Shown piece by piece: positions 1 through 64,000 of a DNA stretch of 64,000 nucleotides. The translations under genes and the position numbers were made by a program. Positions within the stretch are counted from its first letter, which is position 1. Each line of letters opens with the position of its first letter. The notes below the pieces were generated by a model, which was not told the DNA's origin, searched no databases, and saw only the letters and a program-made list of their open reading frames with translations. The stretch is from Patescibacteria group bacterium (lineage in GTDB: Bacteria; Patescibacteriota; Gracilibacteria; UBA1369): NCBI GenBank assembly GCA_963169655.1, contig CAUJCM010000004.1:124001-188000 (forward strand), read 5' to 3'.

Positions 1-222
1 AACATATCTAATATTCAGAACTATCCCTACAAATAATGATGCTAAATTACTACTAAAAGGGGTTTCACTGTTGTTTGGAATACCTGGATCTTGAACCATT
101 CCCTTGTAAAAAGTAATGTCAGGTAAATTTAAAGAAGCAGCATAAGAAATACCTGAAAAAAGAATAATTAAACTGATTATAATTAAAATTTGAAGAATAA
201 TTTTGGATTTTTTACTGGTCAT
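1..222 (-). CDS. secreted or membrane protein, partial (C-terminus outside window)
   Basis: An open frame starts at ATG 222-220 on the minus strand and runs off the left edge, giving 74 codons without a stop. The N-terminus is a typical signal peptide: several lysines, a long Ile/Leu core, then a SYAAS-type cleavage region. About 30 polar residues follow, and the visible end (SLFVGIVLN) looks like the start of a second membrane segment. A signal peptide, short polar stretch and membrane helix occur in small pilin-like proteins, but I do not recognise the family. It is divergent from secE. Confidence 0.55.
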   Translation of the reverse strand, partial: MTSKKSKIILQILIIISLIILFSGISYAASLNLPDITFYKGMVQDPGIPNNSETPFSSNLASLFVGIVLNIRYV

Positions 223-349
223 TAATCTTTTTTTGTGTTTTATTAATCCTTTTATTTTAACACTTTTTTGTTATTTTTTCAAAACTTCTTGATTATTCTT
301 TACTTATTTGCTTAAATTTCTTTGCTTTAACTTTAGCAAATTTTTAAAA

Positions 350-565
350 ATGACTGAAAAGAAAACAAATACTTTAGTAACTTATTTTACTGAAAGTTAT
401 AAAGAAATTAAAAAGACATCTTGGCCTACAAGCAAACAAGCTGTAAAATTAACTGTAATAGTTTTAAGTTTTTGCTTAGCTTCAATTGTTTTGATTTGGT
501 TGGCAGACTATATATTTAGTTTAGGATATGGAGAATTATTGAATTTATCATCTAATACTTTATAA
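350..565 (+). CDS. secE: preprotein translocase subunit SecE
   Basis: This 71-residue single-span protein is the SecE subunit that clamps SecY in the Sec translocon. It carries the family signature ahead of the helix (YKEIKKTSWPTSKQA), followed by one hydrophobic segment at about residues 35-60. I chose ATG 350 (MTEKK) over an upstream ATG at 308, because the extra 14 residues are atypical and 71 aa fits short bacterial SecE. It lies 4 bases before nusG, the standard secE-nusG-rplK-rplA order, so co-transcription is likely. Confidence 0.93.
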   Translation: MTEKKTNTLVTYFTESYKEIKKTSWPTSKQAVKLTVIVLSFCLASIVLIWLADYIFSLGYGELLNLSSNTL

Positions 566-569
566 AAAG

Positions 570-1115
570 ATGGCAAGACAAGCTGAAAATACAGGAAGAC
601 ATTGGTATGTAATACATACTTATTCAGGATATGAAGATGCAGTTGCTGAGGCATTAAAACAAAGGACTGATTCATTAAATATGCATGATTTTATTTTTGA
701 TGTGGTAGTGCCAAAAGAAACTCAAATTGTAATTAAAAAGAGTGAGCCTGTTACAGAAAAAAAGAGGATTTTCCCAGGTTATGTTTTAGTAGATATGATT
801 GTGACAGATGAAAGTTGGCATGTTGTTAGAAATACCCCAAATGTGACCGGTTTTGTAGGCTCTGGAACTATCCCTGTACCAGTTTCACCTGAGGAATTTA
901 ATATTGTAAAGAAGCAAATGGGTGAACAAGAAGCTAAATTTAAAATTGATTTCAATATTGGAGATCACGTTATGATTCTTGATGGTCCTTTTGTTAATTA
1001 TGATGGACTAGTTAATAAGGTAGATGAAGAGAAAGGAAAAGTTAAAGTACTTATTTCTATATTTGGACGTGAAACTCCTATTGAATTAGATTTCATTCAG
1101 GTTAAGAAAAAATAA
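570..1115 (+). CDS. nusG: transcription termination/antitermination protein NusG
   Basis: NusG (181 aa) binds RNA polymerase and couples transcription to Rho or the ribosome. The N-terminal NGN domain begins with RHWYVIHTYSGYE and contains the RIFPGYVLV core at about residue 65-75 and the TPNVTGFVG element. The C-terminal KOW domain has the DHVMILDGPFVNYDGLV motif and ends in the usual FGRETPIELDF stretch. Length and domain order are canonical. It follows secE by 4 bases, has no visible Shine-Dalgarno motif, and is separated from rplK by an unrelated membrane-protein gene. Confidence 0.96.
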   Translation: MARQAENTGRHWYVIHTYSGYEDAVAEALKQRTDSLNMHDFIFDVVVPKETQIVIKKSEPVTEKKRIFPGYVLVDMIVTDESWHVVRNTPNVTGFVGSGTIPVPVSPEEFNIVKKQMGEQEAKFKIDFNIGDHVMILDGPFVNYDGLVNKVDEEKGKVKVLISIFGRETPIELDFIQVKKK

Positions 1116-1155
1116 AAATTTACTTTTAAGAAAATAAATGTTTTAGTATTGCTAT

Positions 1156-1914
1156 ATGTATAGTAAATCTTCAACATCTTTAGCTTTTATTTCAATTCTA
1201 TCAATAATAATAGTTTTCTTTTTAGCAATTGATAATTTAAATAATAAGCCCATAAGAAAACCTTTTCCAACGTCTGGTTTTGATATTGGAGTAGAAGAAA
1301 GTGAAGAAACACAAAAAGAAGATTCATCTGGACAAGAAACTGATAATAATGTTATTGGATTTGAATTTTCTGGCAATCAAAAAATAGAAATAAAAGAAGC
1401 TAAAAATAACATAAAACTAGTTAAACTTGAACATCAAGAATTGCCTGCAAACACTATTATAAATAAAAATATTAATAGCGAGTTATTATATAAAGTTGGT
1501 TTTAGAGATTTTATTATTAAGCCAATACCTTTTAATAATAAATTATTTAATTATTTTAGATTGGATAGTCTTGAATATTTAAATATTCAAGAGAAGGAAG
1601 TTCATATTATAAGTAATTTAAAAAAGGAATTTATTTTAAATTTTTATGAATTTAATACTGATGAAAGTAGCCAAATTACAGAAGTATATGATTTTTTAAA
1701 GGCTAATATAAAAGATAATTTAAATGTGAGTGTAAATGAAACGAATCAATTTGGAATAGCATCATTTTTTATAAATTTTTCTGAAGGTAGTGATTATGCA
1801 TTTTTAGTTGTAAAAACACGAAGTAATGTGTATGCTTTGAGCTATCCAAAAGATAATAGTGACGGTATTTCTTATTATGAGTTAATCACTAAACTCTTTT
1901 TGGACCTAATTTAG
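1156..1914 (+). CDS. unrecognised membrane-anchored protein
   Basis: This 252-residue protein has one N-terminal hydrophobic segment at about residues 8-24, which would act as an uncleaved anchor or signal peptide. An acidic, low-complexity linker follows (about residues 40-65, rich in Glu, Ser and Gln), then a mixed alpha/beta region of about 190 residues that should lie outside the membrane. I do not recognise the family. It sits between nusG and rplK in the same direction, an unusual interruption of the conserved order. It ends in TAG and no ribosome-binding motif is visible. Confidence 0.72.
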
Positions 1915-1966
1915 GCTAAGTAAGTGGCTTCTACATTTGCTAAGCAATTTATTAACTAATCTTATT

Positions 1967-2392
1967 ATGGCTAAAAAATTATTAACAATAATTAAATTAC
2001 AAATTGCTGCTGGTAAAGCAAATCCAGCTCCTCCAGTAGGACCGGCTCTTGGTCAACATGGTATTAATATTCCTGGATTTTGTAGTCAATTTAACGCTGC
2101 TACTTCTTCTATGGGTGATACAATTGTTCCTGTTGAAATTTCTGTATATGAAGATAAAAGCTTTACTTTTATTTTGAAAACACCTCCTGCTGCCGTGCTT
2201 ATTAAAAAAGCTTTAAATTTAAGCAAAGGATCTGGTACCCCTAATAAAGATAAAGTAGGTACTCTTACAAAAGCTCAATTAAAAGAAATAGCAGAAAAGA
2301 AAATGCCAGATTTAAATGCAAATGATATTGAAGGTGCAATGAAGATTATTGCTGGGACAGCGAGAAATATGGGTGTAAATGTAGAACAATAA
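1967..2392 (+). CDS. rplK: 50S ribosomal protein L11
   Basis: L11 (141 aa) binds the GTPase-associated region of 23S rRNA. The N-terminal domain shows the conserved [20 protein letters not shown] motif and [12 protein letters not shown]. The C-terminal RNA-binding domain has the [11 protein letters not shown] and [11 protein letters not shown] signatures. The ATG at 1967 (MAKKLL) fits the family length; an in-frame ATG at 1937 would add ten atypical residues. It is followed by a small membrane-protein gene, then the L1 leader and rplA. Confidence 0.97.
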
Positions 2393-2412
2393 TTTATTAA
2401 TTAAAAAATAAT

Positions 2413-2844
2413 ATGGCAGAAAAAAAAGAAACATCAAAATTTACAGCATTACAATATATTAGGACTATCTACTTAAGTTTAGCTGCAATTATAGGATTAA
2501 TTTGTTTTATTATTGGTGCTACTGGTGGTATTAAATTGATTTTAAATTACTGGCTTCCAGTAGATAATTATTATGGGTATTATGCTCCGTATGAAACAAC
2601 TCCTTGTGAAAGCCCTAAAATTACTTATGACGAAACTGGTAAGCAGATTTCATCTGTTCCACGTAGTGAGGCAGAAATAAAATTGTGTGAAAAAAGAACG
2701 GCTGAAAATCAAGATAAACAGAAAACAAGTGATTTTAATAGAGAATTGACAGAAGCTATTGCACTTTCATTTGTAGGATTTCCTGTTTGGTTATTACACT
2801 TTTGGGTAATGCAACAAGATTGGAAAAAAAGAAAAGAAGATTAA
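2413..2844 (+). CDS. small two-helix membrane protein (DUF5671-like), between rplK and rplA
   Basis: This 143-residue protein has two predicted membrane helices, at about residues 17-42 (LSLAAIIGLICFIIGATGG) and about 115-135 (IALSFVGFPVWLLHFWVM). A polar loop with two cysteines lies between them. The ending GFPVWLLHFWVMQQDWKKRKE resembles the DUF5671 pattern of small prokaryotic membrane proteins; that comparison is from memory. It sits 20 bases after rplK and upstream of the L1 leader hairpin, so it is probably co-transcribed with ribosomal protein genes. No function can be assigned. Confidence 0.75.
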   Translation: MAEKKETSKFTALQYIRTIYLSLAAIIGLICFIIGATGGIKLILNYWLPVDNYYGYYAPYETTPCESPKITYDETGKQISSVPRSEAEIKLCEKRTAENQDKQKTSDFNRELTEAIALSFVGFPVWLLHFWVMQQDWKKRKED

Positions 2845-2865
2845 TTAAAAATTTTATATTAAATA

Positions 2866-2899
2866 GTGGGAGCTGAATGTCGATTTAGCGTTTGACCAC
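2866..2899 (+). promoter_or_regulatory. L1-type ribosomal protein leader (autoregulatory hairpin) before rplA
   Basis: The RNA can fold as an outer GTGG/CCAC helix (2866-2869 with 2896-2899) around an inner 7-bp helix GCTGAAT/ATTTAGC (2872-2878 with 2883-2889) with a GTCG loop. The two helices are joined by an asymmetric internal loop, GA on the 5' side and GTTTGA on the 3' side. This matches the arrangement expected for the L1 binding site in mRNA, which mimics the L1 site in 23S rRNA and represses translation. It ends 12 bases before the rplA start codon. The fold is read directly; its function is inferred. Confidence 0.7.
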
Positions 2900-2911
2900 A
2901 AATAAATAACT

Positions 2912-3610
2912 ATGAAAAAAGGAAAGAAATATGTAAAAGTTGCTGAATTAGTTAATTCAGATAAACTTTATAATTTGAAAGAAGCTTGTGAACTTCTCAA
3001 AAAAACTTCAACAACTAAATTTAATTCTAGTTGTGAATTACATGTTAAACTTGGGGTAAATACAAAGGCTGCTGATCAAATGATAAGATCTACAATTTCA
3101 TTGCCTCATGGAACTGGAAAAGATGTTAGAGTGATTGCATTTGTTCAAGAAAGTCATGTAAAAGAGGCTAAAGATGCTGGTGCAATCAAGGCAGGACTTG
3201 AAGATTTGATAGAAGATATTATGAAAGGTTTTTTAGACTTTGATATTGCAGTAGCAAGTCCAGAAGTGATGAAAGACTTAGGAAAAATTGCTAAAACTTT
3301 AGGAACAAAAGGTTTAATGCCAAATCCTAAAGCTGGTACAGTGACCTCCGAAATAGGTAAAACTATCACAGATCTTAAAAAAGGTAGAGTAGAATATAGA
3401 ACTGATAAACAAGGACAAATCCATAATATTTTTGGTAAAGTTAGTTTCTCTGAAGAACAATTAGAAGAAAATTTAAAAACATTAATTAAAGCTATAGTTG
3501 ATTCCAGACCTGCTTCAGCAAAGGGTAACTACTTAATTAGCATGTCTGTTGCTACTACAATGGGTCCTGGCATTAAAATTGATATAAATGATATTGTAAA
3601 AAGTTTATAA
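2912..3610 (+). CDS. rplA: 50S ribosomal protein L1
   Basis: L1 (232 aa) forms the mobile L1 stalk and is the classic autogenous repressor of its own operon. The family signature is clear in the middle: GTKGLMPNPKAGTVT at about residues 131-145. The N-terminal KKGKKYVKV and the C-terminal YLISMSVATTMGPGIKID stretch are also typical. Length is normal. Some candidate-phyla lineages lack L1, so its presence excludes those groups. A strong terminator follows immediately, and rplJ-rplL are not adjacent. Confidence 0.97.
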   Translation: MKKGKKYVKVAELVNSDKLYNLKEACELLKKTSTTKFNSSCELHVKLGVNTKAADQMIRSTISLPHGTGKDVRVIAFVQESHVKEAKDAGAIKAGLEDLIEDIMKGFLDFDIAVASPEVMKDLGKIAKTLGTKGLMPNPKAGTVTSEIGKTITDLKKGRVEYRTDKQGQIHNIFGKVSFSEEQLEENLKTLIKAIVDSRPASAKGNYLISMSVATTMGPGIKIDINDIVKSL

Positions 3611-3632
3611 AAATTTGTAAGGTTAATACTTT

Positions 3633-3659
3633 AAAAAGGCCAATTAATTGGCCTTTTTT
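3633..3659. terminator. bidirectional intrinsic terminator after rplA
   Basis: A perfect palindrome with GGCCAATTAATTGGCC at its core is flanked by an A-run on the left and a T-run on the right. It is therefore a hairpin plus U-tract in both directions, placed between the convergent rplA and the minus-strand gene ending at 3681. Confidence 0.88.
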
Positions 3660-3680
3660 AATTTCATTTATTGCCAGCCT

Positions 3681-3977
3681 TTAGTTACATTTACTTGCTG
3701 AAAGTGATTGATGGTTTTCTTCCCCTTCTGGATAATAAATTTGATAACTAGACCCATCCTTGCATTTAACTTCAATCGTTTTGTCCCCTGTTGATTCTTC
3801 TTGTATATCTACACTTTTAATTTCGTTATTAAATTGTTTAAGTGACATATAATTATCATCAAGATTCTTTTTAGTTGAATACGAATAAATTATTGTAATT
3901 ATTAATCCAAATAAAATAGCAATGATTAATAATTTAAATTCTATTTTCAAATTTCTAAATTTATAAAATAATGTCAT
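3681..3977 (-). CDS. small single-pass membrane protein, unknown
   Basis: This 98-residue protein has one hydrophobic helix at about residues 15-33 (LLIIAILFGLIITIIYSYS). A polar extracytoplasmic-looking domain of about 60 residues follows, with two cysteines (KCKDG and the C-terminal SKCN). The helix followed by a short domain ending in a GSSYQIYYPEG-like strand slightly recalls the N-terminal domain of FtsH, but no AAA or protease part follows. Its start overlaps the end of the YqhQ-like gene by 17 bases, so translation is probably coupled. Confidence 0.68.
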   Translation of the reverse strand: MTLFYKFRNLKIEFKLLIIAILFGLIITIIYSYSTKKNLDDNYMSLKQFNNEIKSVDIQEESTGDKTIEVKCKDGSSYQIYYPEGEENHQSLSASKCN

Positions 3978-4908
3978 TTTTATTTTTGTAATCTTCTTCT
4001 AGATTTAAGGCCAAGTTTAAAGAATGAATAGCAACTTCTAGCATCTTATCATCCGGTTCTTTTGTTGTAACTCTTTGCATCAATAAGCCTGGGAAAGAAA
4101 TAATCTTATAAAATATTCTTTCACTATGTTTAGCTGAAATTTTTAATAATTCATAAGAAATACCAGCTATTAGTGGTAAAGCTGCTAATCTAATTAAAAA
4201 ATTTAAGATAAAATTTGGATTTTTAGGAATTAAAGTGAATAAAACAATACTAATCAAAAAAACAACTATGATAAAACTTGTTCCACATCTTGGATGGAAT
4301 CTTGTTTGATTTCTTGCATTCTCTACCGTTAAATCTAAACCATTCTCATATGTCATTATAGTTTTGTGTTCAGCACCATGATACATAAAGACTCTTTTCA
4401 TATCAGGTAATAAAGATATTAAACTTATATAACCAACAAAAATAAATATTTTTAAAAATCCGTCTATAAAATTATATATTAAATAATTATTATTGATGGC
4501 TTCACTATTAGAACTTATAAAATCAGTAACGAATAAAGGAATAAATTTAAATAATAAAATTGCAAGAAATAAACCAAATATCATAGAAGCAGCTAAAGTA
4601 ATATTATTCCAAATACTAGGCTTATCAGCTTTCTCCTGTGCCTCTTCATTTAATGAAATAGCTGTTGAAAAATTTAATGCTTTAGTTCCAATGATCATCA
4701 TTTCAAACATATTAATAATTCCTCTTAAAAATGGGATATTTAAAGCTCTTAACCTAGCAGTAATATTAATATATTTTTCTTTTTTCTCTGCAATATTGCC
4801 TTGAGGAGTACGCACAGCTATTGTATTAAAATGTGGAGATCTCATTAAAATCCCTTCTATTAAAGCTTGACCACCTACAGCAAAATCAATTTTCTCAATG
4901 TTTCTCAT
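3961..4908 (-). CDS. DUF1385 / YqhQ-like membrane protein
   Basis: This 315-residue protein belongs to the DUF1385 family (Bacillus YqhQ). The family N-terminus GGQALIEGILMRSP is at about residues 12-25. The conserved YHGAEHKTIMTYENG and ARNQTRFHPRCGTSF blocks lie in the middle, and MQRVTTKEPDDKMLEVAI near the end. Hydrophobic segments are at about 105-130, 150-170, 215-235 and 240-260. The conserved His, Cys and Glu residues suggest a metal site, but the biochemical role of the family is unsettled. It is divergent from dut. Confidence 0.85.
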   Translation of the reverse strand: MRNIEKIDFAVGGQALIEGILMRSPHFNTIAVRTPQGNIAEKKEKYINITARLRALNIPFLRGIINMFEMMIIGTKALNFSTAISLNEEAQEKADKPSIWNNITLAASMIFGLFLAILLFKFIPLFVTDFISSNSEAINNNYLIYNFIDGFLKIFIFVGYISLISLLPDMKRVFMYHGAEHKTIMTYENGLDLTVENARNQTRFHPRCGTSFIIVVFLISIVLFTLIPKNPNFILNFLIRLAALPLIAGISYELLKISAKHSERIFYKIISFPGLLMQRVTTKEPDDKMLEVAIHSLNLALNLEEDYKNKNDIIL

Positions 4909-5030
4909 TATATTTTTTTAAAGTAATTTAATGGTAACCAAGTATCAGACAAATTGGCAAATCAAAATCTCTTAAAATACTTGGATTTTTTACGCTTGCA
5001 GTCTAAATTATTACATAATAATTGTGAAAT

Positions 5031-5471
5031 ATGAATAAAGTTTTAATTAAAAGAATAGACAAAAATATTCCTTTGCCAAAATATGAAACTCAAGGATCAG
5101 TTGCTTTTGATTTTGTGACAAGGTTAGACACCATAATACCTGCTAAAGAATTAGCTTTAATTCCAAGTAATGTGATTGTAAAAGTGCCAGAAGGTTATAT
5201 GCTCTGTCTTGCTTCAAGAAGTAGTACCCCTTTAAAAAGAAGACTCTTAACTCCTCATGGATTTGGTGTTATAGATTTGGATTATCACGGACCAAATGAC
5301 GAAATTAAAGTAATGGTATTTAATTTTAGTGATCAGGAAGTTACTATTGAAAAAGGTGCTCGCATTGCACAAGGTATTTTTATTAAAATTGATAAGTTTG
5401 AATTTGAAGAAGTAGAACAAATAGATGCTCAAGATAGAGGAGGATTTGGGTCTACTGGAACTAATATATAA
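5031..5471 (+). CDS. dut: dUTP diphosphatase (dUTPase)
   Basis: The enzyme (146 aa) hydrolyses dUTP to dUMP and pyrophosphate, which keeps uracil out of DNA and feeds dTMP synthesis. The five trimeric-dUTPase motifs are in order: GSVAFDF (22-28, more usually an AGYD-type motif), ASRSS (61-65), GVIDLDYHGPNDEI (79-92), RIAQGIF (111-117) and the glycine-rich RGGFGSTG (136-143). It starts a compact operon with a thymidylate-kinase-like gene (10 bases downstream) and folD. Confidence 0.94.
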   Translation: MNKVLIKRIDKNIPLPKYETQGSVAFDFVTRLDTIIPAKELALIPSNVIVKVPEGYMLCLASRSSTPLKRRLLTPHGFGVIDLDYHGPNDEIKVMVFNFSDQEVTIEKGARIAQGIFIKIDKFEFEEVEQIDAQDRGGFGSTGTNI

Positions 5472-5480
5472 ATCAAAAAT

Positions 5481-6080
5481 ATGAAGAGAGGAAAATTGAT
5501 CACAATTTATGGCATTAACAACATTGGAAAATCAACACAATGTAAAATTCTTTTAGAGTATTTAAAAAAAGAGGGATTTGACGCTATTTACTTAAAATAT
5601 CCAGTTTATAGTGTTGAGCCTTCAGGTGTGTATATCAATCAAGTGCTAAGGAACTCAGGAAATAAGCAAAATATAAGTGAAGATGAATTACAAATGTGGT
5701 ACACAATTAATCGTTATCAATTTGAGCCTGAATTAAAGCAAATGCTTGAAGAAGGAAAAATTGTTATTGCTGAGGACTATATTGCAACTGGACTAGCTTG
5801 GGGAAGTGCAAAAGGTGCAAGTCTTGATTGGTTAATGGAAATGAATAAATATCTCTTAAAAGAAGATTTAGCAATATATTTAAAAGGTAAAAGACATTTA
5901 CAAGCTAGAGAATCTAATCATTTGCATGAAAACAATGAAGATTTAATTGAAGCTTGCCAATTTATTTATGATAATTTGGCAATAAAGTTTAATTGGACCA
6001 AGATAAATGTTAAGGAATCAATTGGTGAAACATCTGAGGATTTGTGGAATGTAATTAGTAAATTTTTAAAAGAAAAATAA
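5481..6080 (+). CDS. tmk: thymidylate kinase (dTMP kinase-like)
   Basis: This 199-residue P-loop kinase should phosphorylate dTMP to dTDP. The Walker A is GINNIGKST (residues 11-19). The DR[YH]-type catalytic/Mg segment is replaced by AEDYIATGLAWG (about residues 97-108), a variant found in divergent dTMP-kinase-like proteins. The central LQMWYTINRYQFEPEL region fits the family helix contacting the base. Its position between dut and folD, 3 bases before the latter, supports a thymidylate role. A second, more canonical dTMP kinase lies at 26563-27174, so substrate division between the two is unclear. Confidence 0.82.
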   Translation: MKRGKLITIYGINNIGKSTQCKILLEYLKKEGFDAIYLKYPVYSVEPSGVYINQVLRNSGNKQNISEDELQMWYTINRYQFEPELKQMLEEGKIVIAEDYIATGLAWGSAKGASLDWLMEMNKYLLKEDLAIYLKGKRHLQARESNHLHENNEDLIEACQFIYDNLAIKFNWTKINVKESIGETSEDLWNVISKFLKEK

Positions 6081-6082
6081 AT

Positions 6083-6949
6083 ATGACCAATAAAGTAATG
6101 GATGGATTGACTGTAGCTAATAGTATTTATGCAGAAATTAAAAAACAATATGCAAAATTATTTAAGCAAGTAAAGGTTAAGCCTAAGTTGGTTATAGTTT
6201 TAGTAGGTAATGATGAATCTAGTTTGATTTATGTGAAACAAAAGATATATGCCTGCAAAATGCTAGGATTTGAATGTGTATTATCACATTTAAATAATCT
6301 AAATGGACTAAATAGTGAGGATATAAAAAATACCATACATAAATATAATCAAGATGAAAGTGTTCATGGGATAATAGTGCAAATGCCTTTGCCAACAGGA
6401 TTTAGACATGAGGAAATATTAATGAGTATTGATCCTAAAAAAGATGTAGATGGGCTTCATCCGGTTAATTATGGTTTATTATCTTTAGGTAAATCTTTTG
6501 AAAATATTTTACCTTGTACAGCATTGGGCGTTTTAAAATTGCTAGAATATTATAAAATTAATTGTAATGGAAAAAATGTAGTTGTTGTAGGTTCAGGTAT
6601 TGTTGCAGGAAAAGCTGTTTCTTTAGCATTAAGTAATAGGAAATCAACCGTAACTATCTGTAATAGTAAAACTAAAAATTTAAAAAATTATACTTTGAAA
6701 GCTGATATTTTAATAAGTGCAACTGGAAAATCTAAGCTAATAAAAACCAATATGGTGAAAAAAGGTGTTGTTGTTATTGATATTGGAATTTCCAGACTTA
6801 AAAATGGAAAATTAAGTGGAGATGTTGATTTTAAGAGGGTAATTGAAAAAGTAAAATTGATTAGTCCAGTTCCTGGTGGAGTTGGTAAATTAACCGTTGC
6901 TTCGTTAATGTTTAACTTGTTTGAAGCATACAAGAAATCTATCAGTTAA
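6083..6949 (+). CDS. folD: bifunctional methylenetetrahydrofolate dehydrogenase/cyclohydrolase FolD
   Basis: FolD (288 aa) interconverts 5,10-methylene-, methenyl- and 10-formyl-THF for purine, thymidylate and formyl-Met synthesis. The catalytic SLIYVKQK segment (Tyr50, Lys54) is intact. The QMPLPTGF, KDVDGLHPVNYG and PCTALGVL blocks are present, as are the Rossmann motif VVVGSGIVAGKAV and the C-terminal SPVPGGVGKLTVASL. Length is normal. It is third in the dut-tmk-folD operon; no thymidylate synthase gene is in the window. Confidence 0.95.
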   Translation: MTNKVMDGLTVANSIYAEIKKQYAKLFKQVKVKPKLVIVLVGNDESSLIYVKQKIYACKMLGFECVLSHLNNLNGLNSEDIKNTIHKYNQDESVHGIIVQMPLPTGFRHEEILMSIDPKKDVDGLHPVNYGLLSLGKSFENILPCTALGVLKLLEYYKINCNGKNVVVVGSGIVAGKAVSLALSNRKSTVTICNSKTKNLKNYTLKADILISATGKSKLIKTNMVKKGVVVIDIGISRLKNGKLSGDVDFKRVIEKVKLISPVPGGVGKLTVASLMFNLFEAYKKSIS

Positions 6950-6953
6950 TCTG

Positions 6954-6982
6954 TTGACAGAGTCTTTTCAAATAAGCATAAT
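6954..6982 (+). promoter_or_regulatory. sigma70-type promoter
   Basis: A consensus -35 TTGACA (6954-6959), 17-bp spacer and CATAAT -10 (6977-6982) lie just after folD. They would start transcription about 17 bases upstream of the ORF at 7006. Confidence 0.6.
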
Positions 6983-7005
6983 ATATCCTATTATTCTCTC
7001 ACTTT

Positions 7006-7527
7006 ATGGAGAAAAGGTTTAAACTTTTTATAAATACCGATTTTCAAGAAAATATTAAAAATCAACAAAAAGTTGATAGTGATCTTAAACAAGTAGAGGA
7101 ATTTGAATATTTACTAAATGAATTACTAAATATTGATGACAATGACTTCTTATGGTTAAGAAAATTTATAGATAGTTTGACGGAATTACCTGGAAAATAC
7201 CAATATAATTATTTTATAGAAGAATATTGGAGTGTTTTTAAGAGATTATTTGACTTAAGTGATGAAATTTATGGAACACAAAATTTTCATCGAAAAATTA
7301 ATTATTTTTCACTTTTAGTATATTTAGATTTTATTTTTATTAAATTTCCTTACTTTTTCCAAAATAATTTAAATCTGTTTAATGAAATAAAATATCATCA
7401 TAATTTAGAAAGATTTAAAAAAGTCTATGTTCAAAAGCTTCTAATATATGAACAATATGACTTCAATAACGAAAAAAATAATTCTATTTTCGAAATCAAG
7501 AAGGCTATTATTAGTACATTAAAATAG
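7006..7527 (+). CDS. unrecognised cytoplasmic protein
   Basis: This 173-residue protein has no signal peptide and no clear membrane segment. It is rich in Asn, Phe, Tyr and charged residues and appears mostly helical. I recognise no motif. It has its own good promoter, a 21-base gap from that promoter to ATG, and ends in TAG. It is a lineage-specific protein as far as I can tell. Confidence 0.6.
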   Translation: MEKRFKLFINTDFQENIKNQQKVDSDLKQVEEFEYLLNELLNIDDNDFLWLRKFIDSLTELPGKYQYNYFIEEYWSVFKRLFDLSDEIYGTQNFHRKINYFSLLVYLDFIFIKFPYFFQNNLNLFNEIKYHHNLERFKKVYVQKLLIYEQYDFNNEKNNSIFEIKKAIISTLK

Positions 7528-7534
7528 CATTTTC

Positions 7535-7562
7535 TTGTAATAATATGTCTTTATGCTATAAT
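7535..7562 (+). promoter_or_regulatory. promoter that decides the start of the following gene
   Basis: TTGTAA (7535-7540), 16-bp spacer, TATAAT (7557-7562). Transcription would begin near 7569, downstream of an in-frame ATG at 7545. This favours the ATG at 7590 for the next gene. Confidence 0.6.
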
Positions 7563-7589
7563 ATATTGATATATTATTTTAATAAGTAT

Positions 7590-8510
7590 ATGAGAGCACA
7601 ACAAAAGACTTTATTAGGATTAGGAGATGAAAGTGAAAAAGAAAATGGAAATATAAAAAAGAATGATTCAAATGATGTAAAATCTCTGTCTTCAGTGAGT
7701 TCTCATCTTCTTCAAGCTCCAAAGGAAGAAGTAAAATTGCTAGAAAAACCCCAAACTGCAAATGAAGTTCAAGATATTCAAAAAAAAGTGCATTTTGAGA
7801 TAGATTTGGCAAATACTGGTTATTCAACAGAAATTAAGGAAGTCAATGGCAATCCTCTTTTATTGGGAATATTTAATAATGGACGTGTCTTGCCTGAATC
7901 ACATTTAAAAAAGAATGTGAGATTAGCTTATTTAAATAGCTCGGAAAAGAATAATGAATTAAAAATTAGAGGTGTGGAGGTTTACTCTCCAATGGGAACT
8001 GATAGAACTGAATTGAAAAAAATGATTATTGATAAAAAACAAAGTAAAAAAGGAGTGGTTGATAGATTTGTATTAAGTTTGGATCTTGAAAATAGACTTA
8101 TAGATGTAGAAGCAAATGAAGAAGGTCCAAGGGCTTTTATTTTAAGGAGTGGAAAACTCGTTTCTGGAGGTAAAAACAGCTTCTTTTCTTTAAAAAATGA
8201 TATTTTGGATGCAAGTAATGCGAGTAGTTTACAATTAGGGAAAGGCGATTCAATTTTGGTTTTAACAAAGAAAATACAAGATGCTTTAGTACAACAAACT
8301 ACAAGGGATACTGAAATGTCTAGCGACTATTACAATAATACTTTAGCAAATCAAATTCAAAATATTATGTTTAAAAATAAATCTAAAAATGGAATTTTAA
8401 ATGTAAGGGCCGTGTTTGATGAAATTAGTAATATATATGGTCATTATATGAAAGACACGCCTGAAACTGAATTAGTGACTTCAAGCATAATGGTGTATCA
8501 ATTGGGTTAA
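7590..8510 (+). CDS. unknown protein, faintly PP2C-like
   Basis: This is 306 residues from ATG 7590; the in-frame ATG at 7545 lies upstream of the predicted transcription start. The first 75 residues are charged and low-complexity. The rest looks like a beta-rich domain. The segments EGPRAFILRSGKLVSG and LGKGDSILVLTKKIQDAL recall the C-terminal half of PP2C/SpoIIE phosphatases (the GD..LL.TDG motif). However, the metal-binding aspartates DG and DN are not visible, so it would be an inactive relative if related at all. The call is weak. Confidence 0.6.
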   Translation: MRAQQKTLLGLGDESEKENGNIKKNDSNDVKSLSSVSSHLLQAPKEEVKLLEKPQTANEVQDIQKKVHFEIDLANTGYSTEIKEVNGNPLLLGIFNNGRVLPESHLKKNVRLAYLNSSEKNNELKIRGVEVYSPMGTDRTELKKMIIDKKQSKKGVVDRFVLSLDLENRLIDVEANEEGPRAFILRSGKLVSGGKNSFFSLKNDILDASNASSLQLGKGDSILVLTKKIQDALVQQTTRDTEMSSDYYNNTLANQIQNIMFKNKSKNGILNVRAVFDEISNIYGHYMKDTPETELVTSSIMVYQLG

Positions 8511-8517
8511 ATATACA

Positions 8518-8943
8518 TTATTCCTCTTTAGAATTGTTGCTTTCTTTTTTCTTCTTGTTAACTACCTTTTCTTGATTAGCTGTTTTTGATTTTTTTATGA
8601 ACTCCTTTGATTTACTTATTAATGCCTTTTTAGTGTTTTTGATAATCTCACCTGCAGAAACCTTAAGATTCTTTTTAGCCTTGTTAAATAATTTTTGGCC
8701 TTCCTTTTTCCCATCTTTAATGTGTTTTTGAACTGTTGGATCATTATATAATTCTTGAGTAGTTTGTGAAATATCTTCACCAATAATTTGAGCGTTCTTT
8801 TGTAAAGTTTCACTACCATTACCACCTTTATCTAACTCTGATTTTATTTCTTTTCTTAATTCACTCCCTTTTTTTGGTGCGAAAGCTAAACCAAAAATTG
8901 CGCCAAGGATTGCTCCAAATAAAAATTTACTATTTCTCGACAT
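8518..8943 (-). CDS. YtxH domain-containing protein
   Basis: This 141-residue protein begins with the YtxH pattern: a short glycine-rich membrane helix (FLFGAILGAIFGLAFAP) followed directly by KKGSELRKEI. The remainder is a lysine-rich amphipathic, probably coiled, region ending in a very basic tail. YtxH-type proteins are membrane-anchored, stress-associated proteins of poorly defined function. It is convergent with the preceding plus-strand gene (7 bases apart) and separated from the upstream SLH gene by a terminator. Confidence 0.82.
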   Translation of the reverse strand: MSRNSKFLFGAILGAIFGLAFAPKKGSELRKEIKSELDKGGNGSETLQKNAQIIGEDISQTTQELYNDPTVQKHIKDGKKEGQKLFNKAKKNLKVSAGEIIKNTKKALISKSKEFIKKSKTANQEKVVNKKKKESNNSKEE

Positions 8944-8981
8944 TTGTTTGTTTTATTAATTTGTATTTATCACAATATAAC

Positions 8982-9012
8982 AAAAAGCCCTCTATCCTGT
9001 AAAGGTGAGGGC
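8982..9012 (-). terminator. intrinsic terminator of the large SLH gene
   Basis: On the minus strand the stem GCCCTC/GAGGGC (9007-9012 with 8987-8992) and its 14-nt loop are followed by a TTTTTG tract. It sits 31 bases after the stop of the 872-residue gene. Confidence 0.85.
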
Positions 9013-9043
9013 AATTTTGTTTATTATTGTTTAATATAGGTAA

Positions 9044-11662
9044 TTAGTATGAAATCCAAAAATATTTTCCATCTTGATAGACATAATAGCCGTTAGAATC
9101 ATTAGATGCTATCGGGTTTGTGTTAGTTGTCCATCTAACACAGTTTCCATTATTATCTCTTACTGAGCAATATTGAGTTGATCCATTATAGTCAAATGTA
9201 ACTGGTAAGCAATTTCCATAAATATCAGTTCCTAAACTACAATTTTCATTCCCAAGTGTGTTGACATATCTTATACAATTTCCTTTGTTATCAGATTCTA
9301 GACATCTTACTGAGTTGTCTCTATTATAGTCTTTATATAAACCTCTAATTTCAAATTGATAGAATAAGTTAGCTACATCACCTCTTGTCATTGCATCTGC
9401 TGGAAATAGTTTAGAACCATTTCCCATTAAATTATTAGATTTTGCATAACAAGCATATTTAATATACCAAAGAGTATCAGTATTTATTGGAGTATCTTCA
9501 TAAGGTTGCTCGCCACAAGTTGTTAAATTCATGTGATTTGCTTCCAAGAAAACTCTTAATAATTCTACTCTATTAATTGTATATGACGGTCTGAATGTAC
9601 CATCTGGATATCCAGTAGCAATATTAAACTTTCTAGCAACTTCTAGGTATGGAGCATACCAAGCATTTGCTAAAGTATCTGAATACTGTTTTCCAAAGAA
9701 TCCATTTAGGTTAACTTCATAACCGAGAGCCAATACTACTACTTTTGCAGTTTCAGCACGATTAATTGGTTCATAAGGTCTGAATGTACCATCTGGATAT
9801 CCTTCAAAGATTTTCTTTGTAGACATCAATTTAATTGCTTTACAGAATGGTGAGTAAATGGAAACATCTGAGTAACCAGCACATCTAGATTCGACTGGGA
9901 AGCCAATTCTAATACCATCAGTATCAACTTCTGTTAAAGCTCTATCAGTATCAGTATATTTACCGTCATCAGCCATGATTCTGTAAGTATAAATAGCATC
10001 TCTCATTACATAACCGTTTTTGTCTCTGCCATCCCAAGAATAAGAATATGTTCCAGCTGGTTGGGATTGAGAGTTTCTTAAAGTTTTAACAACTTTATTC
10101 CCATCTAAAACTTCAACTTTAAGTCTAGCTTTATTTGTTAAATCAAATTGTACAGTAGAATATTCACCTTTTAATGGGTTAAATATTTCATGTAAGACTT
10201 GAACATTTTTAATTAAATCTTCATTTGTTGATGGCCAATCATTTTCATACTCATCTCCATCATTTGTTACAGTAACAACACCAGTAACAGTTTCTGTATA
10301 ACAGTTATTAGCAGAAGCAGTTAATTCAAAAGTATAAGATCCTTTAGCAACATTATTATTGTTGTTATCTTTACCATTCCATACAATTTGAGAACTTCCA
10401 GTATTAAATAATGTATTTTGAATGAAAGTTCTTACAACTGTGTTATTGGATTTTAATACAACTCCAACTTTAGCTGGCTGAGATAAAGTGAAAGTTAAAG
10501 TAGTGTTTGTAGTATTTGGATCAAATGAAGTAGGGTTAACTGAACTTGAAGCTACTAAATTACAAGCAACTGGACTGGTTACAGCATTAACAGTAACAGG
10601 TGCAGCTAAGGTGTCACTGCCTCCATTGTTTGAAGCTGTGACGCTTACAGTATAAGTACCATTTCCTACAATATTCCCATTAGAGTTTTTTCCATCCCAA
10701 ACAAAACTATGGTTTCCAGCTGGTAAATTAGAACTGTTTAAAGTTCTGACAACTGTATTACCACTTAATATTTCTACTACTACATTAGCATTTTTGTCTG
10801 AAGAGAAAGAAATATTTGTAGTTTGATTATTTGGATTAAAAGTAGAAGGATTAACTTCTAAATTTGAAAGATTTGGAGCAGTTTCAGTATTAACTTTTAC
10901 TATAGTGACATTTAATGTTTCTGTATCTGAACCTTTAACATTATTTGCATAAAGTTCAACAGTATAAGTATTTGGAGCCATTAAAGTTCCAGCATCACTT
11001 CTACCATCCCAAATCAAAGTATAAGTCCCTTGGTTTTGTAAATTCTGAGCTCTTAAAGTTTTAACAATAGAGTTATTAAATTTAACATAAGCTCCAAGGC
11101 TAGCTTGAGTATTTAAAGAATAAGTAATAGTTGTTTGATGACCTTGTTCAGGATCAAAGAAAATAGGAGTAGCAGATGCTGTAATTACAGGAGCCACTAA
11201 CTGATTTCCATTATTACCATCATCTGATGCTGTGAAGCTAAATAAAAAGCTTTTAATATCAGAAGATGCAGCATTATAAGCTACAACTTGAGCTTTATAA
11301 TTGCCAGAAGGAGAACTTACACCTTCATTTGTATATCCATTCCAGATATAAGAATAGTTTGTTCCTCCATTTAAACTAGAATCAAAAAGTAATGTTTTGA
11401 CTATAGTATCATTTGAATCCTTAATCCAAACAGTTGCGGTTGCATTAGTGTTTAAATTAAAAGATACGGTGGCTTTACCACTAGCAGTATTTACATTTAA
11501 ATTTTGTATTGATGGAGCTACTGCTGCTACCTGTTTATTTGGGGTTGTTCCAGAAGGATAACCTCCATCAACATAGGCCATTGCAGAAGGCATTAATACT
11601 CCTACTATAAATGAGGATAATATCAATTTTTGTGCAAGGCCCTTAAATAGGGTATTTTTCAT
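9044..11662 (-). CDS. S-layer-type protein: five FlgD-like Ig repeats, three SLH domains, Cys-rich tail
   Basis: This 872-residue exported protein has a signal peptide at about 1-29 (ends PSAMA). Five FlgD-like Ig repeats follow, each closing with a W[DN]G-x-x-x-x-G pattern (for example WDGRSDAG, WDGKNSNG, WDGRDKNG) and a G-x-Y-T strand, roughly residues 50-580. Three SLH domains then span about 605-775, two with GYPDGTFRP and the third with GNGSKLFPAD. SLH domains usually anchor proteins to pyruvylated cell-wall polymer. The last 100 residues hold three short repeats of D-x-x-G-N-C (DNKGNC, DIYGNC, DNNGNC). It is probably a major surface protein. Confidence 0.9.
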   Translation of the reverse strand: MKNTLFKGLAQKLILSSFIVGVLMPSAMAYVDGGYPSGTTPNKQVAAVAPSIQNLNVNTASGKATVSFNLNTNATATVWIKDSNDTIVKTLLFDSSLNGGTNYSYIWNGYTNEGVSSPSGNYKAQVVAYNAASSDIKSFLFSFTASDDGNNGNQLVAPVITASATPIFFDPEQGHQTTITYSLNTQASLGAYVKFNNSIVKTLRAQNLQNQGTYTLIWDGRSDAGTLMAPNTYTVELYANNVKGSDTETLNVTIVKVNTETAPNLSNLEVNPSTFNPNNQTTNISFSSDKNANVVVEILSGNTVVRTLNSSNLPAGNHSFVWDGKNSNGNIVGNGTYTVSVTASNNGGSDTLAAPVTVNAVTSPVACNLVASSSVNPTSFDPNTTNTTLTFTLSQPAKVGVVLKSNNTVVRTFIQNTLFNTGSSQIVWNGKDNNNNNVAKGSYTFELTASANNCYTETVTGVVTVTNDGDEYENDWPSTNEDLIKNVQVLHEIFNPLKGEYSTVQFDLTNKARLKVEVLDGNKVVKTLRNSQSQPAGTYSYSWDGRDKNGYVMRDAIYTYRIMADDGKYTDTDRALTEVDTDGIRIGFPVESRCAGYSDVSIYSPFCKAIKLMSTKKIFEGYPDGTFRPYEPINRAETAKVVVLALGYEVNLNGFFGKQYSDTLANAWYAPYLEVARKFNIATGYPDGTFRPSYTINRVELLRVFLEANHMNLTTCGEQPYEDTPINTDTLWYIKYACYAKSNNLMGNGSKLFPADAMTRGDVANLFYQFEIRGLYKDYNRDNSVRCLESDNKGNCIRYVNTLGNENCSLGTDIYGNCLPVTFDYNGSTQYCSVRDNNGNCVRWTTNTNPIASNDSNGYYVYQDGKYFWISY

Positions 11663-11915
11663 AATAAAATAAATTAATTTATAAATAATAATAAATTTCT
11701 AATAAAGTATAATGTTTTAAAGAGATTTTTATTACAAAATAAAAATTCTTTTTAAGTATTTTGGATTTCTTACCTATATTTCAAAGGCCTTACAAAGCGT
11801 GATTAAGCCAAATAATAATGAGCTAATCATGGACAATTCACCATGCTAAGTCCTGATATTATCATATTTTGCCGGTCTGTCAAGTTTATTAATAAAATGT
11901 AAAAAATTTATTCAA
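11663..11915. other. non-coding interval upstream of the SLH gene and rpsT
   Basis: No plausible gene is seen between the SLH gene start and the rpsT promoter. The interval is very AT-rich and contains one small inverted repeat, CATGG/CCATG (11828-11832 with 11841-11845), inside a longer imperfect hairpin. A promoter for the SLH gene is expected here, but I could not pick a convincing -35/-10 pair on the minus strand. Confidence 0.5.
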
Positions 11916-11944
11916 TTGACATCACAGCTAACATTTGATTATAT
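11916..11944 (+). promoter_or_regulatory. sigma70-type promoter of rpsT
   Basis: A consensus TTGACA (11916-11921), 17-bp spacer and TTATAT -10 (11939-11944) lie about 30 bases upstream of the rpsT ATG. Confidence 0.7.
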
Positions 11945-11975
11945 AGCACAGTATTTTTAAAGTTTAAGATAAGAT

Positions 11976-12305
11976 ATGCCAATAACAAAATCAGCAAAAA
12001 AAGCAATGCGACAAGCAGAAGCTCGAAAAGAAAGAAGAAAGCCTTTTAAAAGCAGGCTTAAAACTGAAGTAAAAAATATTTTGGTTTTAGCAAAGAATGA
12101 TCCTGAAAAAGCAAAGAAAGCTCTTCCTCTTGCATATAAAGTAATTGATATGGCTTCAAAGAAAAACATTATCCACAAGAATAATGCAAATAGGAAAAAA
12201 TCTAGGCTTGCTTTAATGGTTGATAAAGCTACAAAAGGAGAATTGAAATCAACTACTACTACTAAAAAAAACAAAAAGAAAGTAGTTAATAAGAGTAAAA
12301 AATAA
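11976..12305 (+). CDS. rpsT: 30S ribosomal protein S20
   Basis: S20 (109 aa) is an early-assembly 16S rRNA-binding protein. The N-terminus ITKSAKKAMRQAEARKERRKPFKSRLKTEVK and the C-terminal block HKNNANRKKSRLA are diagnostic of the three-helix S20 fold. The last 25 residues are a Lys/Thr/Asn-rich extension longer than in most bacteria. It is transcribed alone from a strong promoter, with a probable terminator before tRNA-Trp. Confidence 0.94.
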   Translation: MPITKSAKKAMRQAEARKERRKPFKSRLKTEVKNILVLAKNDPEKAKKALPLAYKVIDMASKKNIIHKNNANRKKSRLALMVDKATKGELKSTTTTKKNKKKVVNKSKK

Positions 12306-12322
12306 TATCTTGTGTGATAATA

Positions 12323-12365
12323 GAGAAGAATTTAATGGAGTTTGGATCTCTTCTTTGTTTTTGTA
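12323..12365 (+). terminator. probable terminator after rpsT
   Basis: A short stem AGAAGA/TCTTCT (12324-12329 with 12349-12354) has a 19-nt loop and is followed by a T-rich tract. The stem is weak, but it sits between rpsT and tRNA-Trp. Confidence 0.5.
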
Positions 12366-12382
12366 TATTAAATAAATAATAT

Positions 12383-12456
12383 AGGGTCATCGTATAGTGG
12401 CAATACAGCGGTCTCCAAAACCGTTAACGTGGGTTCGATTCCTACTGACCCTGCCA
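12383..12456 (+). tRNA. tRNA-Trp (anticodon CCA)
   Basis: A full cloverleaf: acceptor AGGGTCA/TGACCCT, anticodon loop CTCCAAA giving CCA, T-loop GGTTCGATTCC, discriminator G and encoded CCA. It decodes UGG. The DedA gene begins 6 bases downstream. Confidence 0.96.
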
Positions 12457-12462
12457 GAGATT

Positions 12463-13071
12463 ATGAGTAATATAGATTTTTATATTCAGATAATAAAAAG
12501 CTACGGTTATATTGCAGTTGCGTTGTCTGTATTTGTTGAATCTATGGGATTTCCTTTCCCTGGCGAATTTTTGATTGTTTCTGGAGGTATTGCTGCTTCT
12601 TTAGGTGTTTTAGATTTAGAGCTTGTTATTATTTTTACAGTTATTTTTGCTTTTTTGGGCTATAATACTGGTTATGTGTTAGGGAGATTATTTGGTGACA
12701 AAGTCTTGAATAAAATTAAACGATTTAAAATGTTTCATCCAGACAGAATTAATAAGATGAAAAGTTTTTATTTTAAGTGGGGGTATAAAGCTATTTTTAT
12801 TGGAAGATTCTTACCCGTATTCAGAACTTATATGTCGTTATTATCTGGAATTTTCAAGGCACCTTATCATGTTTTTGCAGTTTATAATTTTTTAGGAACT
12901 GCGGCTTGGGTGTCTACTTTTACATTCTTGGGTTATTTGCTTGGAGAAAATATAGAGTTATTAAATACAGTTATGTATAGTTTTAAAGGAATAATTATTG
13001 CAATTGCTGCTTTAATTACTATTTTTTTAGTTTATAGCTTTTTTATTAAAAAAGATAATATTTCAGATTAA
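12463..13071 (+). CDS. DedA family membrane protein
   Basis: This 202-residue protein has about five hydrophobic segments. The DedA hallmarks are FVESMGFPFPGEFLIVSGG near residue 22, a GYVLGRLFGDK motif, and the central FYFKWGYKAIFIGRFLPVFRTYMSLLSG block with the conserved FxGRFxPxxRT arginines. DedA proteins are flippase-like transporters of undecaprenyl phosphate and related lipids. I use ATG 12463, because a longer in-frame start would lie inside tRNA-Trp. The tRNA and this gene may be co-transcribed. Confidence 0.9.
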   Translation: MSNIDFYIQIIKSYGYIAVALSVFVESMGFPFPGEFLIVSGGIAASLGVLDLELVIIFTVIFAFLGYNTGYVLGRLFGDKVLNKIKRFKMFHPDRINKMKSFYFKWGYKAIFIGRFLPVFRTYMSLLSGIFKAPYHVFAVYNFLGTAAWVSTFTFLGYLLGENIELLNTVMYSFKGIIIAIAALITIFLVYSFFIKKDNISD

Positions 13072-13162
13072 GCTGATCTTAGTTCTTTTAGATTTATTTT
13101 AAGCAGTCAATTGTTGGTACTTTATTGGTTGGGTTGTTTGTGTATTCAAGGGAGCTCACTAA

Positions 13163-13789
13163 TTATTTACTTAGTTTAGTCAATGTTCCTTGAACAATTT
13201 CTTGTAACCTTTGATATTTTTCTTTTATTTGCTTTCTCAAAATTAGAAAATCTTTTGTATCTTGATCAATATTTGCTGGTAATTTTATATAGTGATCATC
13301 ATAAGAAACTATAAATGAACATTGATTCAAAATTTCTTGTGGAAAGATGCGTAAATATGGTGCTGGTTTAATATTTCCCATACCTAAGGCATTACCTTGA
13401 TTGTCTTCAGGATTACTAAATAGCAATTTGAAATATGGAAATATGTCATAATTTTTATCATTAAAATAAGATGGTGGTATTGGTAAACCATTACTTAAGG
13501 TAGGTACTACTATTAAAGTGATTCTTGTTCCTTCAGGTATTGAACCTCTTAGATAAGCTTTTTGTTGATCTAGTGATTGTAAAAAATAATTTAAAGGTTT
13601 TTCTGTCAAAAAATTTTCCTTATCTTTGATTTGAAAACAAGAAAGTAAGTTTAACAAAGAAAATTGTGGGCAAGATTTTAATTGGTCATTACCTTGAGCC
13701 CAAGATGCTAAGTTAGTAATGGCGTCACAAAATACTGATAATGGATTTTGAGAAAGATTTAATTCAATATTGTTTTCATTATTATTCAT
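13163..13789 (-). CDS. unknown partner of the kinase-like gene
   Basis: This 208-residue soluble protein has no signal peptide or membrane helix. A central beta-rich part (RITLIVVPTLSNGLPIPPSYF, about residues 89-109) is followed by a Lys/Gln-rich helical tail. I do not recognise it. Its ATG overlaps the stop of the kinase-like gene in a TAATG arrangement, which implies translational coupling and a shared role, perhaps as substrate or regulator. That role is inferred from position only. Confidence 0.65.
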   Translation of the reverse strand: MNNNENNIELNLSQNPLSVFCDAITNLASWAQGNDQLKSCPQFSLLNLLSCFQIKDKENFLTEKPLNYFLQSLDQQKAYLRGSIPEGTRITLIVVPTLSNGLPIPPSYFNDKNYDIFPYFKLLFSNPEDNQGNALGMGNIKPAPYLRIFPQEILNQCSFIVSYDDHYIKLPANIDQDTKDFLILRKQIKEKYQRLQEIVQGTLTKLSK

Positions 13790-15567
13790 TATTGTAAAGT
13801 TAGTATTTCTTGTAAATTAGTTTTAATTTCCTCCATAGAAATAAATTCAGGATCTATTCCATTTTTAGGGTTATCTTCCTTAAATCTGTAGGGGTGAAAA
13901 TGGGCTTGATGTAACCTTATATATAAATAATAGAGGATTTGGTCTTTAGGTTCGAGTTGATGAGTATTTAATGAAACTGGGTCTTGATAAAGTTTATCCA
14001 TTTCTGAAAGTGATTCGTAGTTAATAGGATTTTTGATCTTCATTTTTTTAATAAAATATAGTTCCATAATTCTTGCCAAGGCATATTTATGATAAGTGTG
14101 TTTAGATATTTGTCCGCTTAACTCCATAGCCAATAGATGTGCGGAATTATAAAATGGAGTTTTGGGAACATTACCTTTAACTAATTCCCAACCTTTTTCA
14201 CTTCTCATTCCTACAACTTGATTTTTAATCATAGGATACATTGAAGCATCTTCTGGAATACCTCGAATTTCTATTTCACCTTTTTTATATTTTGAATATT
14301 CAAGAAAACCTCCAATATCGCCAACAATGGCTCCTTGATCACCCAAAAGTAAATTACCATTTTTTAAATCATTATCTATAATCTCAATATCGCCAAGGAA
14401 TTGAAGTCCATTAACTGCTCCAATTAATTGATGAGCAAAATAATCTGGTAAATTTTCTTTAGCAAAATTAATTTTACTAAAATTATTAATTTCACCATCT
14501 ACATCTCTTATTATTGGCATAATGTAATAATGATCACTAATATAAATTGGACATAATAGATGCTTTGCTCCTAAGTGTGCATTATTTCTTTTAATGGCTG
14601 AACTTATTTTTTTTGCTACTTGTAATTCTTCTAAAAAATAAGCTTTTGATATTCTATCTTCTAGACTAGTTTTTAAAAGAACTGGATTTAATGCTAAATT
14701 TTTTTCTTCGCAATAATAAACATTATAGATTATCCCCATTCCTCCTCTTTTAAACTCGTTCATCCTCACAATATATACTGTTTTTTCTTCTCCACTCAAA
14801 GTATCTTTTCTTTTTTCGCTATAACTACCAATCACAATTAAGGATTGAATAAACTGTGGAGATAATAAGTCGAAATTTCTAAAAAATAATTCAAAATCTA
14901 TTGGCTTTTTGACTAATTTATTAACAAATCTCCATAATTTTGGATTACTTGGTTCCTGTTTAAATAAGAAATATAAATCACAGACATCAGTAGGAGATAA
15001 CGATTCTTTTGTAATAAATTGATCAATGTCAATATTCTTATTGGCTAATTCCTGATAATTAATTTTTAAATCTTCAATCGTTCCTTCATGTCTAGTTAAA
15101 AAGTGCCGTTCTGAAGCTTGAGGTTCAATTATTGAATCATGTTGATTATTTGAATGTATTACTGTATTTGAATCTTTGCTACTGTCTGAAATATTATCTA
15201 CCCACCATGTTCTTTTTGAATCTTTCTGAATAAATTGAGATTTAGATAAAATAGGTTGTGGAATGGTAGGTTCTTCAGATGCAACTTGCTGTAATTCCTT
15301 GAATTGCTTCATTATTTCCTCTTTGGTGTAGTCTATTGTTTGGGTTAAAATATCATCTTCAGTGATTTCAATTCTAGTTGGAGATAAGTGTATATCTTGA
15401 GTTGGTAAATCACCAATATCAATACTTTTTGCTTGAGGCCTATTATCTTTATGAAAAACAGCTCTTTTAGTGGGTTTTTTTCGTTTTGAAATTACCTTTC
15501 CATCATTCTCAGGAGAATCAATATTTTTACTGTCTTTTTCCATATTTTTTATGCTAAATCCTGACAT
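13789..15567 (-). CDS. Ser/Thr protein kinase-like protein, divergent
   Basis: This 592-residue protein begins with about 165 low-complexity, Ser/Asp/Gln-rich residues, followed by a helical region to about 260. The kinase-like part starts with a glycine loop (RGGMGIIYNVY, about 272-282) and a PVLLKTSL strand that offers the ATP lysine. The catalytic loop reads IDNDLKNGNLLL (about 398-409): the HRD motif is replaced by DND, but D-x-K-x-x-N is kept. The DFG motif is GDIGGF (about 416). A C-terminal helical region follows. An ATG at 15543 is an alternative start. Activity is plausible but unproven. Confidence 0.75.
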   Translation of the reverse strand: MSGFSIKNMEKDSKNIDSPENDGKVISKRKKPTKRAVFHKDNRPQAKSIDIGDLPTQDIHLSPTRIEITEDDILTQTIDYTKEEIMKQFKELQQVASEEPTIPQPILSKSQFIQKDSKRTWWVDNISDSSKDSNTVIHSNNQHDSIIEPQASERHFLTRHEGTIEDLKINYQELANKNIDIDQFITKESLSPTDVCDLYFLFKQEPSNPKLWRFVNKLVKKPIDFELFFRNFDLLSPQFIQSLIVIGSYSEKRKDTLSGEEKTVYIVRMNEFKRGGMGIIYNVYYCEEKNLALNPVLLKTSLEDRISKAYFLEELQVAKKISSAIKRNNAHLGAKHLLCPIYISDHYYIMPIIRDVDGEINNFSKINFAKENLPDYFAHQLIGAVNGLQFLGDIEIIDNDLKNGNLLLGDQGAIVGDIGGFLEYSKYKKGEIEIRGIPEDASMYPMIKNQVVGMRSEKGWELVKGNVPKTPFYNSAHLLAMELSGQISKHTYHKYALARIMELYFIKKMKIKNPINYESLSEMDKLYQDPVSLNTHQLEPKDQILYYLYIRLHQAHFHPYRFKEDNPKNGIDPEFISMEEIKTNLQEILTLQ

Positions 15568-15632
15568 TATAGCATAAATTAGGAATATCTTAAAGTCGCA
15601 TTAATTATATTATTTAACTTTTAATTAAGTAA

Positions 15633-15656
15633 AAAAGGCCTCATTTGAGGCCTTTT
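15633..15656 (-). terminator. intrinsic terminator after ppa
   Basis: On the minus strand the perfect stem AAAAGGCCTC/GAGGCCTTTT (15647-15656 with 15633-15642, ATTT-type loop) runs into a T-tract, 18 bases after the ppa stop codon. Confidence 0.85.
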
Positions 15657-15673
15657 AATTATTATTCTATATA

Positions 15674-16219
15674 TTAATTATTGAATTTCTTTTTATATTC
15701 TTCAATAGACTCTCTAATCAAATCATAAGCTTTCTCTTTATTTAAAAACTCTCCTACTTTTACTGTTCCAATCCCAGTTTGAGCAATTTTATAAATTTCC
15801 ATAAAAGTTTTAAGATCTTTTTTCTGATATTCAGTTAAATTATTAATGTCTTTAACATGATCAAAACGAGGATCTTTTTTATTTACACAAATTATTTTAT
15901 GATCAACTTCACCGTTATCTTCCATTTCCATAACTCCAATTACTCTTCCAGTAGCCATTACGCCAGGTGTTATTGGATAAGTAGAAAAAATAACTGCATC
16001 TAATGGATCATTATCTCCATTATTCCAAGTTCCAGGAACATCACAGTAATTTACTGGATAAAAAGTTGGACCATATAAAACTCTATCTAATTCTAAAATG
16101 CCAATTTCTTTATTAAATTCATATTTATTGGCATCTCCTTGAGAAATTTCTACTATTAATTTTAATTCTTCTGGGGCTTTATCTTGTTTGATAGTATGAA
16201 ATGGTGAATATGGATTCAT
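15674..16219 (-). CDS. ppa: inorganic pyrophosphatase, family I
   Basis: The enzyme (181 aa) hydrolyses pyrophosphate to two phosphates and so pulls biosynthetic reactions forward. The family I signature DNDPLD is at residues 69-74. The substrate-binding stretch NKYEF (31-35), LDRVLYGPTFYPVNYC and the KKDPRFD segment are all present. Length fits the bacterial hexameric type. It is monocistronic by appearance, with its own terminator, and divergent from the lipoprotein gene. Confidence 0.95.
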   Translation of the reverse strand: MNPYSPFHTIKQDKAPEELKLIVEISQGDANKYEFNKEIGILELDRVLYGPTFYPVNYCDVPGTWNNGDNDPLDAVIFSTYPITPGVMATGRVIGVMEMEDNGEVDHKIICVNKKDPRFDHVKDINNLTEYQKKDLKTFMEIYKIAQTGIGTVKVGEFLNKEKAYDLIRESIEEYKKKFNN

Positions 16220-16298
16220 TAGTTTTCTGTTAAGATATAAATATCGTGGAAATTTTTATCATATTTAGTTATTTTCTTCAATCAATTGATTTTTAATT

Positions 16299-16326
16299 TT
16301 GTTTTATTTATGTAAATTGGTATAAG
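16299..16326 (+). promoter_or_regulatory. promoter of the lipoprotein gene
   Basis: TTGTTT (16299-16304), 16-bp spacer, and an extended -10 TGG-TATAAG (TATAAG at 16321-16326) lie 30 bases upstream of the ATG. Confidence 0.5.
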
Positions 16327-16356
16327 TAAAGTCGTGTATTTTTTAAAAAGATAAAA

Positions 16357-17064
16357 ATGAATAAAAAATTTATTATTATTGGTAGTTTATCAATTTTAAC
16401 TTTTGCAGGTTGCCAAAATATTGCAGATGAAATGACAAAGAAAATGGTAGAAGGTGTGGTGAATACAGCATCTAATGGTGAATTAAAATTAGATATAAAA
16501 GATCTTGAAAAGGGACAAATTTCTGTAACTACAAAAGAAGGAGTAATGGATTTTAGTGGAGATGAAAATGGTGGAACTGTTAAATTAACTGATAATTCTG
16601 GAAAAGTTATTGTGGATGCAAATAGTGACGGTAAAAATGTTTTAGTAAAAGGAGAAGATGGTAAAACTTTAGTAGAAGGAAGTGAAGAAGGTCAATTTAA
16701 TATAAATACTGGAGATGGCGAAAATCTAAAAATAGCATCTGGTAAAAATGGAGTAAGACCGCAAAATATTCCTGATTATTTACCTTCTGTAAAAAATGCA
16801 AATAACTTTGTATTTATGAATTCTGCAGGTACTGAAATGTTATCTTTTGAGGTAAATAATGGTGATTTGAAAGAGATATGTGATCAACAAATTGAATTAT
16901 TAAAAAATAAAGGTTGGGAAGATTCTTCTGTAGGATTTAATGTGGCTGGAGGTAATTTGCAAATGTCAACAATGACTAGAGAGGATAATAATTTATCTAT
17001 TACTTGTAACCAAGGAGATGATGGTGTTGTAAGAGTAAATTTAGGTGTTGGACCTAAATATTAA
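16357..17064 (+). CDS. lipoprotein, unknown function
   Basis: This 235-residue protein has a type II signal peptide with lipobox TFAG|C, so Cys19 would be lipid-modified. The middle (about residues 45-140) is a run of short Gly/Asp/Asn-rich strands (SGDENGGTVKL, NSDGKNVLVKGEDGKTL), suggesting a repetitive beta structure. A C-terminal domain of about 90 residues contains LPSVKNANNFVF and an LLKNKGWEDSS helix. A similar C-terminal domain occurs in small lipoproteins, but I cannot name it. A good promoter and terminator suggest a single-gene unit. Confidence 0.8.
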   Translation: MNKKFIIIGSLSILTFAGCQNIADEMTKKMVEGVVNTASNGELKLDIKDLEKGQISVTTKEGVMDFSGDENGGTVKLTDNSGKVIVDANSDGKNVLVKGEDGKTLVEGSEEGQFNINTGDGENLKIASGKNGVRPQNIPDYLPSVKNANNFVFMNSAGTEMLSFEVNNGDLKEICDQQIELLKNKGWEDSSVGFNVAGGNLQMSTMTREDNNLSITCNQGDDGVVRVNLGVGPKY

Positions 17065-17081
17065 TATCTAATTAACGATAA

Positions 17082-17116
17082 AAAAAATAGCTTCTAGGTT
17101 TTAGAGGCTATTTTTT
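17082..17116 (+). terminator. intrinsic terminator after the lipoprotein gene
   Basis: An A-run and stem TAGCTTCTA pair with TAGAGGCTA (one G-U pair) and run into six Ts, starting 18 bases after the stop codon. Confidence 0.82.
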
Positions 17117-17173
17117 AAAAAAACGATTGATTAAGCTAGTCATTTATAATAAATTAACTGTCGTAGACCTTTA

Positions 17174-17250
<77 letters not shown>

Positions 17251-17305
17251 CTTTAAAAATTTAGTAAACTATTGTTTTAAGTAAATAAACATCACTATTA
17301 CGTGC

Positions 17306-17333
17306 TAGACATTAAAAGTGTTTTACTTATAAT
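17306..17333 (+). promoter_or_regulatory. promoter upstream of a disrupted gene
   Basis: TAGACA (17306-17311), 16-bp spacer, and a consensus TATAAT (17328-17333) lie 30 bases before the ATG of the broken gene. Confidence 0.6.
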
Positions 17334-17362
17334 TGTTTTAATTATTCTTAAATATTGCGATA

Positions 17363-17711
17363 ATGAGAAAGGTTAAAGATATTAGTTGGGAAGAAGTTTT
17401 TGAAAATTGGAGAGAAAATGAAGCAAATAATCCAGGGTGGGTAGAAATTGCTACTAAAATTAAAGGTTGGCCAGATTGGGAGTCTTGGAGATCTTTTGGT
17501 GCAAATCAAATGAATCTTCCAAATCAGGATTGGTCAATGTATCAATTTGACGATACAATGTAAGAAATTCCTATATATTGATTGGCCCATATGGTTCTTG
17601 GCAAAATCGAGTTCAAAACAAGAATTTAACCTCATTTAAAGAATTTATTGAAGATCCTATTCAATTAGAATTTGTTCAAAATCATAAAACAATATTCTCA
17701 GTATTTCTCTT
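17363..17711 (+). pseudogene. frameshifted, truncated gene of a small candidate-phyla protein family
   Basis: The first frame gives 66 residues beginning MRKVKDISWEEVFENWRENE and stops at 17561-17563. Just past it another frame continues without a break as ILIGPYGSWQNRVQNKNLTS and FKEFIEDPIQLEFVQNHKT to about 17703, then stops. I recognise the joined sequence as a family of roughly 190 residues common in candidate-phyla genomes (W-rich N-terminus, then a GPYGSWQ motif), whose function is unknown to me. One frameshift near 17560 and loss of the C-terminal third make it a pseudogene. The promoter upstream is still good. Confidence 0.7.
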
Positions 17712-17948
17712 AAATTCTTGAAATGCCTTTTTTAACTCCATTCTCTCTTCTTGAAAAATCTCGATATATTTTTCCCGCTTTTCTCCTGTATATAAACGAA
17801 TTTCTTGTTGGAATTCGTCATCAAGTAATTTAAATGCTCCTGAATTGTTTAATAAATCTTGATATTCTTGATCTGACATTGATATTAAATATAAATCCTT
17901 ATATTTTAGAGCAATTTCAAACTTTTTTTTAAAGTTTGAAGCTATCAA
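17682..17948 (-). CDS. small charged helical protein, unknown
   Basis: This 88-residue soluble protein is probably all helical, with a clean coding pattern: LYLISMSDQEYQDLLNNSGAF, then EFQQEIRLYTGEKREKY and a Lys/Glu-rich C-terminal helix. I do not recognise a named family. It overlaps the 3' end of the broken gene on the other strand, so it may have arrived with the event that destroyed that gene. It stops at TGA, one of only two ORFs in the window that do. Confidence 0.6.
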   Translation of the reverse strand: MIASNFKKKFEIALKYKDLYLISMSDQEYQDLLNNSGAFKLLDDEFQQEIRLYTGEKREKYIEIFQEERMELKKAFQEFKRNTENIVL

Positions 17949-18146
17949 TTACATATACATTCCAACCTTTTGGACAGGTTGAATTAGAAAAACAGCATGA
18001 GAAAAAGTTTTTTTTCTAGTAAAAGTGCTGTAAGGGGTCGAAACGAAAGCAGATATGGATAATATTTGACAAATCAATTATCTATTGAATTTTTGGTTTT
18101 TTCGATTACATTGTTCAGGCAATATTTAATTTTGTAACTATTTATT

Positions 18147-19604
18147 ATGTCTATTGAAGATAAAAAAGATTTAATATCTAATCCAAATGAAGTGGGAAAT
18201 GCACAAGAAATGATGAAAATTTCTAAAATTCCAAGAAATGACACCTCTACTGCAAACAAATTAACTGAGGAATTTAAGGCTGATATTCACCATGTAATTA
18301 CAAATAGTAAAGGTTCTTTTGAAAATAATTCAAGTAGTGATTTTTTATTAACAAATCTAATTCTTAGTACTCATAAAAAAGATCATTTTGAGTTAGCAAT
18401 TAATATGATTTATGATCAAAAAATACAAGAACTAATAACAAATTTAGATAATTTGAATGGCATTGATTCTGTTAGACACTATCAATTAATCAATGAAATT
18501 ATCAGAACTGGACAAGGTGAATTTATTATTCCAACTCAAATTAAAAGATTTTATGGGGTTGATGAAAGCATACATTTTCAAATAATTAAGGCTATGATTA
18601 ATGCAGGACAAGGTGAATATATTGCCACTTATTTGGAAAACTTTTCTGGAATTAAAGAAGAACATCACTATGAATTAGTATCAGTATTAATTTATGCTGG
18701 ATTTGGGGAAAGTGTTGCTTACAACTTCCATAAATTTACTGGTCTAAATGATATACAATTTACAGAAATAGTTAATTGTTTACTAGTAAATGGTTATGGG
18801 GCTTTTGTATTAGGAAAAGATGAAATTATAAATAGAATACCACAAGATTTACATTTAGATTTGGCTGAAGAAATTATTATGGCGAAAGATGGTAAATATA
18901 TTGCCAAAAACCTCAATAAATTATCAGGTATACCAGCTGAAAAACATTTTGATTTAGCAATGAGTATGATTAATAACGGAGATGGTTATTATGTTGCGCA
19001 AAATTTTGCATATTTTACAGGTATTAAGAAAGAAGCATATTATTCAATTGTGACAAATTTAATTAAGAATTTAGAATTTGAAGCTATAATTCAATTTTTT
19101 TCTAAATTTGAATTAAAAGGTAGAGACCAATTAATTGTAGCTCATAAATTTATTCAAGCTGGAGAAGGAGAATTATTTGCAGACAATTTTGAATTATTTA
19201 CTGATATTCAACCAAAAGACCATTATAAAATAGCTTTAAATATGCTAGAAAATGATGCTGGAGAAGATTTAGCTGATAATTTTGAAAAATTTACTGGAAT
19301 TGAGCAATCAAAACATCTTGAAATAGCACATTATTTATTAAGGAAAGATCTAGGATATTATTTCGTATTAAATTTTGAAAAATTTACTGGAATTGAAGAA
19401 ATTGACCATCAAACTCTCTTGATTAATCTCTTTGATAAAAGCAAAAACCCTGTATTTGATAGTTTTATTAAGAAATTTACTGGTTTAAATAAAGCTTTAA
19501 AAGATATTTTCGAAGATCCAAAAATGTTTCATACTTTTAAATGTCTGTTAAATCAAGGGAAGTCATTTAGTGAAGCTTTAAATATTCTTATTCCTGCAAA
19601 TTAA
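18147..19604 (+). CDS. protein of about twelve tandem 31-residue repeats
   Basis: This 485-residue protein has no signal peptide. From about residue 75 to the end it consists of roughly twelve repeats of 31-32 residues. The approximate pattern is HxxLAxxMIxxGxGxxVAxNFxKFTGIxxx; clear copies are DHYKIALNMLENDAGEDLAD, KHFDLAMSMINNGDGYYVAQ and NFEKFTGIEQS. Two helices per repeat suggest an alpha-solenoid for protein or nucleic acid binding, distinct from HEAT, TPR or PPR consensus as I know them. A diverged paralog with about seven repeats lies at 29759-30847. Function is unknown. Confidence 0.8.
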   Translation: MSIEDKKDLISNPNEVGNAQEMMKISKIPRNDTSTANKLTEEFKADIHHVITNSKGSFENNSSSDFLLTNLILSTHKKDHFELAINMIYDQKIQELITNLDNLNGIDSVRHYQLINEIIRTGQGEFIIPTQIKRFYGVDESIHFQIIKAMINAGQGEYIATYLENFSGIKEEHHYELVSVLIYAGFGESVAYNFHKFTGLNDIQFTEIVNCLLVNGYGAFVLGKDEIINRIPQDLHLDLAEEIIMAKDGKYIAKNLNKLSGIPAEKHFDLAMSMINNGDGYYVAQNFAYFTGIKKEAYYSIVTNLIKNLEFEAIIQFFSKFELKGRDQLIVAHKFIQAGEGELFADNFELFTDIQPKDHYKIALNMLENDAGEDLADNFEKFTGIEQSKHLEIAHYLLRKDLGYYFVLNFEKFTGIEEIDHQTLLINLFDKSKNPVFDSFIKKFTGLNKALKDIFEDPKMFHTFKCLLNQGKSFSEALNILIPAN

Positions 19605-19621
19605 TTAACGATGATTATTAG

Positions 19622-19657
19622 AAAGCTCTATGTATTTATAAATATATAGAGCTTTTT
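19622..19657 (+). terminator. intrinsic terminator after the repeat protein
   Basis: Stem AAAGCTCTAT (19622-19631) pairs with its complement at 19646-19655 and is followed by a short T-run, starting 18 bases after the stop. Confidence 0.8.
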
Positions 19658-19800
19658 GTATGGATTAAAGAAAGGATTAAGAAATAATTAATCCTTTTGT
19701 AATATTCTAATAAAATATTGTTTATACTTAATATATGCATGATAAATTGGCTATTTTGTCAATTTATGGTAATATAATTTATTATTTATAATTTTAAAAA

Positions 19801-22800
19801 TTGAGTAATACAGCTAAAGAATCAAAAGAGGATCAAATTATTGCGGAACAAAGAGAAATAGCACAACCAATTACTGATACAATTAATAGAAATGGTGAGA
19901 CAAGTGTGCAAAATTTTACAGAAATTTTAAATACCGCTAACCTTGTAACCACTGCCGTTAAAGAAGTAACAACAGGTAGTATTGCAAAAGCACCAGAAAA
20001 ACCTACTTTGCCAATTTTAGAGATAAAGAGGAAAATTTTGGACACAATAAAAAATAACATAGTAACAATTATTACTGCAGAAACTGGTGCCGGTAAAAGT
20101 ACTCAAGTGCCTCAATTTTTATTGGATGATGGTTATCAGGTTATTGTCACACAACCAAGAAGACTTGCTGCAAAATCATTAGCTCAAAGGGTTGCCTATG
20201 AAAGAGGAGAGAAACTGGGAGGAGATGTGGGATTCCATACTGCAGAAGAAAGAGTAGCTAGTCCAAACACCAAATTATTATTTTGTACTGATGGTTTGCA
20301 ATTAGTAAAAGAATTAACAGGCCAAGGTGTTAAAGGAAGAAAAATGGCTTTAGTTTTAGATGAAGTACATGAATGGAATTTGAATATTGAAACTTTGATA
20401 GCTTGGGTAAAAAAACAAGTTAAACAAGGAGTTGATATAAAAATTGTTTTAATGTCAGCTACTTTAAATTCAAATGAATTAGCAAAATATTTCGACAATG
20501 ATGGACAAAATGCTCCGGTAATAGAAGTTGAAGGTAAATTATTTACTATTAAAGAAAGCCAAATTAATCCAGATAGTATGACTAGCACAATTATTGATTT
20601 GGCTGGACAAAAAAGAAATGTTTTAGTTTTTCAACCTGGTAAAAAAGAGATAGAAAAAACAATTGAACAATTAAAAGGAAAAGTAGATGCAGAGATACTT
20701 CCTTTACATGGTGATTTGGACCCAAGCGAACAACAAAAAGTCTTTAAACATTACTCTAAACCTAAGATTATAGTGTCCACTAATGTTGCTCAAACTTCTA
20801 TTACAATAGATGATATTGATGCAGTTGTAGATACTGGTGTTGAAAGGAGAATCGAAACAATAAGTGGAGTAGAATCTTTACTTTTAAAAGATATCAGCCA
20901 GGCTGATTGCAAACAAAGAAGAGGTAGAGCTGGTCGTACAAAAGAAGGTATTTATGTTTTATGTAGTAATAGTAATTTAAGTTCTAGAGATGAATTTTCC
21001 ATACCAGAAATACTTAGATTAAGATTAGATCAAATGGTATTGAGATTATCAGCTAATGGTTTAGATGCAACAAATTTAGAATTCTTTCATCAACCTGATA
21101 AAGCAAAAATTATAGAGGCAAAAAATACACTAATTGCCTTAGGTGCAATGACAAAAGATGGGCAAATTACAAAAATTGGTAGAGATATAGCTAAATTACC
21201 AATTGCGGTAAATACTGGGAGAATGGTGTTAGAAGCAATTAAACATAAATGTGTTGATGAAGTAATCACAATAGCTGCTTGTCTTGAAGTGGGTGGAATC
21301 AATGACAAAAGTAATAATTGGAGAAGTTTAACTCAAGAAAATACTTCTGATCTCTTGGCACAATTAGACCTTTTTAATAAGGCTAGTAAAATGGATAAAA
21401 ACCAATTAGCAGAAAATGGTATTCATATGAAAGCGTTTTTTAGAGCAAAAGAAATTAGAAAACACTTATTTAAGGCTATTGTGTCTTCAGTATTAAAAAA
21501 CCAGATTCAAAGTACAAATAAGAGTCGTGAAGCTATTTTAAAAAGTATTACAGCTGGAATGGTTGATCATTTATATCAAAGACAAGGAGGAGAATATTAT
21601 TATGGTAAAGAACAAGACAGTAGATTATTAGGAAAAGAGAGTGTAATTGGTCGTTCTGACTGGATAGTAGGAATTCCTAAAAATATTTCATTTACTGATA
21701 GAAGAGGTAGACCTGGAACATTGTCTATATTAACAATGTGTTCAGCCGTTAAAATAGAATGGCTACTCGAAATGGCCCCTCATTTAATAAGCAAAGAAAA
21801 TGGAAAATTCTTTTGGAATAGAGTGTCACAAGAAGTATCTTTTTATGAATATATTTCCTTTAATAAAACAAAAGTAGCTGAAAACTTAAAAGAAGCTGAA
21901 ATAAGTAATGAATCCTTAGAGGTATTTATAGAGAATTTATATGAAAATAATGTAGGTTCAGCTATTTCTAATGAATTAGCAGAATATTATAGAGACTTAA
22001 GAAATAAATTAGAATCATTATATTTGCGTTCAAATGGAGCTACTAAAAGAATTCTTAAGGAAGATATTTTAAATTTATTTAGAAATATTTTAGGACAATA
22101 TCAAATAACTTCACTAAAAAAATTTGAAGAAGTAATGCAAGACAAAGTTGATATTGAAGAGCTTAAATTAAAAATAGAAGATTATATTTCTCAAGAAGAG
22201 ATAGAAACAATAGAAAAAGAAAATCCTCTAAGAGCAAATATTAAAGGTCAAGAGTTTGATATATCCTATAGTTTTAGAAATTCATATGATATTTCTAAAG
22301 GAACTTTTGCATATATAAATATTAAATTGGAAGAAGTTGTAGAATTGGAGGAACAAGATATAGGAGCAGTATTTGCTGATGATAGAATTTTATATTTTAA
22401 AATTATAGATAACTATAGTTTTAATAGCATTTATACCCTGCAATCAATAAAGGATTCATTTAGAAATCATAAAATCTCATATGCATGGGACAATTTTATT
22501 TACGGAGAAGGGAAAGATAAAGTAATTCAATTAAATGAAAATAATAAATTTCCAGAATTACCAGAAAAAAGAATCTTCGAAGAATATACTCAATCTATAG
22601 CCTATCCTGGATTTTATGAATATTATGGCAACTATTTTATCAAATGGTTTAAGACAGAAGAAGAAGCTGAACAATCTTCAAAAAAATCATTCAATCATCG
22701 AGATCAATTATTATTGAGTGATATAAAATATCAAATTAAAGAATTATTTAAAGATATTTTTACTACGAAAAAGAAAATTAGATCAGAAGATGAAAATTTT

Positions 22801-23583
22801 CAATTGTTATCAATAGAATTAAACAAAGCTGAACAAGAATTTGATTCTTATTATGATAGTTTAGAGAGAATGAAGTTGTTAATTGAAAACTTAAAATTAA
22901 TAAAAGTAAATTTTGAAAAGCATTATGAAAAAGATCTAGAAATTCAACAGAAAATTGAAGGAGAGCTAGACTTACAACCAAGTGGAGAACAAGAATATAC
23001 TCAAAAACTCCCTGATTATTATGGAGTTACTAACGATGGAAGTATTTCTGGTGGCATATTTGCAGATAAATTAAAGGAAGCTCTAGGACTTAAAAAACTA
23101 AATGAGAAAAAGCCTAAAACTAAAGCTGCACCAATACAAAATCATCATCAAAATAAAAATTATAGTAATATTTCACCAACTTCTGAATTACAAATAAAGG
23201 AAGAAGAAATTTCGTTTAGAAAACTAGAAGAAATGTCAGAAGAAGAAACTTATCGTGAATATGAGGCAAATGAGGAAGAAATAAAGAAAATTATTACTGA
23301 AAATCCGAACATAGAAAGTATATCAGATGAAGTAGGTAGAAAACAAAGTCGATTAGATGAGATAGAAAAAGAATTAAAAATATTAATTGATATAAGAGAT
23401 CAAACTCAAAATTCTAATAAAAAAGAGAAAGCTATAGAGAACCTCAGTCAATTAAGAAATGAAAAAAATGAGTTAAGAGATCAATTAGTAGAATTTAAAA
23501 AAGAAGAAAATAGACTGTCTGAAAAGATAATACGATTAAAAAACTTAAAAGAAAGACAATCTGAAATAGAAAAGAAGCTCTAA
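19801..23583 (+). CDS. DEAH/HrpA-type helicase with long charged C-terminal extension
   Basis: This 1260-residue SF2 helicase has a TTG start, since no in-frame ATG precedes the motor. Motif I is AETGAGKST (about 93-101), followed by TQPRRLAAKS. Motif II is DEVH (about 187-190) instead of DEAH, motif III is SAT (about 219), and motif VI is QRRGRAGR (about 372-379). Winged-helix/ratchet-like sequence follows to about 620. The last 300-400 residues are highly charged and coiled-coil-like (KLEEMSEEETYREYEANEEE). HrpA-type enzymes remodel RNA and stalled ribosomes. A terminator separates it from the DHH-like gene. Confidence 0.88.
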   Translation: MSNTAKESKEDQIIAEQREIAQPITDTINRNGETSVQNFTEILNTANLVTTAVKEVTTGSIAKAPEKPTLPILEIKRKILDTIKNNIVTIITAETGAGKSTQVPQFLLDDGYQVIVTQPRRLAAKSLAQRVAYERGEKLGGDVGFHTAEERVASPNTKLLFCTDGLQLVKELTGQGVKGRKMALVLDEVHEWNLNIETLIAWVKKQVKQGVDIKIVLMSATLNSNELAKYFDNDGQNAPVIEVEGKLFTIKESQINPDSMTSTIIDLAGQKRNVLVFQPGKKEIEKTIEQLKGKVDAEILPLHGDLDPSEQQKVFKHYSKPKIIVSTNVAQTSITIDDIDAVVDTGVERRIETISGVESLLLKDISQADCKQRRGRAGRTKEGIYVLCSNSNLSSRDEFSIPEILRLRLDQMVLRLSANGLDATNLEFFHQPDKAKIIEAKNTLIALGAMTKDGQITKIGRDIAKLPIAVNTGRMVLEAIKHKCVDEVITIAACLEVGGINDKSNNWRSLTQENTSDLLAQLDLFNKASKMDKNQLAENGIHMKAFFRAKEIRKHLFKAIVSSVLKNQIQSTNKSREAILKSITAGMVDHLYQRQGGEYYYGKEQDSRLLGKESVIGRSDWIVGIPKNISFTDRRGRPGTLSILTMCSAVKIEWLLEMAPHLISKENGKFFWNRVSQEVSFYEYISFNKTKVAENLKEAEISNESLEVFIENLYENNVGSAISNELAEYYRDLRNKLESLYLRSNGATKRILKEDILNLFRNILGQYQITSLKKFEEVMQDKVDIEELKLKIEDYISQEEIETIEKENPLRANIKGQEFDISYSFRNSYDISKGTFAYINIKLEEVVELEEQDIGAVFADDRILYFKIIDNYSFNSIYTLQSIKDSFRNHKISYAWDNFIYGEGKDKVIQLNENNKFPELPEKRIFEEYTQSIAYPGFYEYYGNYFIKWFKTEEEAEQSSKKSFNHRDQLLLSDIKYQIKELFKDIFTTKKKIRSEDENFQLLSIELNKAEQEFDSYYDSLERMKLLIENLKLIKVNFEKHYEKDLEIQQKIEGELDLQPSGEQEYTQKLPDYYGVTNDGSISGGIFADKLKEALGLKKLNEKKPKTKAAPIQNHHQNKNYSNISPTSELQIKEEEISFRKLEEMSEEETYREYEANEEEIKKIITENPNIESISDEVGRKQSRLDEIEKELKILIDIRDQTQNSNKKEKAIENLSQLRNEKNELRDQLVEFKKEENRLSEKIIRLKNLKERQSEIEKKL

Positions 23584-23605
23584 TCTAAAACAAAAATATA
23601 AAATA

Positions 23606-23646
23606 AAAAAGTAAGTAAATAGTCTTAAAATAAATACTTGCTTTTT
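23606..23646 (+). terminator. intrinsic terminator after the helicase gene
   Basis: Stem AAAAAGTAAGTA/TACTTGCTTTTT (one G-U pair) with a T-tail. A -35-like TTGCTT and -10 TATAGT for the next gene overlap its right arm. Confidence 0.72.
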
Positions 23647-23695
23647 TACAAAATTATGTTATAGTCATATCTTATTTATTAACTTATATAAAAAT

Positions 23696-24868
23696 ATGGA
23701 AAAAAAAGAAGGCCTAGACTTAATGGGTAAAAACCCAGAAGTAGTAGCTAAAACTACCGAAGGTGGTAGAGAAAATGCTGAAAAGCAACGTATCTCAAAA
23801 GAAAAGATACAAAGTGAAGTAGCTTTGACAAAGTTTGAGATAGCTAAAAATACCGCTATTTTTACTAAATTCTTTAGTGAAAATGATAAAGAAGCTGTTT
23901 TAAGCTCAATTCCTGAAGGAACTAAGAAAGTAGTATGTATTGATACTCCTTCAACCCCTCATTTACTCGCTTTAGTACAAGAACTATTAAATAGAGGAAT
24001 TGAAGTAGAAGTTAGAGATCACCATGATGTTTTAGCTCCTAAAAATCCTAGAGAACAAGAAATTGCAGACTCTGCTAAATCTATGAGATCTTTAGTAGGA
24101 GAAAAAGCTGTAATTAGTGATAGAGAAGCTAACCCTGCTTGTTCAAGCTTAATAGCTGTTGGAGAATTTGCTTCTGAAGGAGTTGTGATCATCGCAGATC
24201 CAGATCCAGATGGACTTTTGGGTACAATGAAAGGTCTAGGGATAGTATATGAAACTTTAGATAAAGACGCATCTATTTTAGATGGACCTAGAAGTGCACA
24301 AACTGCTGAAAACTTAAGCCAAGATGCATTTTTATTTGTTAGAGCAATGTCTACATTACCTCCATTTGACGCTAATAGACCTCAAATTAGTACTTCTGCT
24401 AAAGCAAGACTATTTAGTGATTTTGTTTCTACAATAAGTGGAAATGAAGAAGCTAGACAAAATTTAACTTCAAAGGTTGTGGAATATGAAGAACAAGTAA
24501 AGGTTGCTAATCAATTAGTAGAAACAGCAGAAGAAGTGACAAAAGGAGTTGTACTTGTTGATACAGTAGGTAAACCAAGATTTAATTTAACCACTCTATC
24601 CAATAAATTAGAAGCAAAACCTGGATGTATGGTGACAGTTACTAGAAAGGATAATGGTCCAATTGCTGCTAAACATGGAGGAATACAATATTCTTTAGCA
24701 GTAGCAAAAAATCATAAAGATCAATTAAACTTACAAGATTTATTACCAGAAGGATTTACTTCATCTCCAGAAGAAGGAATCATCTCTAATACTTCATTCC
24801 TACTTCATGTTAATGAAGAAACATGGAATAATGCTGTTCTGCCTGCATTAAAAGCTAAATTAAGCTAA
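23696..24868 (+). CDS. DHH-like putative phosphoesterase with unusual motif order
   Basis: This 390-residue protein has a basic helical N-terminal region (about 1-75). A Rossmann-like segment follows, with VVCIDTPSTPH, then a DHH triad in VRDHHDVL (about 109-112). Further on comes VVIIADPDPDGLLGTMKGLG (about 165-184), which reads like DHH motif I (H-x-D-x-D-G). In canonical DHH enzymes motif I precedes the DHH triad; here it follows. The C-terminal part has AAKHGGIQYSLAVA, reminiscent of the DHHA1 GG motif. It may be a nanoRNase or cyclic-dinucleotide phosphodiesterase relative, but the substrate is unknown. Confidence 0.65.
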   Translation: MEKKEGLDLMGKNPEVVAKTTEGGRENAEKQRISKEKIQSEVALTKFEIAKNTAIFTKFFSENDKEAVLSSIPEGTKKVVCIDTPSTPHLLALVQELLNRGIEVEVRDHHDVLAPKNPREQEIADSAKSMRSLVGEKAVISDREANPACSSLIAVGEFASEGVVIIADPDPDGLLGTMKGLGIVYETLDKDASILDGPRSAQTAENLSQDAFLFVRAMSTLPPFDANRPQISTSAKARLFSDFVSTISGNEEARQNLTSKVVEYEEQVKVANQLVETAEEVTKGVVLVDTVGKPRFNLTTLSNKLEAKPGCMVTVTRKDNGPIAAKHGGIQYSLAVAKNHKDQLNLQDLLPEGFTSSPEEGIISNTSFLLHVNEETWNNAVLPALKAKLS

Positions 24869-24892
24869 TTGAAATCTTAAAATAATTAATAG

Positions 24893-24929
24893 AAAGGGAC
24901 TTTACTTTTAAAAGTAAAGTCCCTTTTTT
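24893..24929 (+). terminator. strong intrinsic terminator
   Basis: A perfect stem of AAAGGGACTTTAC with GTAAAGTCCCTTT and a TTTTAAAA apex is followed by further Ts. It closes the DHH-like gene before tRNA-Leu. Confidence 0.92.
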
Positions 24930-24988
24930 ATATTAAAATAACTTTAAACCAAAATATTTTTATTTTAAAATATTATTATAAGTATTTT

Positions 24989-25076
24989 GCTCGGGTGGCG
25001 AAATTGGCAGACGCGCTACGTTCAGGTCGTAGTGACTTAAAAAGTCGTGGAGGTTCAAGTCCTCTCCCGAGTACCA
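24989..25076 (+). tRNA. tRNA-Leu (anticodon CAG)
   Basis: An 88-nt class II tRNA. Acceptor GCTCGGG/CCCGAGT (G-U at the end), anticodon stem CTACG/CGTAG with loop TTCAGGT giving CAG, long variable arm TGACTTAAAAAGTCG, T-loop GGTTCAAGTCC and encoded CCA. Confidence 0.95.
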
Positions 25077-25172
25077 AAACATTGATTGTCTTTAAGCTCA
25101 TAAAATACTGATAGTTTTAACCAATGTTAGAAACAAATATTAATTTTTCCTGTGCCTTTTAAATTATGATAG

Positions 25173-25181
25173 TGATATAAT
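25173..25181 (+). promoter_or_regulatory. extended -10 promoter element of the DMT transporter
   Basis: TGA followed by consensus TATAAT (25176-25181), about 20 bases before the ATG. No good -35 is visible. Confidence 0.45.
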
Positions 25182-25201
25182 AGCTAGATTAAATATTTTT
25201 T

Positions 25202-26098
25202 ATGTGGATATTAATAGCACTTTCAACAACTATTTTAACTGGTATAACAACTATTATTGATGATGTTTTAATTAATAAACTCTTTAAAAATACATTCGCT
25301 TTAATCTTCTTGGGAATGTTAATAGATATGTGTTTTTTAAGTTTAGTTTTTATTTTTGGTAAACCTACTATTCCCCCACTCCACTTCTTACCTTTTATTT
25401 TTCTGTCGGGACTTTTAGAAGTCATATATTTATATCCTTACTATAAAGCCCTAAAGATAGATGATAGTTCTAATGTATCTTCTTTATTTTCTTTAGGTAG
25501 AGTTTTTATACCTATTTTTGCTTTTATTATTATTGGAGAAAAAATAGCCATATCTCAGTATTTAGGATTTGCTTTAATAATAATTAGTGGATTCTTTTTA
25601 ACTTTAAGAGATTTTAAAAGATTAAAACTAAATAAATCTTTTTTATATATGATGGGAGTTGCCATTATAGTGGCTTTAGATTCATCAATCTATAAATATT
25701 TGCTAAATGATCTATCGTGGAGTACCACTTATGTTTCAGTAATGATTGCCTCATTTTTTTGTTCACTATTTTTCTTACTTAATATTAAAACAAGGAAAGA
25801 AGTTTATACAAATCTGAAACAAGGTATGAAAGGTAATTTAAAGTATATAACTTTAGAGGAAACTTTTTATTTTTCTCAATCTGTTTTAGCTACATTTTTA
25901 CTGTCACTCGTACCAGTAACAATTGCTAGAGGACTTACCGCTTTAACTCCATTTATTGTTTTATTTTTAGGTATTTTATTAAGAAAAATTTATCCTAAAA
26001 TTTTTAAAGATTTAATTGAAATAGAAAATTTAAGAAGAAAATTATTTTTATTTGCGATCAGTTTTATTGGTGTTATTTTAATGGTGATTAATAATTAA
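25202..26098 (+). CDS. EamA/DMT superfamily transporter
   Basis: This 298-residue polytopic protein has about ten hydrophobic helices in two halves, each an EamA-like repeat. The first half ends near IIIGEKIAISQYLGFALIII, a pattern shared by drug/metabolite transporters (a glutamate followed by a helix). The second half has VPVTIARGLTALTPFIVLFLG. The substrate cannot be inferred. The last 20 or so codons occur again, diverged, at 28915-29019. It lies between tRNA-Leu and the minus-strand nucleotide cassette. Confidence 0.85.
   Translation: MWILIALSTTILTGITTIIDDVLINKLFKNTFALIFLGMLIDMCFLSLVFIFGKPTIPPLHFLPFIFLSGLLEVIYLYPYYKALKIDDSSNVSSLFSLGRVFIPIFAFIIIGEKIAISQYLGFALIIISGFFLTLRDFKRLKLNKSFLYMMGVAIIVALDSSIYKYLLNDLSWSTTYVSVMIASFFCSLFFLLNIKTRKEVYTNLKQGMKGNLKYITLEETFYFSQSVLATFLLSLVPVTIARGLTALTPFIVLFLGILLRKIYPKIFKDLIEIENLRRKLFLFAISFIGVILMVINN
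26037..26098 (+). repeat. direct repeat, copy A (3' end of the transporter gene)
   Basis: These roughly 62 bases match 28958-29019 with a handful of substitutions, nearly all synonymous or Ile/Val. The shared peptide is RKLFLFAISFxGVILMVINN. The two copies bracket the UDG-tmk-radical SAM-MazG segment. Confidence 0.85.
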
Positions 26099-26105
26099 AG
26101 AAATT

Positions 26106-26576
26106 TTAAGGAATAGTTAAAATAGATTTATGAATATTTTCTATATAATCTTTTAGATTTTTTCTTTTATACACACCAATATAAGAAGGATGATGGACTG
26201 GAATAATAAAATATTCAGATTTATAAAATTGATATTGATAAGTCTTAGGGAAATTTATATTTAAGTTAAAAATTTTGGCTAAACTTTTTGTTACTAAACT
26301 TCCTAAAGCTATGATTATTAATGGATTTAGTTCTTTAATACGATTTTTCAATTCTTTTTGATTTTGAAAAATTTCACCAATGGTAGGATATCTTATCTTA
26401 TTATGTTCATTTAGAGGTCCATAATTAACTAGATTATCAAAATGATGTTCATAATTATTTAAATAGATAATAGCTTGATCTAAAATTTGTCTACTCAAAA
26501 ACTTTTTATCAAATGCTTTTACTGAATCTTTTTGCATTGAAATACCAAGCCAAAGAATTTTTCTATTTATTTTCAT
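26106..26576 (-). CDS. uracil-DNA glycosylase superfamily-like protein
   Basis: This is 156 residues from ATG 26576, which overlaps the end of the dTMP kinase gene by 14 bases; a longer start at 26606 would overlap more. The pattern fits the UDG fold: KILWLGISMQ as the first strand, LNPLIIIALGSLVTKSL as the central strand-helix, and VHHPSYIGVYKRK like the C-terminal HPS motif of family 4/5 enzymes. The catalytic GE-x-PG motif is not evident, so the activity is uncertain. It is last in a minus-strand nucleotide-related cassette. Confidence 0.6.
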   Translation of the reverse strand: MKINRKILWLGISMQKDSVKAFDKKFLSRQILDQAIIYLNNYEHHFDNLVNYGPLNEHNKIRYPTIGEIFQNQKELKNRIKELNPLIIIALGSLVTKSLAKIFNLNINFPKTYQYQFYKSEYFIIPVHHPSYIGVYKRKNLKDYIENIHKSILTIP

Positions 26577-27174
26577 TGTTAAAGTTAATAAACTTGTTAA
26601 TTTCATCTCTTATTTTAGATATATTGTCATGGATAGGTATATTATCGGAGTTATCTATTTCTAAAACACTTTGATTAATACTAGATAAATATTTTGAAGC
26701 CTTTTCAAATAATTTAAGCTCAGTTTCTGGTTCAAAATCTTTCTCAAATCTTGTTATTTTATTTCTAAGTAATAATCTTTGTTTAATATTATTGGAATCA
26801 CAATATACAATAATATTTAAATTAGGTTTTATTATATGAGAATTGATTTGTTGGATAAAACTTATATTTACATTATCTAATACTTGATAAACTAATGAAG
26901 ACACAAAATATCTATCAGAAATAACTATTTTTCTGGCTTTTAGATTAGGCTCTATTACTGTTTTTATATGATGATATCTATCTGCAGCTATTAGACAAGC
27001 AAGAGATAATCCGTGAATTTCATTATGTAAGTTTCGAATTAGTTGACCAATTTCACTTTCAGTAGGTTCTTTAGTAATAATAAAATTAAGCCCATCTTTT
27101 TTTAGACTCTTACTTAGATGTTTAATTAAGGTAGATTTACCTGCTCCATTTGGTCTATCTAGTGAAATTAACAT
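26563..27174 (-). CDS. tmk: dTMP kinase, second copy
   Basis: This 203-residue thymidylate kinase has P-loop DRPNGAGKST (residues 6-15), the substrate-binding KEPTESEIGQLIR stretch, and the canonical SDRYFVSSLVYQ motif (about 92-103). The LID region has RLLLRNKITRFE. It is more canonical than the copy near dut and reads like a mobile or phage-type enzyme. It starts 3 bases after the terminal stop of the decayed radical-SAM gene and overlaps the UDG-like gene, forming one minus-strand unit. Confidence 0.85.
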   Translation of the reverse strand: MLISLDRPNGAGKSTLIKHLSKSLKKDGLNFIITKEPTESEIGQLIRNLHNEIHGLSLACLIAADRYHHIKTVIEPNLKARKIVISDRYFVSSLVYQVLDNVNISFIQQINSHIIKPNLNIIVYCDSNNIKQRLLLRNKITRFEKDFEPETELKLFEKASKYLSSINQSVLEIDNSDNIPIHDNISKIRDEINKFINFNNENK

Positions 27175-27177
27175 ATG

Positions 27178-28510
27178 TTATTGTTTATTAAGCTGGTTCG
27201 TTAATTCAATATATTTCTCTATTAAATAATCTCTTTCGATATTATCTTCTTCCAATTTAAAATTAAAGTGATCTCTTCCAGTTTTTCGACTTAAACGAGA
27301 ATCATGGATAATGTTCTTATTATAAGTTTTTTGAAAATATTGCTCATATAGTTTTCTGTATTTTCATATGGTCTATATCTAAACACACTAAACCTAATTT
27401 TAGCTTGCTTTTTATTATCAAGATCTTTAAGGCTTAAAGCTAACTGATATGTCATTTCCATATCAACTTCACTTTCCATTGGAAAACCATAAATAAGAAA
27501 AATCTTAAGATTTATTCCTGCTGTAATGATTTTATTAACTACTTCTTTTATTTTAGAAACATCTGACACTTTATGGATTTTTTTAAGGATATTTGGTGAA
27601 CCAGACTCAACCCCTATAAATAGTTCATAACACCCAGATTTTTTTAATTTGATTATATCCTTTAATTCTATATTTTTAAATGTATTTATATGTGCCATTG
27701 CTCTCCATTCTAATAATTTAAAATTATTAAATAATGAAGCTGCTTCTAATATGGTACATTTATTTGTTCAAAATAGATCATCAAGTACCCATAATATATG
27801 ATAAATTACTTGTTTCATCCAACAATTGATGAATTTCTTGTTGTATATTATTTAATGACCTTCTACGAGATTTCACATTAATATTTCTAGTAATAGCTGA
27901 TCCACAAAATGCACAATTATAAATACATCCTCTCGTAGCAACTATACAAGCTTCTAAAAGATTATTATGTAATCCAACTCCATTGTTTAATAAAATGGTT
28001 CTATCTATGCTAGCAGTATCTATGTTTTGGTTATAAAACTCTGAAGATGAATCTATAATAAATAATCTATTATTTTTAATATGTCGATTAGGTATTAAAC
28101 GTGTATTTTTATTAAGCAGATCTGATATAATCAATTCTCCATCTCCTAAAACAACATCAATACTATTTGAAACATTTAAGTTTAGAATTTCAGTTTCAAT
28201 TCCTTTTAGACCTGCTCCCCCAATAATAAATTTAATAGAGGAAGCAAAATTTTCAATAATTGAAATAACTTCATTTTTATTCACTGTGAATATATTTAGA
28301 GCTACCATTTGTAGTGGTGACTTTTGGATATATTCAATTGTTTTTTATCACTCATACCCAGGTTACTAGCATCTAGTAAGTCTACTTCAAAACCATGGTT
28401 TTTTGCACTAGTAGCTACTTGTGCTAAACCTAAAGGAGGTACATAATCTTCACTGATAAATTAAAATCCTTATCTGATAATGGACTATTTATGAATAATA
28501 TCTTATCCAT
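27178..28510 (-). pseudogene. decayed B12-binding radical SAM protein
   Basis: Reading frames must be joined at least four times. MDKILFINSPLSDKDFNLS starts at 28510 and a shift occurs near 28452. DYVPPLGLAQVATSAKNHGF (B12-binding-type start) follows, with another shift near 28325. Next comes the frame with RGCIYNCAFCGSA, the CxxxCxxC cluster motif, and a shift near 27790. LDDLF follows, then an in-frame TGA at 27768-27770 and a long frame with FIGVESGSPNILKKIHK. A one-base deletion near 27347 restores YIEQYFQKTYNKN to the TAA at 27178-27180. The intact gene would have encoded about 440 residues. Confidence 0.85.
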
Positions 28511-28545
28511 TTTAAAATTTATATCTACATTAATATTAAAATAAT

Positions 28546-28830
28546 ATGTTATTATTGCAAGATGTTTTAAGAGAACTACAAAAAATAAAAAATACTGCAA
28601 TTTTACTACAAATGATTAAAGTATCTGAGGAGATGGGAGAATTATCAAATGAAATTCTACACCATTACAAACATCAAAGAAAAAGTAAAATTCAAAATAG
28701 TAGTCTTTCTAATGAACTAGCAGATGTTATTTTTTCTGTTTTATTACTTGGAATCTTACTAGAAATAGATATTGATTTATCTTTAACTAGTAAGTTGAAC
28801 ATTTTAAAAGAAAGATATCAAACAAATTAA
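28546..28830 (+). CDS. MazG-like nucleotide pyrophosphohydrolase
   Basis: This 94-residue all-alpha protein has the MazG metal motifs SEEMGELSNE (E-E-x-x-E, about residues 27-36) and NELADVIFS (the E-x-x-D helix, about 56-64). Single-domain MazG-like enzymes hydrolyse (d)NTPs to NMPs and PPi for nucleotide house-cleaning and are common in phages and mobile cassettes. It is divergent from the radical-SAM pseudogene and 36 bases from its start, completing the nucleotide-themed segment. Confidence 0.8.
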   Translation: MLLLQDVLRELQKIKNTAILLQMIKVSEEMGELSNEILHHYKHQRKSKIQNSSLSNELADVIFSVLLLGILLEIDIDLSLTSKLNILKERYQTN

Positions 28831-28914
28831 ATATGAGTTAAAAATATAGATTAACTAAATTAATGTATTAATTTACAAGAAATAAATAAAAAAAAGATAA
28901 ATTTTCTATTAAAA

Positions 28915-29019
28915 ATGAATTCAAAAAATTTTATAGATTCAATAGAAAATCTAGGTAGAAAATTATTTTTATTTGCGATCAGTTTTGTTGGTGTTATTTT
29001 AATGGTAATCAATAACTAA
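28915..29019 (+). pseudogene. remnant 3' end of a second DMT transporter
   Basis: A 34-codon frame (MNSKNFIDSIENLGRKLFLF and onward) aligns with the last residues of the intact transporter, where ENLRRKLFLFAISFIGVIL reads ENLGRKLFLFAISFVGVIL. Differences are mostly third-position or Ile/Val, so it was once a functional coding sequence under selection. It lies 8 bases before tRNA-Pro. It is most simply the tail of an older allele left when the block 25.2-28.9 kb was inserted or exchanged. Confidence 0.75.
28958..29019 (+). repeat. direct repeat, copy B (scar)
   Basis: The partner of 26037-26098 in the same orientation, about 2.9 kb apart. It is diverged at several bases, so it is not a recent perfect duplication. 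Confidence 0.82.
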
Positions 29020-29027
29020 ATATTTCT

Positions 29028-29104
29028 CGGGGTGTAGCGCAGTTGGCTAGCGCGTACGCATGGGGTGCGTGAGGTCGAGGGTTCAAGTCCCTCCACTCCG
29101 ACCA
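29028..29104 (+). tRNA. tRNA-Pro (anticodon GGG)
   Basis: Acceptor CGGGGTG/CACTCCG (one G-U), anticodon stem TACGC/GCGTG with loop ATGGGGT giving GGG, T-loop GGTTCAAGTCC, A discriminator and encoded CCA. A run of about 14 Ts follows almost immediately and probably terminates it. Confidence 0.94.
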
Positions 29105-29128
29105 AATATTTTTTTTTTTTTAAAACTT

Positions 29129-29581
29129 ATGAAACTATTTTTCAAAAAAAGGCCTTTAAATTGGATAACCATATTTTGGTATTTTTCCAATGTTTTGATT
29201 TTCTTATATGCAATGGCATTGATGTATTCTAATTTGACTATTAATGGAACAGATTTTGGCATATTTTTTAGGTATATTAGAGCCATTCCAGGAATATTAG
29301 TATTATTAATTAGTACGATAGCTGAAATTTTTCTGCAACAATTTGAGAGAAATAAGAAAAACACTTTAAATGATATAATTAAAAGTATTACTGATATTCC
29401 CAAAGATGCAGCTAGCCAAGGACTCTTAATCTTTTACCTTAAATTTTTATGGCGAACGGTGATTGTTGGTCTTTTAAGAGCTACTGTGCTACTTATAGTA
29501 TCTTTTATTTTAATTATAATTTTATTCGGTATCTACCAGATCTTGATGGGTATAATTCAATTAATTATGAATATATTCTGA
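29129..29581 (+). CDS. small polytopic membrane protein, unknown
   Basis: This is 150 residues from ATG 29129; a longer in-frame start would lie inside tRNA-Pro. Three hydrophobic segments are visible: ITIFWYFSNVLIFLYAMALM (about 13-32), IPGILVLLISTIAEIFL (about 53-69) and a long C-terminal stretch at about 105-150. A short charged loop lies before the last. I do not recognise the family. It ends in tandem TGA TGA followed by GAT TAA, unlike the TAA/TAG stops of almost all its neighbours. Confidence 0.65.
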   Translation: MKLFFKKRPLNWITIFWYFSNVLIFLYAMALMYSNLTINGTDFGIFFRYIRAIPGILVLLISTIAEIFLQQFERNKKNTLNDIIKSITDIPKDAASQGLLIFYLKFLWRTVIVGLLRATVLLIVSFILIIILFGIYQILMGIIQLIMNIF

Positions 29582-29694
29582 TGAGATTAACATTTCTCAC
29601 TACTTTTTAAATATGTATAAATTGTTTTAAAAATAAAAAATTACTAACTAATATAAAATATTGGTTTTATTTTTTGATACAGCCAAATATGTTT

Positions 29695-29722
29695 TTGACA
29701 AATTGTTGTTTTAATTTAATAT
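29695..29722 (+). promoter_or_regulatory. sigma70-type promoter of the second repeat protein
   Basis: Consensus TTGACA (29695-29700), 16-bp spacer, TAATAT (29717-29722), 36 bases before the ATG. Confidence 0.65.
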
Positions 29723-29758
29723 ATCGTCACTAGTCAATTTGAATTTAATAAAAAATTT

Positions 29759-30847
29759 ATGAATGATAAACAATTACACTTACCACAAAATGATTTTAGA
29801 GGCTTAACTAGCGATGAAAATATATGTACTGATGACTTATCAAATAAAGAAAATATAATCCATGATTCAGTTTCAAATAAACAACTACTACTTCCAATTG
29901 ATGAGTTTAGTGATTTACGTTTTGAAAAATCAGTTCCTCAAGTTGAATTAAACTTAAGAGAATTAGAAGAAAATACAAATGAAATGTTTAATTATCTTAA
30001 TTCTAGAGAGATAGAGGAATTAGAGAAAATATATTTGCAAAGTGCGAAATATCTTGAAGAAATTCTTAAGACTAATGATGATAGTGAAATTCAAAAGATT
30101 TTAAACTCAATACCAAATGACCTGCATATCAATATTGCTTTATCATTGATAAATCAAGGTAAAACCGAACTTTTACTAAATCACTTTAGCTATTTCTGTG
30201 GTATACCTGAAAAATATCATCTAAGCCTCTTATTTGAAATTATGTATTTAGGACCTAATCAGGCTTCTATTTTGATAAAGTATTTTTCTAAATTAAGTGG
30301 GATTCCGGCTAATCTTCATTTATTTATCGTTAATAAATTTGTAGATGAAGGATATGGTTTTCAAGTTGCTTCTAATTTTGATGCTTTCTATGGGATTCCA
30401 AAAGAGGTTCACTGGGATATTATTAAAGAAATCTGCGAAATGAATGGAGGTTGGATAATATTACAAAATATCACTAAATTTTATTTAACTCCTGATCATT
30501 ATTTTGAATTTATTCAATCTGTTATTAATAGAGGTGAAAGTTTTGCTGCATTAGAAGGAATTGCAAAGCTATATCAAAATGACCCTGAAAATCAACTTAA
30601 ATTAGCAGAGAAGTTAATCAAGGCTGGTTATGGGCAGTGGTTTGCAATCTATTTTGGAATTACTCTTGCTAAAACTTTACCCAAAAAAGATCATCTTGCT
30701 GTTGCTGACATGTTAATACAAAATGGAGAGGCTAAAATTTTAAGAAATTATATAGACAGCTTTAATGGCATTCCTCAACCTATTAAAAAATTATTTTTAC
30801 TTTTAGGAGAATTTAATGACTATATGGAGGAAAAAAAGAAATTATAA
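29759..30847 (+). CDS. second 31-residue-repeat protein (paralog)
   Basis: This 362-residue soluble protein has a charged N-terminal region of about 115 residues. About seven copies follow of the same 31-residue repeat seen at 18147-19604, for example LHLFIVNKFVDEGYGFQVAS, NFDAFYGIPKE, DHLAVADMLIQNGEAKILRN and YIDSFNGIPQP. The shared pattern is H at repeat position 2, a glycine near position 14 and a closing F-x-GIP/GI. It has its own promoter and terminator. Function unknown; an alpha-solenoid scaffold is the likely structure. Confidence 0.78.
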   Translation: MNDKQLHLPQNDFRGLTSDENICTDDLSNKENIIHDSVSNKQLLLPIDEFSDLRFEKSVPQVELNLRELEENTNEMFNYLNSREIEELEKIYLQSAKYLEEILKTNDDSEIQKILNSIPNDLHINIALSLINQGKTELLLNHFSYFCGIPEKYHLSLLFEIMYLGPNQASILIKYFSKLSGIPANLHLFIVNKFVDEGYGFQVASNFDAFYGIPKEVHWDIIKEICEMNGGWIILQNITKFYLTPDHYFEFIQSVINRGESFAALEGIAKLYQNDPENQLKLAEKLIKAGYGQWFAIYFGITLAKTLPKKDHLAVADMLIQNGEAKILRNYIDSFNGIPQPIKKLFLLLGEFNDYMEEKKKL

Positions 30848-30877
30848 TAAATGGTTATTTTTATTATAAAAAATGTT

Positions 30878-30915
30878 AAATTAAGATAGCAGAATTTAAA
30901 CTGCTATTTTTAATT
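30878..30915 (+). terminator. intrinsic terminator after the second repeat protein
   Basis: Stem ATAGCAG/CTGCTAT (30886-30892 with 30901-30907), extended by A/T pairs and followed by a T-rich tail. Confidence 0.78.
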
Positions 30916-30937
30916 AATATTTTGACTATAAAGAGGG

Positions 30938-31954
30938 ATGACTTTTATTAGAGAAAATTATGATCTTCAAACTTTAAACACTTTAGCAATTAAAGCTAAT
31001 TCTCGCTACTTCTCACAAATTAATAATATCAATGAATTAATAGAGATTATTAAATTTGCAAAAAATAATGATTTACAGATTTTAATTTTAGGAGGAGGTA
31101 GTAATTTAATTTTTAGTAAAGATTGGGAGGGTATTACTCTATTAAATTCAATTAAAGGTATTGAAGTCATTAATGAGAATGAAAAGGAAGTTGAATTAAA
31201 AGTTGGATCAGGAGAAAATTGGCATAATTTTGTTTTATATACATTAGATAATAATTTTTTTGGATTAGAGAATTTAGCTTTAATACCGGGTACGGTTGGT
31301 GCTGGACCTGTTCAAAATATTGGAGCTTATGGTTGTGAAATTAAAGATTTTATTATAAAAGTTGAGGTTTTAGACTTGGAAGATAAACAAATAAAAACTT
31401 TCGATAATAAAGATTGTAATTTTTCTTATCGTAAAAGTATTTTTCAAAACTATGGTAAATATTTTATTACTCAAGTTTATTTTAAATTATCTAAATTAGA
31501 GAATAATGTTTTAAGTTATCCTGCATTAATTACTTACTTCCAAAATATAAATATGGACTTAAGTATAGTTACTCCGAAAGATATTTGCGAAGCAGTAATT
31601 GAAATTAGAAGTTTAAAATTACCTGATTATAAAAATATTCCTAATGTAGGAAGTTTTTTTAAAAACCCGATTATTAGTAATGAACATTTTCTAAAATTAA
31701 AAGATTTTTTTCCAAATTTGGTAGCTTTTAAAAATGAAAATAATTGGAAAATCGCTGCTGGTTGGTTGATAGATCAATGTGGATTTAAAGGTTTTAAAGA
31801 TAATGGAATTTCTACTTATGATAAAAATGCTTTAGTAATAATTAATATTGAAAGTAAAACAGGGAAAGAAATTTTAAATTTTGCAAAAATTATTCAAGAT
31901 AAAGTAAAAGAAATTTTTGATATTAATTTAGAAATTGAACCAAGAATTATTTAA
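30938..31954 (+). CDS. murB: UDP-N-acetylenolpyruvoylglucosamine reductase
   Basis: MurB (338 aa) makes UDP-MurNAc with FAD and NADPH. The FAD-binding segments ILGGGSNLIF and PGTVGAGPVQNIGAYG (about 119-134) are diagnostic. The catalytic serine block is NVGSFFKNP (about 239-247), and the C-terminal EIEPRII carries the conserved Glu. A Tyr in the FSYRKSIF segment fits the type I enzyme. A GAGGG stretch abuts the ATG with almost no spacing, so it is a doubtful ribosome-binding site. A terminator shared with the convergent reductase follows. Confidence 0.94.
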   Translation: MTFIRENYDLQTLNTLAIKANSRYFSQINNINELIEIIKFAKNNDLQILILGGGSNLIFSKDWEGITLLNSIKGIEVINENEKEVELKVGSGENWHNFVLYTLDNNFFGLENLALIPGTVGAGPVQNIGAYGCEIKDFIIKVEVLDLEDKQIKTFDNKDCNFSYRKSIFQNYGKYFITQVYFKLSKLENNVLSYPALITYFQNINMDLSIVTPKDICEAVIEIRSLKLPDYKNIPNVGSFFKNPIISNEHFLKLKDFFPNLVAFKNENNWKIAAGWLIDQCGFKGFKDNGISTYDKNALVIINIESKTGKEILNFAKIIQDKVKEIFDINLEIEPRII

Positions 31955-31957
31955 AAT

Positions 31958-31982
31958 AAAAGAGGACAATTAGTCCCCTTTT
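31958..31982. terminator. terminator between convergent murB and nrdJ
   Basis: Stem AAAAGAGGAC/GTCCCCTTTT with one mismatch and a 5-nt loop has T- or A-tracts on both sides, so it can serve both strands. Confidence 0.75.
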
Positions 31983-32007
31983 ATATTTTAATTAAAGATT
32001 CATTTTT

Positions 32008-34341
32008 TTATGCTTTTGATTTTGAAGTAGATGAAACTATATCAACTTCACAAGCACCACCTGCACAAGCTAATTCTTTTTTCTGTTCTGTTTCGTCTTG
32101 TAATTCATACATCACTAGTTTTGCATAATTAATTTCTGGGATTTTAGCTACCATTTCCTCATATGTTGCTTGATCAATTTCTTCATATGGAGCAAGTCGA
32201 TAGACGTGGTCAAATCTTGGTAGGAAGGAAAGACCTCCAATAATATCCCAATTTTTTTGCACCCAATTGAGTACAGGAATCCATTCATCTTCACCAATAG
32301 AAATTGTTGCAGAAGGATTATGTTCTGTATAATTTAATTTTACATTCTTCCAATATTCTAATTGGTCCAAAGCCGTAATATCATTTTTAAATATATTTCC
32401 TGGTGCTGCTACAGGAAATGAAAGCACATAGGTGTTGGCATTGTCTTCTGTTTGCCCAACTTCTGGCTGACAAGGAAAGCCTTGTTCTTTTAACATTTTA
32501 AAAAGTGAGTCGGTTGCAGAAATTCTAACTCTTCTAATATAATATTTGGAATGCCTTGGATGAATTCCTGAAGAAGTATTAAAGGTTTGTGAAACAGTAC
32601 CAGATGGTTTTACAGACGTAATAGCTGTAGCAGGATTGATTCCAAACCTTTTTGAATATTCTTCATTAACTTTAATTGTTTCTTCTCTTAAAGATTTTAA
32701 AGTTTCAGGCTTTCTAGCTTCTTCACAATCCCATTGTCCTGTGACAGATACTCCAAGCAACCTTTCTTCTTGGCAATTGTCTGACCATTCCTTAGAAATA
32801 TATGAAAAATTAGTTAAAGATGCTTGATAAGTTCCTAGGATAGTAGCAAGTCTTATTTTTTCTAATAATTTTTCTTTTGTATCACCATCACGAGCAATTA
32901 CTTCTGTTAAGTTACAAAATTGTTTAGATTGTAAAATAATTTCTCCACATGGATTGGAACCAATAGAACCAGTTACTTTTCCATCTTTTAATATCCCTTT
33001 TTTCTTGAAATAAGCTTTTCTTCTTTCTGGCAATGTTTTATTTAAAGATCCTCTATTAAAAATCCCTCTTTCTCCTGAGCCACTTTTCATTAAAGCCATC
33101 CACTCCTCCATTAATTCTGTATTTGAAGGTGTGCTTTCATATACAGCAGAATTATTAGAAATTGATCTATGTGGGTCAGTAATATAAAATTGGCCTTTTT
33201 TAGCATCTCTTAATTCAATATCGTCTAAATCTGAAAGTGAAATCATAGCAGTTCTTCTTACCCCTCCAGACACAACACATTCCCCAATTTTACAAATAAT
33301 ATCATGTGCATCAATACTTCTAAGTCTTTTTCCTCTTCTTTTAATAATTGTAGCCCTTGCAAAATTTAACAAATCCTTTAAAGGATCTGGACCAGAAGCT
33401 TTTCCTCCCATTGTCTCTAATCTTGATCCAGCTGGCCTAATTAAAGAATAATCAAATTTAATATCTTTTCCTGCATACCATGTTTTGAGTCCCATAGTTA
33501 AAGCGTCACACCAACCTTCCTTAGAGTCAGTTACAATATGCGTAGGAATTTCACCTGATATTCTATGTTGTTTAGCAATTTGAGGTAATTGTTCAATATT
33601 TTGGCTTTCAACAGAAAATCCAACGCCACAACCTTGCATTGATAAATACATAATTTCAGCAAAGTCTTCAATTTTAGATGGGGCGATGAAAGAACAATTA
33701 TAAGCACAAGTATTACATCTTTTTGCTGGTCCTCCTGCGAATTGCATTAAACGCATTGAAGGCATAATTTCTTGTCTTAAAATTGCCTCTCTAATATCTG
33801 AGTATTCTTGAGTTGTTAATTTATCCCCAAGATTTTCTTTCATAAAATCTATATAGCGATCAACAGTTTCTATCCAAGTTTCCCTTCTCCCTTCTGATTT
33901 AATCCATCTAGCATATGTACGGAGATAAACAAACTCTCCAAGCGGATTGTCTTTAAAATATTTCTTACTTTCTAATGCTAGAAGTTGTAAATGTTCTGGT
34001 ACTGGTTTTGATTCTTCTCTTTTCTTTGTTCTTTCTGATCTATAAATAATATAAGCTTTTGCAGTAGCTGGAAAATGTTGATTCATTAATTCAATTTCAA
34101 CAAAATCTTGTACTATTTCAACTGTAGGCACAAAAGAAGGATTTTTTCTATGCTCTCTTAATAATTGAACTTCTACTGAAACAGCAATTAATTCGGGACT
34201 TCCTTTCTTATATTCATCTGTAGCATTCATGGCCTTTTCTACAGCATTGATAATTTTATTAATATCAAATGGTACTTCACTACCATCTCTTTTTAATATA
34301 GTTTTTAGCGAAGTACGAGTCGCCATGGTGCTTACATTCAT
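32008..34341 (-). CDS. nrdJ: adenosylcobalamin-dependent (class II) ribonucleotide reductase
   Basis: This enzyme of about 777 residues reduces ribonucleotides using adenosylcobalamin. An N-terminal ATP-cone (LKRDGSEVPFDINKI) is followed by the barrel with MRLMQFAGGPAKRCNTCAYN, FSVESQNIEQLP, and the active-site NPCGEIIL loop with its Cys and Glu. The VKPSGTVSQTFNTSSGIHPR block and the shuttle pair CAGGAC near the C-terminus point to the monomeric RTPR-like type. I prefer ATG 34341 (34326 is possible): the ATG at 34380 lies inside a predicted NrdR box. No other reductase subunits are nearby. Confidence 0.92.
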   Translation of the reverse strand: MNVSTMATRTSLKTILKRDGSEVPFDINKIINAVEKAMNATDEYKKGSPELIAVSVEVQLLREHRKNPSFVPTVEIVQDFVEIELMNQHFPATAKAYIIYRSERTKKREESKPVPEHLQLLALESKKYFKDNPLGEFVYLRTYARWIKSEGRRETWIETVDRYIDFMKENLGDKLTTQEYSDIREAILRQEIMPSMRLMQFAGGPAKRCNTCAYNCSFIAPSKIEDFAEIMYLSMQGCGVGFSVESQNIEQLPQIAKQHRISGEIPTHIVTDSKEGWCDALTMGLKTWYAGKDIKFDYSLIRPAGSRLETMGGKASGPDPLKDLLNFARATIIKRRGKRLRSIDAHDIICKIGECVVSGGVRRTAMISLSDLDDIELRDAKKGQFYITDPHRSISNNSAVYESTPSNTELMEEWMALMKSGSGERGIFNRGSLNKTLPERRKAYFKKKGILKDGKVTGSIGSNPCGEIILQSKQFCNLTEVIARDGDTKEKLLEKIRLATILGTYQASLTNFSYISKEWSDNCQEERLLGVSVTGQWDCEEARKPETLKSLREETIKVNEEYSKRFGINPATAITSVKPSGTVSQTFNTSSGIHPRHSKYYIRRVRISATDSLFKMLKEQGFPCQPEVGQTEDNANTYVLSFPVAAPGNIFKNDITALDQLEYWKNVKLNYTEHNPSATISIGEDEWIPVLNWVQKNWDIIGGLSFLPRFDHVYRLAPYEEIDQATYEEMVAKIPEINYAKLVMYELQDETEQKKELACAGGACEVDIVSSTSKSKA

Positions 34342-34376
34342 ATGTAAAAGAGGGTTAAATAAATAAAAAGGTAAAA

Positions 34377-34424
34377 ACACTACTTATTGAGGGTCTAGGG
34401 AGAACTAAACACAATATATTGTGC
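34377..34424 (-). promoter_or_regulatory. tandem NrdR boxes upstream of nrdJ
   Basis: Two 16-bp elements, ACACTACTTATTGAGG (34377-34392, imperfect) and ACACAATATATTGTGC (34409-34424, a near-perfect palindrome), start 32 bp apart. That is the known spacing of paired NrdR boxes, whose consensus is roughly ACACWATATATWGTGT. They lie just downstream of the predicted start point, which suits repression. Confidence 0.65.
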
Positions 34425-34433
34425 TTTGATGAT

Positions 34434-34461
34434 ATATTATCATCTGAAAAATATTTTGCAA
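34434..34461 (-). promoter_or_regulatory. promoter of nrdJ
   Basis: On the minus strand: TTGCAA (34461-34456), 16-bp spacer, TAATAT (34439-34434). The -10 lies within a further inverted repeat GATGATA/TATCATC (34428-34444). Confidence 0.55.
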
Positions 34462-34605
34462 ACTTGATAAAATTACAAAGTTATGGAAGTAAATTGCTGG
34501 ATGCTTACAAACTTTATTAAGCTTTTTTTATAAAAATTTAAAGCTGGAATAACATCGAAAACTTTTCTTGTAAATTTGAAAATATTTCCTAAATTTTTAT
34601 ATAAA

Positions 34606-34638
34606 AAAAGAAGACATAAATTTGATATGTCTTCTTTT
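34606..34638 (-). terminator. intrinsic terminator after the SLH gene
   Basis: A 13-bp perfect stem (AAAAGAAGACATA and its complement) with a 7-nt loop. On the minus strand it runs into a long T-tract, 29 bases past the stop codon. Confidence 0.88.
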
Positions 34639-34666
34639 ATAAATTAATACATATTTTTAATTAACA

Positions 34667-35950
34667 CTAAGGTTCTACCTGTTCAGCTTGTTCTTCAGTA
34701 TTTTGTTCAGTTTGTTTTTCAGTATTATTTTTTTCAGCAGGATTGTATGATTCTAAACCGTCAATATTAGTAGTTATACTCTCAAGCATTTGTAACATTA
34801 TATTCTCTTGAGCTTTTGGTCCTACTATTTGATAAATCCGTGAAGACTTTCCAATATTAGCTTCTAAAGAAATTAAATTATCAGAAATTTCTTTTTTTAC
34901 ATAAGCAATTTTAGAACTATTGGAGTTAGTTGAGAAATTACTTCCTAAAGGAAGCAAATTCAAAGAAACTAATGGAGGGTTAGAAGATAGATCATCTGGT
35001 CCAAATGTATAAGATCTTATTACTCCAGCATCAGAATTACTGACATTAGAATAGAACCATAGTTTTGGATATTGAATCGCAAAATTATAGTTTTTACTCA
35101 CAAAAAGTGCTTGCCCCTCATTTAGATTGATATTGTGCTCATCGTTTGTCTTATTGCTTGAGGAGCTGAGAATATTTTGTTTTTGCCAATTTTTAAAACT
35201 AAATAAAACAAAAGCAGCTCTTCCTCGAGTTAGAGGTTGATCTGGATAAACGCGATTTGAAAAATCTGGATCAATTAAATTATTCTGTTTAGCAAAGTTA
35301 ATATATTTTGTATACCAAGTATTTGGTTCCACATCTTGGTAAGCAATTTGCATCATATTAACTTTGCCTAGATCTACTTTTTGAGCTATTAATAGCATTT
35401 TTAAAAATTCCACAAGATTAACCTCAGCAGCAGGTTTAAATGAACCATCTGGATAACCATTAATAATTTCAAGATAATAAGCTTGATTCAAATATTTACT
35501 ATACCAGGTGTTTTCTTCTATATCATTAAATTTTGCAGGAGTAATACCTGGAGTAAAGTCTATATTTGCAATCTCAAAAATTAATTTTAATGCTTCTACA
35601 CGATTTAAAGCTTTGTCTGGTTTGAAAGTTCCATCTTGATAACCTTCAAAAACACCATCTTCAACTAATTTATTAATTTCATTGATATAAGGATGATTTG
35701 AAGATAAATCTTTAAAAATTTTATTTGTGTTGACGATATTTGTATTCACTATTTGTTCACTTTTTTGATTTTCATCTTGTATACCAATTAATAAATTATA
35801 ATTTTTTGAGTTACTTTGGCCATTTATTTGAGTATATTTCTGAGAATTATTATTTATTTCATCTCCAAAAATTACAGGTAAATCTTCGGCATATACGTTA
35901 ATAAATGAAAATGAGAAAATAAAAATTATTAAAATAGAAATCTTTTTCAT
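34667..35950 (-). CDS. SLH-domain surface protein
   Basis: This 427-residue exported protein has a signal peptide at about 1-21 (ends VYA). Three SLH domains span about 80-255, recognised by FKDLSSNHPYINEI...GYQDGTFKPD, FNDIEENTWYSKYL...GYPDGSFKPA and YQDVEPNTWYTKYI...RVYPDQPLTRGRAA. A C-terminal domain of about 130 residues (NFAIQYPKLWFYSN onward) resembles small lipoprotein-type domains that follow SLH modules. The last 25 residues are Glu/Gln-rich. Unlike the 872-residue protein, its SLH domains are N-terminal. It directly follows the DoxX gene. Confidence 0.88.
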   Translation of the reverse strand: MKKISILIIFIFSFSFINVYAEDLPVIFGDEINNNSQKYTQINGQSNSKNYNLLIGIQDENQKSEQIVNTNIVNTNKIFKDLSSNHPYINEINKLVEDGVFEGYQDGTFKPDKALNRVEALKLIFEIANIDFTPGITPAKFNDIEENTWYSKYLNQAYYLEIINGYPDGSFKPAAEVNLVEFLKMLLIAQKVDLGKVNMMQIAYQDVEPNTWYTKYINFAKQNNLIDPDFSNRVYPDQPLTRGRAAFVLFSFKNWQKQNILSSSSNKTNDEHNINLNEGQALFVSKNYNFAIQYPKLWFYSNVSNSDAGVIRSYTFGPDDLSSNPPLVSLNLLPLGSNFSTNSNSSKIAYVKKEISDNLISLEANIGKSSRIYQIVGPKAQENIMLQMLESITTNIDGLESYNPAEKNNTEKQTEQNTEEQAEQVEP

Positions 35951-35951
35951 A

Positions 35952-36341
35952 TTATTTTTTGTTTTTTATAAAATAATCTAAAGAAAATTTTTGAGGATCA
36001 TTAAGTCCAAAATTTAATAATTGTAAAAATAACAAAATTGTATACCAAGTGTTTGTGTTAAAACCATTTTTAAAATGGATTGTGAACAATCCTACTAACA
36101 TAATAATAGCAAGTGGTATAATTGAAAATCGAAGTAATAGACCAAAAATTAAAAATGTTCCACAAATTAATTCTGAAAGAATTACCAACCATCCTTGAAA
36201 CTCAGCTAATGGAAAGTTCATAGCTTGTAAACTGCTAATAAAACTGTTTGGATCTTGAATCTTTTGAATACCAGAAATCAAAAAAATTATTCCAATAGCA
36301 ATTCTTAAAATTAATTGGATCACTAAATTAGTTCTTTTCAT
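35952..36341 (-). CDS. DoxX family membrane protein
   Basis: This 129-residue protein has four hydrophobic helices. The family start LRIAIGIIFLISGIQKIQDP is at about residues 11-30, followed by FQGWLVILSELICGTFLIFGLLLR. DoxX-like proteins are small inner-membrane proteins linked to redox or oxidative-stress complexes; the role here is unknown. It ends one base before the SLH gene start and begins 20 bases after the oligopeptidase gene, so the three form a minus-strand operon. Confidence 0.85.
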   Translation of the reverse strand: MKRTNLVIQLILRIAIGIIFLISGIQKIQDPNSFISSLQAMNFPLAEFQGWLVILSELICGTFLIFGLLLRFSIIPLAIIMLVGLFTIHFKNGFNTNTWYTILLFLQLLNFGLNDPQKFSLDYFIKNKK

Positions 36342-36361
36342 AATTTATTTTTATTTATTTT

Positions 36362-38173
36362 CTAAAGTTGATTTAAGCATTTTTGCAAGCTTTTTGCAAG
36401 AGCCCTATGTAAATCTGGCTTGGTAAAGTCTAAACCAGTTTTTTTTAATTGATTCAATGGAAAGTCATTTCCACCACTTTTTAAGAAGTTTAAATATTTT
36501 TCGGCAGTGTTTTTTGAAGTTTTTGTATTAGAAATTTGCTCAGCAAAATAATAAGCAGCTGCTATTCCTGTAGCATATTGATAGACATAAAAATTATAAT
36601 AAAAATGTGGTATTCTTGCCCATTCATATTGTATCCAATCATCTTTTTCAATTGTTGGCCCATAATATAAATCATTTAATTTTTGATATTCTTGATTAAA
36701 AAATTGAACTGTAAGAGGTTCCCCTTTATCTACCGATTGGTGAATTAGGAGCTCAAATTCAGCAAACATAGTTTGTCTGAAATAAGTTGCTCTAATGGCG
36801 TCTATTTCATAAGCTAAAATATTTTGTTTTAACTGATTATTATTTTGATATTTTTTTAATAAGTAATTTGTTAAAAGTCGCTCATTTACTGTCGATGCAA
36901 TTTCTGCAGCAAATAGAGAATAATCAGCTAAAGCATAAGGTTGATTATGTCTTGCTAAATATGAGTGCATGGAATGACCTCCCTCATGAATTAATGTATA
37001 AACATCATTTAAAGTACCGGTAAAATTCATCAAGATATAAGGATCTGAATCATAACATCCACCAGAATAAGCACCTCCTCTTTTACCCTTATTTTCATAA
37101 CGATCCACCCAACCTTCTTTAAACCCCTTTTCCATAACTTTGCAATAATCAGCACCCAGAGGTTTAACTGCTTCAAGACATAATTCTACTGCTTGGTCAT
37201 AAGTAAATTTGAATGGTTTGGTGTCAGTTAAATTTACTCGAAGGTCATACATAGTTAATTTCTTTAACTTTAATTTTTTAGCTCGATATTGAAAGTATTT
37301 ATAAAGAATTGGTAGAGATTTATGTGCTTCTTCGATTAGTGTTGTGTAAACTTTTTTATCAATTAAATTACGAGATAGTGAAGATTCTAATGATGAATTA
37401 AAGTTTTTGGCTTGAGTAAAAAAATTATGCTGTTTTATTTCTAAATTTAAAGTTTGAGCAAAAGTATTAATGTGGGATTTATAGGATTTATATAAATTTT
37501 CAAAAGCTTCTTTACGTACTTTTCTATCTTTATTTTCTAAAAATGTCTGATAATTTCCATTGGTTAATTGAACTTCTTTACCATCTATATTTACGAAATT
37601 AAATGTTAGATCTACATTATCTAGAGCAGAAAAAATATCATCGGGACCAGAAGTTAATTTTCCAACTTGTGAAAGCAAAGCTTCTTCTTTTTCAGATAAA
37701 ATGTGTTTTTTAAGTTTTAATATTGAATTTAGCTCTTTATGATATTCATTAAAACTTTTATCTTTAATAATTTCTTTTAATTTTGAATCTGAAAGTGACG
37801 CTAATTCAGGTAAGTAGAAAGCGATAGTTTTTGGAAGTAATGTATATAAATCTTGAGCTTTTTGAGTTAAAATTTGATATTCTTGGCTTGCTAAATCTAC
37901 GGACAAACTGTGACTAGCAAATACATATAATTTTTCAATATTTCTTGTTAGGGAATAAGTATCTTGAAAGAATTTTAAGAGTTGTGATTTTATTTTTAGT
38001 TTACCTTTATAATTTTTTAATTTAGGAATACTTTTTTGAACAAAGTTAAAATCTTTTTGCCAATCCTTAGTATTTTGATACATTTTCTCTATTTTCCACT
38101 TTGCTTCTTGAGGTACTGATTTACGATCTTGATAATAAAATTTTTCTTGATTTTTTTTTGTATTTTTAGCCAT
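36362..38173 (-). CDS. pepF: oligoendopeptidase F (M3 metallopeptidase)
   Basis: This 603-residue cytoplasmic zinc peptidase degrades oligopeptides. The zinc site HEGGH lies in TLIHEGGHSMHSYLA (about residue 395), and the third ligand is expected in the following ADYSLFAAEIASTVNE helix. The N-terminal helical region begins SVPQEAKWKIEKMYQNTKDW, typical of PepF. The late FYNFYVYQYATGIAAAYYFA segment is also a family mark. It ends in TAG and is first in the run with DoxX and SLH genes, divergent from topA. Confidence 0.93.
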   Translation of the reverse strand: MAKNTKKNQEKFYYQDRKSVPQEAKWKIEKMYQNTKDWQKDFNFVQKSIPKLKNYKGKLKIKSQLLKFFQDTYSLTRNIEKLYVFASHSLSVDLASQEYQILTQKAQDLYTLLPKTIAFYLPELASLSDSKLKEIIKDKSFNEYHKELNSILKLKKHILSEKEEALLSQVGKLTSGPDDIFSALDNVDLTFNFVNIDGKEVQLTNGNYQTFLENKDRKVRKEAFENLYKSYKSHINTFAQTLNLEIKQHNFFTQAKNFNSSLESSLSRNLIDKKVYTTLIEEAHKSLPILYKYFQYRAKKLKLKKLTMYDLRVNLTDTKPFKFTYDQAVELCLEAVKPLGADYCKVMEKGFKEGWVDRYENKGKRGGAYSGGCYDSDPYILMNFTGTLNDVYTLIHEGGHSMHSYLARHNQPYALADYSLFAAEIASTVNERLLTNYLLKKYQNNNQLKQNILAYEIDAIRATYFRQTMFAEFELLIHQSVDKGEPLTVQFFNQEYQKLNDLYYGPTIEKDDWIQYEWARIPHFYYNFYVYQYATGIAAAYYFAEQISNTKTSKNTAEKYLNFLKSGGNDFPLNQLKKTGLDFTKPDLHRALAKSLQKCLNQL

Positions 38174-38252
38174 ATTTGGTTCTAATTTTAAAGAAGTATT
38201 TTGACAGAAAAGTTTTCATCAGTATTATTAAACAAGTTTTTGAAAAAATAAA

Positions 38253-40778
38253 ATGGGAAAAAATTTAGTAATCGTAGAGTCTCCAGCCAAAGCTAAAACC
38301 ATTTCTAAATACCTTGGAAAGGATTTTAGAGTGGAGGCTTCAATTGGACATATTCGAGATTTACCTGGTAAAGCTGAAGAGGTACCAGAAAAATATAAAA
38401 AAGAAAAATGGGCTAGACTAGGGGTTGACACTGAAAACGGATTTAAACCATTGTATATAGTTCCTCCAACAAAAAAGAAACAAGTCAAAAAACTTCAAGA
38501 CGCTTTAAAAGGTGCAAGTAATTTATATCTAGCAACTGATGAGGATAGAGAAGGAGAAAGTATTTCTTGGCATTTATTAGAAATTCTAAAACCGAAAGTA
38601 CCAGTTAAAAGACTTGTCTTTCATGAAATTACAAAAGAAGCTATTTCAAAGTCTTTAGAAAATCCAAGAGATGTAGATATTGATTTAGTACATGCTCAAG
38701 AAACTAGAAGAATTTTGGACAGATTATATGGTTATGAAGTTTCTCCAGTTTTATGGAGGAAAATTGCTCCTAAACTTTCAGCAGGTAGAGTTCAATCTGT
38801 AGCGATTAAAATGGTAGTAGAGCGAGAAAAATTAAGAGAATCTTTTATTCCAGCTAATTTTTTTGATTTAAATGCTATTTTTGAAACTCCTAGAAAGGAA
38901 AAATTTTCTGCTGAATTAAAATCAGTTAATGGAAAAAAGGTTGTAACTGGAAAAGACTTTGATCCTGAAACTGGAAAGTTAAAAGATAAAAATAAAGTTC
39001 ATTTGAGTGAAGAAGATGCAAATGAATTAGTAAAATCAATTGAAAATAATAATTTTAAGATTGTATCTATAAGCCAAAAGCCTTTTACAAGAAACCCTGA
39101 GGCTCCTTTTACAACCTCTACAATGCAACAAGAGGCGGCAAGAAAACTTAGATATTCTGCTAAGAGAACAATGCAAGTGGCTCAAAAATTATATGAAAAT
39201 GGATATATTACATATATGAGAACTGACTCTACTAATTTGGCGGAATCAGCAATTAAGGAAGTTAGAAATCAAGCTACTAAACTGTATGGATCTGAATTTG
39301 TAGCAGAGAAAGTTAAAACTTATAGTTCTAAAACTAAAAATGCTCAAGAAGCTCATGAAGCAATTCGTCCTGCAGGAAATAAATTTAAATTACCTGAAGA
39401 ATTAAAAGGACAATTAACACAAGAAGAATTAGATTTGTATGAATTAATTTGGAAAAGAACAATAGCATCTCAAATGAAAGAAGCTAAAATGCTCTCAACA
39501 ATTGTAGAAATTGCTGATGGAAAAAATGTTTTTGGAGCTACCGGAAAACAAATTACTTTTGCTGGATTTTTAAAAGCTTATGTAGAAGGTGCAGATGATC
39601 CTGAAGAAGAGCTAGAAAACCAAGAGAAAATTCTTCCTGAAATTAATGAAAATGAGAATATGAAAGTTGATAAGATGAACATAAAATCACATCAAACAAA
39701 GCCAATAGCAAGATTTACTGAAGCATCCTTAATCAAGGAATTAGAAAATAAAGGTATTGGAAGACCCTCAACTTATGCCTCTATTATGGATACAATTGTT
39801 AGAAGAGAATATGTTTTTAAACAAGGTGCTGCTTTAATACCAACATTTACTGCTTTTGCAGTTGTTAAACTGATGGAAAAACATTTTACTCATTTAATTG
39901 ACTATACTTTTACTGCTGAAATGGAAGAAGATTTAGATAAAATTGCAGAAGGTGAAAAAAAATCTACTCCTTATCTTGATAAATTTTATTTTGGAAATAA
40001 GACACAGGAAGGATTGAGTAAATTAATTACACAAAATATTGATGCTAGAGAAGTATGTACTATTGATATGGCACCTCAAGGAAAAAAATTAAACGCACAA
40101 GTACGTATTGGTCGATTTGGACCTTATCTGGAAAGTGGAGATGAAAAATCACCATTACCAGATAATATTGCTCCTGCTGATTTGACTGAAGATATGGTAG
40201 TAGAATTGCTTAAAGCTAAGCCTTCAAGTGGAGAGAAGTTGGGTGTAGATAAGATAACTAATTTGGAAATTTTCAAAAAAGTTGGTAGGTATGGACCATA
40301 TTTACAAATTGGTGAAAAAGGAGATAAAGGATTTAAGATGAAATCAATTCCTAAAATGATAAATCCTGAAGAGATAACTTTGAAACAAGCTCAGGAGATT
40401 ATTAGCTGGCCAAAAAATCTAGGTAAAACAAAAGATAGTGAAGAGGTTATATTTGACTATGGACCTTATGGACCTTATTTAAAAATTAATGGTAGAAACA
40501 AAGCCATTCCTGCTGGGTATGATATTATGAATTTTACATTAAAAGATGCTGAAAAAGCTATGCAAGAGTCTCCACAAATAAAAGGTAAAGTAGGAAATGA
40601 AAATAAAATGAGTGGAGCTTTAAAAGATTTTGGCAATGGTATTGTGGCAAAAAGTGGGAGGTATGGAAATTATCTTACTGATGGAAAGCTAAATGTTTCA
40701 ATTCCAAAAGATAAAGATTTAAATTCTTTATCTGCTGAAGAAGCTAAAAATTTAATTGATAGCAAAAGAAAAAAATAG
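38253..40778 (+). CDS. topA: DNA topoisomerase I
   Basis: This type IA topoisomerase (841 aa) relaxes negative supercoils. The Toprim domain starts KNLVIVESPAKAKTISKYLG and holds ATDEDREGESISWHL. The active-site Tyr321 is in GYITYMRTDSTNL, and RFTEASLIKELENKGIGRPSTYA is intact. Instead of zinc ribbons the C-terminus carries about four repeats of the topoisomerase C-terminal type (RIGRFGPYLESGD, KKVGRYGPYLQIG, DYGPYGPYLKI, AKSGRYGNYL). It starts 79 bases from the divergent pepF and converges on the next gene with no obvious terminator. Confidence 0.97.
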   Translation: MGKNLVIVESPAKAKTISKYLGKDFRVEASIGHIRDLPGKAEEVPEKYKKEKWARLGVDTENGFKPLYIVPPTKKKQVKKLQDALKGASNLYLATDEDREGESISWHLLEILKPKVPVKRLVFHEITKEAISKSLENPRDVDIDLVHAQETRRILDRLYGYEVSPVLWRKIAPKLSAGRVQSVAIKMVVEREKLRESFIPANFFDLNAIFETPRKEKFSAELKSVNGKKVVTGKDFDPETGKLKDKNKVHLSEEDANELVKSIENNNFKIVSISQKPFTRNPEAPFTTSTMQQEAARKLRYSAKRTMQVAQKLYENGYITYMRTDSTNLAESAIKEVRNQATKLYGSEFVAEKVKTYSSKTKNAQEAHEAIRPAGNKFKLPEELKGQLTQEELDLYELIWKRTIASQMKEAKMLSTIVEIADGKNVFGATGKQITFAGFLKAYVEGADDPEEELENQEKILPEINENENMKVDKMNIKSHQTKPIARFTEASLIKELENKGIGRPSTYASIMDTIVRREYVFKQGAALIPTFTAFAVVKLMEKHFTHLIDYTFTAEMEEDLDKIAEGEKKSTPYLDKFYFGNKTQEGLSKLITQNIDAREVCTIDMAPQGKKLNAQVRIGRFGPYLESGDEKSPLPDNIAPADLTEDMVVELLKAKPSSGEKLGVDKITNLEIFKKVGRYGPYLQIGEKGDKGFKMKSIPKMINPEEITLKQAQEIISWPKNLGKTKDSEEVIFDYGPYGPYLKINGRNKAIPAGYDIMNFTLKDAEKAMQESPQIKGKVGNENKMSGALKDFGNGIVAKSGRYGNYLTDGKLNVSIPKDKDLNSLSAEEAKNLIDSKRKK

Positions 40779-40779
40779 T

Positions 40780-42186
40780 TTAAGAGACTTTACTAGGTGG
40801 TCTTAAAAGATAAACTCCTCTAGGTGAATTAAAATCAACCTTTGATTCAAGTGGAACTTTCTTGGAAGAATTATTATTTACTGAATACTCAGCATTTGTC
40901 ATTATTCCAATATGTCTGTGACCAGGTTTTGCAATACCATCAACAACTCTTGCTGGTGTTCTTCCCCATAAAACTACATCTCCAGATTGTGCAGGTTGAT
41001 TGTGTTTAGTCCATCCTCTTCTTAATAGTTCTTGTTCTACACCATCAACATTTAAGATGGTTTTATCAATTAAACCAGCTTCTTTTAAAATAAAAGATGC
41101 AACCTGCGCGCAAGCTAAATTTCCTCCCCCTACTTCTGGTCCTCTAAAATTAGTACTACCTATAAAAGATCTAGCAATATTTACCAACCTATTATTTGAA
41201 GAGGGAGTGTTTTCTCTCGTACTGATTGGTAAATCTTCTGGTGGAAGACTTGGTTTTTGTTGAATCGGATTAGCTAATTTTCTATCTTCATTATTATTGA
41301 AATTTTTAGTTATCTTTTGTGTTAAATCATCAAAAAAAACTCCAAAACCTTTTAATAAATCTTCTATTTTACTAAATATTAAATCAAAGTTTATCTTTCC
41401 ATCTTTAAAGGCATCTTGATTTTGCGGATCTCTAATAATTTCTGGTAATTTTTGATCATAAAATTCTGGGGTTGTAATTAACACCCGTCCCCTGCTCTTT
41501 GCTATTTCTTGAGTTCTCTCAGTAATTTGAATTTTTTTTTGATTTTCTGTTAAATAAATTTGTTCATTAAAATTATGTTTATGTGTTTGTTGTCCTTGCC
41601 TAAGATCAATCAAAGCTAATGACGATTGTGTTTCTTTTAAATGTATTGTAAAACCATCTCTTAAATAAACCTTTTTATTATCTGAGGTTGTATAGCATGG
41701 CTTTCCATCTATAAAATTTCTTTTAGCGTTTTTAAATAATAAATTTCCTTCAGTGTCAAAAATATCAACTATTAAAATATTTGCTGGAAATAAATCACTT
41801 AAATCTATTTGAGTTTGCGCAAAATCATTTCCTTGAAAATCACATTCAAATATTAATTTATCTTTAGATGGCTTTAATTTTAAAAAGCTACTAGCCAAAA
41901 TTATATGTCTTTCTAATGGTGATTTTTTTAAAGTATTTAAATCAAGACCTGCAGACCTTAATAAATCTAATCTACTATCTTTTTCCCATTGTCTTAATTT
42001 CTCAAGGATTTCAGTTTTTCTCTCAATACTAACTTGATTTAATCCACTTAAAAAATCAAAATTATCTCTTTCTGTATCTATTTTCTCTGTGTGTACACTT
42101 AAATTAACCTCATGCTGATTATTTGCTTCCATGGAAGAATAATTTTCTTCTGGTAAATTACTGCTTTGTTCGTTATTATTGAGCAT
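40780..42186 (-). CDS. unknown protein with C-terminal Cys/His (NlpC/P60- or CHAP-like) domain
   Basis: This 468-residue protein has no signal peptide. The first 320 residues are soluble and unrecognised. The last 140 resemble cysteine amidases/peptidases: IARSFIGSTNFRGPEVGGG, then NLACAQVASFILKEAGL with a candidate nucleophile Cys. An SGDVVLWGR strand follows (the usual GDxxxw pattern), then KPGHRHIGIM with a candidate His. Such domains cleave peptidoglycan peptides or amides, which sits oddly with the missing export signal. It lies alone on the minus strand between topA and sufC. Confidence 0.72.
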   Translation of the reverse strand: MLNNNEQSSNLPEENYSSMEANNQHEVNLSVHTEKIDTERDNFDFLSGLNQVSIERKTEILEKLRQWEKDSRLDLLRSAGLDLNTLKKSPLERHIILASSFLKLKPSKDKLIFECDFQGNDFAQTQIDLSDLFPANILIVDIFDTEGNLLFKNAKRNFIDGKPCYTTSDNKKVYLRDGFTIHLKETQSSLALIDLRQGQQTHKHNFNEQIYLTENQKKIQITERTQEIAKSRGRVLITTPEFYDQKLPEIIRDPQNQDAFKDGKINFDLIFSKIEDLLKGFGVFFDDLTQKITKNFNNNEDRKLANPIQQKPSLPPEDLPISTRENTPSSNNRLVNIARSFIGSTNFRGPEVGGGNLACAQVASFILKEAGLIDKTILNVDGVEQELLRRGWTKHNQPAQSGDVVLWGRTPARVVDGIAKPGHRHIGIMTNAEYSVNNNSSKKVPLESKVDFNSPRGVYLLRPPSKVS

Positions 42187-42238
42187 CGATTTAAGTTAAT
42201 CCTTTTATTATAGCACGAAAATAATTAATTTTGAATTT

Positions 42239-42976
42239 ATGCTTAGTATAAAAAATCTTTCTGTTTCAATTAATGATGAAAAAATTTTAGAAAATTTTAA
42301 TCTGGAGATTAAAAAAGGTGAAACTCATATAATTATGGGGCCTAATGGGTCTGGGAAAAGTACTTTATGTTATGCAATTATGGGGCATCCTAAATATAAA
42401 ATTACTTCTGGTAAAATAGAGTTTAATGGACAAAATATTTTGGAAATGCCAACAGATGAGAGAGCGAGAGCTGGTTTGTTTTTGGCTTTCCAATATCCAA
42501 AAGAGGTACCTGGAATAACTTTTGGTAATTTTTTAAGACAATCTTCTAATGTGAAACTTAAAGAATCTGGAGAAAAGGTTTTGAGTCCAATGGAGTATTT
42601 TAAGATTGCAAAAGAATTGATTGAAAAAGTAGATTTAGATAAGAGCATGATAGGTAGAGGAGTGAATGAAGGTTTTTCTGGTGGAGAGAAAAAAAGAGCA
42701 GAAATTGTGCAGATGGCAGCACTTAAACCAAAACTCTCTTTGATAGATGAAATAGATTCGGGTCTAGATATTGATAGTTTAAAAAAAGTAGCTCAATCAA
42801 TTGAAGAAATTAAATCTGAAACTGGAATGAGTACAATTTTAATTACTCACTATCAAAGACTTTTAAATTATATGAATTTTGATTTTATTCATATTATGAA
42901 AAATGGGAAAATAGTGAAAACTGGTGGAAAAGAATTAGTTGAAGATTTAGAGAAAAATGGTTATCAAAATTTTTAA
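42239..42976 (+). CDS. sufC: Fe-S cluster assembly ATPase SufC
   Basis: SufC (245 aa) is the ABC-type ATPase of the SufBCD scaffold. Walker A is GPNGSGKST (34-42), the Q-loop region has [20 protein letters not shown], the signature is FSGGEKKR (about 146-153) and Walker B is [12 protein letters not shown] (about 167-178). The [13 protein letters not shown] and RLLNYM elements distinguish SufC from transporter ATPases. It opens the suf operon and its stop overlaps the sufB start in TAATG. Confidence 0.96.
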
Positions 42977-44400
42977 TGACTAATAAAAAACAAAAAATTA
43001 GTAATCAAGAATTAGCTGATCAAATTGATGATTATAAATTTGGCTTTAAAACTAATCATCAAGCTAAATTTGATACTGGCGTGGGACTTAATGAAGAAGT
43101 GATTAGGAAAATTTCAGCCCATAAAAATGAACCTGAATGGATGTTAAATAACCGTTTAAAAGCATTAAGGATTTTTAATGAAAAACCACTACCAAATTGG
43201 GGTGGAAATTTAAAAGAAATTGAATTTGAAAAAATTCATTATTATATGCAACCAGCTGATAAACAGAATAAAGATTGGGAAGAAGTACCCAAAGAAATTA
43301 AAAATACATTTGATAAATTAGGAATTCCTCAAGCTGAGAGAAAATATTTAGCTGGAGTTGGTGCTCAATTTGAATCTGAAATGGTATATCATAATTTGCA
43401 AGAAACTTTGGCCAAAAAAGGAGTTCTTTTTGAAGGAACTGATGCTGCTTTACAAAAATATCCAGAATTTTTTAAAGAATATTTTGGTAAAGTTATTCCA
43501 GCGAGAGATAATAAATTTGCTGCATTAAATACAGCTGTTTGGAGTGGAGGGAGTTTTATTTATGTGCCAAAAGGAGTATATATTGAATTACCTCTTCAAG
43601 CATATTTTAGAATTAATGCAGAATTCATGGGTCAGTTTGAGAGGACTTTAATTATTGCTGATGAAGGTAGTTCAGTTCATTATGTGGAAGGCTGTACTGC
43701 TCCAACTTATTCATCTCAAAGTTTACATTCTGCTGTTGTGGAAGTTATTTGTAAAAAAGGCGCTAAAGTTCAGTATACAACAATACAAAATTGGTCTAAT
43801 AATGTTTATAATCTTGTCACAAAAAGAGCTAGATGTGATGAAAATGCAACTATGTTTTGGTTAGATTGTAATTTGGGATCCAGACTTACCATGAAATATC
43901 CTTCTGTTTATTTGATGGGAAGAGGTTCAAAAGCAGAGATTTTAAGTGTGGCTTTTGCTGGAAAAGGTCAACATCAAGATGCTGGAGCCAAGGTTATTCA
44001 TGCAGCTCCTGATACTTCTTCTACTATAACAGCAAAATCATTGAGTAAAGATGGTGGTAGGTCTACATATAGAGGATTGCAACAAGTTTTACCAGGTGCT
44101 ACCGGAGTGAAATCCAGAGTGGTTTGTGATGCACTGCTTTTAGATGACCATTCGAGATCGGATACTTATCCGACAATGGATGTGCAAGAAAATGATGCTT
44201 CAATGGCCCATGAAGCAACTGTCACAAAAATATCTGAAGATCAATTATTTTATTTACAATCAAGAGGCTTTAGTGAAGCAGAAGCTGGTGCATTGATAGT
44301 TAATGGTTTTATTGATCCAATTGTTAAAATTTTACCAATGGAATATGCACTTGAAATGAATAAGTTGATAGAAATGGAAATGTCTAGATCCGTAGGTTAA
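42976..44400 (+). CDS. sufB: Fe-S cluster assembly protein SufB
   Basis: SufB (474 aa) is the main scaffold subunit on which the cluster is built. The family core is evident: [39 protein letters not shown], the beta-helix with [18 protein letters not shown], and the C-terminal DNxT-like region [22 protein letters not shown]. It ends with [20 protein letters not shown]-like sequence (here [17 protein letters not shown]). Length is normal, in contrast with the short SufD next to it. Confidence 0.96.
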
Positions 44401-44410
44401 TTATTTTTAT

Positions 44411-45040
44411 ATGTCAAAATTAGAAAATACAATTAGCAATAAAGTGAAGTGGATCAATCAATTCCAAGATATTATGATGGACATAAATGGAGAGCAAACA
44501 GAAAAATTAATAGTAGTCATTGATGGAAGTGGAAGATTGAAATTTGATTTTAATTTAAATGAGGCTAATGCAAATTTAGAATTATTGATTATTTTTCTTG
44601 GAAGAGAAAATCAAAATGTAAATTTACTAACTGAGGCACATCATAATGTGGCTAATACAAGAGCGAATGTATTGATTAAAACTTTGCTTTTTAATCAAAG
44701 TAAATTTGATGTAAAAGGTAATTTAATTGTGCCAGAAATTGCACAAGGAACTGATACCTATTTAAGATGTGACGCACTTTTGATGTCTAAAGAAAGTTCA
44801 GTAAGATTTATCCCTGCTTTGGAGGTGATTGCCAATGAAGTAAAGGCTGGACATAGCGCATCGTCTGGCCAATTAGATGAAGAAAAAATTTTTTACCTAG
44901 CAAGTAGAGGTTTTAAATATCAAGAAGCTGTAGAAATGTTAATTCAAGCTTTTATCGCTGAATCAAAAAATTTTTTTACTGGTATTGATGCTGATGAAAG
45001 AGATCAAATTGAAATAAATCTAATTAAATTAATTAAATAA
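44411..45040 (+). CDS. sufD: short SufD-like protein
   Basis: This 209-residue protein comprises only the beta-helix core and C-terminal helix of SufD, which is usually above 400 residues. Diagnostic parts are ALLMSKESSVRFIPALEVIANEVKAGHSAS (with the conserved His) and the end FYLASRGFKYQEAVEMLIQAF. The N-terminal domain is missing, and there is no upstream frame that could supply it because sufB ends 10 bases before. Compact SufD versions are plausible in reduced genomes. It should pair with SufB in SufBC2D. Confidence 0.85.
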   Translation: MSKLENTISNKVKWINQFQDIMMDINGEQTEKLIVVIDGSGRLKFDFNLNEANANLELLIIFLGRENQNVNLLTEAHHNVANTRANVLIKTLLFNQSKFDVKGNLIVPEIAQGTDTYLRCDALLMSKESSVRFIPALEVIANEVKAGHSASSGQLDEEKIFYLASRGFKYQEAVEMLIQAFIAESKNFFTGIDADERDQIEINLIKLIK

Positions 45041-45042
45041 AT

Positions 45043-45354
45043 ATGGAAAAGGTAGAAATAGCCAAAGTTGGGGATTTGAAAGATGGTGAAAAAAAAAGAT
45101 ATATGGTGGAAGGCACCGCAATTATGCTTGCTTTTGTAAATGGCAGATATTATGCAGTTATCGATAAGTGTACGCATCAGGGTTCAAAACTATCAAGTGG
45201 CGAACTAGAAAATTATGTAATAGAATGCCCATGGCATGGTTCACAATTTGATATTAGAACTGGAGAAGCAATTTCATTGCCGGCTGTGATTGCTTTAAAA
45301 ACTTATAAAGTTGAAGTAATAGATCAAAAAATTTTTATTATTTTAAAAAATTAA
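45043..45354 (+). CDS. Rieske-type [2Fe-2S] protein
   Basis: This 103-residue single-domain Rieske ferredoxin binds its cluster through C-x-H at Cys43/His45 (KCTHQG) and C-x-x-H at Cys62/His65 (CPWHG). There is no membrane anchor or oxygenase domain. It lies 2 bases after sufD and just before the sugar isomerase gene. A stand-alone Rieske protein in a suf operon is a known arrangement in some bacteria and may provide electrons or serve as an assembly client. Confidence 0.92.
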   Translation: MEKVEIAKVGDLKDGEKKRYMVEGTAIMLAFVNGRYYAVIDKCTHQGSKLSSGELENYVIECPWHGSQFDIRTGEAISLPAVIALKTYKVEVIDQKIFIILKN

Positions 45355-45355
45355 A

Positions 45356-46339
45356 ATGAAACAATATATTGAAAATTTTACTAAAGATTTACAAAAGGCC
45401 TTAAATAGTGAATTAAATTTCACTGTTTCAAATAATGAAAAACAGTTTAAAAATATTTTACTTTGTGGTCTAGGCGGGTCTGGTATTGGAGCTTCTATTT
45501 TAAAAGAAGTTTTATTCAATTCTGTTAAAATACCAATTTTAGTAAATAAAGACTATCAAATTCCTGCTTTTGTAGATGAAGATACTTTAGTGATTATAAA
45601 TTCTTATTCAGGTAATACTGAGGAAGCACTTAATATGTGTGAAGACGCAGAAAAAAGAAATTCAACAATTATTTGTATTGCTTCTGGTGGAAAGTTAATT
45701 GAAATAGCTCAAAATAAAGGATTTAACTATCATCAAGTTGAAGGGGGGCTTCCTCCTCGTGCTGCTTTTGGGCTGGTTTTTCCTATTTTGTTTAAGGTAT
45801 TTAATAAATTGGGGGTTATTGATAATAAGTTTGAACAAGAATTTAGTTCTGTGATTCAGTTAATAGATCAAAATCAGAATGAGATGAAAGATGAGGCAAA
45901 TCAAATTGCTGAAAAACTTTTTAATAAGATTCCTGTTATTTATACGACAAGTTTATATGAAGGTGTTGCAACTCGTTTTCGACAACAAATTAATGAAAAT
46001 TCTAAAAGATTAGGCTGGTATAATATAATTCCAGAAATGAATCATAATGAATTAGTTGGTTGGGCAAAAGATTATCCAATGCTGGCAGTAATATTTTTGA
46101 GGAATAGTGATGAATATTTTAAAAATAGTAAAAGAATTGAGTTAAATGCTGAGGTTATTAAAAAATATGCTTCTTCTGTGAGTGAAATTTACTCTAAAGG
46201 AGACACTCAACTGGAAAGAGTTTTGTATTTAATACATTTAACTGATTGGATTTCATTTTATTTGGCTGAGAAAAATCAAGTGGATATAACAGAAGTAAAT
46301 GTGATTACAGCCTTGAAAAATGAGTTAAATAATTTATAA
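45356..46339 (+). CDS. bifunctional phosphoglucose/phosphomannose isomerase-like
   Basis: This 327-residue SIS-domain isomerase fits the PGI/PMI family: LLCGLGGSGIGASILKEVL near residue 32, NSYSGNTEEAL (about 82-92) for phosphosugar binding, EGGLPPRAAFG, RFRQQINENSK, and the catalytic-helix MNHNELVGW. It would interconvert glucose-6-P or mannose-6-P with fructose-6-P. Its place inside the suf operon, one base after the Rieske gene, is odd and has no obvious functional reason. Confidence 0.88.
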   Translation: MKQYIENFTKDLQKALNSELNFTVSNNEKQFKNILLCGLGGSGIGASILKEVLFNSVKIPILVNKDYQIPAFVDEDTLVIINSYSGNTEEALNMCEDAEKRNSTIICIASGGKLIEIAQNKGFNYHQVEGGLPPRAAFGLVFPILFKVFNKLGVIDNKFEQEFSSVIQLIDQNQNEMKDEANQIAEKLFNKIPVIYTTSLYEGVATRFRQQINENSKRLGWYNIIPEMNHNELVGWAKDYPMLAVIFLRNSDEYFKNSKRIELNAEVIKKYASSVSEIYSKGDTQLERVLYLIHLTDWISFYLAEKNQVDITEVNVITALKNELNNL

Positions 46340-46393
46340 AAATTTACTTTCAAAAGTGAAAAAGGTAAAATTAAGCCTAATCTTAATGATAAA

Positions 46394-47593
46394 ATGAATA
46401 TTATAGAAATTCGAAAACTCTTTCCCATTTTTGAAAATTATCCAGATTTAATTTATTTGGATAGTGCTTCAACTACACAAAAACCTCAAATAGTAATGAA
46501 TGCTGAAAGTGAGTTTTATCAATCGTATAATGCGAATATTCATCGTGGGATTTATAAATTAGCTGAAAAAGCTGATCAAATTTATGCAAATTCAAGAAAA
46601 ATAATAGCAAACTTTTGTAATGCCCAAGAAAATGAAATAATTTTTACCAAAAATGCAACAGAAGGAGCAAATTTGTCTGCTGAAATCATTGCTCAAAATT
46701 TTGTAAAAGGAGATATTATTGTATCTACTGAGTTGGAGCATCATTCAAATTTTTTACCCTGGCAAGAAATAGCCAGAAAAAATAGCCTGCAATTTAGAGT
46801 AATTAAAGTAAAGAATAATAATGGTGATTTTGATGACAAGGATCTAGAACTTTTAAAAGATAAGAAAGTAAAACTTCTAGCAATTACTGGACTTTCAAAT
46901 GTGTTGGGTATTAAGCCTGATCTTAAAAATATCATCAAGATGGCAAAAGAGAATGGGGTGTTGATAGCTTTAGATTTGGCACAAGCATCTACAAATTATC
47001 AGATTGATGTAAAGAAATTAAATTGTGATTTTGCCTTTTTTACAGGCCATAAATTATTTGGTCCTATGGGAACTGGCTGGGTTTATATCAAACAAAATCT
47101 AGCTGAAAAATTAAATCCTTATCAATTCGGAGGAGGAATGATTAAAGATTTGCCAAATAAGTGGTTGGATGCCCCAAGTAAATTTGAGGCCGGGACTCCT
47201 AATGTTGCTGGTATATATGCTTTAAGTAAGTCCCTGAAAATGATGCAAGAAATTGGTTTAGAAAACATTATTAAATATGAGAAAAAGTTAGTAAAAGTTT
47301 GCTATGAGATGTTTTCAAAATTTTCAGAGATTGAAATTTATGGCCCAACCAATGAAAATCAATTTTCTAATCTACTTTCTTTTGAAATAAAAAATATTCA
47401 CTCTCATGATGTAGCTTCAATATTTGCTGAAGATAATATTTGTATTCGAGCAGGTCATCATTGCGCAAAACCTTTAATGAATAGATTAAAAGTAAATGCA
47501 TTGGCCAGGGTTAGTTTCTCAATTTATAATCAAGAATCCGATATAGAAAAGTTAGAAAAGAGTATTAAAAAAGCAATTAATATTTTCAAATAA
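46394..47593 (+). CDS. sufS: cysteine desulfurase SufS
   Basis: SufS (399 aa) is a PLP enzyme that takes sulfur from cysteine for cluster assembly. The PLP lysine is in FFTGHKLFGPMGTGW (about residue 220), and the preceding SELEHHSNFLPWQ holds the PLP-stacking His. The active cysteine is in IRAGHHCAKPLM (about residue 357). The short RAGHHCA loop marks a group II (SufS) rather than NifS/IscS enzyme. Its stop overlaps sufU in TAATG, so the two are coupled. Confidence 0.96.
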   Translation: MNIIEIRKLFPIFENYPDLIYLDSASTTQKPQIVMNAESEFYQSYNANIHRGIYKLAEKADQIYANSRKIIANFCNAQENEIIFTKNATEGANLSAEIIAQNFVKGDIIVSTELEHHSNFLPWQEIARKNSLQFRVIKVKNNNGDFDDKDLELLKDKKVKLLAITGLSNVLGIKPDLKNIIKMAKENGVLIALDLAQASTNYQIDVKKLNCDFAFFTGHKLFGPMGTGWVYIKQNLAEKLNPYQFGGGMIKDLPNKWLDAPSKFEAGTPNVAGIYALSKSLKMMQEIGLENIIKYEKKLVKVCYEMFSKFSEIEIYGPTNENQFSNLLSFEIKNIHSHDVASIFAEDNICIRAGHHCAKPLMNRLKVNALARVSFSIYNQESDIEKLEKSIKKAINIFK

Positions 47594-47973
47594 TGGATAT
47601 TTATGGAGAAATATTGTTAGACCATTTTAAAAATCCTAGACATTTAGGACTACTTAAAGATGGGAATATTTTAGCAGAAGATTTAAATCCTATGTGTGGA
47701 GATAAAGTCACTGTTAGTTTGAAAGTTGATGATCATGGGATAATTCAAAACTTTGGATTTCTGGGAAATGGATGTGCAATAAGTGTAGCTTCTATTTCTT
47801 TGTTTGGAGATAAGATTATAGGACAGAAATTAGATGATATTTTGCAAATGTCTGGAGAAGAAGCTATAAAGTTATTAGAAATTCCTATTTCTCCTGGTAG
47901 AGTAAAATGTGCTCTTCTAGGATTTAGTTGCATCAAAAAAGCAGCCACCCTACATAAATCAAAAAACAATTAA
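47593..47973 (+). CDS. sufU: Fe-S assembly sulfurtransferase SufU
   Basis: SufU (126 aa) is a zinc-dependent NifU-N-type protein that accepts sulfur from SufS. The zinc/active cysteines are in NPMCGD (Cys35), NGCAIS (Cys61) and VKCALLG (Cys106). The start ILLDHFKNPRHLG is typical. Translational overlap with sufS fits the dedicated SufS-SufU pair known from Firmicutes. Confidence 0.94.
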   Translation: MDIYGEILLDHFKNPRHLGLLKDGNILAEDLNPMCGDKVTVSLKVDDHGIIQNFGFLGNGCAISVASISLFGDKIIGQKLDDILQMSGEEAIKLLEIPISPGRVKCALLGFSCIKKAATLHKSKNN

Positions 47974-47974
47974 A

Positions 47975-48289
47975 ATGATGGAAAATAAATGGACTAAAAA
48001 ACAGTATTTAGAATTAATCAATCAAGTAAGTGACCCTGAAACAGGAATTGGTTTAACTGATATGGGTTTGATTTATGATGTAGAAGAGGAAATTGATGGT
48101 ATTATTAATGTAACAATGACTTTAACTTCACTTGGATGTCCAATGGGTGGACAAATTACTACTGAAGTTGATGCTATTTTACGTATTCAACCCCATGTTC
48201 AAGATGTAAAAATTGAAATTGTTTGGGAACCTGCATGGAATCCAAATATGATGAACCCAGAACTTAAAGCAATGTTATTTGGAGGATAA
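47975..48289 (+). CDS. MIP18/DUF59 family Fe-S assembly factor
   Basis: This 104-residue protein has the family pattern VSDPETGIGLTDMGLIYDVE followed by MTLTSLGCPMGGQI with its conserved cysteine, then EIVWEPAWNPNMM. DUF59 proteins (SufT and others) help in Fe-S maturation or carrier functions. It begins at tandem ATG codons (47975 or 47978), 2 bases after sufU, and closes the suf operon. Confidence 0.9.
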   Translation: MMENKWTKKQYLELINQVSDPETGIGLTDMGLIYDVEEEIDGIINVTMTLTSLGCPMGGQITTEVDAILRIQPHVQDVKIEIVWEPAWNPNMMNPELKAMLFGG

Positions 48290-48351
48290 GGGTGTATGCT
48301 TTAAAATATTTACAAAAGTTCGTTAAAAGAAAAATAATTTTAATTTAAAAT

Positions 48352-49272
48352 ATGGAAATTAATTTAGCCTCACATCCAGAACAAAGAGTGGCAATTTTTA
48401 TTGATACACAAAATTTATATCATTCAGCAAAATCAAATTTTCGTACAAATGTAAATTATCAAGAATTAATTAAGGTGGCCGTGAATGGAAGAAAATTAAT
48501 TAGAGCTTTTGCTTATGTAATCAAATCAGATGATAATACTGAATCTAAGTTTTTTGATGCACTTGGAGATATTGGAATTGAAATGAGAGTTAAAGATTTA
48601 CAAGTCTTTCATACTGGTGCAAAAAAAGCTGATTGGGATGTAGGAATCGCAGTTGATATGATTAGGCTCACAGAGAAAGTAGATGTGATAGTGCTTGCTT
48701 CTGGTGATGGAGACTTTTTAGAAGTAGTGAGATATTGCCAATCGAGAGGCGTAAGAATTGAATTAATGGCTTTTGAAAAAACTACTAATGCTACTTTACT
48801 TGGAGAAGTTGATCATTTTACAGATTTAGGTGACAGAGATTCTGATTTTTTAATTGGGAATAAAAGAATTTCAAAAAGAAAGACTATAAATAATGATGTG
48901 TTGGAAAAAGGCAGTGAATACTTATATAAACAAAGATTAATAAATACTAATGTTTTACCAGCAACTGTTGAAAATTTAACTGTTGAAGAAATTAGCTCAA
49001 ATTATAACAGTAATAATTTATCTCAAGTAAATAGACAATCACAAAATGTTAATAAAGATGTAGACTTAAGTATTTATAGTAGAAGTGGTATCACAAATGA
49101 AACCCTAAGCAAAAAGGTCAGGAAAATTAAGCCAGTAGTAGGACTACCTGGTAGAACTATTAATTCTTCTAGCTCTCAAAATACTTTAATTAAGAATAAA
49201 ATAAAGGCTGATAGATCTTTAAATAATGCCTTTGGAAATAAAGAACCAAAAAAACGAGGATTTAATTATTAA
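48352..49272 (+). CDS. NYN domain (LabA/DUF88) protein
   Basis: This 306-residue protein starts with a PIN-like NYN domain of about 170 residues: VAIFIDTQNLYHSAK with the first acidic site, AKKADWDVGIAVDM, then VIVLASGDGDFLEVVRYCQSRGVRIEL. Four acidic positions suggest a metal-dependent RNase. The second half is a polar, Asn/Ser/Lys-rich, probably disordered tail ending in NKEPKKRGFNY. It lies 62 bases after the suf operon and may be separately expressed. Confidence 0.87.
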   Translation: MEINLASHPEQRVAIFIDTQNLYHSAKSNFRTNVNYQELIKVAVNGRKLIRAFAYVIKSDDNTESKFFDALGDIGIEMRVKDLQVFHTGAKKADWDVGIAVDMIRLTEKVDVIVLASGDGDFLEVVRYCQSRGVRIELMAFEKTTNATLLGEVDHFTDLGDRDSDFLIGNKRISKRKTINNDVLEKGSEYLYKQRLINTNVLPATVENLTVEEISSNYNSNNLSQVNRQSQNVNKDVDLSIYSRSGITNETLSKKVRKIKPVVGLPGRTINSSSSQNTLIKNKIKADRSLNNAFGNKEPKKRGFNY

Positions 49273-49370
49273 GACTGAGTAATAAAAATATAGCAAATGA
49301 AGTCACTTGATTTTCTTTAAAATTAAAGATAGTTTTATAAATCAAATTATTATGTAACCAAATAAATCTT

Positions 49371-49892
49371 ATGTTTTTACAAGTAGGAAAAAAAGCTCCA
49401 GAATTTACAATGGAGGTGGTTAGAGAAAATCAATTCTCACAAGTTTCTTTAAGTGAATTTAAAGGTAAATGGGTTGTACTGTTTTTTTACCCTTTAGATT
49501 TTACTTTTGTTTGCCCTACAGAAATAGTTGAAATGAGTGAAAAAATGCCAGAATTTGAAAAATTAGGTGCAGTGGTACTTGGTGGAAGTACTGACTCAGT
49601 ACATTCACATTTAGCTTGGATGAAAGATTTAGGACAATTAAATTATCCATTATTTTCTGATGCAACTAGAGAAGTAAGTCGTGATTATGGTATTTTAATT
49701 GAAGAAAAAGGTCATTCCCTTCGAGGAACTTTTATTATTGATCCAGATGGAATTTTGCGATATCAATTAGTTCATGATTTAACTGTGGGAAGAAGTGCTG
49801 ATGAAACTTTAAGAGTTTTATCCAGTTTGCAAACTGGTGAACTTTGCCCAGCAAATTGGAAACCTGGTCAAAAAACTTTAGGAAAAGCTTAA
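49371..49892 (+). CDS. peroxiredoxin (AhpC/2-Cys type)
   Basis: This 173-residue peroxiredoxin has the peroxidatic Cys48 in FYPLDFTFVCPTE and a resolving Cys near residue 159 in GELCPANW. The TDSVHSHLAWM and RGTFIIDPDG segments are typical of the AhpC/Prx1 subfamily. It reduces peroxides at thiol expense and is followed 9 bases later by a thioredoxin-reductase-type gene, forming an antioxidant pair. Confidence 0.94.
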   Translation: MFLQVGKKAPEFTMEVVRENQFSQVSLSEFKGKWVVLFFYPLDFTFVCPTEIVEMSEKMPEFEKLGAVVLGGSTDSVHSHLAWMKDLGQLNYPLFSDATREVSRDYGILIEEKGHSLRGTFIIDPDGILRYQLVHDLTVGRSADETLRVLSSLQTGELCPANWKPGQKTLGKA

Positions 49893-49901
49893 TTTTATTT
49901 T

Positions 49902-50846
49902 ATGGAAAAATTTGATTTTTTAGTAATTGGAGGTGGTTGTGCTGGGGCTAGTGGTGCTATGTATGCTGCAAGGATGAATTTAAAAACTGCAATGATAGCT
50001 GAACTTCCTGGTGGTTTAATTACTACAACCCATCTTGTGGAAAATTGGCCTGGAATAATAAAGATTTCTGGGCCAGATTTAGCGATGAATTTAATTGAAC
50101 ATGCAACTACTTTTGGAGTACAAATGAAAAATGAGAGAGTTTTGGAAATTGATAAAATTAAAATAAGTGAAGAAGAACTAAATGCTGATAAAAAAACAGG
50201 GTTTATAGTAAAAACTGCAAGTAATCAGTATTTGGCTAAAACTATTTTATTAGCAACTGGAAGCAAACATAAAAAACTTGGAATACCTGGTGAAAGTGAG
50301 TTTGAAAATAAAGGAGTTTCTTTCTGTGCGCTTTGTGATGCTGCTTTTTATAGAGGTAAAACTGTTTGTGTTGTGGGAAGTGGTGATAGTGCGGCAAAAG
50401 AAGCATTATTACTTTCTGAATTTGCAGAAAAAGTTTATATAATTTCAAGGACCCAGTTACATCCAGAACCAATAAATTTAGAAAGAGTTAAAGCTAATTC
50501 TAAAATTGAATTATTGAGTAATTCTGAAGTAGCTGAAATTTTAGGTGATCAAAAAGTTGAGAAAATTAAATTAAAAGATGGTAAAGAGATAACTTTAGAT
50601 GGAATTTTTATTGCAATTGGATTACTTCCAAATTCAAGAGAAGCAAAAGAACTTGGAGTTGAATTAAATCAAAAAAATGAAATAATTATTAATAGAAATA
50701 GTGAAACAAATATTGAAGGTGTTTTTGCTGCTGGAGATGTTTGTGATACTAAATTTAAACAAGCCATTACTGGATCAGCTGAAGCAGTAACGGCTAGTTT
50801 TTGGGGTTATGAATATATCAATAAAAATGAAATAATTCTTGAATAA
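49902..50846 (+). CDS. trxB: thioredoxin reductase
   Basis: This 314-residue FAD/NADPH flavoprotein has the FAD-binding VIGGGCAGASGAMYAAR, the redox CxxC in CALCDAAF (about 142-145), the NADPH Rossmann motif VVGSGDSAAKEALLLSE and the late GVFAAGDVCDTKFKQ. The pairing with the upstream peroxiredoxin suggests direct or thioredoxin-mediated electron supply. Its stop nearly touches the convergent aminopeptidase gene, and I see no terminator between them. Confidence 0.94.
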   Translation: MEKFDFLVIGGGCAGASGAMYAARMNLKTAMIAELPGGLITTTHLVENWPGIIKISGPDLAMNLIEHATTFGVQMKNERVLEIDKIKISEEELNADKKTGFIVKTASNQYLAKTILLATGSKHKKLGIPGESEFENKGVSFCALCDAAFYRGKTVCVVGSGDSAAKEALLLSEFAEKVYIISRTQLHPEPINLERVKANSKIELLSNSEVAEILGDQKVEKIKLKDGKEITLDGIFIAIGLLPNSREAKELGVELNQKNEIIINRNSETNIEGVFAAGDVCDTKFKQAITGSAEAVTASFWGYEYINKNEIILE

Positions 50847-50847
50847 A

Positions 50848-52308
50848 TTATTTCAAATTTTGTAAGAATCTAGTGATTAGCCTGACTCCGAAGCCACTTG
50901 CACCAACAAAATCTATGTCTTTACAGTTTTTTGGCATTGCAGGTCCAGCAATATCGAGATGAATCCAGTCGTGATTTTCAACAAAGTTTTCTAGGAAGGC
51001 TGCAGCTGTCGAAGCTCCAGCCATTCCTGATGTATCAATATTATTTAAATCAGCAAATTTCCCCTTCATTGCCTTGCGGTGAGCTTCATGAATAGGCATA
51101 TCCCATACCTCTTCATCAGTTTCTAGTGAGGCATTTTTCATCCTATCTTTCATTTTTGCATTATTTCCAAACATTCCCGCCATTTGATCTCCAAGAGCTA
51201 CAATGCAAGCTCCAGTTAACGTAGCTAAATCAATAACAGAAGATAATTTATAATTTTTTACTGCATAAGAAATTGCATCACAAAGTATCAAACGACCTTC
51301 AGCATCAGTATTTCCTATTTCAATTGTTTTACCTGAATATGAAGTAATGATATCATTGGGTTTTAAAGAATTTGCATCTACACAATTATCAGTTAATGGC
51401 AAAATTCCTATCACATTTTGTTTAATTTCTAATTCTTTTAAGAGCATAAAAACACCTAATACGGCTGCTGCTCCTCCCATGTCCATATGCATTCCATTAA
51501 TTCCATTAGTAGGTTTGATATTTAAACCACCTGTATCAAAAGTGACTCCTTTACCAATTAAGGCAATGGGATCTTGTCTTTTTCCAAGTGGTAAATATTC
51601 CATTACTACCAATTTTGCTCCTATGTTTGAACCTTGATTCACAGCAAGTAAAGTATTCATTTTCATTTTCTCTAATTGCTTTTTATCAAAAACAGTAATT
51701 TTGATTTTATTTTCTTTGCAGATATCTTCTGCTTTTTTAGCAAAGAAATCAGCATTAACAATATTATTTGGAGCATTTACCAAATCTCTTACTTCATTGA
51801 CAGCTAAACCAATTTTTATACCCTCCTCTAAATCATATTTTCCAACTTTATCGATATCTCCAACAATATTAACTTTTTTGATAAAATTATTATCTGAGTT
51901 TTTTTGTTCTTCACCTGTTTTATAAACTGCTACTTTGTAATTGGCGAGTGCAATTGCTTCTCCAATTTCTTGTCCATATTTTCCAAGTTTTTTGTCTATA
52001 ACAATGGATAATTCTGTAATTGGTTTTTTTCTTAAACTCTTAACGCTTTGAGCAATACCATTTCTGACTTGTTTAGCCAAAATAGTATTTAAATCTCCAA
52101 AACAAAAAAATAATATTTGATTTGGTTCCATTGGTCCATCAGGAAAATGAATAAAATTTTCTCCATATTTTCCATGATAATCCCCTGCTTTTTCACGCTT
52201 TTTGATAAAATCCCGATATAATTTTGGGATATTTTTTAAATTATTGAAAAATGGAATTAATGTAATTTGATTTTTTTCAGTTAATACTTTTTGATAATGA
52301 GTTTTCAT
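50848..52308 (-). CDS. pepA: leucyl aminopeptidase (M17)
   Basis: This 486-residue cytosolic two-metal aminopeptidase has the M17 core complete: GKGVTFDTGGLNIKP with the first metal aspartate, HMDMGGAAAVLG, and NTDAEGRLILCDA, the family signature with Asp/Glu ligands and the catalytic Arg. LTGACIVALGDQMAGMFGN is also present. The N-terminal domain is divergent, as usual. It lies 5 bases downstream of the NUDIX gene on the minus strand. Confidence 0.94.
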   Translation of the reverse strand: MKTHYQKVLTEKNQITLIPFFNNLKNIPKLYRDFIKKREKAGDYHGKYGENFIHFPDGPMEPNQILFFCFGDLNTILAKQVRNGIAQSVKSLRKKPITELSIVIDKKLGKYGQEIGEAIALANYKVAVYKTGEEQKNSDNNFIKKVNIVGDIDKVGKYDLEEGIKIGLAVNEVRDLVNAPNNIVNADFFAKKAEDICKENKIKITVFDKKQLEKMKMNTLLAVNQGSNIGAKLVVMEYLPLGKRQDPIALIGKGVTFDTGGLNIKPTNGINGMHMDMGGAAAVLGVFMLLKELEIKQNVIGILPLTDNCVDANSLKPNDIITSYSGKTIEIGNTDAEGRLILCDAISYAVKNYKLSSVIDLATLTGACIVALGDQMAGMFGNNAKMKDRMKNASLETDEEVWDMPIHEAHRKAMKGKFADLNNIDTSGMAGASTAAAFLENFVENHDWIHLDIAGPAMPKNCKDIDFVGASGFGVRLITRFLQNLK

Positions 52309-52313
52309 AGTTT

Positions 52314-52748
52314 TTATATTAAATTGTTGAGAAAATTTTGAGCTTTATTAATTAAATTTTTAGTATCATCAAAAGACATTTTTGATAATGCTGTGTCAAA
52401 ATCTAGCCATAAATAACCTTGATGTTCATCTGAAATAGTAACTTCACTTTGAGTAGTTTTACCAAGAAAAAAAGTGACTGTTTTAAAAATTAAAACTCCT
52501 TGATGTCTGAATTGATAATTGATTTCTTCTTTATATTCTTGGTGAATATCAATATCTTTAATACCTGTTTCTTCAAATAATTCTCTTACAGCTGCCATTT
52601 TTTCGGTTTCACCTTGTTCCAAATGTCCCTTAGGAAAGTCAAAATAACCTCCAGGGTAATGAAGTAATAAATACTTTCGAGAGGTTTGAGATTCCCTATA
52701 AACTATTACACCAGCAGAAAACTCTTTTCTTGTTTTTATATTATTCAA
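52314..52748 (-). CDS. NUDIX hydrolase
   Basis: This 144-residue protein has a complete Nudix box GHLEQGETEKMAAVRELFEETGI (residues 41-63; G-x5-E-x7-REL-x2-EE-x-G-I). The preceding YPGGYFDFPKGHLEQGE and the N-terminal SAGVIVYRES resemble diadenosine-tetraphosphate or NTP hydrolases, but the substrate is not predictable. It forms a two-gene unit with pepA and is divergent from the Mrp gene. Confidence 0.92.
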   Translation of the reverse strand: MNNIKTRKEFSAGVIVYRESQTSRKYLLLHYPGGYFDFPKGHLEQGETEKMAAVRELFEETGIKDIDIHQEYKEEINYQFRHQGVLIFKTVTFFLGKTTQSEVTISDEHQGYLWLDFDTALSKMSFDDTKNLINKAQNFLNNLI

Positions 52749-52838
52749 TTTTATTAAAATTCAAGTTTTGTTAATGGCATTATAATAGTTTTGGTATATA
52801 ATTTGCAAAGAAAGTTTTGATAATATTTGTTAGTAGAA

Positions 52839-53804
52839 ATGTTTAAAGAATTATCTGGTAAAGAATGTATTAAAGATTTAGTAAAAGATTTTCCTCAAGT
52901 ATTAGTTATCTTTGAAAGACTTGGTATTCAATTAAATAAAGAAGACCAAAAAAAGACACTTGTAGAAATTGCTTTGAGTAATAGTTTTCCTTTGCAAGTA
53001 ATTCTTAGTAATCTTGGAAAAAAATTAAATATCCCAGTTAAATGGCCAAAAGTAAGTGGAGTTGGTGAACATTTTCAAGACGACTTTACAAGAGCATCAG
53101 GCCTCAGAAAAGGTAAACCGGTTGGCATAAAAAAAATTATTGCTATTCATAGTGGTAAAGGTGGAGTTGGTAAAACAGTAATTTCTGTGTTGCTTGCAAA
53201 CTTTCTGAATAATAAAAAATTTAAAGTTGGACTTTTAGATCTGGATATTGATTGCCCCAACTTAACTTTAGCTTTGGGTATTAATGAAAGACATATTGCT
53301 AATAAAGATAAATTAATACAGCCAATAAATTTTAATGGCATTAAAGTAATTTCGATGGGTGCGATTCAAAAAAAGGCAGAAGATGCGATAATGTGGAGAG
53401 GGCCAGTACTAGCGAAAGCTATTGAACAACTATTTTTTGATGCTGACTGGGGAGAAATTGATTATTTAATCGTAGATTTTCCACCGGGAACTAGTGAAGC
53501 TCCACTCACATTTTTTAATATTGTTAAGCCAGATGGGGTAATAATAATTTCTACTCCTCAAAAACTAGCAATATATGATGCGGCAAAGTCAGTAGATATG
53601 TGCAACACAATGAAAGTGCCAGTTATTGGAGTAATAGAAAATATGACTGGAGATATTTTTGGTCAATCAAATGAAAAACTAATTGAAAGTGTTTGTGGAG
53701 TAAAATTTTTAGGTGAAATCCCCTTAAATCCAAATTTAAGTAAAGAAAAATTCTGGGAAGATGATAGATTTGTAAATAAAATTTTTGAGAAAATAAGTTT
53801 TTAA
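52839..53804 (+). CDS. Mrp/NBP35-type P-loop ATPase
   Basis: This is 321 residues from ATG 52839; an in-frame TTG at 52827 is less likely. The N-terminal 70 residues resemble a small helical DUF1858-like domain (KDFPQVLVIFERLGI). The deviant Walker A GKGGVGKT is at 106-113, the switch region VGLLDLDIDCPNLTLALG follows, and IDYLIVDFPPGTSEAPLTF is the Mrp hallmark. Mrp/ApbC proteins carry or transfer Fe-S clusters. The usual C-terminal CxxC is not visible, so cluster binding is uncertain. Confidence 0.88.
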   Translation: MFKELSGKECIKDLVKDFPQVLVIFERLGIQLNKEDQKKTLVEIALSNSFPLQVILSNLGKKLNIPVKWPKVSGVGEHFQDDFTRASGLRKGKPVGIKKIIAIHSGKGGVGKTVISVLLANFLNNKKFKVGLLDLDIDCPNLTLALGINERHIANKDKLIQPINFNGIKVISMGAIQKKAEDAIMWRGPVLAKAIEQLFFDADWGEIDYLIVDFPPGTSEAPLTFFNIVKPDGVIIISTPQKLAIYDAAKSVDMCNTMKVPVIGVIENMTGDIFGQSNEKLIESVCGVKFLGEIPLNPNLSKEKFWEDDRFVNKIFEKISF

Positions 53805-53844
53805 GAAGGTTTAAATATTTTTTATTTTATTGAAAAATAGATTG

Positions 53845-53853
53845 TGATATACT
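53845..53853 (+). promoter_or_regulatory. extended -10 element before a small ORF
   Basis: TGA-TATACT (TATACT at 53848-53853), about 20 bases before the ATG of the 59-codon gene. No good -35 is visible. Confidence 0.4.
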
Positions 53854-53874
53854 CGCTGTAAATCAATTTATAAT

Positions 53875-54054
53875 ATGGTAAATCTACCTTTAAAAACAAG
53901 GCATCAACAATTTGGTTTTCAATTAATTATGATTATTTTAACCCTTATTTTGATATTCTCTGTGTGGTATTTATTTCAAAAAAGAGTTTCTAAAGATCTA
54001 CAAAATGATATTGAATTAGTTGATGATATTAATAACTCATTAATTCAGCAATAA
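53875..54054 (+). CDS. 59-residue single-helix membrane protein
   Basis: This small ORF has a basic N-terminus, one strongly hydrophobic helix (FQLIMIILTLILIFSVWYLF, about residues 15-34) and an acidic helical C-terminus rich in Asp and Asn. An extended -10 precedes it and it ends in TAA, convergent with rnc. The helix-plus-amphipathic-tail layout is common for small division or stress membrane proteins, but I cannot assign a family. Confidence 0.6.
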   Translation: MVNLPLKTRHQQFGFQLIMIILTLILIFSVWYLFQKRVSKDLQNDIELVDDINNSLIQQ

Positions 54055-54062
54055 TATAAATT

Positions 54063-54758
54063 TTACCAACCTTTAACTTTGAGTCCATTTATTGCAGCTT
54101 GTTGTTCTGCTTTTTGCTTACTCGAACCTTTTCCTTCTGCTATTTTTTCTTCACCTATAAATAAAGCCATAATAAATTCTTTTTGATGGTCTGGACCTGT
54201 TTCAGAAATGAAACGATAATCTGGTGTGATGCCGATAATTTCTTGTGATTTTTCTTGAAATTTGGATTTTGCATCAACATATTCTCCTAGTTTTAAAATA
54301 TAATCCAATCTACTAGTGATATATTTGACTATAAAATTTTCAGCTGATTCATAACCCTGATCCAAATAAATAGCACCAATTAATGCTTCTACTGTGTTTG
54401 CTAAAATATAGTTTTTCTTTCTTCCACCAGATCTCTCCTCCCCCTTACTTAAATACAAATAAACTCCAAGTCCAAGATCATTGGCAATAATAGCTAAGTG
54501 TTGACCTTTGACTAAAGCTGATCTCCAATTAGTTAAATCTCCTTCTTCTTTTTGAGGATAATTCAAATATAAATATTTTGTTACAATTAGCTCCAAAACA
54601 GCGTCTCCTAAAAATTCTAGCCTTTCATTATGTTTTACTTTTGAAATATGATGCTCATTAACATAAGACTTATGTATAAAAGCTAAATCAAGTAATTGAT
54701 AATCATTAAACTGAATATCTAATTGATTAAGTAAATTTTTATATCTTTCTTCTAACAT
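54063..54758 (-). CDS. rnc: ribonuclease III
   Basis: RNase III (231 aa) cleaves double-stranded RNA in rRNA precursors and mRNAs. The catalytic signature NERLEFLGDAVLELIV is intact, with TVEALIGAIYLDQGYE carrying the second acidic site. The C-terminal dsRNA-binding domain has DAKSKFQEKSQE and GSSKQKAEQQAAINGL. It lies 5 bases after nusB in a minus-strand yceD-rpmF-nusB-rnc group, matching gene order in other bacteria. Confidence 0.96.
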   Translation of the reverse strand: MLEERYKNLLNQLDIQFNDYQLLDLAFIHKSYVNEHHISKVKHNERLEFLGDAVLELIVTKYLYLNYPQKEEGDLTNWRSALVKGQHLAIIANDLGLGVYLYLSKGEERSGGRKKNYILANTVEALIGAIYLDQGYESAENFIVKYITSRLDYILKLGEYVDAKSKFQEKSQEIIGITPDYRFISETGPDHQKEFIMALFIGEEKIAEGKGSSKQKAEQQAAINGLKVKGW

Positions 54759-54763
54759 AAATT

Positions 54764-55273
54764 TTATTTTTTCTTAGAAGTTCTTTTGACAGGACTTTTT
54801 TTTGTTGAAATGGTTTTCTTTACATTTTTCTTGGGAGATGATTTAGCTATTAATTTTTCATTATCATTTTTATATTTGGTCATGATAGTACTTAATACAC
54901 CATTAACAAATTTACTACTATTCAAATCACCAAAAACTTTAGCAATTTCTATGGCTTCATTAATAGCTACTACTGGTGGCACATCAGTTGAATATAAAAT
55001 TTCATAAATTCCCATTGAAATAATTACTCTATCAATTAAAGCAATCCTATCATAAGGCCACTCGGGAGCTTCTTTGGTAATTAAATCTTTAATTTCCTTT
55101 TGATATTTAACCACGCCATTCACTAAGTCTTTAGCAAAAGTTAAATCAGTTAATTTATCTGCAAATTCCTTACTATTATACTCTAAATCAATTGGAACTG
55201 TTTCATTTCTGAATTGATAAGCAAATAATGTTTGCATTACTGCTATACGTGCCAAATGACGATAACTTGCCAT
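54764..55273 (-). CDS. nusB: transcription antitermination factor NusB
   Basis: NusB (169 aa) binds boxA of rRNA leaders with NusE. The N-terminal RHLARIAVMQTLFAYQF and the core ALIDRVIISMGIYEILYSTDVPPVVAINEAIEIAKVFG identify it. The last 30 residues are a Lys/Ser/Thr-rich basic tail beyond the family fold, a lineage-specific extension. It is placed between rpmF and rnc. Confidence 0.95.
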   Translation of the reverse strand: MASYRHLARIAVMQTLFAYQFRNETVPIDLEYNSKEFADKLTDLTFAKDLVNGVVKYQKEIKDLITKEAPEWPYDRIALIDRVIISMGIYEILYSTDVPPVVAINEAIEIAKVFGDLNSSKFVNGVLSTIMTKYKNDNEKLIAKSSPKKNVKKTISTKKSPVKRTSKKK

Positions 55274-55337
55274 AAATTAACTAATAAATTTTTAAATATC
55301 TATCGATTATAACAAAAATTGAATTTCAAAGCTAGTT

Positions 55338-55532
55338 TTAAGCTTTTACTTTCTTGACAGTAGCAGTTTTTTTACTTTTTTCTCTTAATTTTAAATTACC
55401 TTTAAGATCAAGATTTTTAAGTTTTGTGACTGTTCCCATCAATTTCTTTCTTGTCAAAGACATAAAAGTACTATGTCTAGACTTAGATCGGCTTTTAGTT
55501 GTTTTATACTTTGGTACTGGATGCTTAGCCAT
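55338..55532 (-). CDS. rpmF: 50S ribosomal protein L32 (divergent, no zinc cysteines)
   Basis: This 64-residue basic protein starts MAKHPVPKYKTTKSRSKSRHS, matching the L32 N-terminus (M-A-VPK-x-x-x-SKSR-x-x-x-R). The position right after the yceD homologue is the classic yceD-rpmF pair. The Cys pairs found in many L32 proteins are absent, so this is the zinc-free form. The C-terminal half is basic and atypical. Confidence 0.82.
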   Translation of the reverse strand: MAKHPVPKYKTTKSRSKSRHSTFMSLTRKKLMGTVTKLKNLDLKGNLKLREKSKKTATVKKVKA

Positions 55533-55541
55533 ATATTTAGG

Positions 55542-56108
55542 TTATTTATTATTTTTATTAATAAGTTCTTTTAAGTTAGCAAAAGGCTTATAGGAATTTG
55601 TGGAAGTATTTTTACCAGAATCATCTTGATATGTGCAAGTTTTTAAATGTTCTTTCTTATTAAGATTAACTTTACACTTAAAACATAGCCCTTTACAGTG
55701 CTCAGAGCATACTGGAATCATGGGAAAATGCAAGATTATTTCTTGTCTTAAAGCTTCAGTCAAATCAATTGAAAGATCCTTCATAGAAATTTGAAATATC
55801 TCCAAACTATCTTCATCTTTTGCTAAAGGATGACTATGAAATTGTCTTTCAAATGACTCAATTTTAATTTTTTTAATAAAACTTTCATTACATTTATTAC
55901 ATGTGAAGCCAATATCAACTTCCAACTCATTTAATAAAGCAATAACTCCATCTTTTACTTTTACTACCATTAAATCAGCAGTAATTGGTGATTTTAAGTT
56001 AATATCAGCACTTAGATGTGGTTCAGACTCAATAGTATCTTTAAAGGAGGAGCCTCTCGCATCATTCCAAATTGTACCAATTTTAATATTAGTTATATCT
56101 TTAATCAT
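55542..56108 (-). CDS. DUF177 / YceD family protein
   Basis: This 188-residue protein belongs to the YceD family, implicated in 23S rRNA maturation and found upstream of rpmF. It has the paired cysteine motifs VDIGFTCNKCNESF and the C-terminal PVCSEHCKGLCFKCKVNLN. The latter aligns with the conserved CxxxCxGLC-x2-CG-type ending, and LRQEIILHFPMIPVC precedes it. It starts the minus-strand group yceD-rpmF-nusB-rnc. Confidence 0.9.
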   Translation of the reverse strand: MIKDITNIKIGTIWNDARGSSFKDTIESEPHLSADINLKSPITADLMVVKVKDGVIALLNELEVDIGFTCNKCNESFIKKIKIESFERQFHSHPLAKDEDSLEIFQISMKDLSIDLTEALRQEIILHFPMIPVCSEHCKGLCFKCKVNLNKKEHLKTCTYQDDSGKNTSTNSYKPFANLKELINKNNK

Positions 56109-56135
56109 CTTGTTTTCTGAAAATTTATTTAACTT

Positions 56136-56822
56136 CTATCTTCTATTTAAAGCGCTTAATAGACGTAAAATATATAAGAATAAATTAAAAATGTCCAAGT
56201 ATAATTGCATTGCAGCCATAATGTACATATCTTCTGGATATGCTTTTAATTTTTGAACATCATACATTGTATAAATACTAAATAAAACCACCCCAATACC
56301 TGCGTAAATCATTTCAAAAGTATTATTCCAAGGAATAAATATTCCAATTACCCCAACTATAACCATACCTATCAAGGACATAATTAAAAATCCTCCTATC
56401 CCCTGTAAATTTCTATGTGTTGTTGCCCCAAAAACTGCACAACCACCAAACATTAAAGCTGTTGCTACTAATGCTTTGATTAATAAATCTAAACCTCCAG
56501 CAGTACTTACAAAATAAGCTAAAATGGGGACTAAAGTAAGACCGGTAATAAATGCAAAAGCTCCAAAGATTATAAAATTAATTGGCTCTTTTTTGCTCCA
56601 AAATGATGAAGTAATAACCAATAAGAATTCAGCAATAATTAAAATATACATTAAACCAGGAATACTGATAAAATAACTAATTAAAAAATTTAAACCGATA
56701 AATGCTCCTAGAGCTGAAGTACCAACTGCTAAACCAAAAACTGTCCAAACTTTTGTCATAAAAGTACTAGAAAGTTGTACAGTAGTTTTGATATTGTCTG
56801 TTGAATATAAATTTTGTTCCAT
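56136..56822 (-). CDS. Bax inhibitor-1/YccA family membrane protein
   Basis: This 228-residue polytopic protein has seven hydrophobic segments. The BI-1 signature is present near the middle and end: GATTHRNLQGIGGFLIMSLIG, YAGIGVVLFSIYTMYDVQKLKAYPEDMYIMAAMQLYLDIFNLFLYILRLL. The YDVQ segment holds the conserved acidic proton/calcium-sensing residue. Family members are pH-sensitive calcium leak channels. It ends in TAG, 27 bases upstream of yceD. Confidence 0.92.
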   Translation of the reverse strand: MEQNLYSTDNIKTTVQLSSTFMTKVWTVFGLAVGTSALGAFIGLNFLISYFISIPGLMYILIIAEFLLVITSSFWSKKEPINFIIFGAFAFITGLTLVPILAYFVSTAGGLDLLIKALVATALMFGGCAVFGATTHRNLQGIGGFLIMSLIGMVIVGVIGIFIPWNNTFEMIYAGIGVVLFSIYTMYDVQKLKAYPEDMYIMAAMQLYLDIFNLFLYILRLLSALNRR

Positions 56823-56866
56823 ATTTTTATTAATAATGATTATAAAATATTTTTAGAACTTTAGTT

Positions 56867-57751
56867 ATGAGAATTTTAACATCCTTTGTTTTAATTGCCA
56901 ATTTCATTTACAATAGGCTTCGTATTTTTGTAAAAGTCCATTTGGAAAAGCAAATAATAGACATCGATGGTATTAAAACGGAAATTTTGATGGAGGGTCA
57001 AGGGCGCCCTTTAATTATGTTGCATGGTTGGGGAGGAAGCAAAGAGAGTTGGCTCCCATTGATTGAGCAATTAGAAGAATTAGAGGGGATGAATGAGAGA
57101 AAGTATATAGCAATTGACTTACCAGGCTTTGGGAATAGTGAAAATCCTGACAAAGAATGGAGCGTTTTGGATTATACAAAATTTGTAGAAAAAGTTATTA
57201 ATAAGATTTTAAATATTATTAAATGGGTGGAAGGATATGATTTGATAATACATTCATTTGGAGGAAGAATCGCTCTTAAAATGTTTTCTTTGGAAAATGA
57301 GAATTTACTTGTTGAGAAGCCAGATAAATTAATTTTAATTGCAGCTGCTGGAATTAAACCTAAAGAAAAAATTAGAGTTAAATTTGCTAAATTAATTAGT
57401 AAAACTGGAAAAAAAATATTTTATTTACCAATTTTAAAATGGATTGCTCCTTTAACAAGGAAAATAATATATAAATTAGTCAGAGCTTATGACTATGCTC
57501 AAGCTAAAGGTGTAATGAAAGGTACTTTTGTTAAAGTTATTAATGAAGATTTAAGAGATTCTGTTGTATTGATTGATAAACCTACATTAATTATTTGGGG
57601 TAAAAAAGATTCTTATGTTCCATATTTTGATGCTTTATATATGCATCATAGAATCAAAGAAAGTAAATTAATAACTTTTAATGATGGTAAACACGGTATA
57701 CACAAAACACATGCTAGTGAAATTGCAAAACAGTTAAAATTATTTTTATAA
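56867..57751 (+). CDS. alpha/beta hydrolase
   Basis: This 294-residue hydrolase-fold protein has the oxyanion-hole motif LHGWGGSKESW (about 53-63) and the nucleophile elbow HSFGG (G-x-S-x-G variant with His first). The late WGKKDSYVP carries the catalytic Asp region, and DGKHGIHKTH the His. Its first 20 residues are hydrophobic and may be a membrane anchor, or an internal start may be used. It leads the envelope cluster with the Mur ligase 24 bases downstream. Substrate unknown. Confidence 0.85.
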   Translation: MRILTSFVLIANFIYNRLRIFVKVHLEKQIIDIDGIKTEILMEGQGRPLIMLHGWGGSKESWLPLIEQLEELEGMNERKYIAIDLPGFGNSENPDKEWSVLDYTKFVEKVINKILNIIKWVEGYDLIIHSFGGRIALKMFSLENENLLVEKPDKLILIAAAGIKPKEKIRVKFAKLISKTGKKIFYLPILKWIAPLTRKIIYKLVRAYDYAQAKGVMKGTFVKVINEDLRDSVVLIDKPTLIIWGKKDSYVPYFDALYMHHRIKESKLITFNDGKHGIHKTHASEIAKQLKLFL

Positions 57752-57775
57752 AATATCTTCAAAAGCTATATCGAT

Positions 57776-59575
57776 ATGATGAATACTATGCTTACACAAA
57801 TGTATAATTTAAATATTTATTTAGAAAATTTAATAGAAAATTTTGGGATATTTTATTTTATTTTAGCTACTTTACTGTTAATAACAGCTACTTTTTTTGG
57901 TAATATTTATTATCTTTATTATTGGCAGTTAAAAGAATATAGGATTGATAGAATGAAAGATTTTTTAAGTATTAGAGAAGTTAGAAAAAAAATTTTTAAT
58001 TTCCAATTCTTTATTAAGGCTTATTTTGTAATCTTGTTATGTATTTTTTATTTAATAAATTTTTCAGTTTTTAAGAGCTTAGATTTTAGTATTTTAAAGT
58101 CATCAGAGATAATTCTAAAAAATAATTTTTTAGTAGCTTTTCTATTATTAATTAAGATAAGTTTAATTGCTTTAATTTTATTTAATTTACTAGAAATTAC
58201 TGTTTCTATCTTAAAATTTACTCAAAAAAAATTACCAATACCAAAGTTAACCTTAAAATCACTTCTAATTTTTGTACTAAGTTATATCGCTCCAATTTTA
58301 ATGTTTCTAAATTATGCAATTTTGCAATATCAACAAGCTGATGGATTTTGGCAAAGTGATGCTTTAATAACTCAAATATATTATAAACTATTAACTTTAT
58401 ATTCATTTACTCCATTTATTGTCACTTTAATTGTTTTATTATTTATTCCAATCACTAAATTAGTAAAAAGTATAATAGTATGGCTTGCCACAATGAAGAT
58501 GAAAAAGTATCCAAAATTAATTGTAGTGGCAATTACTGGTAGTTATGGAAAAAGTTCAGTCAAAGAACTACTATATCAAATATTATCTTTAAAATATCAA
58601 GTTTTAAAAACTCCTGGAAACACAAATACTGAAATTGGTATTGCTAGATTAATTTTAAAAAATTTAAATAAAAAATATCAAATTTTATTGATAGAAGCGG
58701 GAGCTTACAAAATTGGAGAAATAAAAAAAATTGCACAAATGGTGAGACCAGATATTTCCGTTATAACTGCTGTTAAAGATGCTCATTTAGGTATTTTTGG
58801 CTCTTTTGAAAATGTGAAGAAAGCTAAATTTGAATTAATACAATATATGAAAAAAAGTGGTATTGCTATTTTTAATGCAGATAATAAAGGTTCAGAAGAA
58901 TTATCAAATTGGGCTAAAGAATTAGATTTAAAAGAAATTAATAAATATGGGCTTGAGGAAGATAACCTCGTTATAAAAGATATTGAAGAAACCCCAGAAG
59001 AATTAAATTTCACTATAAATGATATTCAATTCAAAACTCATTTACCAGGTCGACATAATATTAGTAATTTATTGGGGGCTTGTTCTGTTGCCCTGTCCCT
59101 AGGTATTAGCTTAGATGAGGTTGCTCAAATTGCTTCAACATTGAAATTACGAAATCACACAATGTCTGTTATTGATGTAAACGATGATTTAGTTTTAATT
59201 GATGATACTTATAATGCTAATCCAGATGGAGTAATTGCTGGATTAAACTATTTAAATTTGTATCAAGGTTATCGAAAAATTATACTATTTCCTGGCATGT
59301 TAGAACTTGGTGAAAATAGTGAAAAAGAGCATAGGCGAGTAGCTGAAGCTATTTCTAAAATTGTGGATTTTGCATATATCACTTCAAATGACTTTGCGGA
59401 TATATTACAAGAAAGCTTTAATCAACTTAATTTTTCAAACTTTATAGTGATTACTAATGATAAAAGTAAATTACTTAGTGAAATTAAAGATCAAATAGCT
59501 GGGCAAAAAACAGTTATTTTGTTTATCAGTAGAGGAAATGATTATATTATTAAGAAATTGAATGAAGCCACTTAA
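57776..59575 (+). CDS. murF: Mur ligase (MurF-like) fused to an N-terminal membrane domain
   Basis: This 599-residue protein has about five to six hydrophobic helices in the first 230 residues (for example IFYFILATLLLITATFFGNI). A Mur-ligase ATPase follows: VVAITGSYGKSSVKELLYQIL (P-loop, about 242-262), TPGNTNTEIGIA, the LIEAGAYKIGEI acidic motif, and IDDTYNANPDG near residue 478. These last features fit MurF, which adds D-Ala-D-Ala to UDP-MurNAc-tripeptide. The membrane module would tether the reaction. It overlaps the aminotransferase gene by 14 bases. Confidence 0.87.
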   Translation: MMNTMLTQMYNLNIYLENLIENFGIFYFILATLLLITATFFGNIYYLYYWQLKEYRIDRMKDFLSIREVRKKIFNFQFFIKAYFVILLCIFYLINFSVFKSLDFSILKSSEIILKNNFLVAFLLLIKISLIALILFNLLEITVSILKFTQKKLPIPKLTLKSLLIFVLSYIAPILMFLNYAILQYQQADGFWQSDALITQIYYKLLTLYSFTPFIVTLIVLLFIPITKLVKSIIVWLATMKMKKYPKLIVVAITGSYGKSSVKELLYQILSLKYQVLKTPGNTNTEIGIARLILKNLNKKYQILLIEAGAYKIGEIKKIAQMVRPDISVITAVKDAHLGIFGSFENVKKAKFELIQYMKKSGIAIFNADNKGSEELSNWAKELDLKEINKYGLEEDNLVIKDIEETPEELNFTINDIQFKTHLPGRHNISNLLGACSVALSLGISLDEVAQIASTLKLRNHTMSVIDVNDDLVLIDDTYNANPDGVIAGLNYLNLYQGYRKIILFPGMLELGENSEKEHRRVAEAISKIVDFAYITSNDFADILQESFNQLNFSNFIVITNDKSKLLSEIKDQIAGQKTVILFISRGNDYIIKKLNEAT

Positions 59576-60824
59576 AACGATACATATTGGACTTTCACCT
59601 AATAATACTTGGAAAGATACTTTAAAAGCTTTTTGGCTACTTCTTCCCTGGAATATATTTTGGTGGAGAAATGGGAAAAAGAGAGCTCAACTTGAAAATA
59701 TATTTCAGCAAAAGTTTAACTTTCAATATTCTTTTGCAGTGGGAAGTGGGAGAGAAGCTTTATTCATTATCTTGAAAAGTTTAAAAAATTTTTTAAACTG
59801 GCAAGATGACAGTGAAATTATTATACAAAGTTTCACCTGTATGGTAGTAGTAAATTCAATTGTTTGGAATAATTTAAAACCAAAATATGTAGATATTAAT
59901 GAAACATATAACTTTTCACTTGAAGAACTTCAAAAGAAGGTTACAAAAAAAACTGTTGCAGTAATTATTCAACATACTTTTGGTATTTTTTCAGAGGACA
60001 TCAAAAAAATTGCTCAATTCTGTAAAGACAATAATATAATTTTAATTGAAGATTGCGCTCACTCACTTGGAGCAAAATATCAAAATCAATTTTTAGGTAG
60101 TTTTGGAGATATCAGTTTTTTTAGTTTCGGTCGGTCAAAAGTAATTTCTAGCGTAAGTGGTGGCATGATAGCTGGTAATAATAAACAGTTTGAAAATGTT
60201 TTGAGTAAAGAATTAGAACAAGTCAATGAGATGTCATATTTAAAAATTATGCAAAATTTATGGCATCCTATTATTAGCTCTTTTGCAAAATTGTTCTATT
60301 TTTCATTTATTGGGAAAGGCATAATGTTTTTAAGTCAGAAGATTGGTTTATTGAATATGGAAGTAAGTCAGGAGGAAAAAATGGGAATTAGACCTAAAAA
60401 TTTTCCAACAAAATTACCAAATGCAATATGTAACTTGGCCTTAATTCAGCTAGAATTTCTTGATTTTTTTAATAAAAAGAGAGAAAAAATTGCACAAATA
60501 TATGATCAAAACTTACATATTAAGAATAAATTAAGTGTTCAGAAATATTTGGGATCTATATGGCTTAGGTATCCAATACAGATTAACAATGCGCAAGCAG
60601 TTATTAAACAAGCTAGAAAAAAAAGTATTTATTTAGGAGATTGGTATGCGAGCCCAATAGCTCCAAAAGATATCAATATTAGTAAAACTTTTTATCAAGT
60701 TGGAGAAACTATAAATTGTGAAAATATTAATAAAAAAATTCTTAATTTGCCTACTTTTCCAAAATTAAAAAGCAAAGAAATAAATAAAATTATTAAAATA
60801 GTTAATCAATATGCTGAAAATTAA
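59562..60824 (+). CDS. DegT/DnrJ/EryC1/StrS-type aminotransferase
   Basis: This 420-residue PLP-dependent protein of the sugar-aminotransferase class has the family's EDCAHSLGAKYQNQFLGSFGDISFFSFGRSKVISSVSGGM block. It keeps the Asp contacting PLP nitrogen and a candidate Schiff-base Lys in RSKVI. The preceding VIIQHTFGI and IQSFTCMVVVNSIV also fit. Members act on nucleotide-linked keto-sugars, but the surrounding Mur and FemAB genes allow a role in peptidoglycan or surface-glycan precursors. It overlaps both neighbours by 14 bases. Confidence 0.85.
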   Translation: MKPLKTIHIGLSPNNTWKDTLKAFWLLLPWNIFWWRNGKKRAQLENIFQQKFNFQYSFAVGSGREALFIILKSLKNFLNWQDDSEIIIQSFTCMVVVNSIVWNNLKPKYVDINETYNFSLEELQKKVTKKTVAVIIQHTFGIFSEDIKKIAQFCKDNNIILIEDCAHSLGAKYQNQFLGSFGDISFFSFGRSKVISSVSGGMIAGNNKQFENVLSKELEQVNEMSYLKIMQNLWHPIISSFAKLFYFSFIGKGIMFLSQKIGLLNMEVSQEEKMGIRPKNFPTKLPNAICNLALIQLEFLDFFNKKREKIAQIYDQNLHIKNKLSVQKYLGSIWLRYPIQINNAQAVIKQARKKSIYLGDWYASPIAPKDINISKTFYQVGETINCENINKKILNLPTFPKLKSKEINKIIKIVNQYAEN

Positions 60825-61824
60825 AGTTACTCAAAATCAAATTGAATATCAACAAGGACAGGAAAAAATTGATTCTTCTAAACAGTCCTTTTTACAATCA
60901 TATTTATATGGACAAATGCAAAAAGATTTAGGAAATGAGCCTTATTATCTTTTAATTTTAAATGAAAAAGAAGAAATTATTTGTTCATATCTAGCTATTT
61001 TATTTTATGCCAAAAGGGGAAATTTTTTCTTTTTGCCATATATTGATATTGACCAAGAAAAGCTAAATATTGTGATTCAGTTTTTAAGAGATCAGGCAAA
61101 GGAATTAAAAGTAAATTTTATTAGGATAAGTCCTTTAATGGAAGAAAATACTAATAATATTAATATTTTTAAAGAATTAAAGTTTCGAAATGCTCCAGTA
61201 CATATGATGCATCCTGAAATTTTATGGTTGCTGAACCTTGAAAAAAATGAAAAGAATTTATTGTCAGAAATGCGTAAAAATAATCGATATGCTATTAAAC
61301 AAGCTGAAAAGCTGAAAGTGGAAGTATATTCTGGTAATGATCAGAAAATATTTGAGGATTTTTATAATATCCATCTGGAAACAGCACAAAGACAACATTT
61401 TACCCCCTATTCTCATAACTATTTTCTCTCTGAATTGAAATATTTTTCTCAAAATGACCAAATTAAAGTATATATTGCCAAATACCAAGAAAAAAATATT
61501 GCTGCTGCAATTATCTTATTTTATGGAAATGAAGCTATCTATCACCATGGAGCATCACTTTCTGAATACAATAAAATACCTGGATCATATTTAATACAAT
61601 GGGAAGCTATAAAAGAAGCAAAAATAAGAGGTAAAAAGTATTATAATTTTTGGGGTATTGTTGAAAATGCTCCAAAGCACCCTTGGGCAGGATTAAGCTT
61701 TTTTAAAAAAGGATTTGGTGGAGAGAATAAAATTTTAATTCACTGCCAGGACTTACCATTAAATGTTAAATATTATTTTAACTTCCTAATTGAGACTTTT
61801 AGAAGGATTAAAAGAGGTTATTAA
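60811..61824 (+). CDS. FemAB-type peptidoglycan bridge aminoacyltransferase
   Basis: This 337-residue GNAT-fold protein of the FemABX/lipid II aminoacyltransferase type has the SEMRKNNRYAIKQAEKLKVEV helix followed by an IHLETAQRQHFTPYSHNYF segment. The C-terminal core is IYHHGASLSEYNKIPGSYLIQWEAI and YNFWGIVENAPKHPWAGLSFFKKGFGG. Such enzymes attach amino acids from aminoacyl-tRNA to the stem peptide lysine. Together with the Mur ligase it suggests a branched or cross-bridged peptidoglycan. Confidence 0.88.
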   Translation: MLKIKVTQNQIEYQQGQEKIDSSKQSFLQSYLYGQMQKDLGNEPYYLLILNEKEEIICSYLAILFYAKRGNFFFLPYIDIDQEKLNIVIQFLRDQAKELKVNFIRISPLMEENTNNINIFKELKFRNAPVHMMHPEILWLLNLEKNEKNLLSEMRKNNRYAIKQAEKLKVEVYSGNDQKIFEDFYNIHLETAQRQHFTPYSHNYFLSELKYFSQNDQIKVYIAKYQEKNIAAAIILFYGNEAIYHHGASLSEYNKIPGSYLIQWEAIKEAKIRGKKYYNFWGIVENAPKHPWAGLSFFKKGFGGENKILIHCQDLPLNVKYYFNFLIETFRRIKRGY

Positions 61825-61873
61825 TAATTTATAAAATTGGGCTATTAAATTTGTTTTTGACCAATCAAAGAAC

Positions 61874-61902
61874 TTGACCACATATGGTCACAATACTAAT
61901 AT
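61874..61902 (+). promoter_or_regulatory. ftsA promoter overlapped by an inverted repeat
   Basis: TTGACC (61874-61879), 17-bp spacer, TAATAT (61897-61902). The palindrome TGACCACATATGGTCA (61875-61890) covers the -35 and half of the spacer, a typical operator position. A second short repeat, TTAGC/GCTAA, follows downstream in the leader. Confidence 0.6.
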
Positions 61903-61982
61903 GGCATTAACTAAACTCCTTAGCTGTACGCTAAAATTTTGAAATTAAAGTAAAATGAATTAGTTGATATATAAACTTTTAA

Positions 61983-63236
61983 ATGGCTATTTTTAAAAAA
62001 TCTCAGAAAATTCTCGGAAGTAAACTCTTTATTGCGCTTGATATTGGAACTGAAGAAATTAAAGCATTAATATGTTCTGCTGAAGGTGATCGAGGTAGAA
62101 TCTTGGGAGTTGGAAAACATAAACAAAGGCTTGGAGATATGTCTAGCGGTGCAGTAACAGATATTGGAGCAGTTATAAATAATTGTAATGAGGCAATAAG
62201 AAAAGCTGAAAAAATGGCTGGTGTTTCTAGTGATCAATTAATTATGGGTATTGCAGGAGAATTGGTAAAAGGCTCAACAACAACCATTTCTTATACAAGG
62301 AGAGAACCTGATACAAAAATTGATTTATCTGAGTTAAAAAATATTGTACATAAAGTTCAATGGAAAGCTTTTGATGAAGTGAGGTCAGAACTAGCTTTTG
62401 AAACTGGATATAACGAAATTGATATTAAACTTGTAAATGCGGCAATTGTAGATGTGAGAATTGATGGTTACAAAGTTTCAAATCCATTGGGCTTTCAAGG
62501 GAAAGAAGTGACTATAAGCATTTTTAATGCCTTTGCTCCCTTAGTACATTATGGTTCACTTCAAACTATTGCTGCAGAATTAGATTTAGATTTAATTGCT
62601 ATTACTGCAGGACCATACGCATTAGCCAGATGCCTCGGTAATGAAGATGGTGGAAATTTAAGTGCAATTTTTATTGATATTGGAGGTGGAACTACTGATA
62701 TTGCTGTGGTGAATAATGGTAGTGTAGAAGGAACTAAAATGTTTACTCTTGGTGGAAGAACATTTACAAAAAGACTAGCAAATGCTTTGTCTATTAGTTT
62801 TGAAGATGCTGAAAAAATTAAATTAGCTTATTCAAACGAAAAATTAGAAAAACAATCACAAAGAATTGTTAGAGAAGCAATGAAAAGTGATTGTGATGTT
62901 TGGCTATCTGGTGTTGCTTTAACATTAGCGGAAATTGAAAATTTGGATACTATTCCTTCTAAAATTTATCTTTGTGGTGGAGGCAGTCAATTGCCAGAGA
63001 TTAAAGAAGTACTTGATAGTCGTGAATGGATACAACAATTACCTTTTCCCAAAAAACCAAGTATTACTTTTTTAGAACCTAAAATGATTTCTAATTTAAC
63101 AGATGAGACAAAATTATTAAAAACTCCAATAGATGTCCCCTCTTTAGCTCTTGCTAATATTGGATTAGAGTATGTTGGTGAAGAACAAATTTTAGCTAAA
63201 TTACTTAAAAAGGTTGTTCGATTAATGCAAATTTAA
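61983..63236 (+). CDS. ftsA: cell division protein FtsA
   Basis: FtsA (417 aa) is the actin-like protein that tethers FtsZ to the membrane. The phosphate-1 region FIALDIGTEEIKALIC, the SHS2 (1C) domain region, the GGGTTDIAVVNNGS phosphate-2 loop and the adenosine-site YLCGGGSQLPEI are present. The C-terminal tail LAKLLKKVVRLMQI is a clear amphipathic membrane-targeting helix. It is not followed by ftsZ but overlaps a different membrane-protein gene (TAATG). It has its own promoter with a palindrome over the -35. Confidence 0.95.
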   Translation: MAIFKKSQKILGSKLFIALDIGTEEIKALICSAEGDRGRILGVGKHKQRLGDMSSGAVTDIGAVINNCNEAIRKAEKMAGVSSDQLIMGIAGELVKGSTTTISYTRREPDTKIDLSELKNIVHKVQWKAFDEVRSELAFETGYNEIDIKLVNAAIVDVRIDGYKVSNPLGFQGKEVTISIFNAFAPLVHYGSLQTIAAELDLDLIAITAGPYALARCLGNEDGGNLSAIFIDIGGGTTDIAVVNNGSVEGTKMFTLGGRTFTKRLANALSISFEDAEKIKLAYSNEKLEKQSQRIVREAMKSDCDVWLSGVALTLAEIENLDTIPSKIYLCGGGSQLPEIKEVLDSREWIQQLPFPKKPSITFLEPKMISNLTDETKLLKTPIDVPSLALANIGLEYVGEEQILAKLLKKVVRLMQI

Positions 63237-64000
63237 TGGCAATACAAAAAAGAAAAATTAGGGAAGATGATAAAGATCGATTAGAACCTCAAAAGGTAAA
63301 AAAAATTACCAAGAAAATTTTGTATGTAGAGATTGATGATGAAGTGACAACTATTTATGAAAAGCTTTCAAGACTAAAGATAAAGAATATTTATCTAGTT
63401 ATACCTCAAAGAGCTGTAATTTTTCAAAGTGCAATTAATTTGAAAATTTTAAAAAGGAAAGCAGATGACTTAAATAAAAACATCTATATTATTACAAATG
63501 ATGATGCTGGATTTAATCTGGCCAAAAGAATTGGAATGGAAGTATTTGATAAATTAGAAGGACATGAACATCCTTCACTAGTTAGCGGTAAATTCAAAGA
63601 AAATGAAGAAGAAAAAATTACTCCTCTAAAAGCCTCAGTAAATAGCTTAACTGAGGATTCACCTAGTAGAAGTAGTGAAAAAAAATTATCTATTTCAGAA
63701 CTTGTTAAAAGTGGACGTAGCTCAATCAAAATACTACCTAAAAACTTAATTTTATCTGGTAAAGACAAGATAAAAAAGCAAAATAAGAATACTAATAAAT
63801 CTACTTTAGTTTTAGTTTCTCCAAATAAAAAAGCTTTGTTCACTTTAGTTAGCGTCAGTTTGATGTTATTACTTGTTATTTCTTATATAGCTTTACCTGG
63901 TGCCACTTTAACATTAACTCCAAAGTCTAGCGTGATTGAAGTACCAAAAAATGTTATTTTAGCAGATGCTGATAGAAATCGTGCAGAACTAGATACACAT
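63236..64000 (+). CDS. membrane protein downstream of ftsA, partial (C-terminus outside window)
   Basis: An open frame starts in the ftsA stop (TAATG) and continues through the window end, giving 255 codons. The N-terminal part (about 25-105) contains the recurring candidate-phyla pattern IYLVIPQRAVIFQSAINLKI followed by NIYIITNDDAGFNLAKRIGM, a Rossmann-like fold of unknown role. A basic, Ser-rich linker follows, then one membrane helix at about 200-222 (LFTLVSVSLMLLLVISYIAL). Extracytoplasmic sequence then begins ATLTLTPKSS. Coupling to ftsA suggests an envelope or division role. Confidence 0.75.
   Translation, partial: MAIQKRKIREDDKDRLEPQKVKKITKKILYVEIDDEVTTIYEKLSRLKIKNIYLVIPQRAVIFQSAINLKILKRKADDLNKNIYIITNDDAGFNLAKRIGMEVFDKLEGHEHPSLVSGKFKENEEEKITPLKASVNSLTEDSPSRSSEKKLSISELVKSGRSSIKILPKNLILSGKDKIKKQNKNTNKSTLVLVSPNKKALFTLVSVSLMLLLVISYIALPGATLTLTPKSSVIEVPKNVILADADRNRAELDTH

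Follow-up and report, generated by a model that had tools for sequence, protein, structure and literature searches.

The 64,000-nucleotide stretch of patescibacterial DNA analysed here (the window) encodes a 390-aa protein (23696..24868, + strand, ATG start) that carries the motifs of the DHH phosphoesterases in the order II, III, then I, followed by a C-terminal domain with a DHHA1-type fold. Given this motif order and the gain in profile score when the segments are rotated, the protein was classed as a permuted variant rather than as an ordinary DHH member, and it is probably a variant enzyme whose active-site segments are shuffled relative to the described members of the family. Its most likely role is that of a catalytically active, metal-dependent nuclease, or a phosphoesterase of oligonucleotides, that works with the neighbouring helicase. 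The explanation as a whole, namely a DHH-DHHA1 phosphoesterase with an internally permuted catalytic domain, which forms one two-metal site and hydrolyses oligonucleotides supplied by a helicase, appears likely to us.

The first 43 residues have no counterpart in the homologues, and residues 1-40 are predicted to be disordered. Motif II, VVCIDTP (23930..23950, + strand; residues 79-85), contains the invariant D83 and aligns by profile to the canonical and RecJ motif II. It is followed by motif III, RDHHD (24014..24028, + strand; residues 107-111), and by the conserved NPACSSLI (24131..24154, + strand; residues 146-153), whose short helix returns the chain to the strand of motif I. The RecJ-like motif I, VIIADPDPDGLL, occupies the permuted position (24185..24220, + strand; residues 164-175), with ADPDPDG at 167-173 providing the pattern D168-x-D170-x-D172-G173. 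Downstream of it lies LDKDASILDGPR (24257..24292, + strand; residues 188-199), in which D191 and D196 are invariant and may stand in for the ligand of motif IV. The DHHA1-like domain (24521..24865, + strand; approximately residues 276-390) retains a conserved serine, S333. Among the 12 aligned members (the window protein and 11 of the 12 loci described below), the invariant positions are D83, R107-D108-H109-H110, A167-D168, D170, D172-G173-L174, D191 and D196. The earlier note had placed the DHH triad (about residue 110) ahead of motif I (about residue 170), and this order is indeed constant, both across all 12 members and in a divergent subfamily; no member has the canonical arrangement, in which the first strand bears motif I and the order is I-II-III-IV.

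A profile search of genome contigs retrieved 12 loci, 41-58% identical where aligned, all of which come from metagenome-assembled genomes; where a lineage is stated, it is Patescibacteria, Parcubacteria, Uhrbacteria, Magasanikbacteria or Peregrinibacteria. One relative, 50% identical, belongs to the window's own family, in which 2 of 13 genomes carry the gene, and further relatives are spread across the phylum. The permuted protein is rare, with matches at E ≤ 0.01 in 7 of the 287 sampled phylum genomes, the weakest of which (E = 0.006) is from a genome without such a protein. Searches of phage, plasmid and viral contigs, with the protein or the alignments as query, found no relatives. The divergent subfamily (approximately 19-23% identical) keeps the order II-III-I with the classical HxDxDG as motif I, as in VFFHADPDGYLAF and VFFHDDLDGYLAY; the choice of D or H at the first motif I position also varies among canonical DHH proteins (FGDYDVDG versus SHRNPDPD types). 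Besides the permuted protein, the window genome encodes four canonical DHH proteins, including a canonical RecJ. Several members show features of their own. Two carry Cys-rich insertions, a zinc-ribbon-like CAPC...CPQC N-terminal to the DHHA1 domain (L020:6001-7128) and CDCKSDWSC immediately ahead of motif I (L026:6001-7077), and a distant member (L007:1021-2034, - strand) has TEH for DHH and a degraded motif I, HANCMDG, and is probably inactive. Directly 3' of the permuted gene at L017 lies a gene for a 189-aa protein (7354-7920, + strand), which contains GDHHRETYDNGG...SCPPA and then a LLIETPNLDSVGAAAV segment and has no family match.

On the intact protein, Pfam gave only a weak DHH match (14.0 bits against a cut-off of 28.1), in which residues 54-124 aligned to profile positions 19-92, a stretch that covers motifs II and III but leaves motif I out. 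NCBIfam gave no match, and the PDB sequence searches yielded insignificant matches only, one of which put motifs II-III on chain 5yh1_A with the DHH at that place. A search of relatives with PF01368 supplied 13 RecJ-type and 7 NrnA-type proteins for canonical DHH alignments, and the hhalign comparisons rest on these 20 patescibacterial proteins only. Against the combined canonical profile, the natural segment 46-200 scored 30.8 with only motifs II-III aligned, and placing residues 161-200 before 46-160 raised the score to 45.8 (P 1.3e-6) in a single alignment running through motifs I, II and III. The controls stayed well below this value, reaching at most 31.9 when 30 other segments of the same proteins were placed in front and 33.1, the best of all 130 controls, when the columns of the block were shuffled 100 times. 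A longer rotated block, 161-228, brought no gain (31.5), indicating that the transposed unit spans approximately residues 161-200. Rotation also increased the Pfam DHH score in 4 of 4 members (15.8 to 18.9, 23.3 to 27.9, 22.2 to 27.4 and 15.5 to 22.1), that is, by 3 to 7 bits, and shifted the start of the alignment to profile position 2-9. Two control rotations gave no gain (15.1 and 20.3), and the best rotated score still lies under the curated cut-off (27.9 versus 28.1). The Pfam model is independent of the profiles made here, and the rotated sequences serve profile scoring only.

The DHH superfamily fold comprises a five-stranded sheet of order 2-1-3-4-5, on which the ligands converge on two metals. 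The AlphaFold model of the protein, predicted with 12 family sequences, has a mean pLDDT of 87.6 (approximately 90-97 across most of residues 50-390) and a pTM of 0.77. In this model, a strand at 78-82 leads into D83, a strand at 103-108 into the DHH triad, and a strand at 163-167 into DxDxDG and a helix at 171-180, after which the linker helices (229-275) are followed by an alpha/beta C-terminal domain. In a Foldseek search with the full model, all 19 PDB matches at E ≤ 0.001 were DHH proteins (probability 0.91-1.00; TM-scores 0.15-0.36, rmsd 12-19 Å), among them the pAp phosphatase 8a8k (E 1.7e-8), PggH, GdpP, RecJ, NrN and DhhP, and all 16 viral structure matches with a functional name at the same threshold were DHH enzymes. 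The full-model matches are DHH-DHHA1 proteins, and the C-terminal domain behind the helical linker is DHHA1-like by fold; PF02272, the sequence profile of DHHA1, had no match to the 390-aa protein. The catalytic domain modelled alone (44-228; pLDDT 90.6, pTM 0.86) found no DHH structure at E ≤ 0.001, its second match being the DHH protein Rv2837c (E 0.027, TM 0.20). As Foldseek depends on segment order, this result is expected for a permutation, yet it is no positive demonstration of one.

The motif order could be explained without any permutation if the N-terminal motif I had been lost and ADPDPDG were an elaborated motif IV, comparable to the GTxAD of RecJ, which lies about 60 residues past DHH. 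The spacing allows for this reading, as approximately 60 residues also separate DHH from ADPDPDG, similar to D158-D223 in Deinococcus radiodurans RecJ (PMC4846377), and a strand pair is predicted at 45-56 near the N-terminus. However, these N-terminal strands carry no acidic motif and are not among the scoring windows, and the block has the arrangement strand-DxDxDG-helix, whereas motif IV comes after a helix. Scored separately, the block matched the canonical motif I region at 29.1 (P 9e-7) against 9.8 for the post-DHH/motif IV region, with the motif IV aspartate unaligned; with the RecJ-only profile the values were 19.9 and 14.1, the latter in an alignment past the motif IV aspartate. In a scan of all windows of the protein, motif I matched only at approximately 160-176 and motif IV had no match. 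The four sequences of the divergent subfamily alone gave no significant motif I match in the same scan, and their classical HxDxDG also speaks against motif IV. The assignment of ADPDPDG to motif IV was thus rejected on the separate region scores and the whole-protein scan, and we consider it quite improbable. We give hardly any credence to an unrelated Rossmann-like fold bearing the DHH and DPDPD strings by chance: it would account for the whole-protein score below the Pfam cut-off and for the isolated domain without a significant DHH structure match, but DHH profile E-values are as low as 8e-5 in the natural order, every full-model structure match listed above is a DHH protein and the catalytic residues are invariant. 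Of the two possibilities raised in the earlier note, a new branch is borne out, and a circular permutation holds in part: homologue order, rotated scores and the discrimination between motifs I and IV all indicate that motif I has moved behind the DHH triad, but the chain as a whole is not permuted, the rearrangement being confined to the inside of the DHH domain with DHHA1 still C-terminal.

In D. radiodurans RecJ, the metal ligands are D79, D81 and D83 (motif I), D135 (motif II), H159 (motif III) and D223 (motif IV), and D158 and H160 form the catalytic pair (PMC4846377). Mapped onto the permuted protein, the equivalents are D168, D170 and D172, D83, H109, and D108 with H110, so that 7 of the 8 metal and catalytic residues are invariant in the 12 aligned members and only the motif IV ligand has no equivalent. 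The DHHA1 domain is more altered: S333-L-A335 stands in place of the SxR of motif VI, keeping the serine with no arginine, and LLPEG is found at the position of the motif VII GGGH, which pApase requires to bind its substrate (PMC8268124). A GG motif near the C-terminus had been taken to recall DHHA1; this did not hold, as GG 328-329 precedes the SLAV strand (331-336), the first of its two glycines, G328, varies among members, and LLPEG takes the place of the GGGH, although the domain is DHHA1-like by fold. With seven of eight residues kept and GGGH and the arginine lost, a dead enzyme seems less likely than an active one whose handling of the substrate has changed.

The gene starts 112 bp 3' of the end of a helicase gene (19801..23583, + strand), whose 1260-aa DEAH-box product belongs to a divergent HrpA-like clade. 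By eye, a possible promoter (TTGCTT-N16-TATAGT; 23638..23665, + strand) can be read in the gap 3' of the helicase gene and an intrinsic terminator-like inverted repeat with a T run (24893..24932, + strand) 3' of the DHH gene, and a tRNA-Leu gene (24989-25076) lies downstream of both. Elsewhere in the window, 18147-19604 and 29759-30847 (+ strand) encode two proteins made of mutually similar, degenerate repeats (FxxFxGI..H; approximately 35 residues each), the former without a Pfam match, and a Radical-SAM-like gene (RGCIYNCAFCGS; 27291-28308, - strand) is apparently broken into two ORFs (27781-28308 and 27291-27698).

The position of the gene downstream of a large helicase, already remarked on in the earlier note, proved to be a recurrent feature and is judged meaningful. 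In the window and at four of the other 12 loci (L018, L020, L024, which is the G001 genome, and L025), a gene for an HrpA-like DEAH helicase lies no more than 2 kb from the DHH gene, and a fifth locus, L021, has a divergent SF2 helicase there. The order of the two genes differs between loci; at 7 of the 12 loci, no helicase was found in the flanking DNA examined, several of these flanks being short. Among the 57 relatives searched, 8 genomes contain HrpA-type genes, and the divergent paralogue (280-324 bits) is present only in G000 and G001, exactly those two that carry the permuted DHH gene. The helicases of the window, G001 and L020 group together, with mutual identities of 41-59% and a DEVHEWN or DELHQWN box, and are distinct from the housekeeping HrpA-type proteins (approximately 25-35% identical). 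Since a 1.1-Mb genome contains at most about one such gene, chance is a very improbable cause of the repeated adjacency; the estimate is rough, and the loci are not fully independent. Similar uncharacterised proteins with a RAxELNxRAG start are encoded 3' of the helicase gene at L020 (9986-12238) and L021 (10755-12236), which suggests that the DHH gene, the helicase gene and this third gene form a conserved set at these two loci. Just upstream of the permuted gene, L020 also encodes a P-loop protein with a C-terminal Csx3 (CRISPR-associated) domain (4115-5473, + strand).

Two further readings concern what the protein does. It may act on a small nucleotide, such as pAp or a linear or cyclic oligonucleotide signal, with the helicase an incidental or only regulatory neighbour. 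The nearest solved structures, which are pAp phosphatase, PggH and GdpP and not the processive RecJ, the NrnA-like size without an OB domain and the Csx3-domain protein near one locus are all compatible with such a role; the recurrent helicase linkage, the restriction of the helicase clade to these genomes and the absence of the GGGH by which NrnA and pApase bind their substrates (PMC8268124) argue against it, and we regard it as possible but somewhat doubtful. A catalytically dead, Cdc45-like scaffold derived from a DHH protein and binding nucleic acid for the helicase would fit the missing motif IV aspartate, motif VI arginine and GGGH, as well as the TEH and degraded motif I of the distant L007 member. 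Cdc45, however, lost three ligands (PMC4846377), whereas the invariance of all but one of the RecJ residues here makes a dead protein unlikely.

For the preferred explanation, an active permuted phosphoesterase, the following scheme may be proposed. The segment with strand 1 and motif I (DxDxDG) would have left the N-terminus for a position between motif III and the DHHA1 linker, speculatively through tandem duplication followed by loss, and the pieces would reassemble the usual sheet in three dimensions. D168, D170 and D172, together with D83 and H109, would then bind two divalent metals in what we infer to be a single site, with D108-H110 as the catalytic pair, and the enzyme would cut phosphodiester bonds of an oligonucleotide, or of a short single-stranded nucleic acid, that rests against its DHHA1 domain. 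Unwound RNA or DNA probably comes from the DEAH helicase; RecQ-RecJ (PMC4846377) and Hef-HAN (PMC5717133) are precedents for such helicase-nuclease pairs.

A second DHH-like family was observed at L020:1403-2173 (+ strand), on a Paenibacillus larvae plasmid (L059:2875-3717) and in a gut phage record (L060, approximately 1001-1690). Its proteins have HH (FDHH or LAHH, then PAPC) before HIDxDT, next VDLNG or IDLNG, and DHHA1-like endings (FAGHPKAAGSPRG, GPEAGGHAGIAGSPRG); the L020 copy has no Pfam, NCBIfam or PHROG match. This family is possibly another permuted DHH protein. Taken further, one may tentatively imagine a catalytically active permuted DHH, conserved across several patescibacterial lineages, that forms a dedicated nuclease-helicase machine with a private HrpA-like clade, the second family (DHH/AHH-HxDxDT) perhaps being another permutation.

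Searches of the openly accessible literature gave no precedent for a permuted DHH domain. A conserved protein of this kind would show that re-ordered segments are able to reconstitute a two-metal site, would account for the failure of standard profiles on these proteins, and would point to more permuted relatives among hypothetical proteins, while the helicase linkage would offer a direct route to function in lineages with poorly known nucleic-acid turnover. Compared to RecJ, a 5'-3' ssDNA exonuclease with DHH, DHHA1 and OB domains, the protein shares the D-x-D-x-D-G motif I, the motif II aspartate, the DHH triad, DHHA1 after a helical linker and a possible helicase partnership. It differs in motif order (II-III-I here, I-II-III-IV in RecJ), in lacking a recognisable motif IV, the motif VI arginine and GGGH, and in having 390 aa, a chain too short for an OB-fold domain; the NCBIfam recJ equivalog had no match to the window protein and scored 18.9 bits at best within the family against a cut-off of 396.9. 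The cores of NrnA, archaeal pAp phosphatase and GdpP-PggH-DhhP resemble it in the DHH-helix-DHHA1 layout, in length and as the best structure matches, and differ in that the catalytic domain here is permuted and has no GGGH substrate motif. HAN of archaea has the canonical motif order. This RecJ-like DHH nuclease takes its name from an association with the helicase-type protein Hef (PMC5717133), whereas the putative partner here is an HrpA-like DEAH helicase encoded nearby. Cdc45, finally, is likewise a DHH-derived helicase partner, but one that has lost metal ligands (PMC4846377) which the permuted protein retains.
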